Shown here: positions 1 through 64,000 of the stretch, in pieces
Layout of the letters: each line of letters starts with the position of its first letter
How positions within the stretch are numbered: position 1 is the stretch's first letter
NCBI RefSeq assembly: GCF_030730945.1
Contig: NZ_JAVAMS010000001.1
Span: 1-64,000 of the forward strand
From: Aurantiacibacter poecillastricola
GTDB taxonomy: Bacteria > Pseudomonadota > Alphaproteobacteria > Sphingomonadales > Sphingomonadaceae
Direction: 5' to 3'
DNA length: 64,000 nt
Program-made: the position numbers and the translations under genes
Notes under the pieces: generated by a model
Told to the model about the DNA's origin: nothing
Seen by the model: only the letters and a program-made list of their open reading frames with translations
Databases searched by the model: none

Positions 1-1
1 C

Positions 2-190
2 AGCCCCTCGACCATCGCGAAGGTCGCTCGCCGGCTCGAGAGCGGAATGGTCGGGATCAACACCGGCCTGATCTCCAATCCGCACGCCCCGTTCGGCGGC
101 GTCAAGATGTCGGGCCTCGGCCGTGAGGGATCGCACCACGGCCTGGAGGAATACCTCCAGGTCAAATATGTCTGCCAGGACGGGATCTGA
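2..190 (+). CDS. Aldehyde dehydrogenase, C-terminal fragment (cut by window edge)
   Basis: Only the last 62 codons are present and the gene runs in from the left edge. The translation contains the hallmark C-terminal stretch of the NAD(P)-dependent aldehyde dehydrogenase family, [18 protein letters not shown], followed by a GLEEY segment typical of succinate-semialdehyde dehydrogenases (GabD-like). The exact substrate cannot be told from this piece. It ends 8 bases before the next gene on the same strand, so the two are probably co-transcribed as part of a carboxylic-acid degradation cluster. Confidence 0.9.
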
Positions 191-198
191 ACAACGCG

Positions 199-1134
199 AT
201 GCGCCAAACCCGTAAAGTCATCATCACCTGCGCCCCCACGGGCTCGATCCACACCCCCTCGATGTCGCCGCACCTGCCGGTTACGGCGGACGAGATCGCG
301 GCGGCCGCGATCGAGGCTGCGGAGGCGGGTGCCGCCATTCTCCACCTCCACGCACGCAACCCGGCGACCGGCGAACCCAGCCCGCTGCCGCGCGATTTCA
401 TGGCCTTCCTGCCCCGCATCAAGCAGGCAAGCGATGCCGTGATCAACATCTCGACAGGCGGCAGCGCGACAATGTCGCTGGACGCCCGGATCGAGGCAGC
501 GCATGCCACGAAACCGGAACTGTGCTCGCTCAACATGGGACCGCTCATCTTCGATTTCTCGGCTGCGGCAAAACGGGTCGACAACTGGAAGAACGACTGG
601 GAACGCGAATATGTCGAGACCAGTCGTGGGCGGATCATGTATAATGACAACGAATTCATTGCCCGCATCATGACGGACATCGGGCATGCCTACGGCACCC
701 GGTTCGAATTCGAATGCTACGATGTCGGACACCTCTACACCCTGGCCCACTTCGCCGACCGCGGCCTGGTGAAGCCGCCCTTCCTTATCCAGGGCGTCAT
801 CGGAATCCTGGGCGGGATCGGTGCGGATGTCAGGAACCTCGCGCATATGGTGACGGTGGCCGACAGCCTGTTCGGCGAGGATTACGTTCTCTCGGCCTTT
901 GCCGCGGGCAGACACCAGATGGACATGTGCACCCAGTCCATCCTCATGGGCGGCCACGCCCGGGTGGGGCTGGAAGACAGCCTGTTCATCGACAAGGGGC
1001 GCCTCGCCGAGAGCAACGCAGAGCAGGTGAGGCGAATCCGCACCGTGGTGGAAGCGCTTGGCCGCGAAGTCGCAACGCCGGCCGAGGCGCGCGAGATGCT
1101 GGCCCTCAAGGGCGGCGACCAGGTTGCATTCTAG
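199..1134 (+). CDS. Beta-keto acid cleavage enzyme (BKACE, DUF849 family)
   Basis: A 311-residue protein of the BKACE family. Family members condense a beta-keto acid with acetyl-CoA to give acetoacetate and a new acyl-CoA; the founding member is the lysine-fermentation enzyme Kce. The N-terminal H-L-H-A-R motif supplies two zinc-binding histidines (His49 and His51), and the R-V-G-L-E-D motif around Glu260 fits the third ligand. Length is normal for the family. The beta-keto acid used here is unknown, because members differ widely in substrate. It follows the aldehyde dehydrogenase fragment by 8 bases and overlaps the convergent cupin gene by 4 bases at its 3' end. Confidence 0.9.
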   Translation: MRQTRKVIITCAPTGSIHTPSMSPHLPVTADEIAAAAIEAAEAGAAILHLHARNPATGEPSPLPRDFMAFLPRIKQASDAVINISTGGSATMSLDARIEAAHATKPELCSLNMGPLIFDFSAAAKRVDNWKNDWEREYVETSRGRIMYNDNEFIARIMTDIGHAYGTRFEFECYDVGHLYTLAHFADRGLVKPPFLIQGVIGILGGIGADVRNLAHMVTVADSLFGEDYVLSAFAAGRHQMDMCTQSILMGGHARVGLEDSLFIDKGRLAESNAEQVRRIRTVVEALGREVATPAEAREMLALKGGDQVAF

Positions 1135-2042
1135 GCGGGTTCGCGCGCCTTTCGCGGATAGTCGTCGGCGTTCAGCACCCAGCCCTCCATGTCCGAGAAA
1201 TCCTCCCGCGGGGGCGAAAAGATATCGACCAGCACGTTGCCCTCGGCATCGGACGGCGCCGAGGTGTGGATCACCTTTGGCGGAATCACGCAGACTGACG
1301 GGCTCTCCACACGAACGTGCTCGTCGTCGCGCCACTCACGCTGGTCGGCGATCCAGGGCCAGCGAAGGTGGTGCATGTAGAAGCCCTTGAGGGCGAGCGA
1401 GCACTGTTCGAAATCATCGTGGTGGTGCGGCGAGAGCTTGGCGATGTCCCGCGGGCCTTGCTCGGGAAACACGTTTACCATGAACGTGGTGCAGCGGAAG
1501 ATCTTGCCGAAGCGCCCTTCCTCGTCGGGCACGTCGAGGCTGTAGGTGCGAATGCGAAAACCGCCGACGGGTGTGGGCCATGCCTCCAAATCAGGGATCT
1601 GGGGATGGACACCGGGATAGTTCTCCCCATTGGCGGCCTTGTCGCGAATATCCTCGTTCCGTGTCGTGATGAGGCGAACGATGGTGCCAGCGGATTTGCA
1701 GGTGATCCGGCTCTCACCCGGCGGGATCATCGTGATCGAGAACCCCGGCACCTCCACCGTCTCCCCATTGGCTTCGACGGTGGCCGCCATGTCCTCGTCG
1801 TGGAGAAGGAGAACGTACTCGTCCACTTGGTCACGGCGCTCGAAGACGGTTCCCGGTTCGACTTCGGAATAGGCGACGACGAAGTTCTGTCCGCGAGTGT
1901 ACCAGGTGCGATGATCGTGCGCGCTTTCCTGCGGCTCGTCCTCGTAATATCGCCCGTATGACGATGCGCCGAACGCGGATACCGGGCCGCTGCCACTGTT
2001 TGCGGTAGAAAGGCTGGAACGCGGATCATCGGTTTCATACAT
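1131..2042 (-). CDS. Cupin-fold protein of unknown substrate
   Basis: A 303-residue protein starting M-Y-E-T-D-D. I prefer the ATG at 2042 because a GGAG sits 8 bases upstream; ATGs at 2048 and farther out (to 2204) are open but less well placed. The C-terminal half carries a cupin metal site: His206-208 with Glu212 (H-H-H-D-D-F-E), and His259 in V-I-H-T. The N-terminal half looks like a second, degenerate cupin barrel. Such proteins are usually isomerases, dioxygenases or sugar/acid-binding proteins. It lies between the BKACE and aldolase genes, so a role in the same degradation route is likely. I do not recognise the specific reaction. Confidence 0.75.
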   Translation of the reverse strand: MYETDDPRSSLSTANSGSGPVSAFGASSYGRYYEDEPQESAHDHRTWYTRGQNFVVAYSEVEPGTVFERRDQVDEYVLLLHDEDMAATVEANGETVEVPGFSITMIPPGESRITCKSAGTIVRLITTRNEDIRDKAANGENYPGVHPQIPDLEAWPTPVGGFRIRTYSLDVPDEEGRFGKIFRCTTFMVNVFPEQGPRDIAKLSPHHHDDFEQCSLALKGFYMHHLRWPWIADQREWRDDEHVRVESPSVCVIPPKVIHTSAPSDAEGNVLVDIFSPPREDFSDMEGWVLNADDYPRKAREPA

Positions 2043-2219
2043 CGTCATGTCTCCAGTTTGCATGGCCGGGCCGCGGTCGCACGCATGCGAGCACCGTGCC
2101 GCTGCTGTCGGCGCATTACTGATGGCTATGGACACGCCGCCTGGCAGGCAAACCGAATTGCACCGCTTACCGTCCCGACAAAGAAAGCGCGCCGCCCGGG
2201 TCAAACCCGTGGATCCCGC

Positions 2220-2990
2220 CTATCTGTCGGACAAAACTGCCGCAGCCGCCTCCGCAGCGGCGCGCCCGAAGATGGTCGTATCGTTCGAGAGCATCACGAG
2301 GGAGAAGCCCTGTGCAAGATGTTCGCGCGCAGCCTCTGGTTCGGCAACGGCAACGCCGGAGAGGATCTGCGCCCTCTTCGTCACGTCCAGCATCCCCGCA
2401 GTAAGTTGGCGGACAGCGGGGTCCGAAGCGGGTTTGCCGCTGGAAAGCAGGAGGTCTCCGTGCCCAATGAAAAGGCCGTTGACGTCGGGAAGGCTGGCGA
2501 AGCTCTGTGCCTTCTCGATAGACTTCCAGTCCTCGAGCTGGATGATTCGAGCAATGTCCCGGCCCCGTGCCACGTAGTCCTTCATCGGACCCAGGCCCCA
2601 CCTGCCCGCGCGTGACGTCATGCCGAGTCCGCGCTCACCATCGGGCGCAAAAACCATGCGCCTCGCGATCGCGGCAGCCCGGTCCGGAGAAGTGACGCGA
2701 GGCACCAACAAACCGTCCGCACCGCCATCGAGCAGGGGCTGGACCGTAGCGCCGGAATCGTCGGCCAGGCGCACCAGCGCGCCCATGTCCATCGCCTGGG
2801 CGCAGAACACCAGTTCCACCGCCCGCTGCAGCGAATGCGGAGCGTGCTCCATGTCGATGACAACGAACTCGAAGCCGGCATGGCCGATGAGCTGCAGGGT
2901 CTCGAACGACGGCAGCTTCACCCAGGTGCCCAGCAGGCCTTTGCCGCCGCCTTCGCGAGCGGAAGCGAGCCTTCTTCGGAACGTCGACAC
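2220..2990 (-). CDS. HpcH/HpaI-family aldolase
   Basis: A 256-residue class II (metal-dependent) pyruvate aldolase of the HpcH/HpaI/citrate lyase-like family. Family members cleave 4-hydroxy-2-oxo acids to pyruvate and an aldehyde. The residues that correspond to the HpaI active site are all present with a constant offset: His49 in D-M-E-H, Arg74, Glu153 in Q-L-E-D and Asp179 in G-H-G-D-L. The substrate cannot be assigned; 2-keto-3-deoxy acids are common. It is transcribed away from the TonB receptor on the minus strand, 3 bases after the esterase-like gene and upstream of the cupin gene. An aldehyde product could be oxidised by the aldehyde dehydrogenase at the window edge (inference). Confidence 0.9.
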   Translation of the reverse strand: MSTFRRRLASAREGGGKGLLGTWVKLPSFETLQLIGHAGFEFVVIDMEHAPHSLQRAVELVFCAQAMDMGALVRLADDSGATVQPLLDGGADGLLVPRVTSPDRAAAIARRMVFAPDGERGLGMTSRAGRWGLGPMKDYVARGRDIARIIQLEDWKSIEKAQSFASLPDVNGLFIGHGDLLLSSGKPASDPAVRQLTAGMLDVTKRAQILSGVAVAEPEAAREHLAQGFSLVMLSNDTTIFGRAAAEAAAAVLSDR

Positions 2991-2993
2991 CGG

Positions 2994-4046
2994 CTAGAAC
3001 CCCTTGGCGTCCAGCCACTGGAACAGCAGCTCGGCAACATCCTGGTTATTGAGGTCGGCGAAAGGAATGTGCGTGTTTCCTTCCAGTCCAGCATCGCGCA
3101 GCCTGAGGATCTCGACCCTTCCTCCCCTGTCGTTCACCACCTGAGCGAACTCCTGGCTGAGCTCGTAGAAGTCGGTCCAGGATTCGGAACTGTCGATGTA
3201 GTCGCCCCAGACGATCTGGATCGGAATTTCGGTCAGCCGGGCGAATTCCTCGTCGCTCACATATACAGGACCGAAGGGTCCTGTCCGGTGACGACCAGCC
3301 ATGCTTTCGGGGAAGATGTAGCCCGGGTTCTCATAGGCCACGATGCCGGCCACATTGTCGCTCTTGAGCCGGGTCAGCAAGGCACGAAAGCCGCCGGCAG
3401 AGTTGGTCAGCAGTACGCTGGGGCCGATCTCGTCCACCGCAACCGCGGCGGCATCGGTTTCGAGCTGCGCGTTCGCGACCGTATCGAATTCTTGATAGCG
3501 CGCGCGATTGGCCTGTTCCAAAGCATCGGGATCGTCGGCAGGAAATTGGATGCCTTCGTGGAAGGTGCCGAAGCTTGGCCCCAACCGCCAGGCGCCGAAA
3601 TTCCCCTGATCCCGGCCCGCCGCCGGAGCATAGTCATAGGCCTCGCAGCCCCAGTTGGCGCGGCCGACGCGGGGGCCGTCCCAGACATAGGTTGGATACC
3701 CTTCTCGCAGGAGCTTCATCTGGAAGCCTTCCCCGCCTGCCCAGTTACGCTGCCAGACAGCCGCGCTCGAACTGTGCCAGAGAAATAGCCTGGTCGCGCG
3801 GGCGTTGGCCGGGATCTGGTATTCGACATGCCCGTGATCGCAGGATAGGGAAGACGTCGCGGTATCGCCCAGCGCGGTGCCCCCGGCTTCGAACGATCCC
3901 TGCCGTGCCAATACGACATTCCCATTCGAAACACTGGCAGTCTGCGCCGTCGACACGCAGCCAGCCAACAGGCATGCGCTCGCTGCGATAGCCACCGCCC
4001 GTGGTCCGTTCCGCCGCCCTGACATTTGCATCCCACCCATGATCAT
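2994..4046 (-). CDS. Alpha/beta-hydrolase-like lipoprotein (putative esterase)
   Basis: A 350-residue secreted protein. The first of several clustered ATGs (4046) is favoured by a GGAGG 8 bases upstream. A signal peptide ends in the lipobox L-L-A-G-C, with the lipidated cysteine at residue 30, so it should be anchored in a membrane. The T-N-S-A-G-G segment around Ser216 looks like a nucleophile elbow. The W-D-G-P-R-V-G-R-A-N-W region and the C-terminal G-N-T-H-I-P-F, with a likely catalytic His, match secreted esterase-like hydrolases. Its position next to an aldolase and a TonB receptor suggests periplasmic release of an acid from an ester, which is inference. Confidence 0.75.
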   Translation of the reverse strand: MIMGGMQMSGRRNGPRAVAIAASACLLAGCVSTAQTASVSNGNVVLARQGSFEAGGTALGDTATSSLSCDHGHVEYQIPANARATRLFLWHSSSAAVWQRNWAGGEGFQMKLLREGYPTYVWDGPRVGRANWGCEAYDYAPAAGRDQGNFGAWRLGPSFGTFHEGIQFPADDPDALEQANRARYQEFDTVANAQLETDAAAVAVDEIGPSVLLTNSAGGFRALLTRLKSDNVAGIVAYENPGYIFPESMAGRHRTGPFGPVYVSDEEFARLTEIPIQIVWGDYIDSSESWTDFYELSQEFAQVVNDRGGRVEILRLRDAGLEGNTHIPFADLNNQDVAELLFQWLDAKGF

Positions 4047-4155
4047 GAAGCCAACCTCCCCTTCGCCCTCGCTGTTACCCGCGTCTTGATCGAAAAGGCG
4101 CTACATCTTGGGATTCGTCGTTTTTGGGGAAAACGCGCGCCACAGCATCAGCAGT

Positions 4156-4938
4156 TCATAGCGCCAACCGTGCCTCCACCTGCGCAGCGCTCTGTTTCAG
4201 GACGCTGATCAGCGTGTCAGATGGATCCGCCGGCAGGAGTTGAACCGAATCCAGCACGGAGAGCATCGCCACCAGTTCCCCGCTATTATCGCGAATGGGA
4301 ACGCTAACCGCATTGATGCCCAGCATCACCTCTTCGGGAGCCTGTGCCCACCCCTGCTGCGAAATCGCCTCCAGCTGCGCGATCAGCGCGCTTTCCTCTG
4401 TAAGCGTATGGGGCGTGTGGGCCGGGAGTCCCGATATGGGGAGAGGCTCATTGCGCGCGTGCCGTTCGGCAAGAAGAAGCTTTCCAGCCGCCGTGCAATG
4501 GAGTGGCATGGGCTCGTGCAGCTTCATCAGGATGCCGAACAGGGCTCTGCCAGGCAGGCTTTCCAGAATAGACACACTATCGCCGTAGACGATGGAGAGG
4601 TTGACCGTGTGATCGAGTTGTTCGTGCAGCGACTGCAAGGACGGGCGCGCCAGTTCCAGCAAACTTTCCTCGGTCGACTGTCCGATGGACCGGGCCAGCG
4701 CGAGCATCCGGGGGCCGCGAGCGTAGCGATCGCTTCGGTCCAACTGGACGACATATCCCATGGTCACCATCGTCTGCAGGTAACGGAAGGCGCGCGCTTT
4801 CGACATTTCGGTTGCACGTGAAATCTCGGTGACGCCGTAATCCTGGCCTGTCGCCAGCATCTCCAGGATACGCAGTGTCTTGCGTGCCGCGCGCACGCCG
4901 TCATCTTCCGCCATCGAGACTATCCCCGCTTTGCACAT
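4156..4938 (-). CDS. IclR-family transcriptional regulator
   Basis: A 260-residue repressor/activator. Residues about 15-75 form the IclR winged helix (A-R-K-T-L-R-I-L-E-M-L, then a recognition helix in T-E-M-S-K-A-R-A-F-R-Y-L). The remainder is the GAF-like effector domain with the usual H-C-T-A-A-G-K-L-L-L and G-I-N-A-V-S-V-P-I segments. IclR proteins control degradation of aromatic and organic acids, often of the genes beside them. Here it lies between the catabolic genes and the TonB receptor, all leftward, so it is the natural candidate regulator of this cluster. Its ligand is unknown. It could start at Met9 instead of Met1. Confidence 0.92.
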   Translation of the reverse strand: MCKAGIVSMAEDDGVRAARKTLRILEMLATGQDYGVTEISRATEMSKARAFRYLQTMVTMGYVVQLDRSDRYARGPRMLALARSIGQSTEESLLELARPSLQSLHEQLDHTVNLSIVYGDSVSILESLPGRALFGILMKLHEPMPLHCTAAGKLLLAERHARNEPLPISGLPAHTPHTLTEESALIAQLEAISQQGWAQAPEEVMLGINAVSVPIRDNSGELVAMLSVLDSVQLLPADPSDTLISVLKQSAAQVEARLAL

Positions 4939-5022
4939 GCTTCCACGCGGCTAGTTGCTCGTGAACGAGGCTGCCAGTCATGGGCACATCACCGCTCGAG
5001 CTATCGCACAAGCTTCTGGGCT

Positions 5023-5057
5023 AAAAAAGCCCGAGACCAGATGTTCCGGTCTCGGGC
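5023..5057 (-). terminator. Rho-independent terminator after the TonB receptor gene
   Basis: A perfect 10-base stem, GCCCGAGACC (5029-5038) with GGTCTCGGGC (5048-5057), has a 9-base loop. Six A's at 5023-5028 become a U run on the minus strand. It lies 18 bases beyond the stop of the receptor gene and in the orientation needed to end that transcript. Confidence 0.92.
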
Positions 5058-5075
5058 AGCGGGAGGACTGGTGCT

Positions 5076-7601
5076 CTAGAAGGACTTGCTCAGGCGCAGA
5101 TACCATTCACGCGGTGCTGCCGGTTGCCCCTGAATGTTCGATTGTCCGAAATCCTGCAGCAGGAAAAAGTTGTGGTAGTAGAGATCTTCGAAAAGGTTCG
5201 TGACGCCGAGCGCGATCTCGAAATCATAGTCCGGGATGGCATATGCGACGCGGGCATTCACCAGCATGTAGGATGGCTGGTTGAACTCGGTCGAAACGCG
5301 GCTGAACGTCCGGCTCCCCTGAAAGCTCCAGTCCACGCGCGGCGTGATCGTACCGCCTAGCGGCGCCCCCTCGATCGTGTACTGCAGTCCCGCATTGGCT
5401 GTCCAGAAGGGCTCTGGCTGGCGCGCATTCACCGTCCGGGCATCGATGTCGGGAGAACTGAACTTGCTGTAGCCGAGGGCGCCGTTGAACAGCAGGTTGT
5501 CGATGGGTTCGGCGGTAATTTCGGCTTCGAAACCGATGATCTCGGCAGGAGTGTTCTGGTAGAAGTTTCGAATAATGCACGTGTAACCCGGCACGCCCTG
5601 GGCAATTTCCTGCGCCGTGCGGGCCCGGCAGGTGGTGGAGCCATCGGGCCCTTCCGGCAGCGGTATCAGCACCTGGTTGCCCGGCGTATTGTTGCCGCTG
5701 GCGTCGAGCAGGATTTCCTGCCCGCCAATCGCGAGGGGACGCTTGCTGAAATCGGTGTAGAAACCAGCCAGGTTCATTCGCAGGCGCCTGTTGAACAGGT
5801 CCAGCTTGGCGCCGACCTCGTAGGCGATGTTCTCGTTCCCATCGAACTGCGCAACCTGCGTCGCCTGTTGTGGCCGGGCATTGAAGCCGGGCAGCGTATA
5901 GCCTGTCGCCGCAGACGCGTAGACCAGCGTACTGGGCGAAATCTCATAATTGATGCCCGCCTTCCAGCTCAGCACAGTGGCCTCCGGAGTCACGTTGAAG
6001 CGGATATCGCCGGGGGCAGGCGTGTTTTCCAGAAGGTTGGTGATCGACACTTCCTTCTTGTCGTCGGAATAGCGAAGGCCACCGGTCAGGCTGAGCCCGT
6101 TATCATAGCCGAACGGGCGCACGGTGGCATTGGCGTAGACCGCCTTGCTGATCGGATCGAAGGTATTGAACAGTGTGCGGATAAGGCCGGTGCGGGGCTG
6201 ATCGATGATCGCGTGCTGTGTGCCTTCGGCTTCGAAATAGAAGGCACCGAAGATCCAGTCGATCCATTCGTGTTGCCCGGAAAGCCGGGCCTCGGCTGTA
6301 ACGTAGTTGTTGGTGACGTCGTTCGTCGTCATCTCCGTCTGCAGCGGCGTCCCGTCCTTCTGGTAGACGTGGCGTTCGACGAGGGAGCGGTATCCCACGA
6401 CAGCAGTCAGGTCGATGTCGCTACTGATCTCGTACTGCAGCTTGCCCGATACGCCCCACTGGTCGAGGTCGGACCGCGGAGCGAGCGTATGCCCGCCACG
6501 CGTGCTCGATCCGTTGTAGTACGAGTGCCCCGGAATGACCGTGCCCGCGCCGATCGGATCGTTATAGGTTTCGAAGGTCTCGTAAGGATCAGGCGTGATG
6601 AAGCGGTCGTCATAGGCGACGCCGTAATAGGCGAAGGACAGGTTCTCGTTCGGCGTGTTGAGGGCGGGCCGAAGCGATAATGTCTTGTCCGCGGGGTTCG
6701 AGGATTCGTCGCGGGTGTAGTCCCCACTCACCGTCAGCCGCAGGCGTTCGGTCGGCTCCCACGCCATGGCCGCTCGAACCGCGGCGACGTCCTCCCCCCC
6801 AAAGCGCCCGATGATACAGTCGTCCGGGGTAAATTCCGGATTGCCCAGGTTGGCAAGATCGTACGGAGGCAGGTCGCCTGCCAGTTCGGGCGTCCCCAGG
6901 CGGTTCATCTCGCATACAAAGTCGAGTACCCGCTGATAGCCGCGACGCTTCTTCAGTGCTCCCGAAGCCATGAGGGCGAGGTTCTCGCCCAGCGGCATGT
7001 TGAACCCGGCGCGAATATCCGTGCGATTGAAACTGCCGACGGTCAGCTCGACATAGGACGATGCGTCGAGGAAATCGGGTTGCCGGGAGACGATGTTGAC
7101 GGCGCCTGCCAATGAGTTGCGTCCGAACAGCGTACCTTGCGGGCCGCGCAGCACTTCGACGTGATCGATATCGAGCAGATCGAAGTTCGAACCGAGAAGG
7201 GTCGGGTAATAGATGTCGTCGATATAATAGGCGACGACCGGATCGTTGCCGATATTGGTGTCACTCTGGCCGATGCCACGAATGGAGGCAGATACGCCCG
7301 GCCCGAAGGCTCCGTGGGTCCGCCTGAACTCGGCGTTTGGAACGACAACGGTTAGGTCTTCAACGTTCGACAGCCCGCGCACTTCCAGGTCCTTCGACGT
7401 GACCGCGGTAATCGCTATCGGCGTGTCCTGCATGTTGGTGGCCTGGCGGGTGGCCGTCACGACGATGTCCGAAATGCCGGCGCTTTCTCCGGTGACCGGG
7501 GGCGGTGTGGTCTCCTCATCGCCGGTCACGCTCTGCGCTGCGGTGGTGCTGGCTATGGCCAGGCTGAGCACAGACGCGCCGACAGCAATAGATCTTCTCA
7601 T
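5076..7601 (-). CDS. TonB-dependent outer-membrane receptor
   Basis: An 841-residue outer-membrane receptor. A signal peptide (about residues 1-22) is followed by the plug domain, starting near I-S-D-I-V-V-T-A-T-R and containing the typical V-E-V-L-R-G-P-Q-G-T-L-F-G-R-N and A-G-A-V-N-I-V segments. A long 22-strand-type beta barrel ends in the expected terminal phenylalanine (R-L-S-K-S-F). Sphingomonads use such receptors for import of large or scarce organic substrates as well as siderophores. Its place beside an IclR regulator and organic-acid enzymes argues for uptake of a carbon source, but the ligand cannot be read from sequence. It has its own strong terminator, so it is a separate transcription unit. 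Confidence 0.95.
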   Translation of the reverse strand: MRRSIAVGASVLSLAIASTTAAQSVTGDEETTPPPVTGESAGISDIVVTATRQATNMQDTPIAITAVTSKDLEVRGLSNVEDLTVVVPNAEFRRTHGAFGPGVSASIRGIGQSDTNIGNDPVVAYYIDDIYYPTLLGSNFDLLDIDHVEVLRGPQGTLFGRNSLAGAVNIVSRQPDFLDASSYVELTVGSFNRTDIRAGFNMPLGENLALMASGALKKRRGYQRVLDFVCEMNRLGTPELAGDLPPYDLANLGNPEFTPDDCIIGRFGGEDVAAVRAAMAWEPTERLRLTVSGDYTRDESSNPADKTLSLRPALNTPNENLSFAYYGVAYDDRFITPDPYETFETYNDPIGAGTVIPGHSYYNGSSTRGGHTLAPRSDLDQWGVSGKLQYEISSDIDLTAVVGYRSLVERHVYQKDGTPLQTEMTTNDVTNNYVTAEARLSGQHEWIDWIFGAFYFEAEGTQHAIIDQPRTGLIRTLFNTFDPISKAVYANATVRPFGYDNGLSLTGGLRYSDDKKEVSITNLLENTPAPGDIRFNVTPEATVLSWKAGINYEISPSTLVYASAATGYTLPGFNARPQQATQVAQFDGNENIAYEVGAKLDLFNRRLRMNLAGFYTDFSKRPLAIGGQEILLDASGNNTPGNQVLIPLPEGPDGSTTCRARTAQEIAQGVPGYTCIIRNFYQNTPAEIIGFEAEITAEPIDNLLFNGALGYSKFSSPDIDARTVNARQPEPFWTANAGLQYTIEGAPLGGTITPRVDWSFQGSRTFSRVSTEFNQPSYMLVNARVAYAIPDYDFEIALGVTNLFEDLYYHNFFLLQDFGQSNIQGQPAAPREWYLRLSKSF

Positions 7602-7879
7602 GATACCCTCTCCCCGATCTGGCGCCTGTTCGATCTTCGCCGGCGCCTGTGTTTGCCTTCATATGAGGTGAGTGAGGGGTGACGACTTTGCTGGAACGGC
7701 TTGAGAATTTTCGCAGGTCGGCGGCTTGGCTGAAACGTCGGGAGACCGCTGCCAATCCAATCAAGTCTGAGAGCCGCCGAAAGCATTGCTGGGCATTGGG
7801 CGAAGCTTATGATTTCCTGCCTTGAAGCTGCGTCCCGCAGCGAGTGGAACGCCAAGAACCGTCAGGAATGGATCACATT

Positions 7880-8299
7880 ATGACAAGGTCGAATACCTTC
7901 GCGCTGGCCCTTCTGCTGCCGGTTGTCGCGTGCAGCCCGGTATCGCAACCGGAAGTCGCCGCCAACGCGCCCGCGGGGCCGAATATCGCCAAAGCCTACG
8001 TGGTGGCCGAGATCAACGTGACCGACCTCGAAGCCTATCGCCAATACGTGCAAGCCGCGTTCCCCGTGATCGAGAGCTATGGTGGCCGCTTTCTTACAAG
8101 GGGCGGCACGACCGTACACATCGAAGGACTACCGCCGGCCGAGCGGGTGATGATCATCGAGTTCGAAAGCCTGGATAGGGCGAAGGAATTTGAGTATTCG
8201 CAGGCCTATAGAGATATCGCGCCTCTGAGACATCAAGCTGCGGAGAGCCGCCTATTTATCATAGAGGGCGCTGCAGACGTTGCATCCGCAGCTCCCTGA
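7880..8299 (+). CDS. DUF1330-family lipoprotein
   Basis: A 139-residue protein in which a DUF1330 (dimeric alpha-beta barrel) domain follows a lipoprotein-like leader. I chose the ATG at 7880 because it opens directly into the signal sequence (M-T-R-S-N-T-F-A-L-A-L-L-L-P-V-V-A-C); ATGs at 7844 and 7868 are in frame upstream. The probable lipid-anchored cysteine is residue 18. DUF1330 proteins are usually small cytoplasmic proteins of unknown function, so an exported form is mildly unusual. It is divergent from the TonB receptor, with a roughly 280-base shared upstream region. Confidence 0.75.
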   Translation: MTRSNTFALALLLPVVACSPVSQPEVAANAPAGPNIAKAYVVAEINVTDLEAYRQYVQAAFPVIESYGGRFLTRGGTTVHIEGLPPAERVMIIEFESLDRAKEFEYSQAYRDIAPLRHQAAESRLFIIEGAADVASAAP

Positions 8300-8370
8300 T
8301 CAGGCACCGGCCCACAACACTGCAACGCAACTGACGGGCAGTGAGACCAGGCCCCTCACTCCCCATCATC

Positions 8371-8958
8371 TCAGCGATACTTTGTGTTGGCCGCGTAAGC
8401 TTCAACTTCCAGGGGCATATCGACATGCCCGTGCTCGGATAGTTCCTGCATGTAGCGCTCGACATAGTCCCCGAAACTGGCACTGCGTTCTATCTGTGCC
8501 ACGTGAACCAATTCGTGAGCGAGGCCGGGCCGATCAAGCGCAAATCCGTCGCGAATCCAGATGGTGTATCCAAACGCCTGCGCATTGTTGGTGATGCCAG
8601 GCCCTATGAAGCCAAGGTCTTCACCCACTTCTCGCATCACCTCGTCATGCGTGGGAAACGGCACCGCATCAACGAAGACAAGACGCACTTTCTCTGGATG
8701 CTCGATCCCGATCTCGCGAGCAAGTTCAAGCTGCGTGGAAGACAGCGGTGTTCCGCGATCCTGCCCTGAGGCTTCGATCGTTTTCGCCCAATCGATATAC
8801 CTTGCGAGAAAGTCAGCTTGCGGATCTTCGCCAGCGACAGCGTCAACGCTGCAAAGCACGCTTGCAGTCACCGCCACGCCAGCCGCCGTCCGGCGGAGCG
8901 CTGTCATTATCGCGCCCGCCAGAAAGGCGGTATCTGTCTTCACGCACCAAATCATCAT
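8371..8958 (-). CDS. Exported HELVH metallopeptidase-like protein (DUF4157-like)
   Basis: A 195-residue protein. An AGGA 8 bases upstream supports the start at 8958; Met18 is an alternative that would give a more ordinary signal peptide. An N-terminal hydrophobic segment ends at A-V-A-G near residue 43. The zincin motif H-E-L-V-H (His148, Glu149, His152) is followed by V-A-Q, and a downstream P-L-E-V-E-A-Y could supply the third zinc ligand. This pattern resembles the DUF4157 extracellular peptidase-like family. Whether it is an active protease is unknown. It converges with the DUF1330 gene and stands alone. Confidence 0.65.
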   Translation of the reverse strand: MMIWCVKTDTAFLAGAIMTALRRTAAGVAVTASVLCSVDAVAGEDPQADFLARYIDWAKTIEASGQDRGTPLSSTQLELAREIGIEHPEKVRLVFVDAVPFPTHDEVMREVGEDLGFIGPGITNNAQAFGYTIWIRDGFALDRPGLAHELVHVAQIERSASFGDYVERYMQELSEHGHVDMPLEVEAYAANTKYR

Positions 8959-9043
8959 CCGCCAATTCCTGTGATGTTTCCGGGGCCAGCCTTAGCCCAT
9001 AGCCTGCAAGGTTCCGGCGCCATCCCGTCTTTCCGCCCCATTC

Positions 9044-10429
9044 TCAAACCATATCGCGTGGCCGCACGAGGCGGTCGAAGGTTTCGCCGTCGACGAGGCC
9101 GAGTTCCAGGCCGGCTTCCCTCAGGGTCTGCCCATTGTTCAACGCATGCTTGGCAATCTTTGCTGCGTTGTCGTAACCGATCTCGGGGGCCAGCGCGGTG
9201 ACGAGCATGAGCGAGCGGTCCACCAGTTCGGCAATCCGTTCCTCGTTTGGCTCTATTCCCTCCACGCAGCGGCGGGCGAAGCTGTCCATTCCGGTGGCTA
9301 GCAACTCGATCGAGTGCAGCACGTTGGACCCGATCAGCGGCATGAATGTATTCAATTCGAACTGGCCCTGCATCCCGCCAACCGTAGCCGCCTGATGATT
9401 GCCGATAACCTGGGCGGCGACCATGGTCAGCATCTCCACCTGCGTCGGGTTGACCTTGCCCGGCATGATGGAACTGCCCGGTTCGTTTGCCGGTAGCGAT
9501 AATTCTCCAAGACCCGAGCGCGGGCCGGAAGCGAGCAGGCGGATATCGTTGGCGATCTTGTTCAGCGCCACGGCGAGCGTGTTGAGCGTTCCCGAAAAGG
9601 AAACGAGTCCATCCTTGGCGGCAAGCTGTTCGAAGGAGTTATCGGCCGCGCGGAATTGCTCGCCCGTAATGTCGGAAAGCGCCGCAACCATGTCGCTACG
9701 CCAGCCTTCCGGCGCGTTCAGGCCTGTTCCAACGGCCGTTCCCCCGATCGCGAGAACATGCAGGTCGCGCTCCAGAGAATCCTCGATCCGCTCACCGCAA
9801 CTGGCGATCTGTGCGGCATAGCCGGAAAATTCCTGGCCCAGTGTCAGTGGGGTTGCATCCTGAGTATGGGTGCGCCCGATCTTGACGATATCGGCGAAAG
9901 CACGGGCCTTTGTGTCGAGCGCCTCGTGCAATCGCTCCAGGGCGGGCAAAAGCTGCTGACGCGCGGTGAGTACCGCTGCGACATGCAGCGCGGTGGGGAA
10001 ACTGTCGTTGGAGCTCTGCGACTTGTTCACATGGTCGTTGGGGTGAACCGGCTGCTTGCCCCCGCGTGTCCCGGCCAAACTCTCGTTGGCGATCCCGGCG
10101 ATCACCTCGTTGACGTTCATATTGGTCTGGGTTCCGCTGCCCGTCTGGAAGATGGTGAGCGGAAACTGATCGTCATGCTCCCCGGCTCGCACCGCCTTCG
10201 CTGCCGCTTCGATCGCGTCGGCCAGCTTCTCTTCCAGGCCATGGCGGCGGTTCACCTGTGCAGCGGCCTGCTTCACTGCTGCCTGCGCATGAACGATCTG
10301 GATCGGCATGCGCTGGTGCGGGGGGAAGGGGAAATTCTGCAGGCTGCGCTGCGTTTGCGCTCCCCAGTAGGCGTTCGCGGGGACCTCGATCGGCCCGATT
10401 GAATCCGTCTCGGTGCGTGTTTCGCTCAT
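9044..10429 (-). CDS. fumC: Fumarate hydratase, class II
   Basis: A 461-residue class II (iron-independent) fumarase, which interconverts fumarate and malate in the TCA cycle as a cytoplasmic homotetramer. The superfamily signature G-S-S-I-M-P-G-K-V-N-P is intact, as are the N-terminal G-A-Q-T-Q-R-S-L-Q-N-F and the S-S-N-D-S-F-P-T substrate-site segment. Length and organisation are normal. It is transcribed leftward with no obvious operon partner. The 858-base upstream gap separates it from the LuxR-type regulator. Confidence 0.97.
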   Translation of the reverse strand: MSETRTETDSIGPIEVPANAYWGAQTQRSLQNFPFPPHQRMPIQIVHAQAAVKQAAAQVNRRHGLEEKLADAIEAAAKAVRAGEHDDQFPLTIFQTGSGTQTNMNVNEVIAGIANESLAGTRGGKQPVHPNDHVNKSQSSNDSFPTALHVAAVLTARQQLLPALERLHEALDTKARAFADIVKIGRTHTQDATPLTLGQEFSGYAAQIASCGERIEDSLERDLHVLAIGGTAVGTGLNAPEGWRSDMVAALSDITGEQFRAADNSFEQLAAKDGLVSFSGTLNTLAVALNKIANDIRLLASGPRSGLGELSLPANEPGSSIMPGKVNPTQVEMLTMVAAQVIGNHQAATVGGMQGQFELNTFMPLIGSNVLHSIELLATGMDSFARRCVEGIEPNEERIAELVDRSLMLVTALAPEIGYDNAAKIAKHALNNGQTLREAGLELGLVDGETFDRLVRPRDMV

Positions 10430-10772
10430 GAAAGTGCTCGATTTCGCTTTCGTATCAGGGAGGCTCCCCTGTTTCGAGATCTGCCTCGGAAGCCCACTGC
10501 CGCAAGCTTGAAACAGCCATGCTTCAAGAATTGAGGGGCTGGGAAGTCGTTCCGCATGGAATGCCTTTACGGGGGCCGGCGATTGGACGGTGCCGCGCTG
10601 GACGAGGCTTATCGGCCCTTCCGAGGTCTACCTTTTTGGAGGGCATCGATTCGCGTCGTGAGCGTCGGGGCGATTCGGTTGACTGGCTCGATTCCCTTGG
10701 AATCGGCAACAAAGCCGTGATCATTCAATGATTTCCGTAGAAATACTTACTTGGTACACCCTCGAGAAGTGA

Positions 10773-10797
10773 GCAAACGCGAAAAGCGGGCGTTTGC
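10773..10797. repeat. Inverted repeat in the fumC-luxR gap
   Basis: GCAAACGC (10773-10780) and GCGTTTGC (10790-10797) are perfect 8-base arms around a 9-base spacer. No U run follows, so an operator or RNA structure is more likely than a terminator. Confidence 0.55.
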
Positions 10798-11032
10798 ATT
10801 ACGGCTGGAAAACAAGGATTTAGGATGGACTATCCATTTTTCCCGAATTCGAATCGGAATACTCTGTTCCCGGCGCATCGGGTAGCGCTACCGAGACTCC
10901 GAAGAGACCGTGCCGGACCCCTATTAACTATATTTATTCACTTTTTTGCGCTTGGCGAAAGAGCCGTCCCATTCTGGTAATCCGCAATTATCTACCGCAA
11001 TGCGGCACTGCAGCATGGCGTTTAAAATTTTG

Positions 11033-11068
11033 GCCTATCGAAGGCAAAAGATAGGCGTAATTTTCTTG
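11033..11068 (+). terminator. Possible terminator-like hairpin upstream of the LuxR-type gene
   Basis: GCCTATC (11033-11039) pairs with GATAGGC (11050-11056), and the T-rich GTAATTTTCTT follows. It could end a short leader or small RNA that begins in the AT-rich gap, or act as an attenuator. The stem is only 7 bases, so this is tentative. Confidence 0.35.
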
Positions 11069-11287
11069 CTCTCGCCGTTCATGAACCTTTCGAAATGACA
11101 TCCCGGAATCGCCGCGCCCGGGCAACGATCTAGACAATATCCGGAAGCTGTAATATTGTCCTATTCACCAGTTGAAGGCTGGCTTCCACTTTCGAATATT
11201 TCCTGGGGGGCTTTGGAAATATCGATTGGAAATAATGATTTCCGGGTCGGAATACGCCTTAAACATCCACAGGGGGGTCTACAGACC

Positions 11288-12046
11288 ATGCTTGCCCAAG
11301 ATATCTGCGCATCGCTTGTATGCGTCAATTCGCTTGCCCAGGAAGGGCTCAAACGTATCCTTAATGAGGACGGCTTCGCCTTGCGTCGCACGTTCAAAAG
11401 CTGCGACGCGCTGCTCGATGCACCTGAAGCTTCGCAGGATTTCGACCAGAATGAACTGCTGCTCGTGGATCGCAGTGCAACCCGCGACATTGCCCGCGAC
11501 ATCGCGGCTCTGCGCGAGCGCAATATCCATGCGCGCATCGTGTTGCTGGACGACCGCTTCGATTTCGAGACCATGGTGGAGGTCTTCCGCTCGGGAGCGG
11601 ACGGCTATCTCATCAAGGAAATCGACTATCGCCCGTTCCTTGAATCCCTGCGGCTCGTCGCCATGGGGGAAAAGGTCCTGCCGGGTGCCCTGGCCAACCA
11701 CCTTCCCGAATTCGGAAAGTACATGGTCAGCCCCGAAGTTGATTCCTCCGAGGTTTTCGGCGCACTTTCCGACCGCGAGGTCGAGACGCTGCGTTGCCTG
11801 ATCATGGGCTATCCCAACAAGATCATCGCCTACCGCCTCGACATCAGCGAAGCCACGGTGAAGGTCCACGTGAAGGCCATCCTTCGCAAGCTCGGCGTGC
11901 AGAACCGCACGCAGGCGGCGATCTGGGCCGTCGGCCACGGGCTGGAGCCGCATGGTTCCGGTTCGGCTTTCCCCTTCCTCGCGAAGGGCGGGCATTCGCC
12001 GGAAGCCGACCTTATCGAGACGGGCACTCTCATCGCGGCCGAATAG
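11288..12046 (+). CDS. LuxR/NarL-type response regulator with atypical receiver
   Basis: A 252-residue DNA-binding regulator. I use the ATG at 11288, which has an AGGGGGG run about 11 bases upstream; a TTG at 11156 would add 44 residues without receiver character. Residues 5-140 form a receiver-like domain with a candidate phospho-acceptor Asp61 (L-L-L-V-D-R) and the conserved Lys110 (G-Y-L-I-K). The acidic pair normally found near residues 11-14 is replaced by V-C-V-N. Residues 158-218 are a LuxR-type helix-turn-helix (L-S-D-R-E-V-E-T-L-R, then S-E-A-T-V-K-V-H-V). No histidine kinase is adjacent. Its position beside a sugar-modification operon suggests a local regulator, which is inference. 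Confidence 0.88.
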   Translation: MLAQDICASLVCVNSLAQEGLKRILNEDGFALRRTFKSCDALLDAPEASQDFDQNELLLVDRSATRDIARDIAALRERNIHARIVLLDDRFDFETMVEVFRSGADGYLIKEIDYRPFLESLRLVAMGEKVLPGALANHLPEFGKYMVSPEVDSSEVFGALSDREVETLRCLIMGYPNKIIAYRLDISEATVKVHVKAILRKLGVQNRTQAAIWAVGHGLEPHGSGSAFPFLAKGGHSPEADLIETGTLIAAE

Positions 12047-12099
12047 ACCGCGGACGGCTCAACTTTCGAGCCGACTGCCGACCGATCGAGAATATCAGG

Positions 12100-12140
12100 C
12101 GCCTGGCACCGCAATTGAAACGCGGTGCCAGGCGTTACTG
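12100..12140 (+). terminator. Terminator between convergent LuxR-type and epimerase genes
   Basis: A perfect 13-base stem, CGCCTGGCACCGC (12100-12112) with GCGGTGCCAGGCG (12122-12134), has a 9-base loop and is followed by TTACTGTTTG. It lies 54 bases after the regulator's stop. The U tract is imperfect, but the stem is very strong and may also stop the opposing transcript. Confidence 0.8.
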
Positions 12141-12157
12141 TTTGCCCCGTCGGTTCC

Positions 12158-13174
12158 CTATGCCGACCGGCTGTCTCGAAGGGAGGGCCGAACTGCCTCG
12201 GCCTCGGGGAAGCTGGCGCAATATTCCTCGTAGGCGGCTATCATCATCTCGTCGTCGCCGTGGACCGGATACCATCCGAGCCGCTCATTCGCCTCGCTGA
12301 CATCGAGCACGTAATGCTGATCGGCGATTTCGAACTGCTCCGGCACCAGCGGGCTGAGATCGAACCGGTCGAGAACGCGCAGCACCGGTTTGAGCAGGGC
12401 ACTCGGCAGCGGGACGACCGGCGATCGTGATCCGGCACGGGCAATCAGCGTCTCGATCAGATCCTTGCTGGCCCAGCGTGGCTCGGATCCCAGATTGAAC
12501 ACGCCCTGCGCATCCTCCCGGGCGATTCCGCGCACGATGGCATCGGCGCAATCGAACACCGAAATCATCTGGTAGGTGTTCGTGCCCGATCCGATCATCG
12601 GCACGGGACGGTTGTGACGGATCGCAGCAAACAGCTTTGTCATGAGGCCGAACCGGCCCGGCCCGACGATCAGGCGCGGGCGGTACACCATGACCCGGAA
12701 CGGCAGGTCTTTCGAGGCGATGAGGTCCTCAGCTGCGACTTTGGACTCCCCGTAAGGACCGAAGGGTTTACGCGGATGGTCCTTGTCCACCGGAGTGCGC
12801 TGCGGCTTGCCATACACCATGTCGGTGCTGACGAAGGAGAAGGATGCCGCCTCCAATCGCCTCGCGAGAGCGAGAACGTTACGCGTTCCCTCGACATTCC
12901 CTTCGCGGAAGAAACGCGCACGGTCTCGCCGCTTCACGGGCTTGTTGTACTGACGACCTGCCAGATGGATCACATGGGCGCCGCGCGGAAGGGACAGCGC
13001 TTCAAGCTGTTCCTTGTCGATCACGTCGACGGCGTGGTGCATGACGGCAGGCGTATTCGATTTGGGATACTGCAGGTCGAGATTGTGCACGGTCCAGCCG
13101 TCGCGCACGAGGTGCTCCACCAGGACAGAGCCCAGGAACCCGCTTCCTCCCGTCACGATGGCGTTATTGGTCAT
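12158..13174 (-). CDS. NAD-dependent sugar epimerase/dehydratase (extended SDR)
   Basis: A 338-residue extended short-chain dehydrogenase. The N-terminal G-G-S-G-F-L-G motif binds NAD, and Y-G-E-S-K holds the catalytic Tyr/Lys pair, with S-T-D-M-V-Y-G supplying the Ser/Thr. Such enzymes epimerise or dehydrate nucleotide sugars, and some act on polyprenyl-linked sugars. It is the last gene of a three-gene leftward operon, 1 base after the SMR-type transporter and behind the HAD-UbiA fusion. That context suggests work on a polyprenyl-phosphate sugar or its precursor (inference). Confidence 0.88.
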   Translation of the reverse strand: MTNNAIVTGGSGFLGSVLVEHLVRDGWTVHNLDLQYPKSNTPAVMHHAVDVIDKEQLEALSLPRGAHVIHLAGRQYNKPVKRRDRARFFREGNVEGTRNVLALARRLEAASFSFVSTDMVYGKPQRTPVDKDHPRKPFGPYGESKVAAEDLIASKDLPFRVMVYRPRLIVGPGRFGLMTKLFAAIRHNRPVPMIGSGTNTYQMISVFDCADAIVRGIAREDAQGVFNLGSEPRWASKDLIETLIARAGSRSPVVPLPSALLKPVLRVLDRFDLSPLVPEQFEIADQHYVLDVSEANERLGWYPVHGDDEMMIAAYEEYCASFPEAEAVRPSLRDSRSA

Positions 13175-13175
13175 G

Positions 13176-13550
13176 TCAGCTCCGTGCCAGCAGGATGATC
13201 CCGATGGAAACCACGAGGATGCCGGCGGCCTTCTGTAGTCCCAGCGGCTCGTTCAGGAAGAGAAACGAGATGATCGCCACGAAGGCAAAACCCAGTCCGA
13301 GGAAGGGATAGGCCAGCGAGACGTCGGTCTTGCTGAGCACGAACATCCACACGAGGATGCTGACGCCGTAGACGGCCATGGCCAGGATAATGCCGGGGTT
13401 GAGCATGATCGCCATCGCCGAATCCACCGGCTGCGAGGCGGAGAACTGCAACTTTCCCTTCAGATTGATGCTGAGCAGCAATTGCGCGCAGGCATTCAGG
13501 AAGACGCTCAGCACGATCAGCAAAATCGTGCCTGGTGAGGACGTGATCAT
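13176..13550 (-). CDS. SMR/EamA-type small membrane transporter (ArnE-like)
   Basis: A 124-residue protein with four predicted membrane helices, the size of one half of an EamA transporter and of the ArnE/ArnF subunits. Those subunits flip undecaprenyl-phosphate-aminoarabinose across the inner membrane. The helix around G-V-S-I-L-V-W-M-F-V-L-S-K-T-D-V-S-L-A-Y-P and the closing A-G-I-L-V-V-S-I-G-I-I-L-L match that family better than multidrug SMR pumps. Its start overlaps the end of the HAD-UbiA gene by 4 bases, which implies translational coupling. A role as flippase for the lipid-linked sugar made by its neighbours is inference. Confidence 0.82.
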   Translation of the reverse strand: MITSSPGTILLIVLSVFLNACAQLLLSINLKGKLQFSASQPVDSAMAIMLNPGIILAMAVYGVSILVWMFVLSKTDVSLAYPFLGLGFAFVAIISFLFLNEPLGLQKAAGILVVSIGIILLARS

Positions 13551-15013
13551 AGGGGAAGACTCGTTACGGAAGCGGCAAAGCAGAGGAACAGGAAGCCCGC
13601 CATACCGAGGCTGACCGGATCCTTCACCGCGAAAATTACCGGATCGTCATGCAATTCGCCGCGGTGGCTGAGAAGCCAGATGCGCATTATCCAGAAAACC
13701 AGCACGATGGGTGTGCCGTAAAGCATCTGCGGGTGCGTGTAGATATCGCGCGCGGCGGCTTCCAGCGTGATGAAGAGCAGCATCACGACGCAGGATGCCA
13801 TGCCCGTCGAAAGGCCCAGAGCCAGCGTCAATGGCCAGTCGTCATGCCGATACCCGCGCCCGGCAATCTTCGCGCCCTTCGAGGGTTTGGAGGAGATCAC
13901 CTCCACATGGCGCTTGGCCAGCGCCAGCGACAGGAAGACGAAGACGGCGAATGAGGTGAGCCAGGGCGAATGCGGCAGGTCGAGCAGGAGCGAACCGGCC
14001 ACGATACGGCTGGTGAACAGCAGCGCGATGATCCCGACGTCGAGCAGGGGTATCTTCTTCAGCGCGAAGGAATAGGACAGGGTCACCACAAGGTAGCCTG
14101 TCAGCGCAAGGCCGAAGGCCGTGCTGAGCGCGAAGGCACCCGCAAGGCCCATGGCCAGCATCCCCATCGCCACTATCGATGCCGGCATGACGCGCAGCCT
14201 GCCGCTGGCGAGGGGCCGGTTGCACTTGCTGCGGTGCGCGCGATCGGCGTCGACATCGAAAATGTCGTTGATGACATAGCTGCCCGAGCCCGCAATGCTC
14301 CAGAACAACACGCCCATCAGTGCCGTCGCCACCGCTTCGGGCACCAGGTAGAGCTGGCCCAGCAGCAGGGGAACCAGGATCAACAGGTTCTTCACCCACT
14401 GGTGCAGGCGGAAGAGCTTGACCCAGTCCTTCATGGACCCGCCCCCTTCCTTGTACATCCCCACGATCGGCACGCCCTGTGCGCGCAGCTTGCGCTCGTG
14501 CCGCGCGCCGTCGCCCACCAGGATCGCGCCCGCAGATGCCATCCAGACGGGCATGTCTGCCGTACTGTCGCCAGCATAGATGAAGCCGTCGGGGAAGCGC
14601 TCCTTCAGATAGCGCGCCTTTTCAGGTCCCTTCAGGTTCGACCGGCCGTCGCTGCCGGTCACGCTGTCGAACAGGCCGGTCGCTTCGCCGATGGCGTCTG
14701 CGTGATACTGGTCCGCCGCGGTGACGAGATGCAGCGACGTGCCACCGCTCTTGAGCTTGCCGAGGTTCTCCACGAGATCCTGCCGCAGCGGAGCGAGGCC
14801 TGCGTCGCGGCCCGCCATTTGCGCAAGCGAACGCTTCATCGCCGCCTTGCCGCTGGTTCCGAAAACCGCCTTCACAACGCTGCGGATCGAGGAGCCCCGA
14901 AGCACGGCAAAGAAATCTTCATGCAATGTATCGACCGGCGACAAGGTGCCGTCGAGGTCGACGACGAGATGTCGAAACTCCAACTGATCGGTCTTGCCGA
15001 CATTATGTTTCAT
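13547..15013 (-). CDS. HAD phosphatase-UbiA prenyltransferase fusion
   Basis: A 488-residue two-domain protein. Residues 1 to about 190 are a HAD-type hydrolase with motif I D-L-D-G-T (19-23) and the acidic motif G-D-S-T-A-D (148-153). Residues about 200-488 are a UbiA-family membrane prenyltransferase with the metal-diphosphate motif N-D-I-F-D-V-D-A-D (249-257) and roughly eight to nine helices. The C-terminal half resembles decaprenyl-phosphate 5-phosphoribosyltransferase (Rv3806c type, also NoeC of Azorhizobium) more than UbiA of ubiquinone synthesis. The HAD half could remove the 5-phosphate after transfer. It is the first gene of the operon. Specific substrates are inferred, not seen. 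Confidence 0.85.
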   Translation of the reverse strand: MKHNVGKTDQLEFRHLVVDLDGTLSPVDTLHEDFFAVLRGSSIRSVVKAVFGTSGKAAMKRSLAQMAGRDAGLAPLRQDLVENLGKLKSGGTSLHLVTAADQYHADAIGEATGLFDSVTGSDGRSNLKGPEKARYLKERFPDGFIYAGDSTADMPVWMASAGAILVGDGARHERKLRAQGVPIVGMYKEGGGSMKDWVKLFRLHQWVKNLLILVPLLLGQLYLVPEAVATALMGVLFWSIAGSGSYVINDIFDVDADRAHRSKCNRPLASGRLRVMPASIVAMGMLAMGLAGAFALSTAFGLALTGYLVVTLSYSFALKKIPLLDVGIIALLFTSRIVAGSLLLDLPHSPWLTSFAVFVFLSLALAKRHVEVISSKPSKGAKIAGRGYRHDDWPLTLALGLSTGMASCVVMLLFITLEAAARDIYTHPQMLYGTPIVLVFWIMRIWLLSHRGELHDDPVIFAVKDPVSLGMAGFLFLCFAASVTSLPL

Positions 15014-15239
15014 TCCGGTCCCCGCGCGCTGATGCAGCTGTCATCCCCGTCCCGCCCGGCGCAGGCGGCATGCGAATTGAAGCGGCTTGGCGTTCCTACT
15101 TTCGAGTTATTGCTCCGCGCGTATCGTAGTCGCGGGCGGAGACCGGCGGGACGGTTCGAGCCTGTTGTCCTGCCGGGAGGCGGAGCGATCTGGCTGGCAT
15201 TGCACATGGTTCACATATCCGCTTGCGACCGACCGCTGC

Positions 15240-17339
15240 TCAATGCAGCCCCTGCACGGATGACAGCCGGGTCAGCCCGGAGTCGATCTGGCAGAACTCC
15301 TCGAATCCGATGGTGCTGTTCGAGATCTTGGCGAGATGATGCGTGAGGCGCTTGGCCTCCTCGTCGTCGCCCCGCTCGGCCACGCGTTCCAGCTCGTCCA
15401 GGCAGGAGTTGATGAAGGGCAGCGGAATGGGCCGCGAACGCGCTTCGAAAATGCCGCTGATGCGCGAATCAACCTGGTCCTCGCAATAGTCGAACAGCTC
15501 CTCGTAGAGCTTCTCGCCGGGACGCAGGCCGATGAAGTCGATGGGAACGTCGAGCTCCGGCTCCAGCCCGTACAGGCTGATGAGGCGATGCGCGAGATCG
15601 ACGATGCGAACCGGCTTGCCCATGTCGAGGACGAAGATCGTGCCGCGCTCGGTATCCTGCTCCAGCGCCGAGGAGCTGCTCTGCAGGATCAGCTGCACGG
15701 CTTCGTGCACGGTCATGAAGAAGCGCTCGATATCGGGGTGGGTGATCGTCAGCGGCTTGCCGTCTTCCAGCTGCTTCTTGAGCAGAGGAAGGATCGATCC
15801 GCTCGAGCCCAGGACGTTGCCGAAGCGCACCGTCATGAAGCGCGGGGCACCCGCATCGTCCACGCCGCAGCGGTCGAGCGACTGGCTGTAGAGCTCGCCC
15901 ACACGCTTCGTGGCGCCCATCATGCCGACGGGGTTGACGGCCTTGTCGGTGGACACCTGCACCATGGCGCGCGCGCCGTATTCGCACACGGCATTGGCGA
16001 TGATCCGCGTGCCGAGAATATTGGTCAGCACACCTCCGCACGGATTGGCCTCCACCATCGGCACGTGCTTCAGCGCCGCTGCGTGGAACACGATCGAGGG
16101 CCGATGCTTGGCGAACACGCGGCGCACCTCGTGGCGATTGCGGATGTCGCAGAGCTCCGGATGGATCTCGAGATCGGGGTAGCGTTCGCGCAGGCGCCGC
16201 TCGATGCTGTAGAGGGCAAATTCGCTGTGCTCGACGAGGATCAGCTTGGAAGGACTGAAGCTGGCGATCTGCCAGCACAGTTCGCCGCCGATCGTGCCGC
16301 CCGCCCCGGTGGTAAGGATGCACTCGCCCTCGATCTGCGAGGCGACGAGGTCACCATCGCTCTTGTACTCGCTGCGGCCAAGCAGGGCCTTTGTGTTCAG
16401 TTCCACCTTCCCTGCGTGGTTGTTCTTGAGGAGGATCTGGCTCCAGCCGTCGCGAATGCGCAGCAGTTCCATGCCCAGATCGCGAGCGCGCTGCGAGAGG
16501 CGCGCCATCTCGCGCTCGCTCAATTGCAGGCTGTCGTCGCTGACGATGACGAGGGAAGGATTGCGGCCCCTCGCCCGAAGGTCCTCCACCACATCGGTCA
16601 GCATGTCATGGCTGCCCAGCACCACCGCCTTGCCAACCCGGGCAATCGGGTCGCTGACCGAGGGCAGGAGTACGCCGGCGACCTGGAAACTGGGCGATTC
16701 CTCGTTCGCGACAAGGTCCAGCACCGACCGGGCCCATTGCGGCGATCCGACTAGGAGGGCAAGCGGCTGGTCCGTCACTGCAGCTTCCTCCCTGCGCCCG
16801 ACCCACGGCAGCTGGGCGAAGCGGTATTCCTGGATCGAACGGCGGGTGCCGCGAAGCACCATCATGAAAGCCAGCGCGAACAGCGCCTGCGCCAAGGCAA
16901 GCCCTATGATCGAAAAGGTAACGGGGTTGCCGGTAAACCACAGCACCGCCCCCCATGCGGGTATCATGGAGAGAAAACCTACCACCATCAGGTAAAGCGC
17001 ACTGGCAAAATCGAAGAAGCGCCAGCTGCGGTAATAGACGCCGGCGAGGTACAGGAGAGCGAGCGAAATGCCGCAGAACATGACGTAGATCTGTTCGGAC
17101 ACGAAGATATTCGAGAACATCCCCATGAACGAGATTTCGATTACCACATGCAGGCTCGCCAGGATCGCCAGTCCATCGAGGAAGGCCAGGATTGCCACGC
17201 GCCGCGCTCGCCGCAGGCTCTTGAGCCGCGAGCGGGCCCAACGCTCTCGCAGGGAGCGGCCTAACGTGCTGAATGAGGACTCCCTGCCCGCGGCAACCTT
17301 GCCCAGACCATGGAGTTCGCTGGTTGCTTCCTTGCCCAT
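15240..17339 (-). CDS. Membrane-bound nucleotide-sugar 4,6-dehydratase (FlaA1/CapD/PglF type)
   Basis: A 699-residue protein from the ATG at 17339, which has an AGAAGG upstream; an open frame continues to 17744 without coding character. About residues 45-160 hold four membrane helices and are followed by a CoA-binding-like Rossmann domain. The C-terminal half is the catalytic SDR domain with G-A-G-G-T-I-G. As usual in this family, the active-site segment reads S-T-D-K-A-V-N-P-V-G-M-M-G-A-T-K, with Met in place of the SDR Tyr. These enzymes turn UDP-GlcNAc into UDP-4-keto-6-deoxy-GlcNAc, the first step toward bacillosamine and related sugars. The aminotransferase at 27455-28684 could act next. 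Confidence 0.92.
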   Translation of the reverse strand: MGKEATSELHGLGKVAAGRESSFSTLGRSLRERWARSRLKSLRRARRVAILAFLDGLAILASLHVVIEISFMGMFSNIFVSEQIYVMFCGISLALLYLAGVYYRSWRFFDFASALYLMVVGFLSMIPAWGAVLWFTGNPVTFSIIGLALAQALFALAFMMVLRGTRRSIQEYRFAQLPWVGRREEAAVTDQPLALLVGSPQWARSVLDLVANEESPSFQVAGVLLPSVSDPIARVGKAVVLGSHDMLTDVVEDLRARGRNPSLVIVSDDSLQLSEREMARLSQRARDLGMELLRIRDGWSQILLKNNHAGKVELNTKALLGRSEYKSDGDLVASQIEGECILTTGAGGTIGGELCWQIASFSPSKLILVEHSEFALYSIERRLRERYPDLEIHPELCDIRNRHEVRRVFAKHRPSIVFHAAALKHVPMVEANPCGGVLTNILGTRIIANAVCEYGARAMVQVSTDKAVNPVGMMGATKRVGELYSQSLDRCGVDDAGAPRFMTVRFGNVLGSSGSILPLLKKQLEDGKPLTITHPDIERFFMTVHEAVQLILQSSSSALEQDTERGTIFVLDMGKPVRIVDLAHRLISLYGLEPELDVPIDFIGLRPGEKLYEELFDYCEDQVDSRISGIFEARSRPIPLPFINSCLDELERVAERGDDEEAKRLTHHLAKISNSTIGFEEFCQIDSGLTRLSSVQGLH

Positions 17340-17604
17340 CCCTTCGCCTTCTTCGCTTGAGGCCAGATACGCGCACGGCAAAAACCGATCGCGAACGTGT
17401 GGGTCATTCCTATCGCAATTCAGGCGAAAACAGGGCGGCGCATACTGGGATGATTCGGAATCGTCGGACGCGTTCCTAACGGATGGTTTACCGAATACTA
17501 ATGGGCAGTCCGCTTGTTGGGCGTGGAACGTTAGAAAGTTCTCGTGATTACCGGCGGCTGCGATAAGCGTCGCTCCGACTGACTGGACTTTAGGGGAAGT
17601 ACGA

Positions 17605-18516
17605 ATGCGGGCTGTGGTTGTCGGAGCGGTAGAAAGTACTGCCGTGCTGGCCGATGCGCTGGCAAGGGCCGATGGCTGGTCAGTGCCCCTTATCGTAACG
17701 CTGCCGAAAGACCTGGAGGCGCGCCATTCCGACTTCGTCGACATGCAGCCTTACGCACAGCGCCTCGGTGCGCAGCTGCATTTCGCCCGAAACTCGAACG
17801 ATGCCGATACCCTTGCCGCCATCGACAAGGCAGAGCCGGACTATATTTTCGTGGTGGGCTGGTCGCAGATCTGCAAGCCGGAGTTTCTGGCGCTGCGTCC
17901 GGGCAAGGTCATCGGCTACCACCCTGCACCCCTACCCCGCTTGCGCGGGCGCGCGGTAATCCCGTGGACTATCCTTCTGGAGGAGAAGATCACGGCCAGC
18001 AGCCTGTTCTGGGTCGATGAGGGCACCGATTCCGGCGACCTCCTATCCCAGCGCTATTTCCACATCGCCAGCGACGAGACGGCACAGGAGCTGTACGACA
18101 AGCACATGCACAGCCTGAAATTGATGCTGGATGACTTGCTGCCGAGAATGGCGCGCGGCGAGGAACCACGTATTGTTCAGGATCACCGCTACGCCACCTG
18201 GGCAGCGCGGCGCACGCCGGCCGATGGCGCGATCGACTGGCAGGCGAGCGCCGCCGAGATCGACCGCCTGGTGCGTGCCGTGGGGCGGCCCTATCCGGGA
18301 GCGTTCACGTTTCGCGGCGAGGCCCGGATCACGGTGTGGAGCACCGCTCTGGAAACGGGCGCCGAACAGTATCATGGCATGCCGGGCCAGATCGTCCGCA
18401 ACGAGGAGGGCGAATTGATCGTGCAGACCGGGGACGGCCTCGTCCGCCTTGTCGAATGGGAGATGGATGGCGCAGGCACGCCGCCAATGCACGCCATCCT
18501 GGGGGAAAGACGATGA
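17605..18516 (+). CDS. Formyltransferase-family protein, catalytic Asn replaced
   Basis: A 303-residue protein of the methionyl-tRNA/sugar formyltransferase fold, which uses N10-formyl-tetrahydrofolate. Residues 102-145 give the active-site region: His106 in G-Y-H-P-A-P-L-P, the R-G-R turn, and Asp142 in D-E-G-T-D-S-G-D. These correspond to ArnA His104 and Asp140. The third catalytic residue, Asn in N-x-H, is Gly104 here by my alignment. The C-terminal domain (about 205-300) is the OB-like part. It overlaps the PIG-L deacetylase by 4 bases, which suggests a two-step change at an amino group of a sugar. It is not the housekeeping fmt, judging by sequence and context. Confidence 0.82.
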   Translation: MRAVVVGAVESTAVLADALARADGWSVPLIVTLPKDLEARHSDFVDMQPYAQRLGAQLHFARNSNDADTLAAIDKAEPDYIFVVGWSQICKPEFLALRPGKVIGYHPAPLPRLRGRAVIPWTILLEEKITASSLFWVDEGTDSGDLLSQRYFHIASDETAQELYDKHMHSLKLMLDDLLPRMARGEEPRIVQDHRYATWAARRTPADGAIDWQASAAEIDRLVRAVGRPYPGAFTFRGEARITVWSTALETGAEQYHGMPGQIVRNEEGELIVQTGDGLVRLVEWEMDGAGTPPMHAILGERR

Positions 18517-19199
18517 CGACGCTTGCGCAAATGGGACGGGTGCTGGTGATCGCGCCGCATCCCGACGATGAAATCCTCGGCTGCGGCGGAACGATGGCTC
18601 GGCTCCTTGCGGCAGGACATGAGGTCCACGTGGTCGTGGCGACCACGGGCCGTCCGCCTGCCTTCTCTGCCGAAAGCGTGGCGAAGGTGCAGGGCGAGAT
18701 GAAGGCCGCGCATGCTTTCCTCGGCGTGACGCAGACACATGTGATCGACCTGCCCGCCGCGGCGCTGGATACCGTTCCGGCAGCCACGGTGAATGCGGAG
18801 ATCGGCAGGATTGTCGATGAAGTGAAGCCGGACACGCTGTTCGTGCCCTTCTATGGCGATGTGCATGGCGATCATCAGCTTGTCTTTACGGCGGCGCTCG
18901 TCGCTGCGCGGCCGCGGCACGCTCATGCGCCAGCGAATATCCTCGCATACGAGACGCTATCGGAAACGAACTGGTACGCGGCGCCCGTGACCCCGGCTTT
19001 CGTGCCCACCGTCTATATCGACATTGCGCAAACGCTCGAGACCAAGCTCGATGCCTTCCGGCAGTTCGAGAGCCAGGTACGTCCCTTCCCGGAGGAGCGT
19101 TCGGTCGAAGCGATCGAGGCGCTGGCGCGCTTCCGGGGATCGACAGTCTATTGCGAGGCTGCCGAGGCCTTCGTCAATGTCAGGCAGATCTTGCGGTAA
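18513..19199 (+). CDS. PIG-L family N-deacetylase
   Basis: A 228-residue zinc-dependent deacetylase of the PIG-L/LmbE family. The metal site is clear: P-H-P-D-D-E at residues 15-20, and H-G-D-H-Q with His118 and His121. Family members remove acetyl groups from GlcNAc moieties in lipids, nucleotide sugars or small molecules. The ATG overlaps the formyltransferase-like stop (ATGA), so the two proteins are translationally coupled. Deacetylation of an N-acetylated sugar followed by acylation by the partner is the simplest reading and is inference. The 3' end is 6 bases from the convergent GT39 gene. Confidence 0.9.
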   Translation: MTTLAQMGRVLVIAPHPDDEILGCGGTMARLLAAGHEVHVVVATTGRPPAFSAESVAKVQGEMKAAHAFLGVTQTHVIDLPAAALDTVPAATVNAEIGRIVDEVKPDTLFVPFYGDVHGDHQLVFTAALVAARPRHAHAPANILAYETLSETNWYAAPVTPAFVPTVYIDIAQTLETKLDAFRQFESQVRPFPEERSVEAIEALARFRGSTVYCEAAEAFVNVRQILR

Positions 19200-19205
19200 G
19201 CCTGC

Positions 19206-20849
19206 CTAGTGTCGCCCTTGCAGCCCCGGCTGCGAAGGGCCGGCAATTAGCGGCTGGCTTCGCAGGTAGAGGATGCCTTCGTCCTTGCGCCGGTCGCCCA
19301 GCTTCACACTCGTCGGGCGGTAATCGTGGGCGCGCGCCCATTCCTCCAGCACGCCGTCGAGATGGTCTTCGGTGCCGATCAGGATCGCTGCGGGCGGATC
19401 GCGCTCGAGGATCGCACCGATGGAACGCGGCGTCGCGACATCGTCGAAAAAGGCCCGGTCCGGCGCGTCGACATATTCCACCGCGCGGTAGATGAACGGG
19501 CCGAGCAGCATCTGCCGGTAGCCGTCTCGCCGCGCTTCCGCGCCATAGGCGGGTGCCAGCGTCAGCAGCCGCCCCTCGTTTCCGGATTGCGCCATCTGCA
19601 CGGCCATGTCCTGCGCGGCTTCGTGCACCATGTTGCCCGTCCAGGTGGATGGGCGCGGCAGGTACCGCAATTCGGGCAGCAGGAGTGGGAGCGACGCGAA
19701 GCTCGCCATCAGCATGACGGTCGCCATCAGCGGTCGCAGTGTTATCCGGCTTGCCTGCGTGATGCAGCCATAGGCCCAGGCGCTGAAGATCAGACCGAAG
19801 GCAATCGGCGGCGCGTAATATTGCGGGAAAGCGGGTGTGGGGACGAAGGAAATCAGCGCTGCACCCACGACAAGCGCGCCCAGCATGAAAAGCGGCCAGG
19901 TCGGCTTTACAGTCTCCGCCTCGTCTCGCGGACGGGCCTCGATCAGCCTCGATATGCCCAGGATGATGGCCAGCAGCAGGATCAGCATGGTGGTGCCGGA
20001 AAGCCAGACCTGCTGTGCGACAATCGCCTTTTCGCGCAGCGACATCGCCACCGGTCCCTCGATCCTGCCATTCGCCGTCCAGTAATCGACATGCGCATCG
20101 CCGTGGAAGTTCACGACGTGGGCGAGGAAATTGGCCGGGTCCTGCGCAAAGAAATAGAATGACGGCAATCCCGCCAGCACCGCTCCAGCGACGAGCGGCA
20201 GTGTCACGCGAAGCAGCCTCTCCTGCAAGGCAAGGCCGGGCGGTACGAGAAGGGCGGCTACTGCAATCGGCGGCACCAGCACGACGTAATTGGCCTTGAG
20301 GCCGATGGCGAAGGAGAGGCAGACGCCCCCCGCAAAGCATGCAAGGGGGCTTGCCGCCTTGCCTGTCGTGCCTCTCAGGAAGAGGTAGAGGCCCAGCAGC
20401 GCAAAAGGCACGGGTGCGAAATTGTTGGTAACCAGCATTCCGGCCGTTCGCAGGAGCAGCGGATCGAGCATCAGCAGGCTTGCGATGAATGCCGCGAACA
20501 GGCGTGAGCCACCAGCCAGCCGCGCGGTCGCATAGAGCGCATAGACACCCAGCCCCCACAGCGCCGCGATCAGCAAGCGCCCTGCGAACAGGAACCGCTC
20601 CACGCCGAACATATCGAAAATGGTGCTCAGCAGCAGCGGGAAGTTAGGCAGGTGCGTGAAATGCACTTCCTCGTAGAGATGCGCCTGTTCTGCCAGATAG
20701 CCCGCTACCAGGTAGAAATGCTCGTCATGCCGCAGGGGATAGGCCATCAGGCGTGCGAAGAGCGCAGCGCCCAGCACGGCCAGCCAGGCGGCAGCGATCG
20801 CCGACTGGTGCCACACTAGCCAGTCCCCCACCCTGTTTGCTGCTAGCAT
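19206..20849 (-). CDS. ArnT-like GT39/GT83-type membrane glycosyltransferase
   Basis: A 547-residue polytopic membrane protein from the ATG at 20849, which overlaps the stop of the upstream acyltransferase gene. Near the N-terminus, A-Y-P-L-R-H-D-E-H-F-Y carries the acidic pair in the first periplasmic loop that is typical of polyprenyl-phosphate-sugar-dependent transferases (GT39/ArnT-like). About ten to twelve hydrophobic helices follow, then a periplasmic tail. Such enzymes move a sugar from a polyprenyl-phosphate donor to lipid A, protein or a glycan on the periplasmic side. The donor could be the product of the HAD-UbiA operon nearby. It is the last gene of the long leftward operon. Confidence 0.85.
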   Translation of the reverse strand: MLAANRVGDWLVWHQSAIAAAWLAVLGAALFARLMAYPLRHDEHFYLVAGYLAEQAHLYEEVHFTHLPNFPLLLSTIFDMFGVERFLFAGRLLIAALWGLGVYALYATARLAGGSRLFAAFIASLLMLDPLLLRTAGMLVTNNFAPVPFALLGLYLFLRGTTGKAASPLACFAGGVCLSFAIGLKANYVVLVPPIAVAALLVPPGLALQERLLRVTLPLVAGAVLAGLPSFYFFAQDPANFLAHVVNFHGDAHVDYWTANGRIEGPVAMSLREKAIVAQQVWLSGTTMLILLLAIILGISRLIEARPRDEAETVKPTWPLFMLGALVVGAALISFVPTPAFPQYYAPPIAFGLIFSAWAYGCITQASRITLRPLMATVMLMASFASLPLLLPELRYLPRPSTWTGNMVHEAAQDMAVQMAQSGNEGRLLTLAPAYGAEARRDGYRQMLLGPFIYRAVEYVDAPDRAFFDDVATPRSIGAILERDPPAAILIGTEDHLDGVLEEWARAHDYRPTSVKLGDRRKDEGILYLRSQPLIAGPSQPGLQGRH

Positions 20850-21979
20850 TGCTTCTGCTGCTCCGGCGCTTTTGGCGGCCCTTCCACCGAGGTTGCAGGC
20901 ATGGACTTGCCCGAGCGGTAGATCTGCTCGCGGAAGTACCAGCGATAGGGACCGATCTCGAACATCTTGTGCGCCCAATGAGTCAGAAGGAGAGTGATCG
21001 GGGTCGTCACCACGAAGAACAGCAGCATCGAGAGTAGCCAGTTCTCCGTGAAGATCCCGTAACGGTCGAACAGGTTGCGCATCGCGAAATAGGTATAGGG
21101 ATGGACGAGATAGAGCGAATAGCTGACCGTCCCCAGATAGGCGATCGGCGCGGTGCGGGCCATGCGGGTGCTGAGGCTCTCGGGCTGGATGGCGAAGTAG
21201 AAATAGGCCACCGTGCTGACCAGCAGGCCCCAGGCATAGGGCGAGGAGATGAACTCGCGGTCGAAGCTCTCGCGGAAATTGGCGGCCAGGTAGATCCAGA
21301 TCAGGGCGAGGATCACCTCGCCGCCGATGATGGCCCAGCTCGGCGGACGGATGTCGCGATCATAGGCGAGGCGGATCAGCATTCCGCCCACGAAGAACAG
21401 CGCCACCGGGTAGCGCACGATGAAGATGGCCGACAGCGCAACCAGCAGGATTGCAGGCAGCAGCTTGCGGGCGCGGATGATGTAGTGGAACGAGAGCGCG
21501 GCCAGTGCATAGAACATCACCTCGTAGGTAAGGCTCCAGGCATTGGGAGTGAGCTGCTCGGTTCCGGTCAGCAGGTTCAGGAAGAAGAAGCCTGCGACGA
21601 TGGTCGTGAGGTTGTTCGACCCCGGGTAGGCATTGGTCCAGGCATTCAGCGCGACGTAGAAAACGCTGAGGACGAAGAACAGCGGATAAAGCCGCAGGAA
21701 GCGCCTCTCGGCAAAGTCCTTCAGCGAGTAGCGCTGGATGCTGGGCAGGATCACGAAGCCGCTGATCGTGAAGAACAGCTCCACACCCCAGACGCCCACG
21801 TTCCACGGGCCGCGCACGAGATCGACGTAAAACTGGTTGCCAGCGTAGATATGTTCGGCCGTCCCGCCCAGCAGGTGCGCGTAGAACACCAGCAGCGATG
21901 CGATCCCGCGCAGGCCGTGCGTCGCGGCATTGAAATCCTTCTTGCCGGGTTTCACAGGATCTGGAGCGCTACTGGCCAT
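20843..21979 (-). CDS. Acyltransferase 3 family (OafA-like), locus A
   Basis: A 378-residue integral membrane O-acyltransferase. The ATG at 21979 opens just before the conserved start of the domain (T-H-G-L-R-G-I-A-S-L-L-V-F-Y-A-H-L); a TTG at 22057 is a less likely alternative. About ten membrane helices are visible. The family transfers acetyl or other short acyl groups to sugars of O-antigens, exopolysaccharides and Nod factors. It sits 128 bases behind the lyase gene and is coupled to the GT39 gene. It may decorate the locus A glycan. Confidence 0.88.
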   Translation of the reverse strand: MASSAPDPVKPGKKDFNAATHGLRGIASLLVFYAHLLGGTAEHIYAGNQFYVDLVRGPWNVGVWGVELFFTISGFVILPSIQRYSLKDFAERRFLRLYPLFFVLSVFYVALNAWTNAYPGSNNLTTIVAGFFFLNLLTGTEQLTPNAWSLTYEVMFYALAALSFHYIIRARKLLPAILLVALSAIFIVRYPVALFFVGGMLIRLAYDRDIRPPSWAIIGGEVILALIWIYLAANFRESFDREFISSPYAWGLLVSTVAYFYFAIQPESLSTRMARTAPIAYLGTVSYSLYLVHPYTYFAMRNLFDRYGIFTENWLLSMLLFFVVTTPITLLLTHWAHKMFEIGPYRWYFREQIYRSGKSMPATSVEGPPKAPEQQKQC

Positions 21980-22107
21980 GGCCCCATTGTCGCGCCTGAT
22001 GCCTTGCAAGACAAAGCAAAGTATGGGGAGTATCAGCGCTTTTAGTGGGTAATCCAAACGTGTTGCCCGCCACGGTATGCATCGCTCCGATCCCCTCGAT
22101 CGCTACA

Positions 22108-23433
22108 TCACTGCGGAAATTGCCGAGCCATTCGCTGCAGGTGCATGAAGTGCAGGAAGCGGTCCAGATGCGTCCAGCCATCGCCATCGGCGCCTTCCCA
22201 TGCATCGGCAATTTCGGGATTCGCGCCGTTCTCCCGCTCCCAGCTATCGGCCATGCCGTCGCCATCGCCATCCCGATAGGGCTGTCCGGCGGCGAGTGCG
22301 GGAAGGTCTCCCGGCGAGCGGCGGATGTGACCGCCCGACCGGCGGACCTCGCTCACGATACGCTCGTCTACCGCATCGCGCGGGAATGTGCCGGCCTGGT
22401 CGAGCACCTGACGCATCGCCTGCTCGGCAGCCACGGGCCGGCTCTGGAGCGGGCATGGAGGGTTGTCGACCAGCGCGGGGGACACCCGGTCCGTTTGCAG
22501 CGGAATGCCGTCCATCACGTTGTCGGCTGCGTAGATCTGGGCCGTTCCCTTCGATCCCTCGGTCGGACGGTCGAGGGCGGCGGCCAGTTCATGGTCGGTA
22601 TCCGGTCCTGCCCGGTAGAAATTGCCCACCACGTTGACCGGCGACCCGCCATAACTCTCCCAGATCTCGGTGAACTGGGATTCGGCGTTGTAGAACACGT
22701 TGTTGACGACATCGACGCAAGAGCCGCGCGGGACGTTCACGTCCGGGTTGCGGTCGCCATTATGCGCACACAGGTTGCGCACGAAGCTGATCTGCTGCGG
22801 GCCGTCCGGGTCGCTGGCGAGAAGGGCGCACTTGTCGTGCGGGGGGATCCCCTCGGCGAACACCGACCAGGAGATCGTCAGCCGGTCGTTATCTCCCCAG
22901 GCGCCGAGATTCTCGTCAAGCGCCCACGACGCGCTGACATGGTCGAGAATGACGTCCTCGCTGTTGGAGATATTGATCGCGTCGTTGCCGCCCCGGCTCT
23001 CGCCGATGAGATCGGCCCGCACGCGGATATGCCGCACGATGACGTTGTGCGTGTCCTTGATGGTGAGCGGAGTGTAGGCCCCCCTCCCCCCGGCATGGGC
23101 GAGCGTGATGCCGTCGCCCGGCGCAGTCTCTCCCGCAATGGTGATGTAGGGATTGCGAATGACCGGGCGCTGCCGGGTGAAACGGATAACGCCCGACACC
23201 TCGAACACGCAGACACGTCGGCCGACAGCCTCGATGCATTCGCGCAAGGTTCCTGCCCCGCGATCCGCGAGGCTGGTAACCTTCATGATCCGGCCGCCAT
23301 GTCCGCCTTCTGCGCCAGCCCCGTATCCTTCGGCCCCGATGAAGGCGGTTCGCCCCTCCACCTTGGGTGCGCATCCCACCGAAACCGCCATGACGGCGAG
23401 AACTGCGGGGAAGAAAAGCTTGCCTCCGATCAT
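22108..23433 (-). CDS. PL1-like polysaccharide lyase lipoprotein (first of two)
   Basis: A 441-residue secreted protein. The ATG at 23433 overlaps the stop of the beta-barrel gene (ATGA). A lipobox ending in S-V-G-C marks lipidation near residue 21. The body is a right-handed parallel beta-helix of the pectate lyase type, with segments such as Y-I-T-I-A-G-E-T-A-P-G, V-I-V-R-H-I-R-V-R and D-V-I-L-D-H-V-S-A-S-W. The C-terminus has a calcium-binding thrombospondin-3-like motif, D-G-D-G-D-G-M-A-D-S-W-E. In this setting it probably trims or cleaves the exported uronic-acid polymer rather than plant pectin (inference). It is related to the protein at 40138-42048. Confidence 0.85.
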   Translation of the reverse strand: MIGGKLFFPAVLAVMAVSVGCAPKVEGRTAFIGAEGYGAGAEGGHGGRIMKVTSLADRGAGTLRECIEAVGRRVCVFEVSGVIRFTRQRPVIRNPYITIAGETAPGDGITLAHAGGRGAYTPLTIKDTHNVIVRHIRVRADLIGESRGGNDAINISNSEDVILDHVSASWALDENLGAWGDNDRLTISWSVFAEGIPPHDKCALLASDPDGPQQISFVRNLCAHNGDRNPDVNVPRGSCVDVVNNVFYNAESQFTEIWESYGGSPVNVVGNFYRAGPDTDHELAAALDRPTEGSKGTAQIYAADNVMDGIPLQTDRVSPALVDNPPCPLQSRPVAAEQAMRQVLDQAGTFPRDAVDERIVSEVRRSGGHIRRSPGDLPALAAGQPYRDGDGDGMADSWERENGANPEIADAWEGADGDGWTHLDRFLHFMHLQRMARQFPQ

Positions 23434-24677
23434 AGCCGTGACCTCAAACCGATCGAGAATACGAAGCTGTCGTATTCGTCGATATCCGCCAATGCATTGC
23501 GCTGCTGATAGGTCGCCGCGGTGTAGACCGAAAAGCGCCTTGTGAGGAGATATTCGAGCCCTACCTGCGCACCACCTGTCCGAAGGTGGCCCTGCTGCGA
23601 TCCCAGATAATAGCGGTCGGTATAGGACACCGTTACCTGGCCCAGCAGATTGTGCCGGATCTCCTGATCCAGCCTCAGCCGGGCAATGGTATCGACGCGT
23701 GTCGTCGCCCCCGATCGCACGGTTGCCACGTTGCCCCGTTCCAGCCGGAAATTGACGGCTGTCCGCGCCCTCGGCTGCCACGTGATCGAGGCACTCGCAC
23801 TCGCTCCGGTATAGGCCGGTATCACGTCGTCCTCCGGATCGGTCCGGAAGATACCAACGCCGAAGTTGCCCTGGAGCCGTGCGCCGAGTTCACGCTCCAC
23901 GCCCACAAGAAGCCCGTAGGTGTTGGCGTCCCGGTCGACCCCGGAAAAGTCCACCGGCAGGCGGAAATCCCGGCTGTTGACGTAGGGCTGCAGGAACACG
24001 TCGAAGGCAGGCGAGATGTTGTAGCCCAGCCTGACAGAGGCTCGATAGGACGTCAGGTCGCGGTCGTCCTCGGCAGGATCGAGCAGGTTGATCTTCTCCG
24101 CACCGAGTTCCGCGCCGAAGCGAAAATCCCCGATAGCCTGCCGATAGCTGGTCTCGGCCAGCAGCAGGTCGATCTTCTGCGGAGGATCGGTCGGTCCGGC
24201 CTGCGTTTCGGGATCGCCCCTGCGCTCGATACTGCGGTCATAGGCGAACAGCGCCTGGAGCTGACGTCCACGCGTTGGAGACAGCCCCATCGCGAGGGAG
24301 CCGCCGAAGGTGTTGCTGTTCTCCCGTTCGGTCTCGAGGTGGCGCGTGAAGCCCCCGTGCACCTCGGCACCGATCGAGCCGGTCGAGACCTGCTGCGTTA
24401 CCGCGATCGACGGGCTGACCAGCAGGCGCAGATCGTCCTGCTCGTTATCAGAGGTCAGGAAGATGTTGCTTGCATAGTCGAGGCGAACATCGGCTTCGGC
24501 AAGGATGGTGGTATTTCCGTCCTGGATACCCTCGTAATCGTAGCCCGGTCGCGGTAGCCGCGGGGGCGCGATATCGTCGTCATCCTGGGCCAGCGCAGGC
24601 ATAGTGGCCGCGGCACTTGCCACGGCCATGACCTGCAGACCGGTTCTCAGCGCTCGAACGCCGCTCATGCGCGTCAT
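23430..24677 (-). CDS. Outer-membrane beta-barrel protein of exopolysaccharide locus
   Basis: A 415-residue protein with a signal peptide ending near A-L-A-Q and then alternating amphipathic strands (R-L-D-Y-A-S-N-I-F-L, A-S-A-S-I-T-W-Q). It ends in V-F-S-I-G-L-R-S-R-L. This matches the outer-membrane beta-barrel (BBP2-like) proteins found in sphingomonad polysaccharide clusters. It lies 11 bases after the Wza-like gene and overlaps the lyase gene, so it probably provides or assists the outer-membrane passage for the glycan. Its exact role is not known. Confidence 0.8.
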   Translation of the reverse strand: MTRMSGVRALRTGLQVMAVASAAATMPALAQDDDDIAPPRLPRPGYDYEGIQDGNTTILAEADVRLDYASNIFLTSDNEQDDLRLLVSPSIAVTQQVSTGSIGAEVHGGFTRHLETERENSNTFGGSLAMGLSPTRGRQLQALFAYDRSIERRGDPETQAGPTDPPQKIDLLLAETSYRQAIGDFRFGAELGAEKINLLDPAEDDRDLTSYRASVRLGYNISPAFDVFLQPYVNSRDFRLPVDFSGVDRDANTYGLLVGVERELGARLQGNFGVGIFRTDPEDDVIPAYTGASASASITWQPRARTAVNFRLERGNVATVRSGATTRVDTIARLRLDQEIRHNLLGQVTVSYTDRYYLGSQQGHLRTGGAQVGLEYLLTRRFSVYTAATYQQRNALADIDEYDSFVFSIGLRSRL

Positions 24678-24688
24678 GGCCTTACCCG

Positions 24689-25258
24689 TCAGAACCAGGT
24701 TTCGTAGACGATGATCGTGTCGCCCGGCAGCAGCATCGTGTCGGCGACGCCTTTGCCCTGGACCGTTTCACCATCGACACGGCGCGTGATGCCGTAATTT
24801 TCGGTTTCGGCGCGGAAGGTATGACCGCCGGCAATGGACACGGCATTGAGGACCGTCATGCCCGGCACGAACGGATAGGCGCCCGGCTGGTTGACCTGGC
24901 CCATCACGAAGAAAGGCCGGTACTGCTCGACCTGCACATTCACATCGGGGGTGACGGCCAGGTCGCGCTCGACCAGCAGCGCCGAGATTTCCCGCTCGAG
25001 CTCGCCCGTCGATCGGCCTTCCACCTGCACGACACCGATCATCGGCACCGAGATCGTGCCGAGGTCGCTGACATTGTACTGGTCTGACATCTCCTGAAAG
25101 CCACCCACCACAAGGCGGATCTTGTCGCCGGATCCCAGCTTGTAGCCAGACGCCGCCTGCGTGGGATTGATCGGGAATGGCTGCAGGTCCGCACCAGGCG
25201 TGGCGCAGGCCGTACACATTGCGAAAAACACGAAAGCCATGAATGTTCTGATAATCAC
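24689..25258 (-). CDS. Polysaccharide export lipoprotein, Wza/GumB-like (locus A)
   Basis: About 189 residues. I chose the GTG at 25258 (M-I-I-R-T-F-M-A-F-V-F-F-A-M-C-T-A-C), which gives a short lipoprotein leader with a positive residue; TTG 25291 and ATG 25240 are alternatives. A poly-export domain opens with Y-K-L-G-S-G-D-K-I-R-L and is followed by one SLBB domain (F-F-V-M-G-Q-V-N-Q-P-G-A-Y-P-F). It ends soon after that, so the C-terminal outer-membrane helix of E. coli Wza is absent. That fits the GumB type, where a partner barrel such as the next gene may complete the pore. Confidence 0.9.
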   Translation of the reverse strand: MIIRTFMAFVFFAMCTACATPGADLQPFPINPTQAASGYKLGSGDKIRLVVGGFQEMSDQYNVSDLGTISVPMIGVVQVEGRSTGELEREISALLVERDLAVTPDVNVQVEQYRPFFVMGQVNQPGAYPFVPGMTVLNAVSIAGGHTFRAETENYGITRRVDGETVQGKGVADTMLLPGDTIIVYETWF

Positions 25259-25312
25259 GACACTAACACTCCCTCTTATCCAAGACGCCAATTCCAGTTT
25301 GCCCGTCGCTCT

Positions 25313-26617
25313 TCATGCTATGGCATGCACTTCTGCGGCGGGACTTTGTGGATATTGACGCTTCTCCCTCTGCAAACATAGCACACCCGCTTGCATCGCG
25401 AATAGTACTGGAATCACCCACATACGGGCATAAATATGCGTGGATGCGTTCGATATGATCAGGAACGCGACGCCTACTGCAAGAACCAGCGCGCCTGCCG
25501 CCCTGTCCGTTGCAAAGCTGCGCAGGCCGATCCAGGCGAAGATGCCCATGGCCAGCAGCCAGCCCAGCAGCGAGAACGGCCCGCCCTCGGTCCAGATCAG
25601 CAGGTAGACATTGTGCACCGGTGCTTCCTCGTCGCTGACGGCACGGAACTGGTCCGCCCCGAGGCCCAGGAAACCCACCTCGTCGGAAAGCTTGATGGCT
25701 TCCTCCACCAAGGCCATGCGCCCCGTATAGGTGCCGGCCTCGGAGATATCGCCGGACTCGGCGGCGCCGAGCACACGCTCCTGGAAAGTCTCGGGCAAGG
25801 TGAAGCCGGAGGCCCAGAGCAGCGAAACGACCCCCACGCATACGACGACAACTTTCCACGCATGCTTGCCATAGGCGGCGAACACGAAAAGCGCGATGGC
25901 GAGCAGGCTACTCGTCAGCCCGGTGACAGAGGCGGTCAGCAGGATGGCGAGGCCCAGCACCAGCATGGAGGGGATCGTCGCCCAAAGCGGCCAGATCCCG
26001 GCTCGCGCGAGGTAAAGCACGAAGGGAACAGTCAGCGAGACGAACGCTGCATTCCTGTTGGCACTGCCAAAAAATGACCCGAGCCTTTCGGCTCCGGTCA
26101 CGAAATTGTGGTTGATCCAGTCCGTACCCGATGGATTGCCTGAATTGAGGTAGAACATGGCGATGCTGAACGCCTCGATCGCCACCACCGTCGCGACGTA
26201 GATCGCTATGAGCGGCAATTGCTCCTGCGGGCGCGGAAGCAGAATCACGAGCGGCAAGATCAGGTAGGCAAAGAGATATTGCGATGAGACGATCCCGAAG
26301 CGGATCGGGTCTCCATTCACGAAGCTGCTGGCACCCAGCCCGGCCAGCATCAGCAGGATGGCGAGGATCCACAAGGGGGTCACGCCGCCGAAGAAGTTCA
26401 CGTTGAGCCTTCCCGTGAACAGCGCGAACGCGAGAGCGATGACGAAGAAGCCATCGCTGAAAGTGAGCTGTATGTCGGGGTGGAAGCGCCACATCATGAA
26501 TGGCAGAAGAGCCAGGCCACCATAGAGCGACCAGCGCCAGACGAGTTCGAACAGCTGGAATTCCGAGACCCGCTCGTAAGGGTTGACTTCGGGAGTACGG
26601 ATGTAAGGTGAGTTCAC
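25313..26617 (-). CDS. Wzy-like polymerase / O-antigen ligase-family membrane protein (locus A)
   Basis: About 434 residues with ten to twelve membrane helices. Upstream reading to 26824 overlaps the sulfotransferase and looks like shadow sequence, so I use the GTG at 26617 (V-N-S-P-Y-I-R). A large periplasmic loop near the C-terminal third contains V-G-F-L-G-L-G-A-D-Q-F-R and A-P-V-H-N-V-Y-L-L-I-W-T-E-G-G. The H-N-x-Y/F-L pattern is the hallmark of the Wzy_C/WaaL family. It probably polymerises the repeat unit on the undecaprenyl carrier in the periplasm. Confidence 0.85.
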   Translation of the reverse strand: MNSPYIRTPEVNPYERVSEFQLFELVWRWSLYGGLALLPFMMWRFHPDIQLTFSDGFFVIALAFALFTGRLNVNFFGGVTPLWILAILLMLAGLGASSFVNGDPIRFGIVSSQYLFAYLILPLVILLPRPQEQLPLIAIYVATVVAIEAFSIAMFYLNSGNPSGTDWINHNFVTGAERLGSFFGSANRNAAFVSLTVPFVLYLARAGIWPLWATIPSMLVLGLAILLTASVTGLTSSLLAIALFVFAAYGKHAWKVVVVCVGVVSLLWASGFTLPETFQERVLGAAESGDISEAGTYTGRMALVEEAIKLSDEVGFLGLGADQFRAVSDEEAPVHNVYLLIWTEGGPFSLLGWLLAMGIFAWIGLRSFATDRAAGALVLAVGVAFLIISNASTHIYARMWVIPVLFAMQAGVLCLQREKRQYPQSPAAEVHAIA

Positions 26618-26624
26618 GATCCGG

Positions 26625-27458
26625 TTACCCCTGGCGCCAGCTGCTGAGGTCGCGCCCGACCAGCTTTTCCAACTGCTCCACATCGTGGGCGTAGAAATCG
26701 ATGAGCCGCTGGCGAAGGCCGTCCGGCAATGGCGGGTAGCTGACTTCCTTCGAGAGGGCGCCGTGAATCGCCTTGAACCACGGCTTCGACCGCAACGGGG
26801 CGACCATTCCCTTGGCAGGCGCAAGCCCCTTTCGCAAAGCCAGAGGCAGCATCGGCGCGTTCTTCACGTTCGCGCGCTCGACGAGAGATATCTCCTCTTC
26901 CAGTTCCGGCAGATCGAGGAACCGATAGACACGATCCAGCACCGCGTCCGGCTGCGAACGGATGTCTTCGTAGAACACGATATCCATCATCTCGCGCGGA
27001 TAATACTCCAGGAAACGCTGGATATGCTGGTGGTAGAGGCCGTCCATCAGGAAGCGCGGATAATCGTGGTCGGGCGAGCCCAGCCACTTTGCGATATCGC
27101 CATCCACGGTGCCGCGGCGGAAATACATGCAATAGTCGGAATAGGCCCTCTCGACCGGGTTTCGCAGCTGCACGAGCAGGCGAATGCCGGGAAGCATCGC
27201 AGCCATCCGGTGCGGCGCATCGGGATGGGCGAGGTAGTCGGCGGATTTCTCGGAGACGATCTGGCCCGGCTGCGCGTCTGCGAACCAGGCGCGATACCAA
27301 GCCTCGCCACGGTCGAACTCGCTGCTGAAGTAATGCGGCTCGGGGCCGGGAATGAATATATCAGGGCGGGCGCGCAACTGGTTCGCGATCCACGTCGTCG
27401 CCGCCTTCGCGGCGCCGATCACGATAAAGGCGGGTAGGGGGGTGGTGTCCTGCTTCAT
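26625..27458 (-). CDS. PAPS-dependent sulfotransferase
   Basis: A 277-residue cytoplasmic sulfotransferase. The 5'-phosphosulfate loop is I-G-A-A-K-A-A-T-T-W (residues 14-23), and the 3'-phosphate motif is R-N-P-V-E-R-A-Y-S-D-Y (99-109). The pattern and length fit heparan N-deacetylase/sulfotransferase-like and Nod-factor-type enzymes that sulfate carbohydrate. It overlaps the aminotransferase gene by 4 bases and precedes the polymerase, so a sulfated sugar in the locus A repeat unit is likely. No PAPS synthesis genes are visible in the window. Confidence 0.92.
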   Translation of the reverse strand: MKQDTTPLPAFIVIGAAKAATTWIANQLRARPDIFIPGPEPHYFSSEFDRGEAWYRAWFADAQPGQIVSEKSADYLAHPDAPHRMAAMLPGIRLLVQLRNPVERAYSDYCMYFRRGTVDGDIAKWLGSPDHDYPRFLMDGLYHQHIQRFLEYYPREMMDIVFYEDIRSQPDAVLDRVYRFLDLPELEEEISLVERANVKNAPMLPLALRKGLAPAKGMVAPLRSKPWFKAIHGALSKEVSYPPLPDGLRQRLIDFYAHDVEQLEKLVGRDLSSWRQG

Positions 27459-28684
27459 TGCGCGGCCGCGCTCACGATTTGGTTCAAAATCGCCCCTGCG
27501 GCCCGCGCATCTTCGACGCTCAGCGTATGGTCGACGGGAAGCATGATCGTGGTCTCGCCGAGCTGGTGTGCCACCGGCAGGTGTTCGGCGGGTCGCGAAG
27601 GAGAGCTATCGAAAGCCGGTTCGCGGTAGATCTCCGGGCAGGAGCCGACCGAACAACTCAGCCCAGCAGCACCAGCCTGCTGCACGATGTCACGCCGGGC
27701 AATGCCGGGCTGCAGGCGGTCCGGGCGGACGGCGGCATAATACTTGTACCGCGCATGCTCCACGCCGTTACGCGGTTGCATCAGGCGGATCGCCGGATTG
27801 CTTGCCAGTTCGGCCTCGAGAGCCATGGCATTGCGCTGACGGGCAGCGATTCGCTGCGGCAGTTTGGCGAGTTGCAGGTTACCGATGGCCGCCTGCATCT
27901 CGGTCAGCCGGAAATTGCTGCCGAAGGAATCGTGCAGCCACAGGAAGTCGGGGCCGGGAACGATCGACGCATAATGCTCCGGGTCCTTGCCGTGATCCTT
28001 GTAGGCCCAGGCGGTCTTCCAGTGTGCGCGGTCCTTCAGGACGAGCATGCCGCCCTCCCCGCCTGTCGAGATGATCTTGTCGGTGCAGAAGCTGAACGCA
28101 CTCGCCTCGCCGAAGCTGCCGACCGGCCGGCCATCGATGCGGGCGCCGTGCGCCTGCGCGCAATCTTCGACGACGAAGAAGCCCTTCGCCCGAGCAAGCT
28201 CCATGATCGGGGCCATCTCGCAGGGCCAGCCGGCGAGATGTACCACGACCACCGCTTTCGTTTTCGGCGTGAGCGCCTGTTCGATCGTCTCGGCAGTGAT
28301 GTTCTGGCTGTCTGAATCGACATCGGCGAAGACGGGCTTCGCCCCGCGCGCGATCACGCAGCTCGCACTCGCCATGAAGCTGCGAGCGGGGACGATCACT
28401 TCGTCCCCTTCGCCGATACCCAGAGCGTGCAGCGCCAGTTCCAGCGCCAGCGTGCCATTGGCGACCGCGATGCCGTAAGGAACCTCGCACAAGGCCGCCA
28501 TCCCCTGCTCCAGCGCGGCGCAATGCTGGCCATGATGCAGCGAGTTCACCTTCCCCGAGCGCAGGATCTCGGTAACGGCGGCAATTTCGTCGGCTTCGAA
28601 TTCCGGCCAGGACGAACGCGCGGGCCGGGGCAGGTCCAAGTCCCGCTCAGCCAAGCGCGCTGTGGTGGTCACAACCGCGTTCAT
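27455..28684 (-). CDS. DegT/DnrJ/EryC1/StrS sugar aminotransferase
   Basis: A 409-residue PLP enzyme. Asp174 in V-V-E-D-C-A-Q and the Schiff-base Lys203 in C-T-D-K-I-I-S-T-G-G-E-G-G are in place. The family transfers an amino group from glutamate to 3- or 4-keto nucleotide sugars. Working after the FlaA1/CapD-type dehydratase it could make UDP-4-amino-4,6-dideoxy-GlcNAc, as PglE does, although the regiochemistry cannot be read here. It is the first gene of a leftward operon that runs to about 19.2 kb. A GGGGAG about 10 bases upstream supports the start. Confidence 0.92.
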   Translation of the reverse strand: MNAVVTTTARLAERDLDLPRPARSSWPEFEADEIAAVTEILRSGKVNSLHHGQHCAALEQGMAALCEVPYGIAVANGTLALELALHALGIGEGDEVIVPARSFMASASCVIARGAKPVFADVDSDSQNITAETIEQALTPKTKAVVVVHLAGWPCEMAPIMELARAKGFFVVEDCAQAHGARIDGRPVGSFGEASAFSFCTDKIISTGGEGGMLVLKDRAHWKTAWAYKDHGKDPEHYASIVPGPDFLWLHDSFGSNFRLTEMQAAIGNLQLAKLPQRIAARQRNAMALEAELASNPAIRLMQPRNGVEHARYKYYAAVRPDRLQPGIARRDIVQQAGAAGLSCSVGSCPEIYREPAFDSSPSRPAEHLPVAHQLGETTIMLPVDHTLSVEDARAAGAILNQIVSAAAQ

Positions 28685-29011
28685 TCTGCGCGTCTCCCCT
28701 TGCCCATCAAGGCGCTGTCAGTGCCCATGCTGCCCCGTCACCTGTACGCCCGACCCGATCTGGCCGTGTTGCAGGATATACACGCACGTCCCGCCAGGCC
28801 CGAAGCGGAATTCGGAGATCAAGCGCCTCATTTATTATGGACAGCGCCTAACTCTTTGGGGCTACACGCTCTGCTTCCAGCGAAGGTCGCCCCCGGAATT
28901 AACCAATTTTCCCCAGGGCCTTGGCAATTTCGATGCTAGCCCGGAGATATAGGGGCGATACCTCCTCTTTTCCGGTGCAAGCTGCGCATGATCGGGTAGT
29001 TTCCGCAGGCG
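28685..29011. promoter_or_regulatory. Divergent control region between the two locus A operons
   Basis: These 327 bases lie between the starts of the leftward operon (aminotransferase first) and the rightward operon (GT4 first). By position they should contain both promoters. I could not identify convincing promoter boxes, a terminator or a strong inverted repeat by eye, and no open frame here looks coding. Confidence 0.6.
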
Positions 29012-30259
29012 ATGATGGCGAACCACCAATCTTCTCCAGCGGGCTTCGTGCAGGACGGCCAGGGCCAGGCGATCGGCATGCCTGCAGGCGAGCCGTTGCG
29101 CCATGCCCACGCGATTGGCCGGGCGCGCATCCTGTTCCCGTTTGCGGACCGCCCGCGTTCGGTTGGCGGCAGTCACATCTCGGCAGGCGCACTGATCGAG
29201 AATATCGACCGCGACCGTTTCGAACCGACCGTGCTCCTGCTGAATGAGCCGGGCGCACTGACCGAGTTCTTTGCCGAGAAGGGCGTTCGCACCAAGAGGA
29301 TGCCCGGCGGTCTGGTGAACACTGGCTCTGTCCCCGGCATGATCGGCGCGATCGCCCGCGCGGCCCGCTATCTCTCAAACGAACGGTTCGATTTCGTCCA
29401 CACCAATGAGGGCGCGATGCACGCAATGTGGGGCATAGCCGCAAGGCTGACCGGCACGCGGCAGATTTGGCACCATCGCGGCAACCCGGGGGCCAAGGGC
29501 GTATCCTGGCTGGCCCCGGTCACCGCTGCCAAGGTGCTTACCGTCTCTCGCTACGCGGCGCCGTCGCCGGGTGTCTACTCTGCGGCCGGACGCGTCACCG
29601 TCGCGCACAGTCCTTTCGATCTCTCGCTGGCCGACATGGACCGTGACGAATGCCGCGCCGACGCGCTTGCCGAACTGGACGTGCCCTATGACACCAAGCT
29701 GATCGGCTATTTCGGCCATTTCAGCGAGCGCAAGCGCCCGGTCCTCTTCATCGAGACGCTTGCGGAACTGAAGAAGGCGAACCCGGGGCAACGCATCCTC
29801 GGCCTCATGTTCGGGGAAGAGCACGATCGTGGCATGCTCGCGCGGATGACCGCCGCCATCGAGCGCCACGGCCTTCAGGACTCCATTCGGCTGATGGGAT
29901 TTCGCAAACCGGCAACCCCATGGATGGCCGCATGCGACGCCACTCTCGTCACCGCGGTGGAGGAACCCTTTGGCCGCACGCTCATCGAAGCGATGCTGCT
30001 CGGTACACCGGTTGTCGCCGCAGCCTCCGGAGGGAATCTGGAAGCCATCGAGGACGGCAGCACGGGATTGCTGGCCACGGCGGACGATCCCGCTGCGCTG
30101 GCAGATGCCATGTCCCGGATGCTCGGTGATCACGAGCTTGCCTGGGCGATCTCCGATACGGCGCGGAAGGACGCGCTCGCCCGGTTCGGCGTGGAAACCC
30201 ATGTTCGCACGGTCCAGGCCGTTTACGATGCGCTGCTGCATACAGGCCGGGCCGCATGA
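29012..30259 (+). CDS. GT4 glycosyltransferase (locus A, first)
   Basis: A 415-residue GT-B enzyme. The conserved part begins around R-I-L-F-P-F-A-D-R-P-R-S-V-G-G-S-H-I-S, so the true start may lie downstream of 29012 (Met23 at 29078 is possible). The donor-binding half contains I-G-Y-F-G-H-F-S-E-R-K-R and the E-x7-E segment E-E-P-F-G-R-T-L-I-E-A. It probably adds one sugar to the lipid-linked repeat unit on the cytoplasmic face. It overlaps the next GT4 gene by 4 bases. Confidence 0.9.
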   Translation: MMANHQSSPAGFVQDGQGQAIGMPAGEPLRHAHAIGRARILFPFADRPRSVGGSHISAGALIENIDRDRFEPTVLLLNEPGALTEFFAEKGVRTKRMPGGLVNTGSVPGMIGAIARAARYLSNERFDFVHTNEGAMHAMWGIAARLTGTRQIWHHRGNPGAKGVSWLAPVTAAKVLTVSRYAAPSPGVYSAAGRVTVAHSPFDLSLADMDRDECRADALAELDVPYDTKLIGYFGHFSERKRPVLFIETLAELKKANPGQRILGLMFGEEHDRGMLARMTAAIERHGLQDSIRLMGFRKPATPWMAACDATLVTAVEEPFGRTLIEAMLLGTPVVAAASGGNLEAIEDGSTGLLATADDPAALADAMSRMLGDHELAWAISDTARKDALARFGVETHVRTVQAVYDALLHTGRAA

Positions 30260-31446
30260 AGGTCCTGCATATCATCACCGGCCTTAATGTCGGCGGGGCG
30301 GAGAACATGCTGTGCAAGCTGCTGGAAAATCCGGCGGACTCCACGACCTCGCAGGCGGTGCTCTCGCTGCTCGAACCCGGTCCCCTTGCCGAAAGGGTGC
30401 GCGCTACCGGCACTCCTCTTTGCACCCTTGGCATGAAGCGCGCCCTGCCTGGTGCGCGCGCATGTCTGCAATTGCTCAAGACGGTGAAGGCGATTGGTCC
30501 CGACGTGCTGCATGGCTGGATGTATCACGGCAATCTCGCCGCATCCTTCGCGAAAGCCAGCATTGCGCGCGATGCGGCGCTGATCTGGAACGTGCGCCAT
30601 TCGCTGGCCGATCCCGGTCGCGAAAGCCGCAAGACACAGGCCATCCTGAAGCTGAGCGCAGCCATCTCGCGCCATCCCGCACGGATCATCTACAATTCCC
30701 TGCAGGCTGCTGCAGAGCATGAGCGCGCCGGCTATTCGCGCGCGCAGCGCATGATCATTCCCAACGGCTTCGATTTCGACCGCTTCCGTCCCGATCCCGA
30801 AGCGCGGCAGAGGGTGTGCCGGGAGTTCGGCATCGATCCATCCGCTACCATCGTCGCTTCGGTTGCGCGCTATCACCCGATGAAGAACCATGCCTTGCTG
30901 GTCGACGCCGTGTCGAAGGCCCGGGCTGCCGGATACAGGCTGCACCTTGTGATGATCGGTGCGGGCGTTGCCAGCTGCCCCGACCTTGGCCGCCGTATCG
31001 ACCAGCGCTTGCCGTCGGGCGAGGTCACAGTCTGCGAAGCGCGCTCCGACCTGGCGGACCTGATGCCTGGTTTCGATATCCTCGGCGTGTCGTCTTCCTG
31101 GGGCGAGGGATTCCCCAACGTCATCGGTGAAGCGCTTGCATGCGGGGTGTCAGTCGTCTCCACCGATGTTGGCGATAGTGCCAGCATCGTGGCGGAGCAG
31201 GGCCTCGTCGTGCCGCCGGACGATGTCAGCGCCTTTGCTGCTGCGCTCGGCAAGATGTGCGCGCTGGGCCCAGAGGGGCGCGCCGCCATGGGCCGGGAGG
31301 GACGCAAGCGGGTGAAGGCCATGTACGCCATCCGCGAGATATCCCGCAAATACGATCACTGCTACGAGATCGCCGCAAGAGCCCAGGGCCCTGCCTATGG
31401 CGCTCGCGGCGGCGGCGATGATCGGGCAAAGGTGTTTCCGCGATGA
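30256..31446 (+). CDS. GT4 glycosyltransferase (locus A, second)
   Basis: A 396-residue GT-B glycosyltransferase. The N-terminal acceptor domain has the loop G-L-N-V-G-G-A-E-N-M-L. The C-terminal donor domain has V-A-R-Y-H-P-M-K-N-H and the retaining-GT signature E-G-F-P-N-V-I-G-E-A-L-A-C-G. Overlaps of 4 bases on both sides show it is co-translated with the flanking transferases. Donor and linkage cannot be assigned. Confidence 0.93.
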   Translation: MKVLHIITGLNVGGAENMLCKLLENPADSTTSQAVLSLLEPGPLAERVRATGTPLCTLGMKRALPGARACLQLLKTVKAIGPDVLHGWMYHGNLAASFAKASIARDAALIWNVRHSLADPGRESRKTQAILKLSAAISRHPARIIYNSLQAAAEHERAGYSRAQRMIIPNGFDFDRFRPDPEARQRVCREFGIDPSATIVASVARYHPMKNHALLVDAVSKARAAGYRLHLVMIGAGVASCPDLGRRIDQRLPSGEVTVCEARSDLADLMPGFDILGVSSSWGEGFPNVIGEALACGVSVVSTDVGDSASIVAEQGLVVPPDDVSAFAAALGKMCALGPEGRAAMGREGRKRVKAMYAIREISRKYDHCYEIAARAQGPAYGARGGGDDRAKVFPR

Positions 31447-33233
31447 AGGTCGTCGTCCTTTCCAGCCTCGCTTATTCCCTGCTCAATTTCCGCGGCCGTC
31501 TGCTGCAGGCGATGGTCGACGCCGGGCATGAGGTGATCGCCTGCGCGCCCGATCCGAACCCGAAGGTGGAAGCCGATCTCAAGGCGATGGGCATCCGCTT
31601 CGCGGTCATCCGGATGGCGCGCACCGGCAGCAACCCTTTCGACGATCTCGTAACCCTGCGCGACATGGTCGCCCTGCTCCGCCGTGAACGACCGGACGTC
31701 GTGCTGGCTTATACCCAGAAGCCAATCATCTATGGCGGCATCGCCGCGCGGATCGTGGGCGGGATGCGCTATTACGCAATGTGCAGCGGCCTCGGCCATG
31801 TCTATTCGGGCGAGGCCAAGGGCAAGCTCGCCGTGCTGCGCAAGATCGTCAGCGTGCTCTACCGGGCCGCGGTGGCCAAGGCCGATGGGGTGTTCGTCTT
31901 CAACCGAGACGACGAGGCGGAAATGCGCCGCCACGGTATCCTCAAGCGCGGCGAAAAGGCCGACCAGGTTCCCGGTTCGGGCATCGACCTCACGCGCTTC
32001 GAGCACAAGGCCGTGCGTGAAGGCGCGCCTGTGTTCCTGATGGTCGCCCGCCTTATGCGCGACAAGGGTCCGGGCGAATTCGCCGAAGCAGCGCGAATCG
32101 TGAAGCGGGACTATCCCGATGCGCAGTTCCGCCTGCTCGGCCCGTTCGACGCCAATCCCAGTGGGATTACCGAAGCAGAATTGCAGCAATGGCAGGATGA
32201 CGGGCTGATCGATTATCTCGGCTCGACCGAAGATGTGCGGCCCTACCTTGCCGATTGCTCGGTTTTCGTTCTGCCGACCTATTACCGCGAGGGCCTGCCG
32301 CGCACCATTCTCGAGGCGATGGCGACGGGGCGCGCAATCATCACCACCGATACGCCCGGCTGCCGGGAAACCGTGCTGAAAGGAGAGAACGGCTATCTGG
32401 TCGAGCCTCGTGACGCCGCCTCACTGGCAGATGCGATGCGCAATTTCTGCGAGGACCCGGGTCTTGCAGCGCGATGCGGAGCGAAGTCGCGCGAGATTGC
32501 CGAGACCCGTTTTGATGTCGAGATTGTCAATGCCATGTTGCTCGAGCTCACCGGGCTCGACCGCTCGCTTGTCGATCGCAATCCCCCGCGCGCCAGCCGC
32601 AACTTCTCTGCCTACGCGGCGACACGGCCCTCGGGTCTTCGCCGGGTCGTGGATTTCGCAGTCGCTCTGGCAGGGATCGCCTTACTCTGGCCCCCCATGC
32701 TGCTCATTGCCGCGGCAATCAGGGTGCGTATCGGATCGCCTGTCCTGTTTCGCCAGCAGCGTGCGGGCCTTGCCGGCAAGCCATTCGAACTGGTCAAGTT
32801 TCGCACCATGGACAACGCCAGCGATGCTTCAGGCAAGCTGTTGCCGGACGAGGAAAGGACCCCTCCGCTAGGCGCATTCCTGCGCCGCTTCCGGCTCGAC
32901 GAGCTGCCCGAGTTGTGGAACGTGCTGAAGGGGGACATGAGCCTTATCGGGCCACGACCCCTGCTGCCGCATACTGTCGACGATTTCGGGCTGGAGGGCA
33001 TCACGCGCTCCCGCGTGCGACCAGGCCTGACCGGCCTTGCGCAGGTGAAGGGCGGTCCATTGCTGAGGCCTGCGGACAAGCTCGCCTTCGATAACTGGTA
33101 CGTGCACAATCGCAGTCTCCGGCTCGATTGCGATATCCTCGTAAAGACGCTTGTCGTCGCGGTGCGGGACGACCGGGTCGACCTTTCGGGAATGGACAAG
33201 ATGGCCAGCACGCTGGATCGTCAGGGCGTTTGA
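31443..33233 (+). CDS. GT4 glycosyltransferase fused to PglC-like phosphoglycosyl transferase
   Basis: A 596-residue protein combining two steps of repeat-unit assembly. Residues 1 to about 370 are a GT4 enzyme with L-L-N-F-R-G-R-L-L near the start, T-Q-K-P-I-I-Y-G-G-I-A-A, and Y-R-E-G-L-P-R-T-I-L-E-A in the donor site; this resembles PglA-type transferases. After a linker (about 372-396), residues 397-596 are a monotopic phosphoglycosyl transferase. It has a re-entrant hydrophobic helix with a Pro-Pro (L-L-W-P-P-M-L-L-I), the K-F-R-T-M segment and the catalytic D-E in R-L-D-E-L-P-E-L-W-N-V-L-K-G-D. The C-terminal part would initiate the glycan on undecaprenyl phosphate and the N-terminal part would add the second sugar. 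Confidence 0.92.
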   Translation: MKVVVLSSLAYSLLNFRGRLLQAMVDAGHEVIACAPDPNPKVEADLKAMGIRFAVIRMARTGSNPFDDLVTLRDMVALLRRERPDVVLAYTQKPIIYGGIAARIVGGMRYYAMCSGLGHVYSGEAKGKLAVLRKIVSVLYRAAVAKADGVFVFNRDDEAEMRRHGILKRGEKADQVPGSGIDLTRFEHKAVREGAPVFLMVARLMRDKGPGEFAEAARIVKRDYPDAQFRLLGPFDANPSGITEAELQQWQDDGLIDYLGSTEDVRPYLADCSVFVLPTYYREGLPRTILEAMATGRAIITTDTPGCRETVLKGENGYLVEPRDAASLADAMRNFCEDPGLAARCGAKSREIAETRFDVEIVNAMLLELTGLDRSLVDRNPPRASRNFSAYAATRPSGLRRVVDFAVALAGIALLWPPMLLIAAAIRVRIGSPVLFRQQRAGLAGKPFELVKFRTMDNASDASGKLLPDEERTPPLGAFLRRFRLDELPELWNVLKGDMSLIGPRPLLPHTVDDFGLEGITRSRVRPGLTGLAQVKGGPLLRPADKLAFDNWYVHNRSLRLDCDILVKTLVVAVRDDRVDLSGMDKMASTLDRQGV

Positions 33234-33284
33234 GGCGAACGGCGGATACGCTGCATTTCGGAATAACGGGGGTACGGGGGTTCG

Positions 33285-34244
33285 ATGAGCGCAGTCCTGA
33301 TAACGTCGGCGGGGCGCCGCGTGGAATTGCTCAACGCGTTCCGCTCCTCCGCAGAGGCGATAGATCCGGCGATGCGCATACTCGCCTGCGATCTCGACGT
33401 CGAATGGAGCGCTGCGTGCCACATGGCGGACCAGGCTTTCGCCGTGCCGCGCGCGAACAATCCTGATTATATCCCCGCCCTGCTGGACATCTGCAGGCGG
33501 CAGGCGGTGAAGCTGCTCGTCCCCACCATCGACACCGAACTGCAGGCGCTTGCCGATGCGCGGGACGAATTTGCGGCGATCGGCACCCATGTTTCTGTCG
33601 GTCATCCCGATTTCGTCCGCATCGCGCGCGACAAGCAGGAGACCGCGCGTGTGCTTGCGAGACTGGGACTCAACACCCCTCCCTCCTTCACGCCAGAGGA
33701 AGTGCGCGAAGCACCCGGCAGCGTTCCCTGGCCACTGATCGCCAAGCCGAATGGCGGTAGCGCGGGCCGCAACATCTCGGTCGTGAACGACGTTTCCCAA
33801 CTTCCCGACACCTCGGGCGAGGCGTTCGTCCTGCAGGAATTGCTCAAGGGTCCGGAGCACACGATCAACATGTATTTCGACCTTGGCGGGAAGGCGCGCA
33901 CCGTGATCCCCCACCGCCGCGCGCAGATCCGTGCGGGCGAAGTGGAAAAGGGCGTGACCGAACGCAACGAAGCGCTGTGCCAGGCCGGCTGGCGGCTTGC
34001 CGAGCAACTGCCCGGCGCGCGCGGCGTGATCTGCTTCCAGTCCATCCTGACAGAGCGCGGCCCCGTCGTGTTCGAGATCAATGCCCGCTTCGGCGGCGGT
34101 TATCCGCTGGCCCATGCCGCAGGCGCAACCTTTTCCACCTGGCTACTGCAAGAGGCGCTGGGCCTGGAATGCGAAGCGCATGACGGGTGGACCGAAGGCA
34201 TGCGCATGATGCGCTACGACGCGGCCGTTTTCGAGGAGAGCTAG
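33285..34244 (+). CDS. ATP-grasp protein (carbamoyl-phosphate-synthase/PylC-like)
   Basis: A 319-residue ATP-grasp enzyme. The N-terminal Rossmann-like pre-domain opens V-L-I-T-S-A-G-R-R-V-E-L. The ATP-grasp part has the lysine of L-I-A-K-P-N-G-G-S-A-G-R and the metal-binding F-E-I-N-A-R-F-G-G-G-Y-P. Enzymes of this type join a carboxylate to an amine or other nucleophile using ATP. It is followed after 3 bases by a HAD phosphatase gene, and the pair sits among glycosyltransferases. A role in making or attaching an amide-linked substituent on a sugar acid is plausible; no substrate is visible. Confidence 0.88.
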   Translation: MSAVLITSAGRRVELLNAFRSSAEAIDPAMRILACDLDVEWSAACHMADQAFAVPRANNPDYIPALLDICRRQAVKLLVPTIDTELQALADARDEFAAIGTHVSVGHPDFVRIARDKQETARVLARLGLNTPPSFTPEEVREAPGSVPWPLIAKPNGGSAGRNISVVNDVSQLPDTSGEAFVLQELLKGPEHTINMYFDLGGKARTVIPHRRAQIRAGEVEKGVTERNEALCQAGWRLAEQLPGARGVICFQSILTERGPVVFEINARFGGGYPLAHAAGATFSTWLLQEALGLECEAHDGWTEGMRMMRYDAAVFEES

Positions 34245-34247
34245 TCC

Positions 34248-34961
34248 ATGTGCCTGATCCCGCCGCACTGCGTACTCGTGTTCGATCTCGACGATACGCT
34301 CTATCTCGAGCGCGATTTTGTGCGGAGCGGGTTCCAGGCGGTGGGCAAATGGGCGCGCGCGACCAAGTCACTGGAAAATGTCGAATTCCTGGCGATGAAA
34401 TTGTTTATCGACGGCAAGCGCGAGAGGATCTTCGACGCTGTGCTGGAAGAACTGGGAATCAAGCCAGATACGCGGCTTGTCCGGGACATGGTCGAGGTCT
34501 ATCGCTTTCACGAACCCGTTATCTCGCTCCAGCCCGATACGCTGAACCTGCTGGAATTGCTGCCTGCCGAACAGAAGCTGGCCCTCGTCACCGACGGGCA
34601 CCGGCAAACGCAGGAGAACAAGGTGACGGCGCTTGGCCTGCAAAGGCTGGGCTTCGATCCCATCCTCATCACCGATGTATGGGGCCGGACCTACTGGAAG
34701 CCGCATCGCCGAGCCTTCGAGACGATCGCCGGGCATTTCGACGAGGAAGGGCTCGAATTCGTCTATGTCGGGGATAATAGCACCAAGGACTTCCTGGCGC
34801 CCAACGCCATGGGATGGTCGACGATCCGGATTGCGCGCGCTGGCCGCGTTCATCCGGGCGATCCGCCCAGCGAACGGCACTGTGCACAGTCGACCATCGC
34901 CAATCTCGACGAACTGCCTGACGCGCTGAACCAGATTCTGAACCGCAAGGCGGCGAGCTAG
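34248..34961 (+). CDS. HAD-superfamily hydrolase (phosphatase-like)
   Basis: A 237-residue HAD hydrolase. Motif I is D-L-D-D-T-L near residue 12, motif II is V-T-D-G-H, and the C-terminal acidic motif is V-G-D-N-S-T-K-D. A helical cap follows motif I. It is probably a small-molecule phosphatase acting with the ATP-grasp protein 3 bases upstream, perhaps on a phosphorylated sugar or acid intermediate (inference). The next GT4 gene begins 3 bases after its stop. Confidence 0.9.
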   Translation: MCLIPPHCVLVFDLDDTLYLERDFVRSGFQAVGKWARATKSLENVEFLAMKLFIDGKRERIFDAVLEELGIKPDTRLVRDMVEVYRFHEPVISLQPDTLNLLELLPAEQKLALVTDGHRQTQENKVTALGLQRLGFDPILITDVWGRTYWKPHRRAFETIAGHFDEEGLEFVYVGDNSTKDFLAPNAMGWSTIRIARAGRVHPGDPPSERHCAQSTIANLDELPDALNQILNRKAAS

Positions 34962-34964
34962 AGC

Positions 34965-36107
34965 GTGCGCATCGCTTTCGTCCTTGCCGGTCTGGGTGCC
35001 GGGGGCGCAGAAAAGGTCGTCTCGCTGCTCTGCGGCGAACTGCTAGAGCGCGGGCACGAGGTGAGCGTGATTGCTTTTGATCGGCCCGAAGACCCGATCT
35101 ACCATGCGTTCCCCGGCGCAGTGCGCCTGCATCGCCTGGGCGTGGCGCGCGGCGGCGGGGCGCTGCTGAAAGGCCTCGGCGCCAACGTCTCGCGGGCGCG
35201 GGCGCTCCGACAGGCGTTCAAGGCGCTGAAGCCTGATATCGTTGCCTCCTTCCTCACCAAGATCAACGTGCTGAGCGTGCTCGCCTCTGCCGGGCTCGAT
35301 CACCGCGTGGTGATTTCTGAGCGCAACAATCCATCGGCGCAGAAGGCCAATCCTCTGTGGAACAAGGCCTGGACTATCGCCGCGCGCCGGGCCGACGCGG
35401 TGATCCTGCAAAGCGAGGGTATCCGCGAGGTCTATCCATCCGACATCTCCGGGCGGGCCATCGTCATTCCGAATCCCGTCGAACTGCCGCAGCTCCAGCC
35501 GAGCAAGGCCGATACGAAAGTGATCGCTGGCGTAGGTCGTCTGACGCAGCAGAAGGGGTTCGACAGGCTGATCGACGCCTACGCCATGATTGCCGCGGAT
35601 TTTCCCGACTGGCGGCTCGCCATTTGGGGCGAGGGACCGCTGCGCGACGAGCTAGAAAGGCAAGCCGCCGCCAGCGGCTTCGCCGACAGGATCAGCCTGC
35701 CAGGCAACAGTTCCACACCGGCGAGCTGGATCGAGGACACGGCCATCTATGCGCTCAGCTCTCGCTACGAGGGTTTTCCAAACGTCCTGCTCGAGGCGAT
35801 GCTGGCAGGCCTGCCCGTCGCCGCCTTCGCCTGCGACTATGGCCCTGCGGAAATCATCAATGACGGTGAGAATGGCATGCTGGTTGCCGATCAGGACACC
35901 GGCAGGCTGGCCGCCGCCTTGCGGGCCTTGATGGAGGACGCAGAACTGCGCCATCGCTTCGGCTCCAACGCCTCACAACGAGCGCGGGATTTCTCGCTGC
36001 CACGAATTGCGGCGAAATGGGAAAGCGTGTTCGAAAGCTTTCGCCCGCACGGGGCGCTCGAAAGCGACGGGGCCAGCTCCTTCACGGCTGCGCCGCAAGG
36101 CGATTAG
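34965..36107 (+). CDS. GT4 glycosyltransferase (locus A, third)
   Basis: A 380-residue GT-B enzyme with a GTG start 3 bases after the HAD gene. The glycine-rich acceptor loop is G-L-G-A-G-G-A-E-K-V. The donor site has V-G-R-L-T-Q-Q-K-G-F-D-R and S-R-Y-E-G-F-P-N-V-L-L-E-A-M. It resembles amylovoran/AmsD- and PglH/PglJ-type transferases, though the specific donor is unknown. It closes the rightward locus A operon and converges with the Wzx gene. Confidence 0.93.
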   Translation: MRIAFVLAGLGAGGAEKVVSLLCGELLERGHEVSVIAFDRPEDPIYHAFPGAVRLHRLGVARGGGALLKGLGANVSRARALRQAFKALKPDIVASFLTKINVLSVLASAGLDHRVVISERNNPSAQKANPLWNKAWTIAARRADAVILQSEGIREVYPSDISGRAIVIPNPVELPQLQPSKADTKVIAGVGRLTQQKGFDRLIDAYAMIAADFPDWRLAIWGEGPLRDELERQAAASGFADRISLPGNSSTPASWIEDTAIYALSSRYEGFPNVLLEAMLAGLPVAAFACDYGPAEIINDGENGMLVADQDTGRLAAALRALMEDAELRHRFGSNASQRARDFSLPRIAAKWESVFESFRPHGALESDGASSFTAAPQGD

Positions 36108-36110
36108 ACC

Positions 36111-37511
36111 TCAGTCCTCCGGCAAACCTGCCGACACCTTGCTACGCTCGTTCTTCATACCGCGCGAATAGATGACCATCAGCGCCGGCAACATCACCGC
36201 GCTTGAAACCATGTGCGCTATGCTCGCGCCCACGATGCCGGTCATCGGAATGAAAACTAGCGCCGTGATGTAGAAGGCTATCGCCGAGAAGCCCGTTGCC
36301 ATCAGCACCTTCGTCTGCAGTCCCATATTGGCGAGCGCCGGTCGCAGCGCGCTGCCGCACAGGAGCAAGAGTGTGGCGATCGATTGAACGATCAGCGGCA
36401 GGCCCGCCTCGCTGTACTCCGGTCCGGCGATCAGGACGACGACTTCCTCCGCGAAAAATACCAGCACCAGCGTACAGACCGCCGCGCCGGCCGCCGTCAG
36501 ACCCTCGATCTGCTTTACCAGGCGGTTGAAGGCTGTGAAATCGGCCTTGGCCCACAGCTTCGCGAGATGGGGGAAGGAAACCTGTTGCAAGGTTCCGCCG
36601 GCCTTTGTCATTGCATAGCCCAGCCGCCGCGCGATCTGGTAGATGCCCGCTGCCGCCGGCCCCAGGAACGCGCCGACCGCCAGGATGTCGATCTCCTGCG
36701 TGCTTTTGCGCAGAAGGATCGTTGCATTCATCGAGGCGATCATTTCCCACATGCCGGGATTTTCCCGGGCCACCCCCGCGATCGGCTGCCTGAGGAAACT
36801 GCCGTAACCTCTCTGGCGAAGTTGCCTGTAGGCAATCACCGACAGGGCAATTCGCTGGGCAACCAGTACGAACACCATGATGGCAATGAAGGTCCACAGC
36901 CCCGCCCCCGTGAAAGCCGCGGTCGCCACCAGCGCCAGGCGAAGGACGGCGGCCGCCGGATCGAGCCAGGCGATATAGGCGAACCGGTCGAACAAGCGCA
37001 GGATGCCGAGCGGGGTCGAAGCCACGCCGAATATCAGCGCAATGCTGTAGAACCGCGCCATGTCCACGGCCTGCGCGTCCCACTCGAAGAGCGACCCGGC
37101 AAGATCGGCAAAGACGATGCAGATCGCTGCAGCGAACAGCGACAAGCCGATGTCGAGGACAAAGCCGAACTTCACGAGTCGCAGGAACCGCGGTGTGTCG
37201 TCGCTTTCCAGCGCCTGCGTTCCGTAGCGGATGAGCGACTGCCAGTTCTCCAGCTTCACGATCTGGTTGATCAGCTTGCCGTAGGATTCGACCAGCACGA
37301 TCACGCCCAGACCGGCCGGGCCCAGTGTCCGGGCTAGGATGCCCATGGTGGCGACGCCCAGCACCAGCGCTGCCGCATTGCCGGAAACGAGATGGCCGAC
37401 ATTGCGAAGCACATTCGGCAGGAACCGATCGTTCGTGACCAGCTCGATCCTCCGCCGAACGGCACTGCGGGCGCGCAAGAAAGCGATGACGGTCCTCCGG
37501 CTGGTCGACAT
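36111..37511 (-). CDS. Wzx-type oligosaccharide flippase (locus A)
   Basis: About 466 residues with twelve or more membrane helices, of the MOP/polysaccharide biosynthesis superfamily. I prefer the ATG at 37511, with GGGGAA about 11 bases upstream, to the GTG at 37541. Typical segments are N-V-L-R-N-V-G-H-L-V-S-G-N near the start and T-L-G-P-A-G-L-G-V-I-V-L-V-E-S. It should flip the undecaprenyl-diphosphate-linked repeat unit to the periplasm for the polymerase. It is transcribed alone, against the glycosyltransferase operon. Confidence 0.9.
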   Translation of the reverse strand: MSTSRRTVIAFLRARSAVRRRIELVTNDRFLPNVLRNVGHLVSGNAAALVLGVATMGILARTLGPAGLGVIVLVESYGKLINQIVKLENWQSLIRYGTQALESDDTPRFLRLVKFGFVLDIGLSLFAAAICIVFADLAGSLFEWDAQAVDMARFYSIALIFGVASTPLGILRLFDRFAYIAWLDPAAAVLRLALVATAAFTGAGLWTFIAIMVFVLVAQRIALSVIAYRQLRQRGYGSFLRQPIAGVARENPGMWEMIASMNATILLRKSTQEIDILAVGAFLGPAAAGIYQIARRLGYAMTKAGGTLQQVSFPHLAKLWAKADFTAFNRLVKQIEGLTAAGAAVCTLVLVFFAEEVVVLIAGPEYSEAGLPLIVQSIATLLLLCGSALRPALANMGLQTKVLMATGFSAIAFYITALVFIPMTGIVGASIAHMVSSAVMLPALMVIYSRGMKNERSKVSAGLPED

Positions 37512-37737
37512 CGGGAAGAACAATTCCCCGAACCTGATCACGCATCGATTCTAGAGAGTTCGGCAACCGGGCGGAACGGCGCATGAGCCAAACATCATAA
37601 TCACTTCGGGGTAATACGAATATAGCGGCCGATCATCACGGATTGAAAGGCAGAGAGAATCGCCGGATCGTGTAGACTGCAATGGCAAGATTACCCGGAT
37701 TGATGTTCCGAGACGTCGGATACGCAAGGACACCGTA

Positions 37738-40089
37738 ATGAATATCGTCAAGTCGAACGATGGACACGTCTTCTCGCCTCCTGCGCTGGCGACGAACGAG
37801 ACTGGCAATAACAGCATTCAAAGTCCGCACGAATTCCTGTCCATCGTGAGGCGGCGGCTGCGGCTGATTCTTGGAATCATCGTGCTGGTGATGGGCGCCA
37901 CCGCGCTGGCCCTGTGGCTGGCAACGCCGATCTATAGCGCTTCTGCCGTCATGCAGCTGGATGAGGCTTTCGCGATCGATAACAACACCGCCCCCAACAG
38001 CAGTCCGGCACCGATCCGCGAGATCGAGCAACAGACCGACTACTCGATCCGCGTCCAGATCGACGCGCTGCAGTCCCAGGCCGTTGCGCGCCGCGTCGTC
38101 GCCGACCTCAGGCTGCACGAAAGCCCGGAATTCAACAAGCGCCTTCCCGATGACGCGGTCTATGTCATCCCGGAGGTTATCCGGCCAGACAGGCCGACTG
38201 TCGCGTCCGGAGACCTTACTTTCGACGAGGCCATCGAAAACAGCGATGCAGCCATGGCGGCGGCGGAAGTGGCAATCGATCCGCTTGCCGACGTTCCGCC
38301 TCCTGTCCTCTCTTCGGTCATCAGCGAACTCCAGTCGCGCATCAATGTGGAGCAAGCCGGCACGACGAACTACCTCGTGGTGACAGCCCAGTCGCGCGAT
38401 CCCGAGCTCGCCATGAACATCGCCAACTCGGTTGTCGCGAACTACACCGAAGAGCGCGTGGCAGAGCTTACCGAGAAGAACAGCCGTCTTCTTGCCGACC
38501 TCGAGGTGCGGACCGAGGAACTCAGCGACCGCCTGAGCGCTGCGGAGTCCGCGGTCGCGGATTTCCGTCGCCGCAACAATATCGACGCTAGCTTCGCCGA
38601 AGGCGCCGGCGCGGCCGAGATCCAGGGCGCGGCGTCAGCCGTTTCGCTTGCCCGCGCCGAAAGCGCACAAGCCAACGCCCTCGCCAACCGCCAGCAGAGC
38701 GCCGGCTCCGGCGAGTCGGCCTTGCTGACGAACCTGCGCAACCGCGAATCCCAAGTGGCGAGCGAGCTTGCCAACCTCTCCACCCAGTATGGCGGCGCAC
38801 ACCCGGACGTGCAGAGGAGGACCGCCGAACTCGCCGAGATCCGTAGTGCGATCAACGCCGAATCCGCGCGCGTGGCGGCGAATGTCGAGGCTGCACGCGC
38901 CGCGGCGAATGTCCGCGCGGGACAGATCGCGTCCGACCTCGGTCGCTTGCGTGCCCAGGCACGCAACCAGGACATTGTCGGCCCGCAACTTGCCGCGCTG
39001 GAGCGCGAAGTCGAGACTTCCAACAATCTCTATCTCAACATGCTGGGCCGCGTCACCGAGCTGCGCCTACGGCAGGCCAACCAGCGCCCCGAAGCGGTGC
39101 CGGTGACGAGCGCGATCCTGCCGGGAGCTCCGAGCTTTCCAAAGACCACGCAGACCCTGGCTGTCGCATTCGTCGCAGCGATCATTCTCGGCATCCTCAT
39201 GGCTATCGTGGCCGAAGCGTTCGACAACCGCGTCCGCAGCGCCGAACAACTGCGCAAGGTCACCGGCATGCCGACCTTCGCGATGATCCCGCAGAAGGGT
39301 ACGGTGCCCAACCAGGTCAACCAGGAGGAAGGTGGCAAGCTGACTCCGATGTCGGTCTTTGCCGAGGCGCTGCGCGACGGTTTCCTCGAAACGGTGCTGC
39401 GTACCAACGGCAAGAACGGGCGCGTTATCAATATCGCCTCGGCCCTGCCCGGCGAAGGCAAGTCGACCATCGCGCTGGGCTTCGGCGCGACCGCTGTCGA
39501 GCAGGGTATGCGAGCGATCGTGGTGGACTTCGATTTCCGCAAGCGCGGCCTCACGCGCATGCTGGGTCTCGACGACAATGAAACCGGTCTCGACACTTAT
39601 CTCGCTGGCAAGAACTCTCTGGAGGAGGCGATTTCCCACTCACCGAAACTGCCCCGACTGGCCAGTCTCACCGTTGCGCGCACGCCCGATAATCCGTCGG
39701 CTTTGTTCGATGCTGCGCGAATGGAAGAACTATTCACAAAGCTACGCGAACAATTCGATTTCATCGTAATTGATACACCGCCCGTCATGGCCCTGCGTGA
39801 CGCGAAGGTTCTTGCAGGTTATTCGGATGCCACCGTAGCGATGGCGCGGTGGGGAAAGAGTACTGCAGCAACCCTGAAGCCGGTTATGCAGGTACTTTCG
39901 GGAAAGTTGATCGGCTTCGTCATTACACGCGTCGATTACCGCAAACACGCGCGCTTCGCGTATAATGATACTTTAGCTTATTATTCAAAGTATTCTCATT
40001 ACTACAATTCTTCTGAAACCGAGCAGCCTGGCCTGATCAAGCGCTTGTTGAATGCATTCCGGTCCCCCTCGCACGTCGCAGCCAACTAG
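37738..40089 (+). CDS. Wzc-type tyrosine autokinase / chain-length regulator (locus A)
   Basis: A 783-residue inner-membrane protein. A Wzz domain with its first membrane helix at about residues 43-63 is followed by a long periplasmic coiled-coil region (about 220-440) and a second helix near 475-495. A cytoplasmic BY-kinase follows, with Walker A P-G-E-G-K-S-T (about 571-577), A' V-D-F-D-F-R-K-R-G, and B I-V-I-D-T-P-P near 675. The tail is tyrosine-rich (about 740-755, A-Y-Y-S-K-Y-S-H-Y-Y), as needed for cyclic autophosphorylation. It controls polymer length and export with the Wza-like protein. The tyrosine tail is encoded by unusually AT-rich codons. Confidence 0.95.
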   Translation: MNIVKSNDGHVFSPPALATNETGNNSIQSPHEFLSIVRRRLRLILGIIVLVMGATALALWLATPIYSASAVMQLDEAFAIDNNTAPNSSPAPIREIEQQTDYSIRVQIDALQSQAVARRVVADLRLHESPEFNKRLPDDAVYVIPEVIRPDRPTVASGDLTFDEAIENSDAAMAAAEVAIDPLADVPPPVLSSVISELQSRINVEQAGTTNYLVVTAQSRDPELAMNIANSVVANYTEERVAELTEKNSRLLADLEVRTEELSDRLSAAESAVADFRRRNNIDASFAEGAGAAEIQGAASAVSLARAESAQANALANRQQSAGSGESALLTNLRNRESQVASELANLSTQYGGAHPDVQRRTAELAEIRSAINAESARVAANVEAARAAANVRAGQIASDLGRLRAQARNQDIVGPQLAALEREVETSNNLYLNMLGRVTELRLRQANQRPEAVPVTSAILPGAPSFPKTTQTLAVAFVAAIILGILMAIVAEAFDNRVRSAEQLRKVTGMPTFAMIPQKGTVPNQVNQEEGGKLTPMSVFAEALRDGFLETVLRTNGKNGRVINIASALPGEGKSTIALGFGATAVEQGMRAIVVDFDFRKRGLTRMLGLDDNETGLDTYLAGKNSLEEAISHSPKLPRLASLTVARTPDNPSALFDAARMEELFTKLREQFDFIVIDTPPVMALRDAKVLAGYSDATVAMARWGKSTAATLKPVMQVLSGKLIGFVITRVDYRKHARFAYNDTLAYYSKYSHYYNSSETEQPGLIKRLLNAFRSPSHVAAN

Positions 40090-40098
40090 ACTGGACAT

Positions 40099-40119
40099 AT
40101 CGTTCTCTCGCAGAACGAT
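40099..40119. repeat. Inverted repeat between the autokinase and lyase genes
   Basis: ATCGTTCT (40099-40106) and AGAACGAT (40112-40119) form a perfect 8-base stem with a 5-base loop, 10 bases after the autokinase stop and 18 bases before the lyase start. No U tract follows. It could be an mRNA processing or attenuation element that sets the ratio of the two products. Confidence 0.5.
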
Positions 40120-40137
40120 TGAACTGTGAGGGATACT

Positions 40138-42048
40138 ATGGCGGGGTCGTCGCGTCGGAACTTGGTCCGGTATGCGAGCATGTTGATGCTTGGCGTATCG
40201 GTAGTCGCTTGTGGTGGAGAGGGCACGGGACAGCCTCCGGGCCCGCCTTCGCCAACTCCCACCGGAACGGCATCGCCGACCCCGAGCCCAACTCCGACCT
40301 CCACTCCGGCGCCGACACCCACTCCGACGGTGACGCCAAGTCCTACTCCTGGCCCGACACCGGGTCCGACACCCTCGCCCTCGCCGACTCCGACCCCGAC
40401 GCCCACCTCGTCGACGGCAACTCCGCTGGCGTTCGCCAATCCCGACAATGGCAATGTGCCAGACAAGTCGATCCACCCGCTGGCCTTCCCGACCGCCATC
40501 GGCTTCGGTCGCCACACATCGGTGCGAGCGTCGAATGCAGTGGTCTACAAGATCAACTCGCTCGAGGACTCCGCGAACGCCGGAGACGGCAAGATAACCT
40601 ATCGCGAATGCGCTCTCGCCCTGCCGGTGACGTCCCCATACAACATCCCCGGAGGACGACCGCGTTACTGCGTGTTCGATGTGTCCGGTGCGATCACGCT
40701 GCAATCGCAGGCTGCGATCACGAACCCCAAGATCTACATCGCCGGTCAGACGTCACCGGGCGGGATCGAGTTTCGCCTGGGTAACAATTACAATCCGGTG
40801 AGTTCCCTGATCGACACCCGCCGGGGCGGCGACCACATGATCCTGCGCCATGTCCGCGCCCGCTTCAGCGAGCACGCCAACCGGACATCATCCAATGGCG
40901 ATCCGATCCGCCTCAATTCGACGAGCCATCAGATCATCGACCACGTGTCTTCCATGTATGGCACCGATGAAAGCCTTAATCCCAGTTGTACGGACTGCAC
41001 CATCCAGTGGTCGATCATCGGCCCCAATCTCTGCAACAGGTCGGGGCATGTCTCGGGGTTTCACTGCAAGGTGTTCTTCATCAACCCCGGTAACAACATT
41101 ACGATCGCACACAATATCTCCCAGCACGGGATATTCCGGGGCATCAATATCGGCCTGGGCATCGTGCCGTCCGTTACGGGCACGACCGGCCAGACGGATA
41201 TCTTCAACAACATCATCTATCACTTCACGGACGAGACCGGCATTCTCTCGAACGAGAGGGGCAGCGCCTATGCCAATTACATGGGCAACGTTGCCTTCCG
41301 CGGGCCGAACGACAAGCCCCAGGACAATTACCTCTTGGCGATCTTCGCCCGGGCGACGACCTTCCCCTATGGCTTCAAGGTCTACCTGGACAACAATGTC
41401 ACGCAAAGGACCCGTGTGGCCGGCGAGTTCGGGCAGAGCGTCAGCGATCCGCAGATCAATAATGTCGGCTTCCCGACCGCGGCAGACCTCAGCAACACCT
41501 GCGGCGTGAATTCCTCCGGTTCGCGGAACTGCTCGATCACGGGCCGCGACGCCTTTCGGTACACGAGCTATGTCACGGCGCCCGGAGTGAACGGCAGGCA
41601 ATTCGAGCCCTGGCACCTGACAGGGCCGGAACAGGCCATGCGCGATGCCCTGGCATTTGCGGGCGCGGACCTTTGCCGCGACGGGAACTGCCGCGACAAT
41701 GTGGATAGCCAGTTCATCGAGGATCTGCGCACCTGCGACAGGCCGCCCTACAAGTTCGACCAGGGCTTCCCGGAGACAGGGGCCCAGGCTTTCGGCTACG
41801 CCAGCTTCAGCCAGCGCACGGCGCAGCGGGATTCGGACAATGACGGCATGCCCGACGATTGGGAAAACCAGTTCCGCAACACCAACGCCAATCGCTTCGA
41901 CGCGAATGCCGATGCCGACGGAGACGGCTATCCCAACATAGAGGAATATCTGAACTTCCTTGCGCAGGATCATCGGCGCTACAGGGGTTTCATCGGTTCG
42001 GGGCAAGGGGCGCTGCCGGACTACAATTGCGGACGGCCGATGTTCTGA
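40138..42048 (+). CDS. PL1-like polysaccharide lyase lipoprotein with Pro/Thr-rich linker (second of two)
   Basis: A 636-residue secreted protein from the ATG at 40138, which has GAGG 6 bases upstream. A lipobox (V-S-V-V-A-C) lipidates Cys25. Residues about 33-96 are a Pro/Thr/Ser linker that would hold the enzyme away from the membrane. The rest is a parallel beta-helix of the pectate-lyase type (I-Y-I-A-G-Q-T-S-P-G-G, M-I-L-R-H-V-R-A-R, Q-I-I-D-H-V-S-S-M). It ends in a calcium-binding D-S-D-N-D-G-M-P-D-D-W-E motif and D-A-D-G-D-G-Y-P-N. It is clearly related to the lyase at 22108-23433. Cleavage of the secreted polymer is inferred from context. Confidence 0.88.
   Translation: MAGSSRRNLVRYASMLMLGVSVVACGGEGTGQPPGPPSPTPTGTASPTPSPTPTSTPAPTPTPTVTPSPTPGPTPGPTPSPSPTPTPTPTSSTATPLAFANPDNGNVPDKSIHPLAFPTAIGFGRHTSVRASNAVVYKINSLEDSANAGDGKITYRECALALPVTSPYNIPGGRPRYCVFDVSGAITLQSQAAITNPKIYIAGQTSPGGIEFRLGNNYNPVSSLIDTRRGGDHMILRHVRARFSEHANRTSSNGDPIRLNSTSHQIIDHVSSMYGTDESLNPSCTDCTIQWSIIGPNLCNRSGHVSGFHCKVFFINPGNNITIAHNISQHGIFRGINIGLGIVPSVTGTTGQTDIFNNIIYHFTDETGILSNERGSAYANYMGNVAFRGPNDKPQDNYLLAIFARATTFPYGFKVYLDNNVTQRTRVAGEFGQSVSDPQINNVGFPTAADLSNTCGVNSSGSRNCSITGRDAFRYTSYVTAPGVNGRQFEPWHLTGPEQAMRDALAFAGADLCRDGNCRDNVDSQFIEDLRTCDRPPYKFDQGFPETGAQAFGYASFSQRTAQRDSDNDGMPDDWENQFRNTNANRFDANADADGDGYPNIEEYLNFLAQDHRRYRGFIGSGQGALPDYNCGRPMF
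40234..40425 (+). repeat. Pro-Thr/Pro-Ser low-complexity repeat inside the lyase gene
   Basis: About 190 bases of imperfect CC(N)AC(N) codon repeats encode alternating Pro with Thr, Ser or Gly. The unit is irregular, and this is a protein linker, not a CRISPR or regulatory repeat. Such stretches can change length by slippage. Confidence 0.85.
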
Positions 42049-42078
42049 TACTGAAGTCTAACGGGGGGTAATATCGAG

Positions 42079-43074
42079 ATGCAGGTCCTTGTCACCGGAG
42101 TGGCGGGTTTCATTGGTGCAGCCTTGACCGAACGCCTGCTGGCGCGCGGCGACAGCGTTGTGGGCGTCGACAATTGCAACGACTACTACACGCCGGAGCT
42201 GAAGCAGGCGCGCCTCGCACGGCTTGAGAAGCAGGATGGGGAATTCCACTTCCACAGGCTGGATTTCGCCGACATGGCCGCGCTGGAACAGGCGCTGGGA
42301 GGCAAGGCCATCGATCGGATCGTGCATCTCGGCGCACAGGCCGGGGTGCGTTATTCGATCGAGAACCCCGCAGCCTACATCCAGTCCAACCTGGTTGGCC
42401 ATGCCAACTTGCTGGAGATCGCCCGCCACCGGAATGTGGAGCACATGGTCTACGCCAGCTCCTCCAGTGTCTATGGCGGCAACGACAAGGTTCCCTTCAG
42501 CGTGGACGACAGGGCCGACAATCCCGTCAGCCTCTATGCCGCTACCAAGAAGGCGGACGAGCTGATGAGCGAGACCTACTCCCATCTCTACCGCATTCCG
42601 CTTACGGGCCTCAGGTTCTTCACCGTCTACGGCCCTTGGGGCAGGCCCGACATGGCCTACTGGAAATTCACGCAATCCATCCTTGGCGGAAGGCCCATCA
42701 CGGTGTTTCACAAAGGCGAGATGTGGCGCGATTTCACCCATATCGACGATATCATCGCCGGCGTGATCGCGGTGCTGGACAATGCGCCCGCCGATGACGG
42801 CAAGGCGAAGGCGGGCGGCTCCACCAAACCGCACGCGCTTTACAATATCGGTAACAACCGCTCGGAAAAGCTGACCGATCTTATCGCCATTCTGGAGGAT
42901 GCCTGCGGCAGGAAGGCCGAGATCGACTGGCAGCCGATGCAACCGGGCGACGTCATCCGGACCTATGCCGACATCGATGCGATCAGCAACGATCTCGGCT
43001 ACTCCCCTACGACCAATATCGCGGACGGTCTGCCGCGCTTCGTCGAGTGGTACCGGGACTATCACCGCGTCTGA
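42079..43074 (+). CDS. UDP-glucuronate 4-epimerase-like SDR
   Basis: A 331-residue extended SDR. The NAD loop is G-V-A-G-F-I-G. The segment V-G-V-D-N-C-N-D-Y-Y-T-P-E-L-K is characteristic of UDP-glucuronate 4-epimerases (LpsL/Cap1J/GAE type). S-S-S-S-V-Y-G and the Y-A-A-T-K-K catalytic motif are present. It converts UDP-glucuronate to UDP-galacturonate. The UDP-glucose dehydrogenase that makes its substrate is the next gene, 33 bases downstream, so together they supply uronic acids for the polymer. This fits the presence of uronate-lyase-like proteins nearby. Confidence 0.92.
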   Translation: MQVLVTGVAGFIGAALTERLLARGDSVVGVDNCNDYYTPELKQARLARLEKQDGEFHFHRLDFADMAALEQALGGKAIDRIVHLGAQAGVRYSIENPAAYIQSNLVGHANLLEIARHRNVEHMVYASSSSVYGGNDKVPFSVDDRADNPVSLYAATKKADELMSETYSHLYRIPLTGLRFFTVYGPWGRPDMAYWKFTQSILGGRPITVFHKGEMWRDFTHIDDIIAGVIAVLDNAPADDGKAKAGGSTKPHALYNIGNNRSEKLTDLIAILEDACGRKAEIDWQPMQPGDVIRTYADIDAISNDLGYSPTTNIADGLPRFVEWYRDYHRV

Positions 43075-43107
43075 CCCCCAGCCTTTCCTGACTATCGGAG
43101 TTTCTCA

Positions 43108-44412
43108 ATGCGTATCGTGATGATCGGCACGGGCTATGTTGGCCTTGTATCGGGAGCCTGCTTTGCCGATTTCGGGCACGAGGTGGTGTGCGTCGACAAG
43201 GACCAGTCCAAGATCGACGCGCTCTTGAACGGCGAGATCCCGATCTTCGAGCCGGGGCTGGACGAGCTGGTGGCGAAGAACGTGGCTGCCGGGCGGCTCT
43301 CCTTCACGCTCGACCTTGCCGAAGCGCTGCCGGGGACGGACGCGGTGTTCATCGCGGTGGGCACGCCCAGCCGCCGCGGCGATGGCCATGCCGACCTTTC
43401 CTATGTCTACGCCGCCGCACGCGAGATGGCGCCGCTGCTGCCCGATGGCGTGGTGGTGGTCGACAAGTCCACCGTGCCCGTCGGCACCGGCGACGAGGTG
43501 GAGCGGATCATCCGCGAGGAAGCGCCCGAGCTTAATTTCTCGGTCGCCTCCAACCCCGAGTTCCTGCGCGAAGGCGCGGCGATCGACGACTTCAAGCGGC
43601 CCGACCGCGTGGTGATCGGCGTGAACGATGCCCATGCGGAAAGCGTGCTGGAGGAGATCTATCGTCCGCTCACCCGCAATGAGAGCCCGCTGGTCTCGAT
43701 GAGCCGCCGCGGCGCCGAGCTCACCAAGTATGCCGCCAACGCCTTCCTTGCGACCAAGATCGGCTTCATCAACGAGATCGCCGATCTGTGCGAGAAGGTG
43801 GGCGCCGACGTGCGCGATGTCTCGAAGGGCATCGGCCTCGACAGCCGCATCGGCAATCGCTTCCTGATGCCGGGCCCGGGCTATGGCGGAAGCTGCTTCC
43901 CCAAGGATACGCTGGCCCTGCTGAAGACAGGCCAGGACTACGAGAGCCCGCTGCGGATCGTGGAAAGCGTGGTTGCCAGCAACGACCAGAGGAAGCGCGG
44001 CATGGGCCGCAAGGTCATCAACGCTCTTGGCGGCGGCGACCTGCACGGCAAGACGGTGGCGGTGCTGGGCCTCACCTTCAAGGCCAATACCGACGACATG
44101 CGCGACAGCCCGGCGATCAGCGTGGTGCAGGCGCTGCAGGATGCAGGGATCGAGGTGAAGGCCTACGATCCCGAAGGCATGGAGCAGGCGAAGAAGGTGC
44201 TCTCCAATGTCACCTATTGCGAAGGCCCCTACGAAGCGATGGACGGTGCTGACGCGCTCGTCATCGTGACCGAATGGGACACCTTCCGCGCCCTCGACCT
44301 CGACCGGGTCAAGGGTTTGTTGACCCAGCCCCTGATGGTGGACCTGCGCAATATCTACAGTCGTACCGACATGGAAAAGGCCGGATTCCGGTATATCGCG
44401 GTCGGTCGATAG
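43108..44412 (+). CDS. ugd: UDP-glucose 6-dehydrogenase
   Basis: A 434-residue NAD-dependent enzyme that oxidises UDP-glucose to UDP-glucuronate in two steps. The N-terminal G-T-G-Y-V-G-L-V-S-G-A-C-F-A loop binds NAD. The catalytic Cys263 lies in Y-G-G-S-C-F-P-K-D, and the C-terminal UDP-binding domain has L-G-L-T-F-K-A-N-T-D-D-M-R-D-S. Length is standard. It follows the epimerase gene closely and converges with a gene of unknown function. It is the main source of uronic acid donors for both loci. Confidence 0.96.
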   Translation: MRIVMIGTGYVGLVSGACFADFGHEVVCVDKDQSKIDALLNGEIPIFEPGLDELVAKNVAAGRLSFTLDLAEALPGTDAVFIAVGTPSRRGDGHADLSYVYAAAREMAPLLPDGVVVVDKSTVPVGTGDEVERIIREEAPELNFSVASNPEFLREGAAIDDFKRPDRVVIGVNDAHAESVLEEIYRPLTRNESPLVSMSRRGAELTKYAANAFLATKIGFINEIADLCEKVGADVRDVSKGIGLDSRIGNRFLMPGPGYGGSCFPKDTLALLKTGQDYESPLRIVESVVASNDQRKRGMGRKVINALGGGDLHGKTVAVLGLTFKANTDDMRDSPAISVVQALQDAGIEVKAYDPEGMEQAKKVLSNVTYCEGPYEAMDGADALVIVTEWDTFRALDLDRVKGLLTQPLMVDLRNIYSRTDMEKAGFRYIAVGR

Positions 44413-44439
44413 GCGCTCGTCCCGACCCGGCGGGGCGCC

Positions 44440-45579
44440 CTACATGATCGTGATATCGAGTATTTCGCCCGAGATCGTCTGCGTGCCGGCAGGCGCATTG
44501 GCCGCAATGCCGAGCCAGGCATAAGTGCAATCAAGCTGCTGGTCGACACGCATCATCGTGGGCGAGGGCCCGAGCGCGTCGGACCAGCGGCCCTCGCCCT
44601 CGGGGCAGGAGAGCGTCAGGCGCACGCGGCTCGCCGAGCCCATGTCGAGCGAATGGCTTACCTGGAACACCGTCGTCGTATCGCCGAGGCGCACCAGTCG
44701 CCTTGCCAGCACTCCGCCATATCCACCGCGCACCATGATGGTGACGGCATCGCCATCGGATGCCGGGCGAGCGAAATACCCGTTGCGATCGAAATACTGC
44801 CATTCGAGAGGAACATATTCATTCTCCCAGCCCAGCGCACCGCGAGCTGGGGGCACGTCGGACATCCCCTTGATACGGGCGTAGAGCGCGCCCGCCTCTT
44901 CCATCATGCTCGCGCGCGACAACACCCTCAGGATCGCCCGGTTCGCCTCGTAAGGGACAGTCGTCTCTTTCGGCAGCGCCAACCGCGTTGCTGAGATGTT
45001 GCCTGCGAGTTCGGGCTGGCGCGATGCCTCGATCCAGAAATCGCCCGCCCATTCCGGCTCGGTCTGCAGAAGCTGGACAAAAGCCGGAACGAGACGCTCA
45101 TCCTCCATCTGCCCCACCAGCAGTGGAATGATCGCAGCCTCCTGCGAGGGGTATAGCACCAGCGTTCGATTAAGCGTTGCGAGCAGCCGGTCGGCATCGC
45201 TCGCGTCGACGGCGGTTATCATCGCTGCCGAATTCAGCACTCGCCCCCGGCGCGATGCCGCAAAGGCGGAAGACAGCATGGCCTCGCGCCGGACCTCGTC
45301 CTCGCTGGCGAGGGCGAGCATGGCGAGAGCTTCGGTCGAAAGCAGCTCGGCATCGAGAGCCCGGGCGGCCGGCTCGCGGGCACCAGTCACATCGATGGAC
45401 TGTGTCTCGGCGTCCGCCTCGATCCTTGCAGCGGCAGATCTTTCGTAAGCCTGCCCGGCATATGGCGAGAGCTTCGCGGCGAGGGCGGGTTGCTCGCTAG
45501 CCAGGCTGTTGGACAAGGCCTGCGCGCCGGCGCCTATCGCAAGCAGGAATGCTGCCAGCACGATCGCAACCTTGCCCAT
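44440..45579 (-). CDS. Exported protein of unknown function in exopolysaccharide locus B
   Basis: A 379-residue protein that I do not recognise. It has an N-terminal hydrophobic segment (V-A-I-V-L-A-A-F-L-L-A-I-G-A-G-A) that could be a signal peptide or anchor. An alpha-helical middle rich in Ala, Leu and Glu (about 60-230) follows, possibly a TPR-like array. The C-terminal part (about 250-379) has a beta-sandwich look, with W-Q-Y-F-D-R-N-G-Y-F and V-R-L-T-L-S-C-P-E. It is the last gene of the leftward operon, 42 bases after the second autokinase, so it probably acts in the periplasm with the export machinery. Confidence 0.7.
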   Translation of the reverse strand: MGKVAIVLAAFLLAIGAGAQALSNSLASEQPALAAKLSPYAGQAYERSAAARIEADAETQSIDVTGAREPAARALDAELLSTEALAMLALASEDEVRREAMLSSAFAASRRGRVLNSAAMITAVDASDADRLLATLNRTLVLYPSQEAAIIPLLVGQMEDERLVPAFVQLLQTEPEWAGDFWIEASRQPELAGNISATRLALPKETTVPYEANRAILRVLSRASMMEEAGALYARIKGMSDVPPARGALGWENEYVPLEWQYFDRNGYFARPASDGDAVTIMVRGGYGGVLARRLVRLGDTTTVFQVSHSLDMGSASRVRLTLSCPEGEGRWSDALGPSPTMMRVDQQLDCTYAWLGIAANAPAGTQTISGEILDITIM

Positions 45580-45621
45580 CAGCCTATCCGATCCGGTTGC
45601 AGGTCAGCCTCCCTGACCGCT

Positions 45622-47751
45622 TCAGGCTTCGCTCGACTGGTAAGTGTAGCCGTAGCCATACTCGCCGCCATAACCATATTCGTCGTTGCGCTGGTCCACC
45701 TTCGTAACCAGAGCGCCGATGATGTTCACGCCGGGCTGACGCAAACGCGCAAGGGCGTTGCGGATCGCATAGACCGACGTTTCGTTCGCCTGCATCGCAA
45801 AGACCACGCCGCCCGCGAGGTGTCCGATCTCCACCGCGTCGGCAAGGCCGAGGACCGGCGGCGAATCGATGATCACGTAATCGTAGGCTTCCTCAAGATC
45901 GGCGAGCAGGCGCTTCAGTCCGCCGCGCGCAATCAGGTCGCCCGAATCGCTCGGGATCGAACCGCTGGGCATGAAGTCCACGCCGTGATCTTCCAGCGTC
46001 ACGATATTGGGTTCGGTCATGCTTCCAGCCAAAAGCTCGCTGAGGCCATTGACCCTCGCATTGAAGCCGAGCAGCCGCGAAAGACCCGCGCGGCGCATGT
46101 CGAGATCGAGCAGCACGACCTTTTTGCCCACGCGCTGCAGGCTGCGGGCGAGTGCCAGCGAGGAGATCGTCTTGCCCTCTGCCGGGCGGGTGGACGTGAA
46201 CATGACGATCCGCCGCGCATCGTCCGGCATGGCGGACAACAGGCTGGTGCGGGTCGAACCGTAGGCCTCGGTCAGCTCCGACTTCGGATCGAGCAGTTCT
46301 TCGACCATGTTGTCGCTCTGCGCCTCGGGGATCGCGCCGAGTACCTGCAGGCCCAACTGCTGGCGGATCTGAGAGATATGGCGCAGGCTGCGATCGAAGA
46401 AGTCGGCGAGATAGACGATGGCGAGCGAAAGCAGCGCAGCCACGATCAAGGCGATCAGCAGGTTGCGCGTAAGCGATGGGCCGCTGGGCTCGGACGGCGG
46501 CGAGGCGCGCTCAATCAGCGTCATGTTGTTGCTGCCGGCTTCCCCGACACCAAGCTCCGTGTAGCGTTGCAGCAGGGCGTCGTAGAGCTCGCGGTTGGTG
46601 TCGACCTCGCGGCGCAGGATACCGTATTCGGTACCGAGATTCTGCTCCGCCAGGTAACGGGCGCGCGCTGTGTTAAAGCGCTCGCGCAGTTCCGATTCCT
46701 CGGCGAGCGCGCTTTCATATGCTGCCTGCCGGGCGGAACTCATCACTCCGCCTTCGGTGTTGATCGAGCGGTCGAGCGATTCGATTTCCGCTTCAAGGGC
46801 TAGGACGCGTGGGTTCGACGGGCCCAGTGTGGTGCGCAGATTGGCGAGCTGCGCCTCGGCTTCGGCCCGGCGCGAGCGCAGGGCGGAGGCGCCGTCGATA
46901 TCGGAGGCATTGCGTTCGGCATCGAGCGCACTGCGCGCCTCGATACGCCGCAACGAGGCCGCGATCAGGGCCTGGTTAAGCGCCGAAAGCTGCGAGGTGG
47001 AAAGGGTCTCCTGACCCGCTTGCGCCTGCCCCGTCTCGGTCGCTGGGGAGTTGAGGACGACGATCTCGTTTTCATTGGCGTAGGAGGCCAGTTCAGCTTC
47101 CGATTCTTCCAAGGCAACGCGCAGTTCCGCCAGCTGGCTTTCCAGACGTTCGCGTGCCAGCTGCGTATCGCCGAAACGCTTGTCGTAGTTCGCGGACAGG
47201 AACTGCTCGGCCCAGGCGTTGGCGAGAAGCGCGGAAACGTCGGGATCGGGCGTGGTCGCCACGATATCGACGAGTTGCGAATTCTCAACCGGGACAATAG
47301 TGATCGCGGAGCTTACGCGGCTGGCGAGCGCGCTTGGCGACAGGTCGCTTTCCTCGACATCGAACGCCTCCCGGAAGGCCGGGTCCTGCGCCAGGTTCTC
47401 CGCCTCGACCACGCGTTCGGCGAGGAAGCGCGACTGCAGCAGCTCGTATTGCGTCTCGTAATACTGGCGGTCGCGCACCTGCATGTCGAAGCGCAGGTCT
47501 TCGCTGTCGGGGGCACCGGAATCGATACGGCTGATCTCGATACGCGAGGAAGCCTCGTAGGCCGGCGTCTGCAGGAGCGTGACGGCCAGACCGAGAAGTA
47601 TCGTTGCCGCGACGACGAACAGGAGCACGTATTTCAGATCGCGCGCACGCTGCCACAGGCGCTGGAGCAGCAGCTCCAGCGCATCGTCCATTTGTCGCAC
47701 ACCGGTGGGGGCGCCGGCCTGCGCCACACTCATGTCATTGGGGGATTGCAT
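45622..47751 (-). CDS. Wzc-type tyrosine autokinase / chain-length regulator (locus B)
   Basis: A 709-residue protein with the same architecture as the locus A autokinase. A Wzz domain with a membrane helix at about residues 40-60 is followed by a long coiled coil (about 195-390), a second helix near 430 and the BY-kinase domain. Walker A is P-A-E-G-K-T-I-S near 527, A' is L-L-D-L-D-M-R-R-A-G, and B is V-I-I-D-S-P-P near 630. The C-terminus is tyrosine-rich (D-E-Y-G-Y-G-G-E-Y-G-Y-G-Y). It sits 12 bases after its Wza partner. The two autokinases differ strongly, so each probably serves its own exporter. Confidence 0.95.
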   Translation of the reverse strand: MQSPNDMSVAQAGAPTGVRQMDDALELLLQRLWQRARDLKYVLLFVVAATILLGLAVTLLQTPAYEASSRIEISRIDSGAPDSEDLRFDMQVRDRQYYETQYELLQSRFLAERVVEAENLAQDPAFREAFDVEESDLSPSALASRVSSAITIVPVENSQLVDIVATTPDPDVSALLANAWAEQFLSANYDKRFGDTQLARERLESQLAELRVALEESEAELASYANENEIVVLNSPATETGQAQAGQETLSTSQLSALNQALIAASLRRIEARSALDAERNASDIDGASALRSRRAEAEAQLANLRTTLGPSNPRVLALEAEIESLDRSINTEGGVMSSARQAAYESALAEESELRERFNTARARYLAEQNLGTEYGILRREVDTNRELYDALLQRYTELGVGEAGSNNMTLIERASPPSEPSGPSLTRNLLIALIVAALLSLAIVYLADFFDRSLRHISQIRQQLGLQVLGAIPEAQSDNMVEELLDPKSELTEAYGSTRTSLLSAMPDDARRIVMFTSTRPAEGKTISSLALARSLQRVGKKVVLLDLDMRRAGLSRLLGFNARVNGLSELLAGSMTEPNIVTLEDHGVDFMPSGSIPSDSGDLIARGGLKRLLADLEEAYDYVIIDSPPVLGLADAVEIGHLAGGVVFAMQANETSVYAIRNALARLRQPGVNIIGALVTKVDQRNDEYGYGGEYGYGYTYQSSEA

Positions 47752-47763
47752 TGTATTCCTGGC

Positions 47764-48486
47764 TTAGTTCCCGACGCGATCGATCAGGACGAGGCTGGAG
47801 GTGACCGCGGGCAGGATCTGGAGGATCCGCTCGAGGCGACGCTCGCCCGGGCTGTCACCAACCATCACGATATCACCCTCGTAAAGGGCGGGATCGGGCA
47901 GATTGCCGCGCATGATAGCCTCGAGATTGTAGAGACCGATATACCGCTCTCCATCGATCTCGCGGAAGATCAGCACATCGTCCTCGCGAGCATATTCGCC
48001 CAGACCGCCGGCGGTGTTGATGGCGCGCATCAGGGTCGTGGCGATATTGGTGGGATAGTTGCCCGGATCCTCGACCTGGCCGCCGATCGAGATGCTCGGC
48101 GGGGCGGCGTCGATAGCGCTGACGGTGACGCTGGGATCCAGCACGAACTCGCCCGAAAGACGGCTGGCGATGACCGAGGCAAGCTGCGTCGGTGACAGGC
48201 CCAGGGCAGCGACTTCACCGATCAGCGGGAAGTCCAGCATGCCGCTTTCGTCGATGACGTAGGTACCGCTGAGCGTGTCGTCCTGCGCCACGGTCACCTC
48301 GATGATGCCCATGGGCGAGAAACGCGGGTTGGTGGTGGCAGGTGCGGGCAGTTCGGTAAGCGAAGACACCTCGACACCCGAGGCCGCGCCATAGGTGCGA
48401 TCGGTCGAGGCGCAGGCGCCAAGCGCCACCGTGGCAACAAAGAGCGCTGCGCTCCGTGCAATGTTCGTCCCTGTCAACACGTTCAA
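47764..48486 (-). CDS. Polysaccharide export lipoprotein, Wza/GumB-like (locus B)
   Basis: A 240-residue lipoprotein with the lipobox V-A-L-G-A-C and lipidated Cys25. The poly-export domain runs from about I-I-E-V-T-V-A-Q-D-D-T-L-S-G-T-Y-V-I-D to residue 130. An SLBB-like domain follows (I-S-I-G-G-Q-V-E-D-P-G-N-Y-P), and a hydrophobic C-terminal segment (L-P-A-V-T-S-S-L-V-L-I) may reach the outer membrane. It lies between the polymerase and autokinase genes of locus B on the same strand. Confidence 0.92.
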   Translation of the reverse strand: MNVLTGTNIARSAALFVATVALGACASTDRTYGAASGVEVSSLTELPAPATTNPRFSPMGIIEVTVAQDDTLSGTYVIDESGMLDFPLIGEVAALGLSPTQLASVIASRLSGEFVLDPSVTVSAIDAAPPSISIGGQVEDPGNYPTNIATTLMRAINTAGGLGEYAREDDVLIFREIDGERYIGLYNLEAIMRGNLPDPALYEGDIVMVGDSPGERRLERILQILPAVTSSLVLIDRVGN

Positions 48487-48583
48487 ACTCCTTGCTTTGT
48501 CCCGGCTCCTAGCCGCGTCATGCCTACGGCGGAACCCCTCGTTTCAATCGCGCGACTATTATCGCGCAATAGTGTCATGTCCA

Positions 48584-50077
48584 TCACGCTGGCGCATTTG
48601 CGACGTTCTGCCCACGACTTTCCTCTGCCCGGCCCAGCAAAGCCAGCGAACAGACCAGCCAGACGCCGATGACCTGAAATATCGGCGTGCGCAAGGGATA
48701 GTCGAAATAGCTCGCCAGCGCGAGGATAGCGATAACCGCCACGCCGAAAACGACGAAGTCTCGCCCCCGCTTCGCAAGCTGGATCAGTCGCTGGCCCAAC
48801 CAGACGAGAAACGCGAGCAGCAGGACGATTCCCACGACGCCGGTTTCGATCACCCATTGCAGCCAGTCGTTATGCGCCATGTTGAGATACCGCGGCCCCA
48901 GCAGGTCGGGCGTCTCGTGAATGCGGTACACGGTCTCGAACGCGCCGAGGCCGGTGCCGGCCGGAAAATAGGCTCCGATCATCTCGTTGAGGACTGGAAG
49001 GACCTGGAAACGCATGTCTTCCAACAGGTTCACATCGACCATGCGCTGGAAGGCGGTGAGGCGGTCGGCCATGAGGAACAGCGCGACAAGACCCGCCGTG
49101 AATGCGAGGATCACCGCGACCGGCAGATAGCGTACGAGCCTCGCCCGCCCCGCCGAACGATCCCTTGCGCCCTCATCGGTGCTGCCGAGCAGCAGCAGTG
49201 CCGTTGCGCCCAGGGCGATGCCCGCCGTCAGCATTCCGGCGCGCGAGCCATTGACGAGCAGGGTCAGGAAAACCGCGGCGTAGATGCTCCACAACAGCAC
49301 GTTTGCGCCAGGAAAGCCGCGGCACTCCCGCCGTGTTACGAGGAAGGCTATCACCAGCATGGCCAGCGCACCGAATACGGCGGAATGGTTGCGGTTGGCG
49401 AACATGCCAACCGGCGCGCCCTCGTTGGTTATGGCGTAGAAATAGGTCGCGTCGGCGTAGCCGCTGGCGACCTGCAGGATGGCAAGCACGAGGTTCAGCG
49501 CCGCCAGCACCACGATGCCCACCAGCAGCGGATAGGCAGCACCGCGGCCGATGGCTCCCATCAGCAGCAATGCGGCGAGGGGAATGCCCATCGCGGACAG
49601 GGCGTTCAGCGTGCGTGAGGGGACCATCGACAGCGGCCGCGCACCCTCACTACCGATGGCCGAGGCGATGTCCGCCAGTGGTCCGCGTCCGGGGAGCGAT
49701 GTCCACAGGTCGTGACCGAGGGGGACCAGTTGCAGCAAGGTAAGGACCGCAAGGGACAGCAAAAGCACCAGTGGTGCGCGTAAATCCCGCCATGCTCCGC
49801 GCCAACCTCCCAGCACGATGGCAAAGCCCGCGACCAGCCAGGCCAATGGCTGCATCAGCACGTTCTGCATCGCGTCGTAGCGCGAGCTGCCTCCGAACAG
49901 CCCGGCCGCCAGCAGGAGCGTGGCCAGCAGCGCCAGCTGGCCCTGTCCCATGCCGGACAGCCCATTGCTCCAGGACAGACGCCCCCTTCTCGCTTGCACC
50001 TGTGAAATTCCCATCCTTGTCCAGTGGATCAGGTGCTTAGTCGATGCGCGTTGCATCGCAAGTCCTGTATCGGGCAT
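48584..50077 (-). CDS. Wzy-like polymerase / O-antigen ligase-family protein (locus B, first)
   Basis: A 497-residue polytopic membrane protein; internal starts such as Met22 (about 50014) are possible, since the membrane part begins near residue 45. About twelve helices are visible. The large periplasmic loop contains G-T-G-L-G-A-F-E-T-V-Y-R and L-N-M-A-H-N-D-W-L-Q-W-V-I-E-T-G, the Wzy_C/WaaL family signature. It heads the leftward locus B operon, divergent from the GT2 gene with only about 70 bases between them. Confidence 0.88.
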   Translation of the reverse strand: MPDTGLAMQRASTKHLIHWTRMGISQVQARRGRLSWSNGLSGMGQGQLALLATLLLAAGLFGGSSRYDAMQNVLMQPLAWLVAGFAIVLGGWRGAWRDLRAPLVLLLSLAVLTLLQLVPLGHDLWTSLPGRGPLADIASAIGSEGARPLSMVPSRTLNALSAMGIPLAALLLMGAIGRGAAYPLLVGIVVLAALNLVLAILQVASGYADATYFYAITNEGAPVGMFANRNHSAVFGALAMLVIAFLVTRRECRGFPGANVLLWSIYAAVFLTLLVNGSRAGMLTAGIALGATALLLLGSTDEGARDRSAGRARLVRYLPVAVILAFTAGLVALFLMADRLTAFQRMVDVNLLEDMRFQVLPVLNEMIGAYFPAGTGLGAFETVYRIHETPDLLGPRYLNMAHNDWLQWVIETGVVGIVLLLAFLVWLGQRLIQLAKRGRDFVVFGVAVIAILALASYFDYPLRTPIFQVIGVWLVCSLALLGRAEESRGQNVANAPA

Positions 50078-50150
50078 CGGCCCCGCCGCGTCGGCGGACA
50101 GGCCTTGCGCGGGTCATGGCCCCGCCCTAAGGGGGCGCGCCGGAGTAGCA

Positions 50151-51113
50151 GTGCCTCATACATCCATCATAATCCCCGCCTATAACAGCGAGAACAGCGT
50201 CGGTCCCGCGATCGAGAGCAGTCTTGCGCAAACGCGTCCGCCGCTGGAGATCATCGTGGTGGACGATGGGTCGACCGACGACACCGGCAAGGTTATCGCG
50301 TCCTTCGGCGACAAGGTCGTGCATCTCACGCAGCAGAATGCCGGCCAGGGCGCGGCGCGCAATGCTGGGCTGAAAGTTGCAAAGGGCAAGTTCGTCGCCT
50401 TCCTCGATGCCGACGATTACTGGCTCCCGACTTTCCTCGAGCGGATGGAGGATTTCCTCGATGCCCATCCGCAGGCTGTCGCCGCCAATTGCGCTTTCAA
50501 GGCAGAGCGGGCCAAGGGCGACTATTACGGCCCGGCCCACCATGCCGAGCTGCTGGCCGAGCATCCGGACGGCTTCCTGCTCGACAATTTCTTCGATTTC
50601 TGGGGCGAGTACGATCACGTGCGCACCGGCACCGTCCTGTTCCGGCGCAGCGTGATGGACGAGATCGGCCTGCAGAATGCCGATCTTCGCATCAGCCAGG
50701 ATCTCGAATACTGGGCGATGATCGCCACTTGCGGGCGCTGGGGCCTGTTGCCGGAGGTCTTGTGGGTGAGCAATTCCGACCGCTTCGGGCGGCAATATGG
50801 CTGGCGGCGCAAGTATGCCGCGCGGCGCAAGCGCACACCCACCATTTCCGCATGGGAAGCGCGTGTCCTCCCGCGTCTGGCGCCGGAGGATCGCCCCGGG
50901 TTCGCGCGCTCACGCGGGCGCGTGGCGGCAGGCTACATGATGGCCCATGCGCTGGGCGGCAGTCCGTCGCATGCCAAGGAATTGCTCGATGCCTATGGCG
51001 ACGACATGCCGGATGGCACCAGCATCCGCATCCTCAAGGCCGCGCGCCGTCTCGGCACGCCGGGCTGGCTGCTGGCGACCGAGGCTTTGCGCGTCATCGA
51101 CCGTTTGAAATGA
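50151..51113 (+). CDS. GT2 family glycosyltransferase
   Basis: A 320-residue GT-A enzyme from a GTG at 50151, with GGAG 5 bases upstream. An upstream extension to 49920 is antisense to the polymerase and not coding-like. The N-terminus has S-I-I-I-P-A-Y-N-S-E-N and V-V-D-D-G-S-T-D-D-T, and the metal-binding motif is F-L-D-A-D-D-Y-W near residue 85. It probably adds a sugar by inversion to the lipid-linked unit of locus B. It is the first gene of an eleven-gene rightward operon. Confidence 0.93.
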   Translation: MPHTSIIIPAYNSENSVGPAIESSLAQTRPPLEIIVVDDGSTDDTGKVIASFGDKVVHLTQQNAGQGAARNAGLKVAKGKFVAFLDADDYWLPTFLERMEDFLDAHPQAVAANCAFKAERAKGDYYGPAHHAELLAEHPDGFLLDNFFDFWGEYDHVRTGTVLFRRSVMDEIGLQNADLRISQDLEYWAMIATCGRWGLLPEVLWVSNSDRFGRQYGWRRKYAARRKRTPTISAWEARVLPRLAPEDRPGFARSRGRVAAGYMMAHALGGSPSHAKELLDAYGDDMPDGTSIRILKAARRLGTPGWLLATEALRVIDRLK

Positions 51114-51147
51114 CCCGCAGCGCGGCTGCTTCTATACTGTCCCCGCA

Positions 51148-52605
51148 ATGAAACCCGAAACCTCCCTGCCGAGAACGAGCATTGCCCGGCGGCTGGCGGG
51201 CGGCTTTGCGTGGAGTTCGCTGGGCACGCTGGGCTGGCGCGTGCTGACGGCGGCGAGCTCGATCATCGCAGCGCGAGTGCTGGGCGTTGCCGGTTTCGGC
51301 GAACTGGGCGTCGTTCGCTCCACCGCCAACTTCTTCCAGACCTTCGCCATCTTCCGTCTCGGCACGACCGCCAGCAAGTCCATTGCCGAGCACCGCGGCA
51401 AGGACCCGGCGCGCGCCGGCAGCGTGCTCTCGATGGTGCTGGTGGTTTCCGCCGCGCTCTGCGCCTTCTTCGGACTGGTGCTGCTGCTGGCCGGTGGCTG
51501 GATCGCCCGCGACATGCTGGACAATCCGGGGCTGGAATGGCCGCTCAGGATCAGTTCCGTCATCATGTTCTTCCAGGCCTACGGCGCCGTTCGCGAGACG
51601 ATCCTGATCGGGACCGAGAGCTTCAGGTCCTTCGCCTGGGTAAACGCGGCCAAGGGCGGCGCGACCAGCATCCTGCTGGTGATCGGCGCGCTTCTGGGCG
51701 GTGTGACGGGGGCGGTGGCCGGACTGGCGCTGGGCACATTCGTCAGCTTCATCGTGCTCGAGATTTCGGTCCGCCGCGCGCTGGCGAGCAACGGCATCCC
51801 CGGCAACCTGCCCTTCTCCACCTGGAAGAAGGAAATACCGATCCTTTTCAGCTTTGCCCTGCCCGGCCTCGTGACAGGCGCCGCCACGGCGGGATGCTAC
51901 TGGATCGGCCGGGTCCACCTCTCCGATGCGCCGGGCGGCTTCGTCCAGCTTGGCCTGTTCGAGGCGGCGAACCAGTGGCGCACCATGGTGCTGCTGGTGC
52001 CGGGCGCGCTCGCCCTCGCCGCGCTGCCCATCATTGCCGACAGCTACGGGAAGGAGGAGAAGGGCGATTTCAACGAGGCTATCGCCCTCCAGTTCAACGG
52101 CATCCTAGCCCTCGCCCTGCCCATTTCGGTGGGCGTGATCGTGTTCGGCGACTGGCTGATGGCGCTGTTCGGCAACGACTATGCAGAGGCGGCGAGCGTC
52201 CTGCCAGTGCTGATGATCAGCGTGTTCCTGTTTGCGCTCAACCAGTCGCTGCGCCGTATAATGGACGGGACCGGCCATGTCTGGCGCCACACCGCGATGA
52301 CCGGCGCGTGGGCCGTGGCTTTCCTGGGATCGCTGTTTTTCCTGTTCGAAGACGCATCGGCGCTATCGCTCGCCTGGGCCTACATGCTAGCCGAGGCGGT
52401 GATGGTCGCCATTTCAATCATTTATGTGGTCGCAGTGTTCGCGCGCTGGTTCCTCGTCAAGACCGGCCTGCCGCTGCTCCTCGCGGCAGGGGCCGCCGCG
52501 CTGGCGGTAGCCGGACATGCGCAGGGCAACCTCTTGATGCTGGCCGCGGCGCTCGTTACCGCGATGCTGCCGCTCGGCCTTTTTGCATGGAGCGCCCGTT
52601 CATGA
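51148..52605 (+). CDS. Wzx-type oligosaccharide flippase (locus B)
   Basis: A 485-residue MOP-superfamily membrane protein with about fourteen helices. The start G-G-F-A-W-S-S-L-G-T-L-G-W-R and the segment A-R-V-L-G-V-A-G-F-G-E-L-G are typical. It would flip the locus B undecaprenyl-linked oligosaccharide. It overlaps the nitroreductase-like gene by 4 bases. Sequence similarity to the locus A flippase is low, which fits different repeat units. Confidence 0.92.
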   Translation: MKPETSLPRTSIARRLAGGFAWSSLGTLGWRVLTAASSIIAARVLGVAGFGELGVVRSTANFFQTFAIFRLGTTASKSIAEHRGKDPARAGSVLSMVLVVSAALCAFFGLVLLLAGGWIARDMLDNPGLEWPLRISSVIMFFQAYGAVRETILIGTESFRSFAWVNAAKGGATSILLVIGALLGGVTGAVAGLALGTFVSFIVLEISVRRALASNGIPGNLPFSTWKKEIPILFSFALPGLVTGAATAGCYWIGRVHLSDAPGGFVQLGLFEAANQWRTMVLLVPGALALAALPIIADSYGKEEKGDFNEAIALQFNGILALALPISVGVIVFGDWLMALFGNDYAEAASVLPVLMISVFLFALNQSLRRIMDGTGHVWRHTAMTGAWAVAFLGSLFFLFEDASALSLAWAYMLAEAVMVAISIIYVVAVFARWFLVKTGLPLLLAAGAAALAVAGHAQGNLLMLAAALVTAMLPLGLFAWSARS

Positions 52606-53567
52606 AGCAGCACGCCATCCTTTTGGCGGATTACCTTTACGATCTGCGCCGCTTCGCGCGTCACTCCGCCTTCGGCAAGGATCCGGAGCGCGAGGCGCGG
52701 CACCTGCAGGCACGGCTGATGATCGCCGCGCACGGGATCGAGAAGGGGCTGAGCTTCGCCAGGTTCGAGCCGCGCCGAGGCCTTGGCAAGCTGCGCAACG
52801 CGCTCGCCCACATGCGCCGCCACCGCGCGCTCGGCCTGCCGGAGGACGATGCCGCCTACCTGATGGCACGCGATGCAATCGTACATTACCGCCGCAAGCA
52901 TGCCGAGCAAGGCGTCGACATTGCCGATCTGTTCGAAGGCGAGGAACATTTGTTCGAGATGGAAGGCGAAGCCGCCTCCTCCATCCGCACGCTGGAGCGC
53001 GGCTCCCTGACCGATGCCGAACGCGAGGCCCTTCGCAAGGGCATGCTTAGCCGGGCGAGCATCCGCGAATTCGGCGATGAACCGATGACGGCGGAGCAGG
53101 TGCGCGCGGTCGTGACCGATGCGCTCAGCACACCGTCGGTCTGCAATCGCCAGGGTTTCCGCGCGCATTACACGCTCGATCGCGCGGTGATCGACGCGGC
53201 CCTTGCCCACCAGAACGGCAATTCCGGTTTCGGCGCGCGCGTGCCGGGCCTGCTGGTGGTGACCTGCACCCAGACCATTTTCCGCACGCCTGCCGAGCGC
53301 AACCAGGCCTTCGTCGATGGCGGGCTGTTCTCCATGAGCCTGATGCTGGCGCTGACCGCGCACGAGCTGGGCGGCTGTCCGCTCAACTGGTCCGCCAGCC
53401 ACCGGCAGGACATGGCCCTGCGCGGGGCGGTAAGTATTCCCGAGGATGAAGCCATAATCATGATGATCGCCTTCGGGCCGCTGCCCGATGTCGCACTGGC
53501 CGCAGGATCGCGCCGCTACGATCTCGACACCTATCTCTCCGAACTCACCCGGCGGGAGCGCGGCTGA
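52602..53567 (+). CDS. Nitroreductase-family protein with N-terminal extension
   Basis: A 321-residue protein from the ATG at 52602. Residues about 145-321 form a nitroreductase-type flavin domain, with S-R-A-S-I-R-E-F-G, the N-R-Q-G-F-R segment and G-L-F-S-M-S-L-M-L-A-L-T-A-H-E-L-G. The first roughly 140 residues are helical and contain A-R-L-M-I-A-A-H-G-I-E-K-G-L-S. That N-terminal part is shared, from memory, with nitroreductase-like proteins in polysaccharide clusters. It overlaps both the flippase and the pyruvyltransferase genes. Its redox role in glycan synthesis is unknown. Confidence 0.85.
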   Translation: MKQHAILLADYLYDLRRFARHSAFGKDPEREARHLQARLMIAAHGIEKGLSFARFEPRRGLGKLRNALAHMRRHRALGLPEDDAAYLMARDAIVHYRRKHAEQGVDIADLFEGEEHLFEMEGEAASSIRTLERGSLTDAEREALRKGMLSRASIREFGDEPMTAEQVRAVVTDALSTPSVCNRQGFRAHYTLDRAVIDAALAHQNGNSGFGARVPGLLVVTCTQTIFRTPAERNQAFVDGGLFSMSLMLALTAHELGGCPLNWSASHRQDMALRGAVSIPEDEAIIMMIAFGPLPDVALAAGSRRYDLDTYLSELTRRERG

Positions 53568-54745
53568 TGCGTATCGGGGTCCTCACCTTCCACTCCAGCC
53601 GCAACTTCGGTGCAAACCTGCAGACGCTGGCGACGCAGGAAATGCTGCGCAAGCTGGGGCAAGAGCCGGTCGTGGTGAACTTCGTCGACAAGGCGAAGCT
53701 CGAATCCTTCGCCAAGCTCGTCTCCCCCGAACAAGTGGCCGAGCACGAGGCCTTCGCGAAGCGCTATTACAACCTCTCGCCCGAACTGAACACGGTAGAA
53801 GCGGTGGGCGACTATGTGCGCGGGGAGCTGGACGGCGTGGTGAGCGGCTCGGACGCGGTGTTTCGCATGGCGACGCCCTATGAACCCAAGCGCGTCGCCA
53901 AGCGGCTGCTGGGCCGCTCCAACCCCTACGAGGCGTTCAGCTGGGCCGACCGGGTGCCGCCCTATTTCCTGCCGTTCGATGCGCCCGGCGTGATCAAGGG
54001 TACCATCGCTGCATCCTCTCGCGGAACGTCGTTCTATTACCTCAAGCCGCGCATGATGCGCGAAGTCGGCTCGGCGCTGCGCGATTTCGATTTCATCACC
54101 GTGCGGGACGACTGGACCGCGCGGCTGGTGCGCTGGCTCTCGCGCGGGAAGGCCCAGCCGCTGATCAGCCCGGATCCCGCCTTCGGCCTCAACGCCGCCT
54201 TCGACCTGCCGGAAGACGAGAAGCCGAAGCAGGACCTGTCCGATGTCATCCTGCTCAATGGCGAGTTCGACGAGGCGTGGCTCAGGCGCATGGTCGCGGC
54301 GATCAAGGCCCGCGGCTACCGGGCGATGACGCTCGCCAACCCGGCGGAAAAGGACCGCTTCGATTTCACCGACGGCGCACTCGACCTGCCGATGTCGCCG
54401 CTCACCTGGTATGCCAGCCTTGCCTCCTGCGCGGGCTTCATCGGCATGCGCTTCCATGCCTTCGTCTCCTGCGTCGCCAACAACACGCCGGTGGTGACGA
54501 TGGACGTGACGCCCAAGCGCCTGGGCAGGGGCGATCCGCGCAATCCGAACAACGACCTCTCGCGCCGCGCGGGTATTTCCGACAGGTATTTCCACCGCAG
54601 CGATCTCATGCAGACCGATGCCGAGCGGGTGCTCGAGGTGTTGTTCGACAAGCAGACACAGGCGAAGGCCGATGCCTACGCCGCTGCCGCGCCCGATCTG
54701 CTGTTCGGGCATCTCATTCGCTTCGAGCAGCTGGCCGGGTCATGA
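53567..54745 (+). CDS. Polysaccharide pyruvyl transferase family protein
   Basis: A 392-residue protein with the family start M-R-I-G-V-L-T-F-H-S-S-R-N-F-G-A-N-L-Q and the distal S-C-A-G-F-I-G-M-R-F-H-A-F segment, where the His is probably catalytic. CsaB/GumL-type enzymes transfer pyruvate from phosphoenolpyruvate to form a ketal on a sugar, which adds negative charge. The ATG shares one base with the upstream stop and the gene overlaps the methyltransferase by 4 bases. It may act on the lipid-linked unit before flipping. Confidence 0.92.
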   Translation: MRIGVLTFHSSRNFGANLQTLATQEMLRKLGQEPVVVNFVDKAKLESFAKLVSPEQVAEHEAFAKRYYNLSPELNTVEAVGDYVRGELDGVVSGSDAVFRMATPYEPKRVAKRLLGRSNPYEAFSWADRVPPYFLPFDAPGVIKGTIAASSRGTSFYYLKPRMMREVGSALRDFDFITVRDDWTARLVRWLSRGKAQPLISPDPAFGLNAAFDLPEDEKPKQDLSDVILLNGEFDEAWLRRMVAAIKARGYRAMTLANPAEKDRFDFTDGALDLPMSPLTWYASLASCAGFIGMRFHAFVSCVANNTPVVTMDVTPKRLGRGDPRNPNNDLSRRAGISDRYFHRSDLMQTDAERVLEVLFDKQTQAKADAYAAAAPDLLFGHLIRFEQLAGS

Positions 54746-55440
54746 AGGAATTGCCAATGGGCGAGCACGACGTCGCATCGACATACCAGGGCGAAAAAGG
54801 CGAGGCCTATTTCGAAGGCCGCGGCCAGGACAAGCTGCTGCACCTGGGCTACCATTTGCAGGCGGCCTACTACCTGCCGCACCTCTCACGCGAGATGGAC
54901 GTGCTCGATTTCGGCTGCGGCAACGGCTCGATGGCCGCGGTGCTGCGCGATCACGTCGCCAGCATCGAGGGGCTGGAAGTGAACGACAAGCCGCGCGAAC
55001 TGGCCCGCGAGACCTTCGGCCTGACGGTCTACGACAAGCTCGCCGCCATCCCGGACGACAAGCGATACGACGCCATCGTCTCCAACCACGTGATCGAGCA
55101 TGTGCCGCACCCGATCGAGGTGTTGCAGATGCTGGGCCGCCACCTGAAACCCGGCGGCAAGCTGGTGATCATGGTGCCGATCGAGGATTTCCGCGCCCGT
55201 CGCAATGCCGACTGGAAAGCGCCGGACATCAACCAGCACCTGCACACCTGGGCGCCGCTGCAATTCGCCAACACCCTGCGCGAGGCGGGCTTTACCCCGC
55301 AGGTGGTGGACGTCGTGAACAGCGCCTGGTCGCCCAAACTGTTCTTCCTCGGCAAGGGCATGCTGCAATCGCTCGCCGGGCGCCTGCTCGCCACCGTCAC
55401 GCGCCGACGCCAGATCCTCGCCGTCGCCACGAAGGGCTAG
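54742..55440 (+). CDS. SAM-dependent methyltransferase
   Basis: A 232-residue class I methyltransferase; the true start is the ATG at 54742, which overlaps the pyruvyltransferase stop. Motif I is V-L-D-F-G-C-G-N-G-S and the acidic residue after strand 2 is in L-E-V-N-D-K. The later S-N-H-V-I-E-H-V-P-H-P and L-K-P-G-G-K-L-V-I-M-V-P segments are typical of the Methyltransf_11/23 group. A target on a sugar hydroxyl of the locus B glycan is likely but not shown. Confidence 0.92.
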   Translation: MKELPMGEHDVASTYQGEKGEAYFEGRGQDKLLHLGYHLQAAYYLPHLSREMDVLDFGCGNGSMAAVLRDHVASIEGLEVNDKPRELARETFGLTVYDKLAAIPDDKRYDAIVSNHVIEHVPHPIEVLQMLGRHLKPGGKLVIMVPIEDFRARRNADWKAPDINQHLHTWAPLQFANTLREAGFTPQVVDVVNSAWSPKLFFLGKGMLQSLAGRLLATVTRRRQILAVATKG

Positions 55441-55447
55441 ACGCGCC

Positions 55448-56602
55448 ATGATCGCGCCCGTCGCGAAAATGAACAACCAGCAGCTGCATTCGCTCGACAT
55501 GCTGCGCGGGATCGCCGCCCTCATGGTGGCGATGTATCACTGCGGCTGGCTCATGATCGCGACGCCGCTCGATATCGTTCGCAATGCCGGGCTGATGGTG
55601 GATTTCTTCTTCGTGCTGTCGGGCTTCGTCATTGCCTATTGCTACGACGGGCGGCTGGGCGAGAACGGGCCGATCCGCGCCTTCATGGCCAAGCGGTTCT
55701 GGCGGCTGTGGCCGCTCCACCTCGCCACGATGCTGGCTTTCATCGGGATCGAGGTGCTGCGCCTCGGTTTCGAGATCCAGCAGGGCACGCAGCTTTCCCC
55801 GCCTGCTTTCGGCGAAGGCTACGCGCTGGCGATCATCGCCAACATCCTTTTGCTGCATTCGACCGGGCTGTTTCCCAGCGTGCCGGATATCAACGCGGTC
55901 AGCTGGTCGATCAGCGTGGAGTTCTACACCTATTTCATCTTCGCGCTCGTCTCGTTGACCGGGCGACTGCGCCTCGCAATCTTCGCTGCCCTTGCCTTCG
56001 CCTCGGCAGCACTCCTCTACATCTGGCACGGGCGACTGACAGGTGAGGCGACCACCTTTGGCCTGCTGCGCTGCCTCTACAGCTTCGGCCTCGGCTTCAT
56101 CACCTTCCGCCTGTTCAGCGTGCTGCGCCCGGCCTCGCAGCCGCGATCGGGGATCCTCTATGCCGTGGGGCTTGGCCTGCTGCTGTTCCTCGGCGGCTGG
56201 TTCATCGGTTTTGCAGGCAAGACCATATGGGAAATCGTCGTCCCCCCGCTCTTCGCGCTTGCCGTCCTGGCGCTGGCGCTAGCGGAGAAGCCGGGCGATT
56301 TCGAAAGTCCGGCGTTCGCCCCGCTCAAGTGGCTGGGGAAAGTCTCCTATTCGATCTACATGGTGCATCTCGCGATCAACTGGTTCTTCGTGCAATTCCT
56401 GCGCGTGGTCCTCGATTGGCCGGCCAGCGGCGCTTATGACGGGATGGAGAAGCTGGACGGCGGCGCGCTTGCAGGAAACCTCTGGTTCGCGGCCTACCTG
56501 CTCGCCGTGCTGGTAGTCAGCGGGCTTACCTTCCACTTCATCGAGAACCGTTTCCGCCGCGGCCTGCGCCAAAGTCCGCCATCGCGGGAGGTCGCCGCGT
56601 GA
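55448..56602 (+). CDS. Acyltransferase 3 family (OafA-like), locus B
   Basis: A 384-residue membrane O-acyltransferase with about ten helices. The family signature H-S-L-D-M-L-R-G-I-A-A-L-M-V-A-M-Y-H contains the conserved Arg and His. The V-D-F-F-F-V-L-S-G-F-V-I and Y-S-I-Y-M-V-H segments are also present. It probably acetylates the locus B glycan. Met8 could be the real start. It overlaps the next GT4 gene by 4 bases. Confidence 0.92.
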   Translation: MIAPVAKMNNQQLHSLDMLRGIAALMVAMYHCGWLMIATPLDIVRNAGLMVDFFFVLSGFVIAYCYDGRLGENGPIRAFMAKRFWRLWPLHLATMLAFIGIEVLRLGFEIQQGTQLSPPAFGEGYALAIIANILLLHSTGLFPSVPDINAVSWSISVEFYTYFIFALVSLTGRLRLAIFAALAFASAALLYIWHGRLTGEATTFGLLRCLYSFGLGFITFRLFSVLRPASQPRSGILYAVGLGLLLFLGGWFIGFAGKTIWEIVVPPLFALAVLALALAEKPGDFESPAFAPLKWLGKVSYSIYMVHLAINWFFVQFLRVVLDWPASGAYDGMEKLDGGALAGNLWFAAYLLAVLVVSGLTFHFIENRFRRGLRQSPPSREVAA

Positions 56603-57768
56603 AGATCGCCTGGGTCACCCGCTCCTTCCTCGACTATCGCATCCCCGTCTTCCGCGAATTGGACCGGATGACGGACGGCAACCTCCATCTCACCTTCTCG
56701 GGCAGCTACGTGCCCGAAAGCGTCACCGCCAAGGCCGTGCATGCGCTTGGCGAACGGGCCTATCCTCTGACCGGAGAGATGCAGATCGGCGGAGAGGACC
56801 AGCACCACCTCGCCAATCGCAACGTTTCGCTGCGCTGGCAGCCGGGCCTTGTGAAACACATTACCAGCCTCGATCCCGATGTGATCGTGGCGGACGGCTT
56901 CTTCAAATGGACCCTGCCCGCGATCCTGCACCGCCTGCGCTACGGCACGCCGCTCGTCATCGCCTATGAACGCACCCGGCATACCGAGCGCAATGCACAA
57001 GGCGTGCGCACGCTCTACCGCAAGCAGGTGGTGAAGCTGGCCGATGCGATGGATTGCAGCGGCGAGTTATGCCGGGAATACACGGTCCGCGATCTCGGCA
57101 TGGATCCGGCGCGCATCACGACCGGCCATATGAGCGCCGATACCGAAGGGCTGGAAGCCGCGGCCGATGCGCTGACGCCCCCCATGCGCGAGGCAAAGCG
57201 CGGCGAACTCGGGCTGTCGGGCGTGGCGTTTCTCTATGTCGGTCGGCTGGACGAGCGGAAAGGCATACGCGAACTGCTCGATGGCTGGGCAGCCGCCGGG
57301 TTCGCCGCTGGCGAGGCCACGCTGCTGCTGGTGGGTGACGGTCCCTTGCGCGCCGAAATGGAGGCGCGCGTCGCCGATATGCGTGGCGTGAAATTCGCAG
57401 GCCGCGTGGCCTATGACGAGCTGCCGCCCTATTACGCCGCTGCCGATGCATTCGTCATCAGCACGCTGGAAGACAACTGGTCGCTCGTCGTGCCCGAGGC
57501 GATGGCGACGGGCTTGCCGATACTCAGTTCGGTGCACAACGGGTGCTGGCCGGAACTCGTCCGTCCCGAAAATGGCTGGACTTTCGCGCCCGAAAATACA
57601 AACGAACTGGCTTCCGCCCTGCGAGCGGCACAATCGCAAGGAAGGGATGCGCTGGCAGCCATGGGCCGCAAGTCCCGCGAGATCGTGAGCGGCTTCGGCC
57701 CGACAAACGCAGCCCGATCCATTATCGAGGCATGCAGGATCGCCATGGCACATCGAGGAGCGCGGTAA
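56599..57768 (+). CDS. GT4 glycosyltransferase (locus B, first)
   Basis: A 389-residue GT-B enzyme with a GTG start overlapping the acyltransferase stop. The donor site has F-L-Y-V-G-R-L-D-E-R-K-G-I-R-E-L and the retaining-type V-V-P-E-A-M-A-T-G. The acidic residue usually found before the P-E-A segment is in S-T-L-E-D-N-W-S. It lies directly before the polymerase-like gene. The specific donor is unknown. Confidence 0.9.
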   Translation: MKIAWVTRSFLDYRIPVFRELDRMTDGNLHLTFSGSYVPESVTAKAVHALGERAYPLTGEMQIGGEDQHHLANRNVSLRWQPGLVKHITSLDPDVIVADGFFKWTLPAILHRLRYGTPLVIAYERTRHTERNAQGVRTLYRKQVVKLADAMDCSGELCREYTVRDLGMDPARITTGHMSADTEGLEAAADALTPPMREAKRGELGLSGVAFLYVGRLDERKGIRELLDGWAAAGFAAGEATLLLVGDGPLRAEMEARVADMRGVKFAGRVAYDELPPYYAAADAFVISTLEDNWSLVVPEAMATGLPILSSVHNGCWPELVRPENGWTFAPENTNELASALRAAQSQGRDALAAMGRKSREIVSGFGPTNAARSIIEACRIAMAHRGAR

Positions 57769-59028
57769 ATGCGGATCACGCTGACAAGGATCGTGGACTT
57801 TGCCCTGTGGGTGCTGGTGCTGCTGGCGCTGATGCGCACCACCGTGCTCGTGCGCCAGCGCGACACCAGCGAGTTCGACGCCATCGACACCTCGGCGACC
57901 TTTGCCGTGATCCTCGTTGGCACCATGCTCGTCCTGCTTGTCCTGCATCCCCGCAGCCGCCGCACGCTGGTTGGCCTTGGCCAGTCATCCGCCGCCTTCC
58001 TGGTCGCCTATCTGGCCTATGCGGCGCTCAGCGCGCTCTGGTCGGCAAACCCGGCCTACTCCCTGTTCCGCGCGGGAGAGGTAATGGCGATGTTCGGCGC
58101 ACTTTTCGTGCTGATGGAAGGGATATCGGACTGGCGCCGGGCGGAGCGGGTCATGCTGATCGTGCTGATGACGGTGACGCTGCTGTCGCTGGCGCAGCGC
58201 ATCCTCTTTCACGGCATCAGCATCGGCGGCCTGCATACCAATATCTACACCGTCAGCGCGGGCATGGGCTTCCTCTATTCCCTTGCCGAGAGCCTGCGCG
58301 CAGATCCGCTTCGGCAGGCCATGCTGCGGCGCTGGGCGGGGGTGTTCTTCCTGCTCGCCGTCCTTGGCACCAGCGCGGGTTCCAACATCGCCATCGCCAT
58401 CGGCATGCTGATCCTCCTCCCGTTCCTTTCCAAGAGCAAGCTCTTCGTCATTCCGGTGGGGCTCGCCTGCCTCGGCGTCGTCGTCATCATGGGGACGAGC
58501 GAGCAATTGCTCTCCACCACGATGCTGTCGGGCCGCTCGCTCGATGAAGTGCAGACCCTGACGGGGCGCACCCATTTATGGAGTGCCTATTGGCGGGCTT
58601 TCCTCGAACAGCCCTGGGTCGGCCAGGGCTTCGCCATCATCGCGCGGCTCGGCGACCAGTACGGCACCTTTGCCACCACCAACGCGCATAACGGCTTCAT
58701 CGAGGCGCTGGCCGGGCTCGGCGTCATCGGGTTTGCCCTGCTGGCGTTCTATTCGGCGCGGCTCCTGCTCGAGACGATTGCCGCCAACCATGCCAGGATC
58801 GCAGGTGGCCTTGGCTGCTTCGTAGCGCTGGTGATGATGCAGGTGAACAACAATTCCAAGTCGATCCTGGGGGGCGGGTACGACCCGACTATCATCGGGG
58901 TGTTCGCCATGCTCGCCTTCTTCCACGTCTTTACCCTGCGCGCCATGAAGGCGCAGAGGGCCGCGCTGCGACAGGAAGCCGCAAGCGATCCCGTCGCATC
59001 CGGGGACGCGATGCCCGCGCGGCCATGA
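57769..59028 (+). CDS. Wzy-like polymerase / O-antigen ligase-family protein (locus B, second)
   Basis: A 419-residue polytopic membrane protein with ten to twelve helices. The periplasmic loop holds L-T-G-R-T-H-L-W-S-A-Y-W, P-W-V-G-Q-G-F-A and T-N-A-H-N-G-F-I-E-A-L-A-G-L-G, the Wzy_C signature. This is the third such protein in the window and the second of locus B. One may polymerise and the other may ligate or serve a different glycan. It starts on the base after the GT4 stop and overlaps the next GT4 by 4 bases. Confidence 0.92.
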   Translation: MRITLTRIVDFALWVLVLLALMRTTVLVRQRDTSEFDAIDTSATFAVILVGTMLVLLVLHPRSRRTLVGLGQSSAAFLVAYLAYAALSALWSANPAYSLFRAGEVMAMFGALFVLMEGISDWRRAERVMLIVLMTVTLLSLAQRILFHGISIGGLHTNIYTVSAGMGFLYSLAESLRADPLRQAMLRRWAGVFFLLAVLGTSAGSNIAIAIGMLILLPFLSKSKLFVIPVGLACLGVVVIMGTSEQLLSTTMLSGRSLDEVQTLTGRTHLWSAYWRAFLEQPWVGQGFAIIARLGDQYGTFATTNAHNGFIEALAGLGVIGFALLAFYSARLLLETIAANHARIAGGLGCFVALVMMQVNNNSKSILGGGYDPTIIGVFAMLAFFHVFTLRAMKAQRAALRQEAASDPVASGDAMPARP

Positions 59029-60197
59029 AGCTGCTGTTCGTCCACAACAGGTATGGCAAGCGCAGCGGCGAGGAGATCATGCTTGATCGCATCGTCGAGC
59101 TGCTGCGAGCCCGTGGACACGACGTCGATACGTGGTTTGCAGATAGCGCCGATATCGAGGGTGTATCGGGCAAGCTCGGCGCGGCGGCATCGGGCATCTG
59201 TTCGCCCTCCTCTCGCAGGGCCATCGCCAGCAGGATCGCGCAGGATCGGCCCGATATCGTCCAGGTGCAGAACCTCTATCCGCTGATTTCGCCCGCAGTG
59301 CTGCCGGTAATCGCCGAAGCGGGCGTGCCCATCGTCATGCGTCTTTCCAACTACCGCCTCGTCTGCCCCAATGGCCTGTTTCTCAGCCACGGCCAGGTTT
59401 GCGAGGCATGCTCCGGCGGGAAGGAATGGAACTGCGTGGCGAAGAACTGCGAGAACGATCTCTTCAAGTCCGCCGCCTACGCCGCGCGGAACGCCTTCGC
59501 GCGCAGGCAGGGCTATTACCGCGACAACGTGACACGCTATTACGCGCAGACCGAATTCCAGCGCTCCATCCTCGTGCGCGACGGCTATCCGGCAGACCGC
59601 ATCGACGTCATCCCCAACATGATCGACGTACCCGAAGACGCGCCGGAGTGGACGCCGGGAAGCTATGTCGGCTTCGTCGGACGGCTAAGTCACGAAAAGG
59701 GCATCGATACGCTGCTGGCCGCTGCCCGGCGGACGCCGGACGTGCGGTATAAGCTTGCCGGCAGCCTCGGCGCCTACGAGGGGCGCAGCGATATTCCCGG
59801 CAATGTCGAGCTGCTCGGCAATCTCGAGCCTGACGAACTGGCGCGTTTCTACCGCGAGGCGGCGCTCATCGCCGTGCCCAGCATCTGGTACGAAGGCTTC
59901 CCCGGCGTCATGATCGAGGCGATGCGCAATGCGCGCCCGCTGGTCGTCTCGGATATAGGCGGCCTGCCCGAGATCGTCGGCGGCGGGCGGGCGGGCGTGC
60001 TGGTTCCTCCGCACGACGACCTTGCCCTCTCCCAGGCCATCGCAACCCTGCTGGCCGACGTCGAAAAGCGCCGCGAGCTGGGCGAGGCGGGCTTTGCGCG
60101 GGTGAAGCGCGAATATACGCGCGACCTGTACTACCAGCGTCTGATGGCCACTTATGAGCGGGCATTGTCGGGCAAGCAGCAAGGCGCCCCGCGATGA
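59025..60197 (+). CDS. GT4 glycosyltransferase (locus B, second)
   Basis: A 390-residue GT-B enzyme. The N-terminal half has H-N-R-Y-G-K-R-S-G-E-E-I-M-L and R-L-S-N-Y-R-L-V-C-P-N-G, with a Cys-rich insertion (C-E-A-C-S-G-G, W-N-C-V-A-K-N-C) seen in some GT4 enzymes. The donor half has F-V-G-R-L-S-H-E-K-G and W-Y-E-G-F-P-G-V-M-I-E-A-M. Four clustered cysteines could bind a metal. Overlaps of 4 bases on both sides place it firmly in the operon. Confidence 0.93.
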   Translation: MKLLFVHNRYGKRSGEEIMLDRIVELLRARGHDVDTWFADSADIEGVSGKLGAAASGICSPSSRRAIASRIAQDRPDIVQVQNLYPLISPAVLPVIAEAGVPIVMRLSNYRLVCPNGLFLSHGQVCEACSGGKEWNCVAKNCENDLFKSAAYAARNAFARRQGYYRDNVTRYYAQTEFQRSILVRDGYPADRIDVIPNMIDVPEDAPEWTPGSYVGFVGRLSHEKGIDTLLAAARRTPDVRYKLAGSLGAYEGRSDIPGNVELLGNLEPDELARFYREAALIAVPSIWYEGFPGVMIEAMRNARPLVVSDIGGLPEIVGGGRAGVLVPPHDDLALSQAIATLLADVEKRRELGEAGFARVKREYTRDLYYQRLMATYERALSGKQQGAPR

Positions 60198-60952
60198 GCC
60201 TGCCTACCGAACGCATTCTTGGATACGACTTCTGCACCCTGCCCGCTGCCGGGCTGGCGCCGCACGTCGCTGCTTGGCTCGAGGCCCAGGATGGCAAGGC
60301 GCGACACATCGCCTGCGTGAACCCTCATTCGATCGTGGTCGCGCTCGATGACGCGGCGTTCCGTCACGCCCTGCACCGGGCGGACATGACGGTGCCCGAT
60401 GGCGTCGGCATCGTCCTCGCATCGAAATTCCAAGGGGGAACTATCGCCGAGCGAGTGACGGGTTTCGACGTCTTCCAGCTTACCTGCCGGCTGGTGAACG
60501 ATCGCGCGGGGAAAGTCATGTTTCTCGGATCGTCGGAGGACGTGTTGGCGATTATCGCCGAGAAGATGGCCCGCGACTTTCCAGCCATCACCGTGGAAAC
60601 CTACTCCCCGCCCTACAAGTCCGCCTTTTCGGACGAGGACAACGCCGCGATGCACCGGGCCGTGAACACCTTCAGGCCGGACGTGCTGTGGGTAGGCATG
60701 ACTGCGCCCAAGCAGGAGAAATGGGTCGAGGGCAACCGCGCGAAGCTCGATACGCGCATGATCGGTTCGATCGGCGCGGTGTTCGATTTCTATGCCGGGC
60801 GGATCAAACGGCCGGCCAGGGTTTGGCGCGATCTCGGTCTCGAATGGCTGCCGCGCCTGGTGGGCGAGCCGCGGCGTCTCTGGCGCCGCATGGGCATCTC
60901 CGCACCGATCTTCGTGGCAGAAGTGGTGAAGGACCGCTTCCGCCGCAAATAG
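60194..60952 (+). CDS. WecB/TagA/CpsF family glycosyltransferase (GT26)
   Basis: A 252-residue GT26 enzyme. The family motif V-P-D-G-V-G-I-V near residue 63 and the G-M-T-A-P-K-Q-E-K-W segment with G-S-I-G-A-V-F-D-F-Y are clear. These enzymes add the second sugar (for example ManNAc, ManNAcA or Glc) to undecaprenyl-diphosphate-linked sugar. A separate initiating transferase for locus B is not seen in the window, so either the fusion of locus A or a gene elsewhere supplies it. It is the last gene of the locus B operon. Confidence 0.94.
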   Translation: MSLPTERILGYDFCTLPAAGLAPHVAAWLEAQDGKARHIACVNPHSIVVALDDAAFRHALHRADMTVPDGVGIVLASKFQGGTIAERVTGFDVFQLTCRLVNDRAGKVMFLGSSEDVLAIIAEKMARDFPAITVETYSPPYKSAFSDEDNAAMHRAVNTFRPDVLWVGMTAPKQEKWVEGNRAKLDTRMIGSIGAVFDFYAGRIKRPARVWRDLGLEWLPRLVGEPRRLWRRMGISAPIFVAEVVKDRFRRK

Positions 60953-60960
60953 GCATTTAT

Positions 60961-60980
60961 CCGCCGCGCGAAGGCGGTTT
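60961..60980 (+). terminator. Weak terminator-like hairpin after locus B operon
   Basis: CCGCC (60961-60965) and GGCGG (60973-60977) form a short GC stem around a 7-base loop and are followed by only three T's. It lies just after the operon's last stop. It is suggestive, but the stem and U tract are both short. Confidence 0.35.
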
Positions 60981-61059
60981 GCCGATTGACCCGGGCGCCC
61001 GGTTGCACCAAAGAGCGGATGTCTGTCGATTCGCATATGTGAAATGTGGTCGGCTGGGC

Positions 61060-61276
61060 GCGCGGGAGAGTGTTCTGTCCCGCAGGCAGATCCGCCGAAG
61101 GAGCAACCGCCCCGGAAACTCTCAGGCGAACAGGACCGCGCGGCCAGTCCAGGTACTCTGGCAGTCACTCTGGAAAGCGTTCCGGATCTCGTATCCGGGG
61201 CCACCGAAGGGGTAAGCGCTCGTTTCCTTCCGGGGAACAAGCGACAAGTCTCTCAGGTTCAAAAAGACAGAGGGGG
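61060..61276 (+). ncRNA. Tandem glycine riboswitch upstream of gcvT
   Basis: Two glycine-aptamer-like units are visible. The first (about 61062-61137) runs from GCGGGAGAG through CCGCCGAAGGAGCAACC to CTCTCAGGCGAACAGGACC. The second (about 61157-61275) runs from CTCTGGAAAGCG through CCACCGAAGGGGTAAGC to CTCTCAGGTTCAAAAAGACAGAG. The conserved CCGAAGGxG(C/T)AA and CTCTCAGG...A-GAC elements match the known glycine riboswitch class. It sits about 57 bases before gcvT, so it should turn on glycine cleavage when glycine is plentiful. I see no classical terminator after it, which suggests translational control. Confidence 0.93.
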
Positions 61277-61332
61277 CATGGCTGAAGGACCCGATGACCG
61301 GGCACCGGAAAGCCGCGCCTGAGGACCTGTCC

Positions 61333-62457
61333 ATGACCGATTCCGAACTCGCCGAAACCGAAACAGCCACGCTGCCGCTCGACCAATGGCACCGCGAGCA
61401 GGGTGCGCGCATGGTGCCCTTCGCAGGCTACCGGATGCCGATCCAGTATGAAGGCATCGTTGCCGAGCACGACTGGACGCGCAACCACGCGAGCCTGTTC
61501 GACGTCAGCCATATGGGCCAGCTTGCCGTGTCCGGCGAAAAGGCCGCGCAGGAATTGGAGAAACTGCTCCCCGCCGATATCGCCACCCTGCCCGTCGGCC
61601 AGATGCGCTATTCGTTGCTGCTGACCGAGGCAGGCGGCATCATCGACGACCTGATCGTGACCAATACCGGCTCGACCTATGCACTGGTTGTGAACGGCGC
61701 GTGCAAGTGGGACGACATCGCCCATCTACGCGAGCACCTGGACGACGACATCACCCTCACCCATTACGACGATTTCGCGCTCCTCGCCTTGCAAGGGCCG
61801 GAAGCGGCAGCGGTGCTGGAGGAGCTGGTGCCGGGCGTGGCAAAGCTCACTTTCATGCGCGCGGGCCTGTTCAAATTCGGGGGCGAACACCTCTGGGTCA
61901 GCCGCGCGGGCTATACCGGCGAGGACGGCTTCGAGATCGCCGTCCACGAAAAGCATGTTCGCGAGCTGGCCGATGCTCTTGCGGCGGACGAGCGGGTGAA
62001 GCCCGCGGGTCTGGGCGCGCGCGACAGCCTGCGCCTCGAGGCGGGCCTGCCGCTCTACGGCCACGACCTCACCACCGAAACGGACCCGGTCAGCGCCGGT
62101 CTGTCCTTCGCACTCGCCAAATCCCGGCGCGAAAGTGGCGGCTATATGGGACACCCTGCCAGCATGGTCCGGCTCGAACAGGGCGGAACCGCCAGCCGCC
62201 GCGTCGGGCTCGCGCTCGAAGGGCGTCTGCCTGCCCGCGAGGGTGCGCAGGTCTTCGCCGGGAACGCCCTTGTCGGCACCGTCACCAGCGGCGGCTTCTC
62301 GCCCACGCTCGACCACCCCGTCGCCATGGCCATGGTCGAGACCGAATACGCCCAAACCGGCACCGAATTGCATATCGAGGTGCGCGGCAAGCGTCTGCCC
62401 GCGTGCGTCGTGCCCCTGCCCTTCGTACCCCACAAATATGTCCGCAAAGGAAGCTGA
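61333..62457 (+). CDS. gcvT: Glycine cleavage system T protein (aminomethyltransferase)
   Basis: A 374-residue folate-dependent enzyme that releases ammonia from the H-protein-bound aminomethyl group and makes methylene-tetrahydrofolate. I prefer the ATG at 61333, with GAGGA 7 bases upstream, to 61294, which lies closer to the riboswitch. The start [20 protein letters not shown], the F-D-V-S-H-M-G-Q segment and [10 protein letters not shown] are diagnostic. It is the first gene of the riboswitch-controlled gcv operon. Confidence 0.97.
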
Positions 62458-62458
62458 G

Positions 62459-62833
62459 ATGCCTCGCTACTTCACCGAAGAACATGAATGGATCGACGTC
62501 GAGGGCGACAGCGCCACCATCGGCATCACCGATTACGCGCAGGAGCAGCTGGGCGATATCGTCTTCGTCGAGGTGCCCGAGAAAGGCACCGAGCTCGACA
62601 AGGGCGCCGAGGCCGCCGTAGTCGAGAGCGTGAAGGCGGCGAGCGATGTCTTCTCGCCCATCTCCGGCACGGTCACCGTAGGGAATGCAGCGCTGGAGGA
62701 AGAGCCCGAACTGGTGAACTCCAGCCCCGAGGAAGACGGCTGGTTCTTCAAGCTCACCGTGTCCGACGCCGCAGAGCTCGAAGGCCTGATGGACGAGGAT
62801 GCCTACAAGACATACTGCGAAGGGCTCGACTAA
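62459..62833 (+). CDS. gcvH: Glycine cleavage system H protein
   Basis: A 124-residue lipoyl carrier protein; the ATG at 62459 is 1 base after the gcvT stop. The lipoylated Lys59 is in [11 protein letters not shown], and the Y-F-T-E-E-H-E-W and [16 protein letters not shown] segments are typical. It shuttles the aminomethyl group between the P, T and L proteins. Confidence 0.97.
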
Positions 62834-62838
62834 GGCAT

Positions 62839-64000
62839 ATGCGCTACCTCCCCCTCACCGACACCGACCGCGCCGTCATGCTGGAGCGGATCGGCGCCGA
62901 GAGCGTCGATGCGCTGTTCGCCGATGTGCCCGGCGAGCACTATCTCGACGGACCTGTCGAGGGCCTGCCCCTTCACGCCAGCGAGATGGCGGTCGAGAAC
63001 CACATGCGGCGGCTCTCCAAGCAGAACCTCGCCGCGGCCGACACTGCCTTCTTCTGCGGCGCGGGAGCCTATCGCCACCACGTGCCCTCCACCGTCGATC
63101 ACATCATCCAGCGCGGCGAGTTCCTGACGGCCTACACGCCCTACCAGCCCGAGATTGCGCAGGGCACGCTGCAGATGCTGTTCGAGTTCCAGACGCAGGT
63201 CGCGCGGCTGTATGGCTGCGAGATCGCCAATGCCTCGATGTACGATGGCTCCACCGCGTGCTGGGAAGCCATCGTCATGGCCGCGCGGCTGACGAAGCGC
63301 GACCGTATCCTGCTCAGCGGCGGGCTGCATCCGCATTACGTCTCCGTCGCCGAGACGATGGCGCGGTTCACTCCGGGCCATGTCGATTACCAGCTGCCCG
63401 TGCTGGCGTCCGACCCCGGCGACGACGCGCTGATCGCCCGGATCGACGAGGAGACGAGCTGCGTGGTGGTGCAGTACCCCGACATCATGGGCCGCATCTC
63501 CGACCTGCCCCGCATCGCCGAGGCCGCGCATGAGAAGGGCGCGCTGCTGATCGTGGTGAACACCGAACCCGTGGCACTGGGAGCTCTGGAAGCACCTGGC
63601 AACCTTGGCGCCGATATCGTGGTGGGCGAAGGCCAGGCCATCGGCGTGGGCCTGCAATTCGGCGGGCCGTATCTCGGCCTCTTCGCCATCACCAACCCCA
63701 AACATGTGCGCCAGATGCCCGGCAGGCTCTGCGGCGAGACCGTGGACGCCGATGGCAAGCGCGGCTTCGTCCTCACCCTCTCCACCCGCGAGCAGCATAT
63801 CCGCCGCGAGAAGGCGACCAGCAACATCTGCACCAATAGCGGGCTGTGCGCGCTGGCCTTCTCCGTGCACATGACGCTGCTGGGCGAGAAGGGCCTCACA
63901 GCGCTCGCCGCGGAGAATCACCGCCTCGCCTGCAAGGCCGCCGACCGCCTCGCGCAGGTGGACGGCGTCAGCGTGCTGAACGAGAGCTTCTTCAACGAGT
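62839..64000 (+). CDS. gcvPA: Glycine dehydrogenase (decarboxylating) subunit 1, truncated by window end
   Basis: 387 codons are visible out of about 450 expected, running off the right edge without a stop. The start is the ATG at 62839, 5 bases after gcv[28 protein letters not shown] and [14 protein letters not shown] are the usual N-terminal segments of the alpha subunit of split P protein. The PLP lysine is in the other subunit (gcvPB), which should follow outside the window. Split P protein is common in sphingomonads. Confidence 0.96.

Follow-up and report, generated by a model that had tools for sequence, protein, structure and literature searches.

Three genes on the margin of a long polysaccharide cluster of Aurantiacibacter poecillastricola form a real and coherent operon. 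It very probably builds a five-carbon sugar on a membrane lipid, converts it to another sugar and transports it to the other side of the membrane for the decoration of a surface polysaccharide. In the window, i.e. the whole analysed stretch of 64,000 nucleotides, ORF calling places the genes on the minus strand in the transcription order HAD-UbiA fusion, SMR-type transporter and extended SDR (xSDR) (Table 1). All three start with ATG. The first two genes overlap by 4 bases, and 1 base separates the second from the third. This kind of operon is already known; its set of parts is a variant. The layout, domains and motifs described in the earlier note (HAD motif set, UbiA motif, overlap and 1-base spacing) were confirmed by ORF calls, Pfam and a motif check, which also found K132 in the HAD domain.

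The probable output of the operon is an exported pentofuranose linked to polyprenyl phosphate. What was observed is the gene order, the family, the conservation of catalytic residues, the fold and the co-occurrence of parts; from these we infer the substrates, products, flipping step and acceptor of the following course. PRPP would be the donor from which the UbiA half transfers 5-phosphoribose to a polyprenyl phosphate, presumably the undecaprenyl form. Removal of the 5-phosphate by the HAD half would leave polyprenyl-P-ribofuranose. xSDR would epimerise the ribose using bound NAD and without DprE1. The SMR protein would flip the lipid-linked sugar to the periplasm, and a GT-C enzyme, perhaps the GT-C/PMT-like protein of Table 1, would add it to the exopolysaccharide of the neighbouring cluster. 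Against this reading as a whole count the DprE1-linked clade of xSDR, an Arg argument built on two outgroups, shared PRPP residues, the rarity of the trio and a GT-C protein that is not co-conserved.

Table 1. Positions in the window of the operon, its motifs and accompanying features.
Feature	Position	Strand	Remarks
Hairpin, possible terminator	12099..12135		14 pairs, one G-U, 9-base loop; -32.6 kcal/mol, z -5.57
Extended SDR (xSDR)	12158..13174	-	338 aa; predicted epimerase of lipid-linked pentose
YQM	12566..12574	-	residues 201-203; in 35/35 aligned relatives; RDY and RDF in two outgroup nucleotide-sugar SDRs
YGESK catalytic motif	12740..12754	-	Y141 and K145 in 35/35
TGGSGFLG nucleotide-binding motif	13130..13153	-	residues 8-15; G9, G12, G15 in 35/35
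SMR/EamA-type small transporter	13176..13550	-	124 aa; predicted flippase
HAD-UbiA fusion	13547..15013	-	488 aa; predicted polyprenyl-phosphate 5-phosphoribosyltransferase and 5-phosphate phosphatase
UbiA-fold membrane domain	13556..14437	-	residues 193-486
KRHVE (R368, E371)	13901..13915	-	residues 367-371; K367, R368, H369, E371 invariant in 42 sequences
NDIFDVDAD, Mg2+/PRPP motif	14243..14269	-	residues 249-257; N249, D250, D253, D257 invariant in 42 sequences
HAD phosphatase domain	14444..14986	-	about residues 10-190
GDSTAD, HAD motif	14555..14572	-	residues 148-153; G148, D149, D153 invariant in 42 sequences
DLDGT, HAD motif I	14945..14959	-	residues 19-23, nucleophile D19; D19, D21, T23 invariant in 42 sequences; D19 corresponds to ORF15 D18
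GT-C/PMT-like membrane protein	19206..20849	-	candidate user; Pfam PMT 8.6e-5, 22.6 vs 22.7 bits; about 9 TM by hydropathy

The fusion protein is matched by Pfam UbiA (1.3e-16, residues 214-451) and Pfam HAD (4.1e-5), the latter with 24.5 bits and so slightly below the gathering score of 27 bits. NF006088, the curated full-length fusion family of NCBIfam, covers residues 14-482 with 518.7 bits (cut-off 351). The structure model has a pLDDT of 91.8. HAD and UbiA are not joined by chance, because 2666 of 7998 scored candidates match at E <= 1e-30 and most of those listed carry both domains: The best 120 of the 2666 range from 467 to 541 aa in length, and a count by eye gives about 100 with a HAD-type domain beside UbiA. 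Among the matches listed, 16 relatives at 66-77% identity form a close group, followed by a drop to 49% or less.

According to Kelly et al. (2024, PMC11127046), the three-component pentofuranose system of Citrobacter youngae O1/O2 consists of ORF15, ORF14 and ORF12, plus ORF13 in O2. ORF15 is the same HAD-UbiA fusion: Membranes supplied with PRPP and farnesyl phosphate yield farnesyl-P-ribose, and the D18A mutant yields the 5-phosphate form together with a small amount of farnesyl-P-ribose. The choice between ribose and xylose is set by the SDR ORF13 alone. Transfer and dephosphorylation by one polypeptide, which the earlier note had put forward as an idea, are hence already known from experiments on a homologue (PMC11127046). 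The Citrobacter protein P0073, 43-44% identical to HAD-UbiA, is taken as ORF15 or a near copy, because its seven catalytic residues are located at exactly the numbers printed for ORF15 (D18, N247, D248, D251, D255, R366, E369). Aligned to P0073, HAD-UbiA has all of them as D19, N249, D250, D253, D257, R368 and E371. By analogy with this proven homologue, it may be expected to give polyprenyl-P-ribofuranose. The large and vaguely annotated family NF006088 (UbiA family prenyltransferase) thereby gains a known biochemical footing in Sphingomonadales.

The C. youngae locus (PMC11127046) resembles the operon in an N-terminal HAD fused to a phosphoribosyltransferase of the UbiA type, in a lone SDR by which ribose is (here, would be) turned into an epimer, and in an adjacent gene for a flippase (here, a predicted one). 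It differs in the flippase, which is MATE-type there and SMR-type here, and in the GT-C enzyme, which has a binding module (GT136) and is encoded inside the locus, whereas the candidate here lies outside the operon. HAD-UbiA fusions are also found in rhizobia, where noeCHOP is responsible for Nod-factor arabinosylation (PMC5080398). The supposed relation to NoeC proved right, as a Mesorhizobium protein of this name (P0108) is itself a HAD-UbiA fusion, 45-46% identical to ours; the NoeC pathway differs in its end product, D-arabinofuranose. In NGR234, another SDR, a GT-C-like protein, a GMC oxidoreductase, an SMR and a distant xSDR are encoded near HAD-UbiA. A distant blastn search with the NGR234 gene found nothing in E. 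coli genomes.

Among 999 aligned chains, Rv3806c (8j8j; see also 8j8k) is closest in fold to the UbiA half, and 9 of its 12 PRPP-contact residues are kept. Q135 is changed to T and Y157 to F (likewise in P0073 and P0108), and K208 aligns with G385. Only three of the nine kept residues discriminate: R22, N73, D77, R90, Y138 and K143 are also found in the genome's own UbiA. The equivalents of K28, Y70 and K87 are present in all four phosphoribosyltransferase sequences compared and absent from ubiA and chlG, both of which the genome holds separately. A UbiA half acting as aromatic or heme prenyltransferase, next to a HAD domain of unrelated role, is extremely improbable. The UbiA superfamily fold and NDxxDxxxD are common to both groups, but the protein has 29.8 bits with ubiA_proteo (cut-off 275.45) and 33.9 with the heme o synthase model (cut-off 210.3). 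These scores and the residues led to the rejection of 4-hydroxybenzoate/aromatic and heme o prenyltransferases as candidates. Model scores, fold comparison and PRPP residues agree with the previous assignment of this half as Rv3806c-like and not of the ubiquinone or heme type. Rv3806c itself is without a HAD domain; its phosphatase is separate and unrelated. The mycobacterial pathway includes a proposed SMR-type flippase, Rv3789 (as told in PMC11127046), which is a further likeness, but it epimerises via DprE1/DprE2.

The SMR protein is matched by Pfam EamA and Multi_Drug_Res and has about 4 TM by hydropathy. It shares the four-TM SMR size with ArnE/ArnF, whose models give its highest NCBIfam scores, but is below both curated cut-offs (ArnF 47 bits, cut-off 99; ArnE 37.5, cut-off 92) and encoded by a single gene. 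Among the matches listed, 13 relatives at 59-83% form its close group, followed by 43% or less. Of 46 other Sphingomonadales HAD-UbiA loci, 21 contain an SMR match, which in 20 cases shares the strand and is no more than about 1.6 kb away. The role of flippase proposed for it, with the lipid-linked pentose as predicted cargo, is plausible.

Alternatively, HAD-UbiA alone might make polyprenyl-P-ribose, while SDR and SMR serve another sugar, either a nucleotide sugar or an aminoarabinose-like lipid of the exopolysaccharide cluster. The proximity of the SMR protein to the ArnF/ArnE models would fit, as would the 21 loci with SMR and without an epimerase of the kinds searched. In addition, a Polysacc_synt_2 dehydratase, a DegT aminotransferase and a formyltransferase mark the surrounding cluster as one for modified hexoses. 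However, the tight spacing of the genes and the close relatives of the trio on common contigs argue against separate functions. Furthermore, relatives of xSDR are encoded with phosphoribosyl-lipid synthases both in bacteria (Alphaproteobacteria) and in archaea (haloarchaea), and the Arg of two nucleotide-sugar SDRs is absent from the xSDR relatives aligned. This alternative is improbable, and a joint pentose pathway is preferred.

xSDR is matched by Pfam Epimerase (2.1e-36), and its structure model (pLDDT 93.6) has a GalE-like fold. The Arg in the R-D-[YF] of the only two outgroups compared, both nucleotide-sugar SDRs, is replaced by Tyr in the xSDR relatives aligned; we take this Arg to contact the nucleotide, as in GalE. 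Compared by printed motifs, xSDR and ORF13 have TGXXGXXG and YXXXK in common. The close group of xSDR comprises 12 relatives at 61-64%, and the remaining matches listed are at 48% or less. A lone-SDR conversion as for ORF13, with xylofuranose as the first choice, is favoured because a convincing DprE1 is missing from the genome. There, the best match to a DprE1 protein query has 31 bits; DprE1 ORFs counted elsewhere reach 239-633 bits with this query (the query itself and one uncounted 44-bit match excluded). The best match to the DprE1 model NF053785 has 61.8 bits and covers model positions 18-188, the N-terminal FAD part only; the cut-off of 500 is one below which other alphaproteobacterial DprE1s fall, too. 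The DprE2 model gives 26 matches in the same genome, the best with 67.1 bits and thus all far below the cut-off of 250, of a size as expected of ordinary short SDRs. An arabinose route via DprE1/DprE2, as the mycobacterial comparison had led one to expect, is thus not supported, and a DprE1-dependent route is not favoured. For the product of xSDR, xylofuranose comes first with a little less than even confidence; arabinofuranose comes second and is doubtful. More generally, the epimerase genes suggest which pentose a locus makes.

A census of HAD-UbiA loci bears on the role of xSDR. HAD-UbiA is patchy: It was found in 39 of 397 family genomes (1e-50), 19 of 296 order genomes (1e-20) and 2 of 40 genus genomes, and NF006088 in 49 of 398 sampled phylum genomes at 1e-60 (eight covering part of the model only), the own genome always included. 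Loci with about 8 kb on each side were taken from 46 of 48 non-own Sphingomonadales genomes (G092 and G160, with fragmentary or partial matches, were left out) and from 34 of 46 further phylum genomes (12 matches left out). We set the thresholds at 200 bits for DprE1, 80 for DprE2, 100 for xSDR, 45 for SMR and 40 for GtrA; xSDR matches of 32-65 bits in several loci are below threshold and uncounted. The 46 Sphingomonadales loci comprise 21 with SMR only, 16 with DprE1, DprE2 and GtrA (three with a further epimerase), 6 with none of the sought parts and 3 others. The 34 phylum loci comprise 23 with DprE1 and DprE2 with or without GtrA, 6 with DprE1, SMR and xSDR without DprE2, and 5 others. DprE1 is present in 46 loci altogether: 39 combine it with DprE2 and lack an xSDR match of at least 100 bits, 6 have xSDR without any DprE2 match, and one (L156) is cut by a contig end. 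Fisher's test for xSDR versus DprE2 yields 7.5e-7, a value that ignores kinship, as five of the six loci belong to one family and the sixth to another. The census suggests that xSDR is a substitute for DprE2 in loci with DprE1 and SMR.

These loci argue for another view of the operon, in which xSDR is a DprE2-like reductase and an FAD oxidase elsewhere in the genome starts C2 epimerisation to polyprenyl-P-arabinofuranose. The same pattern is repeated in L218 and L227. The DprE1 proteins beside xSDR in L189, L206, L218 and L227 have the DprE1 model as best match (329-410 bits). GMC oxidoreductases are encoded near xSDR relatives in L095, L101, L202 and L217; in the own genome, four GMC matches were found, all outside the window, and one of these could in principle be a partner of xSDR. 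The xSDR tree shows three apparently separate clades: that of the window, a DprE1-linked one and a haloarchaeal one. All eight DprE1-linked xSDRs in the comparison belong to the second, which may work as a DprE2-like reductase needing a partner oxidase. Against such a role in this operon speak the poor DprE1 scores of the genome; in addition, none of the 50 window ORFs scanned with Pfam is DprE1-like or a GMC oxidase, and four haloarchaeal cassettes are without DprE1 or GMC matches in the fetched stretch. The DprE2-like role in this operon is unlikely, and NAD-dependent epimerisation by xSDR alone remains preferred.

Searched independently of HAD-UbiA, xSDR was found on 6 plasmids and in 3 of 385 class genomes besides the own one. 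(Plasmid neighbourhoods were viewed for 8 of 83 records for HAD-UbiA and for 6 of 6 for xSDR.) In seven of these nine loci, the fetched stretch contains a UbiA phosphoribosyltransferase. Of the other two, L217 has a GT-C-like protein and a GMC oxidase, and the contig of L228 stops about 1 kb beyond SMR. Four of the seven are the haloarchaeal cassettes, composed of synthase, PHP, LPG-synthase-like membrane protein, xSDR and GT-C; they count as one lineage and not as four events. Tentatively, xSDR might represent a new polyprenyl-phosphate-ribose epimerase family of bacteria and archaea: Alone (window, haloarchaea), it would be a self-sufficient NAD epimerase, and together with DprE1 or a GMC oxidase, it would have displaced DprE2. 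Haloarchaea would then have a full lipid-linked pentose pathway with synthase, PHP phosphatase, LPG-synthase-like transporter, xSDR and GT-C. If true, an SDR from a different subfamily can take the place of DprE2, and the range of lipid-linked pentoses includes haloarchaea. No description of the DprE1/extended SDR pairing or of the haloarchaeal cassette was found in the open-access literature searched, mostly titles and abstract openings.

The expected co-occurrence of the three genes across Sphingomonadales holds in a tight clade, whose near orthologues of all three are located on at least two common contigs and those of pairs on more; contigs were matched by their length as a proxy, and the counts are lower bounds, since each cluster is represented by its longest contig. 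It does not extend further: xSDR reaches 100 bits in 0 of the 46 other sampled Sphingomonadales HAD-UbiA loci. The trio is rare and restricted. A scan of genome contigs yielded 48 loci, all with distant UbiA proteins whose best segment does not exceed 41% identity, and the 66-77% relatives of HAD-UbiA were not found as genomes in the order, family, genus and relatives scans. The GT-C/PMT-like protein is kept as a candidate only, because a search of 88 other loci gave no relative at E <= 1e-4.

A promoter scan found none. The hairpin separates the operon from a convergent LuxR-type gene downstream (11156-12046); it is absent from the list of a terminator scan that covers loops of 3-8 bases. Upstream of the operon, a Polysacc_synt_2 protein is encoded on the same strand (15240-17744). 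Pfam scans of the window ORFs assign to the polysaccharide cluster Wzy_C proteins, group 1 glycosyltransferases, a sulfotransferase, Wzz-like ATPases, Poly_export, a pyruvyl transferase and UDP-sugar enzymes. One weak phage match was also noted.

Among the loci fetched from other genomes and plasmids, L189, L190, L192, L194, L197, L206, L218 and L227 contain DprE1, the oxidase of the known arabinofuranose route, accompanied by an SMR protein and an extended SDR. DprE2, the partner reductase, was not found when these fetched loci were searched. It is possible that DprE2 has been displaced at loci with this gene set.

HAD-UbiA, the predicted phosphoribosyltransferase-phosphatase fusion, occurs in further arrangements (see table). 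At L210, no epimerase was found in the gene run of the fetched locus, which is apparently a minimal three-component system that adds ribose. At L095, L101 and L202, a second SDR, a GMC oxidoreductase, SMR and a distant xSDR (extended SDR) are located near HAD-UbiA. In L095 and L101, HAD-UbiA is NoeC-like and the second SDR is followed by a GT-C-like protein. 

The haloarchaeal plasmid cassettes of L219 to L222 comprise a phosphoribosyl-lipid synthase, a PHP-domain protein, an LPG-synthase-like membrane protein, an SDR and a DolP-mannose-transferase-like GT-C. The Halostagnicola synthase scores 240.5 and lies above the curated cut-off of 234.

Coordinates of features in fetched loci and in the window
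Feature	Location	Remark
HAD-UbiA, SMR, PMT_2-type GT-C	L210 6059-9500	very compact gene run
HAD-UbiA neighbourhood	L095 5938-13359	NGR234
Haloarchaeal plasmid cassette	L219 4874-10443	likewise L220, L221, L222
Hairpin, 14 pairs (one G-U), 9-base loop	window 12099-12135	separates two transcription units that converge
Formyltransferase and PIG-L-type deacetylase ORFs	window 17605-19199	+ strand, flanked by minus-strand genes
Sulfotransferase-domain protein	window 26625-27458	inside polysaccharide cluster, adjoins DegT-type aminotransferase

As called, the window's formyltransferase and deacetylase ORFs overlap each other, and it is uncertain where the second one starts. Because the host's own genome encodes a bacteriochlorophyll synthase (G000:C1:456156-456560, L051), this organism may live as an anoxygenic phototroph. 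The UbiA half weakly matches (29% identity) positions 4892-5866 of MT837543.1, a short phage record originating from human faecal samples.
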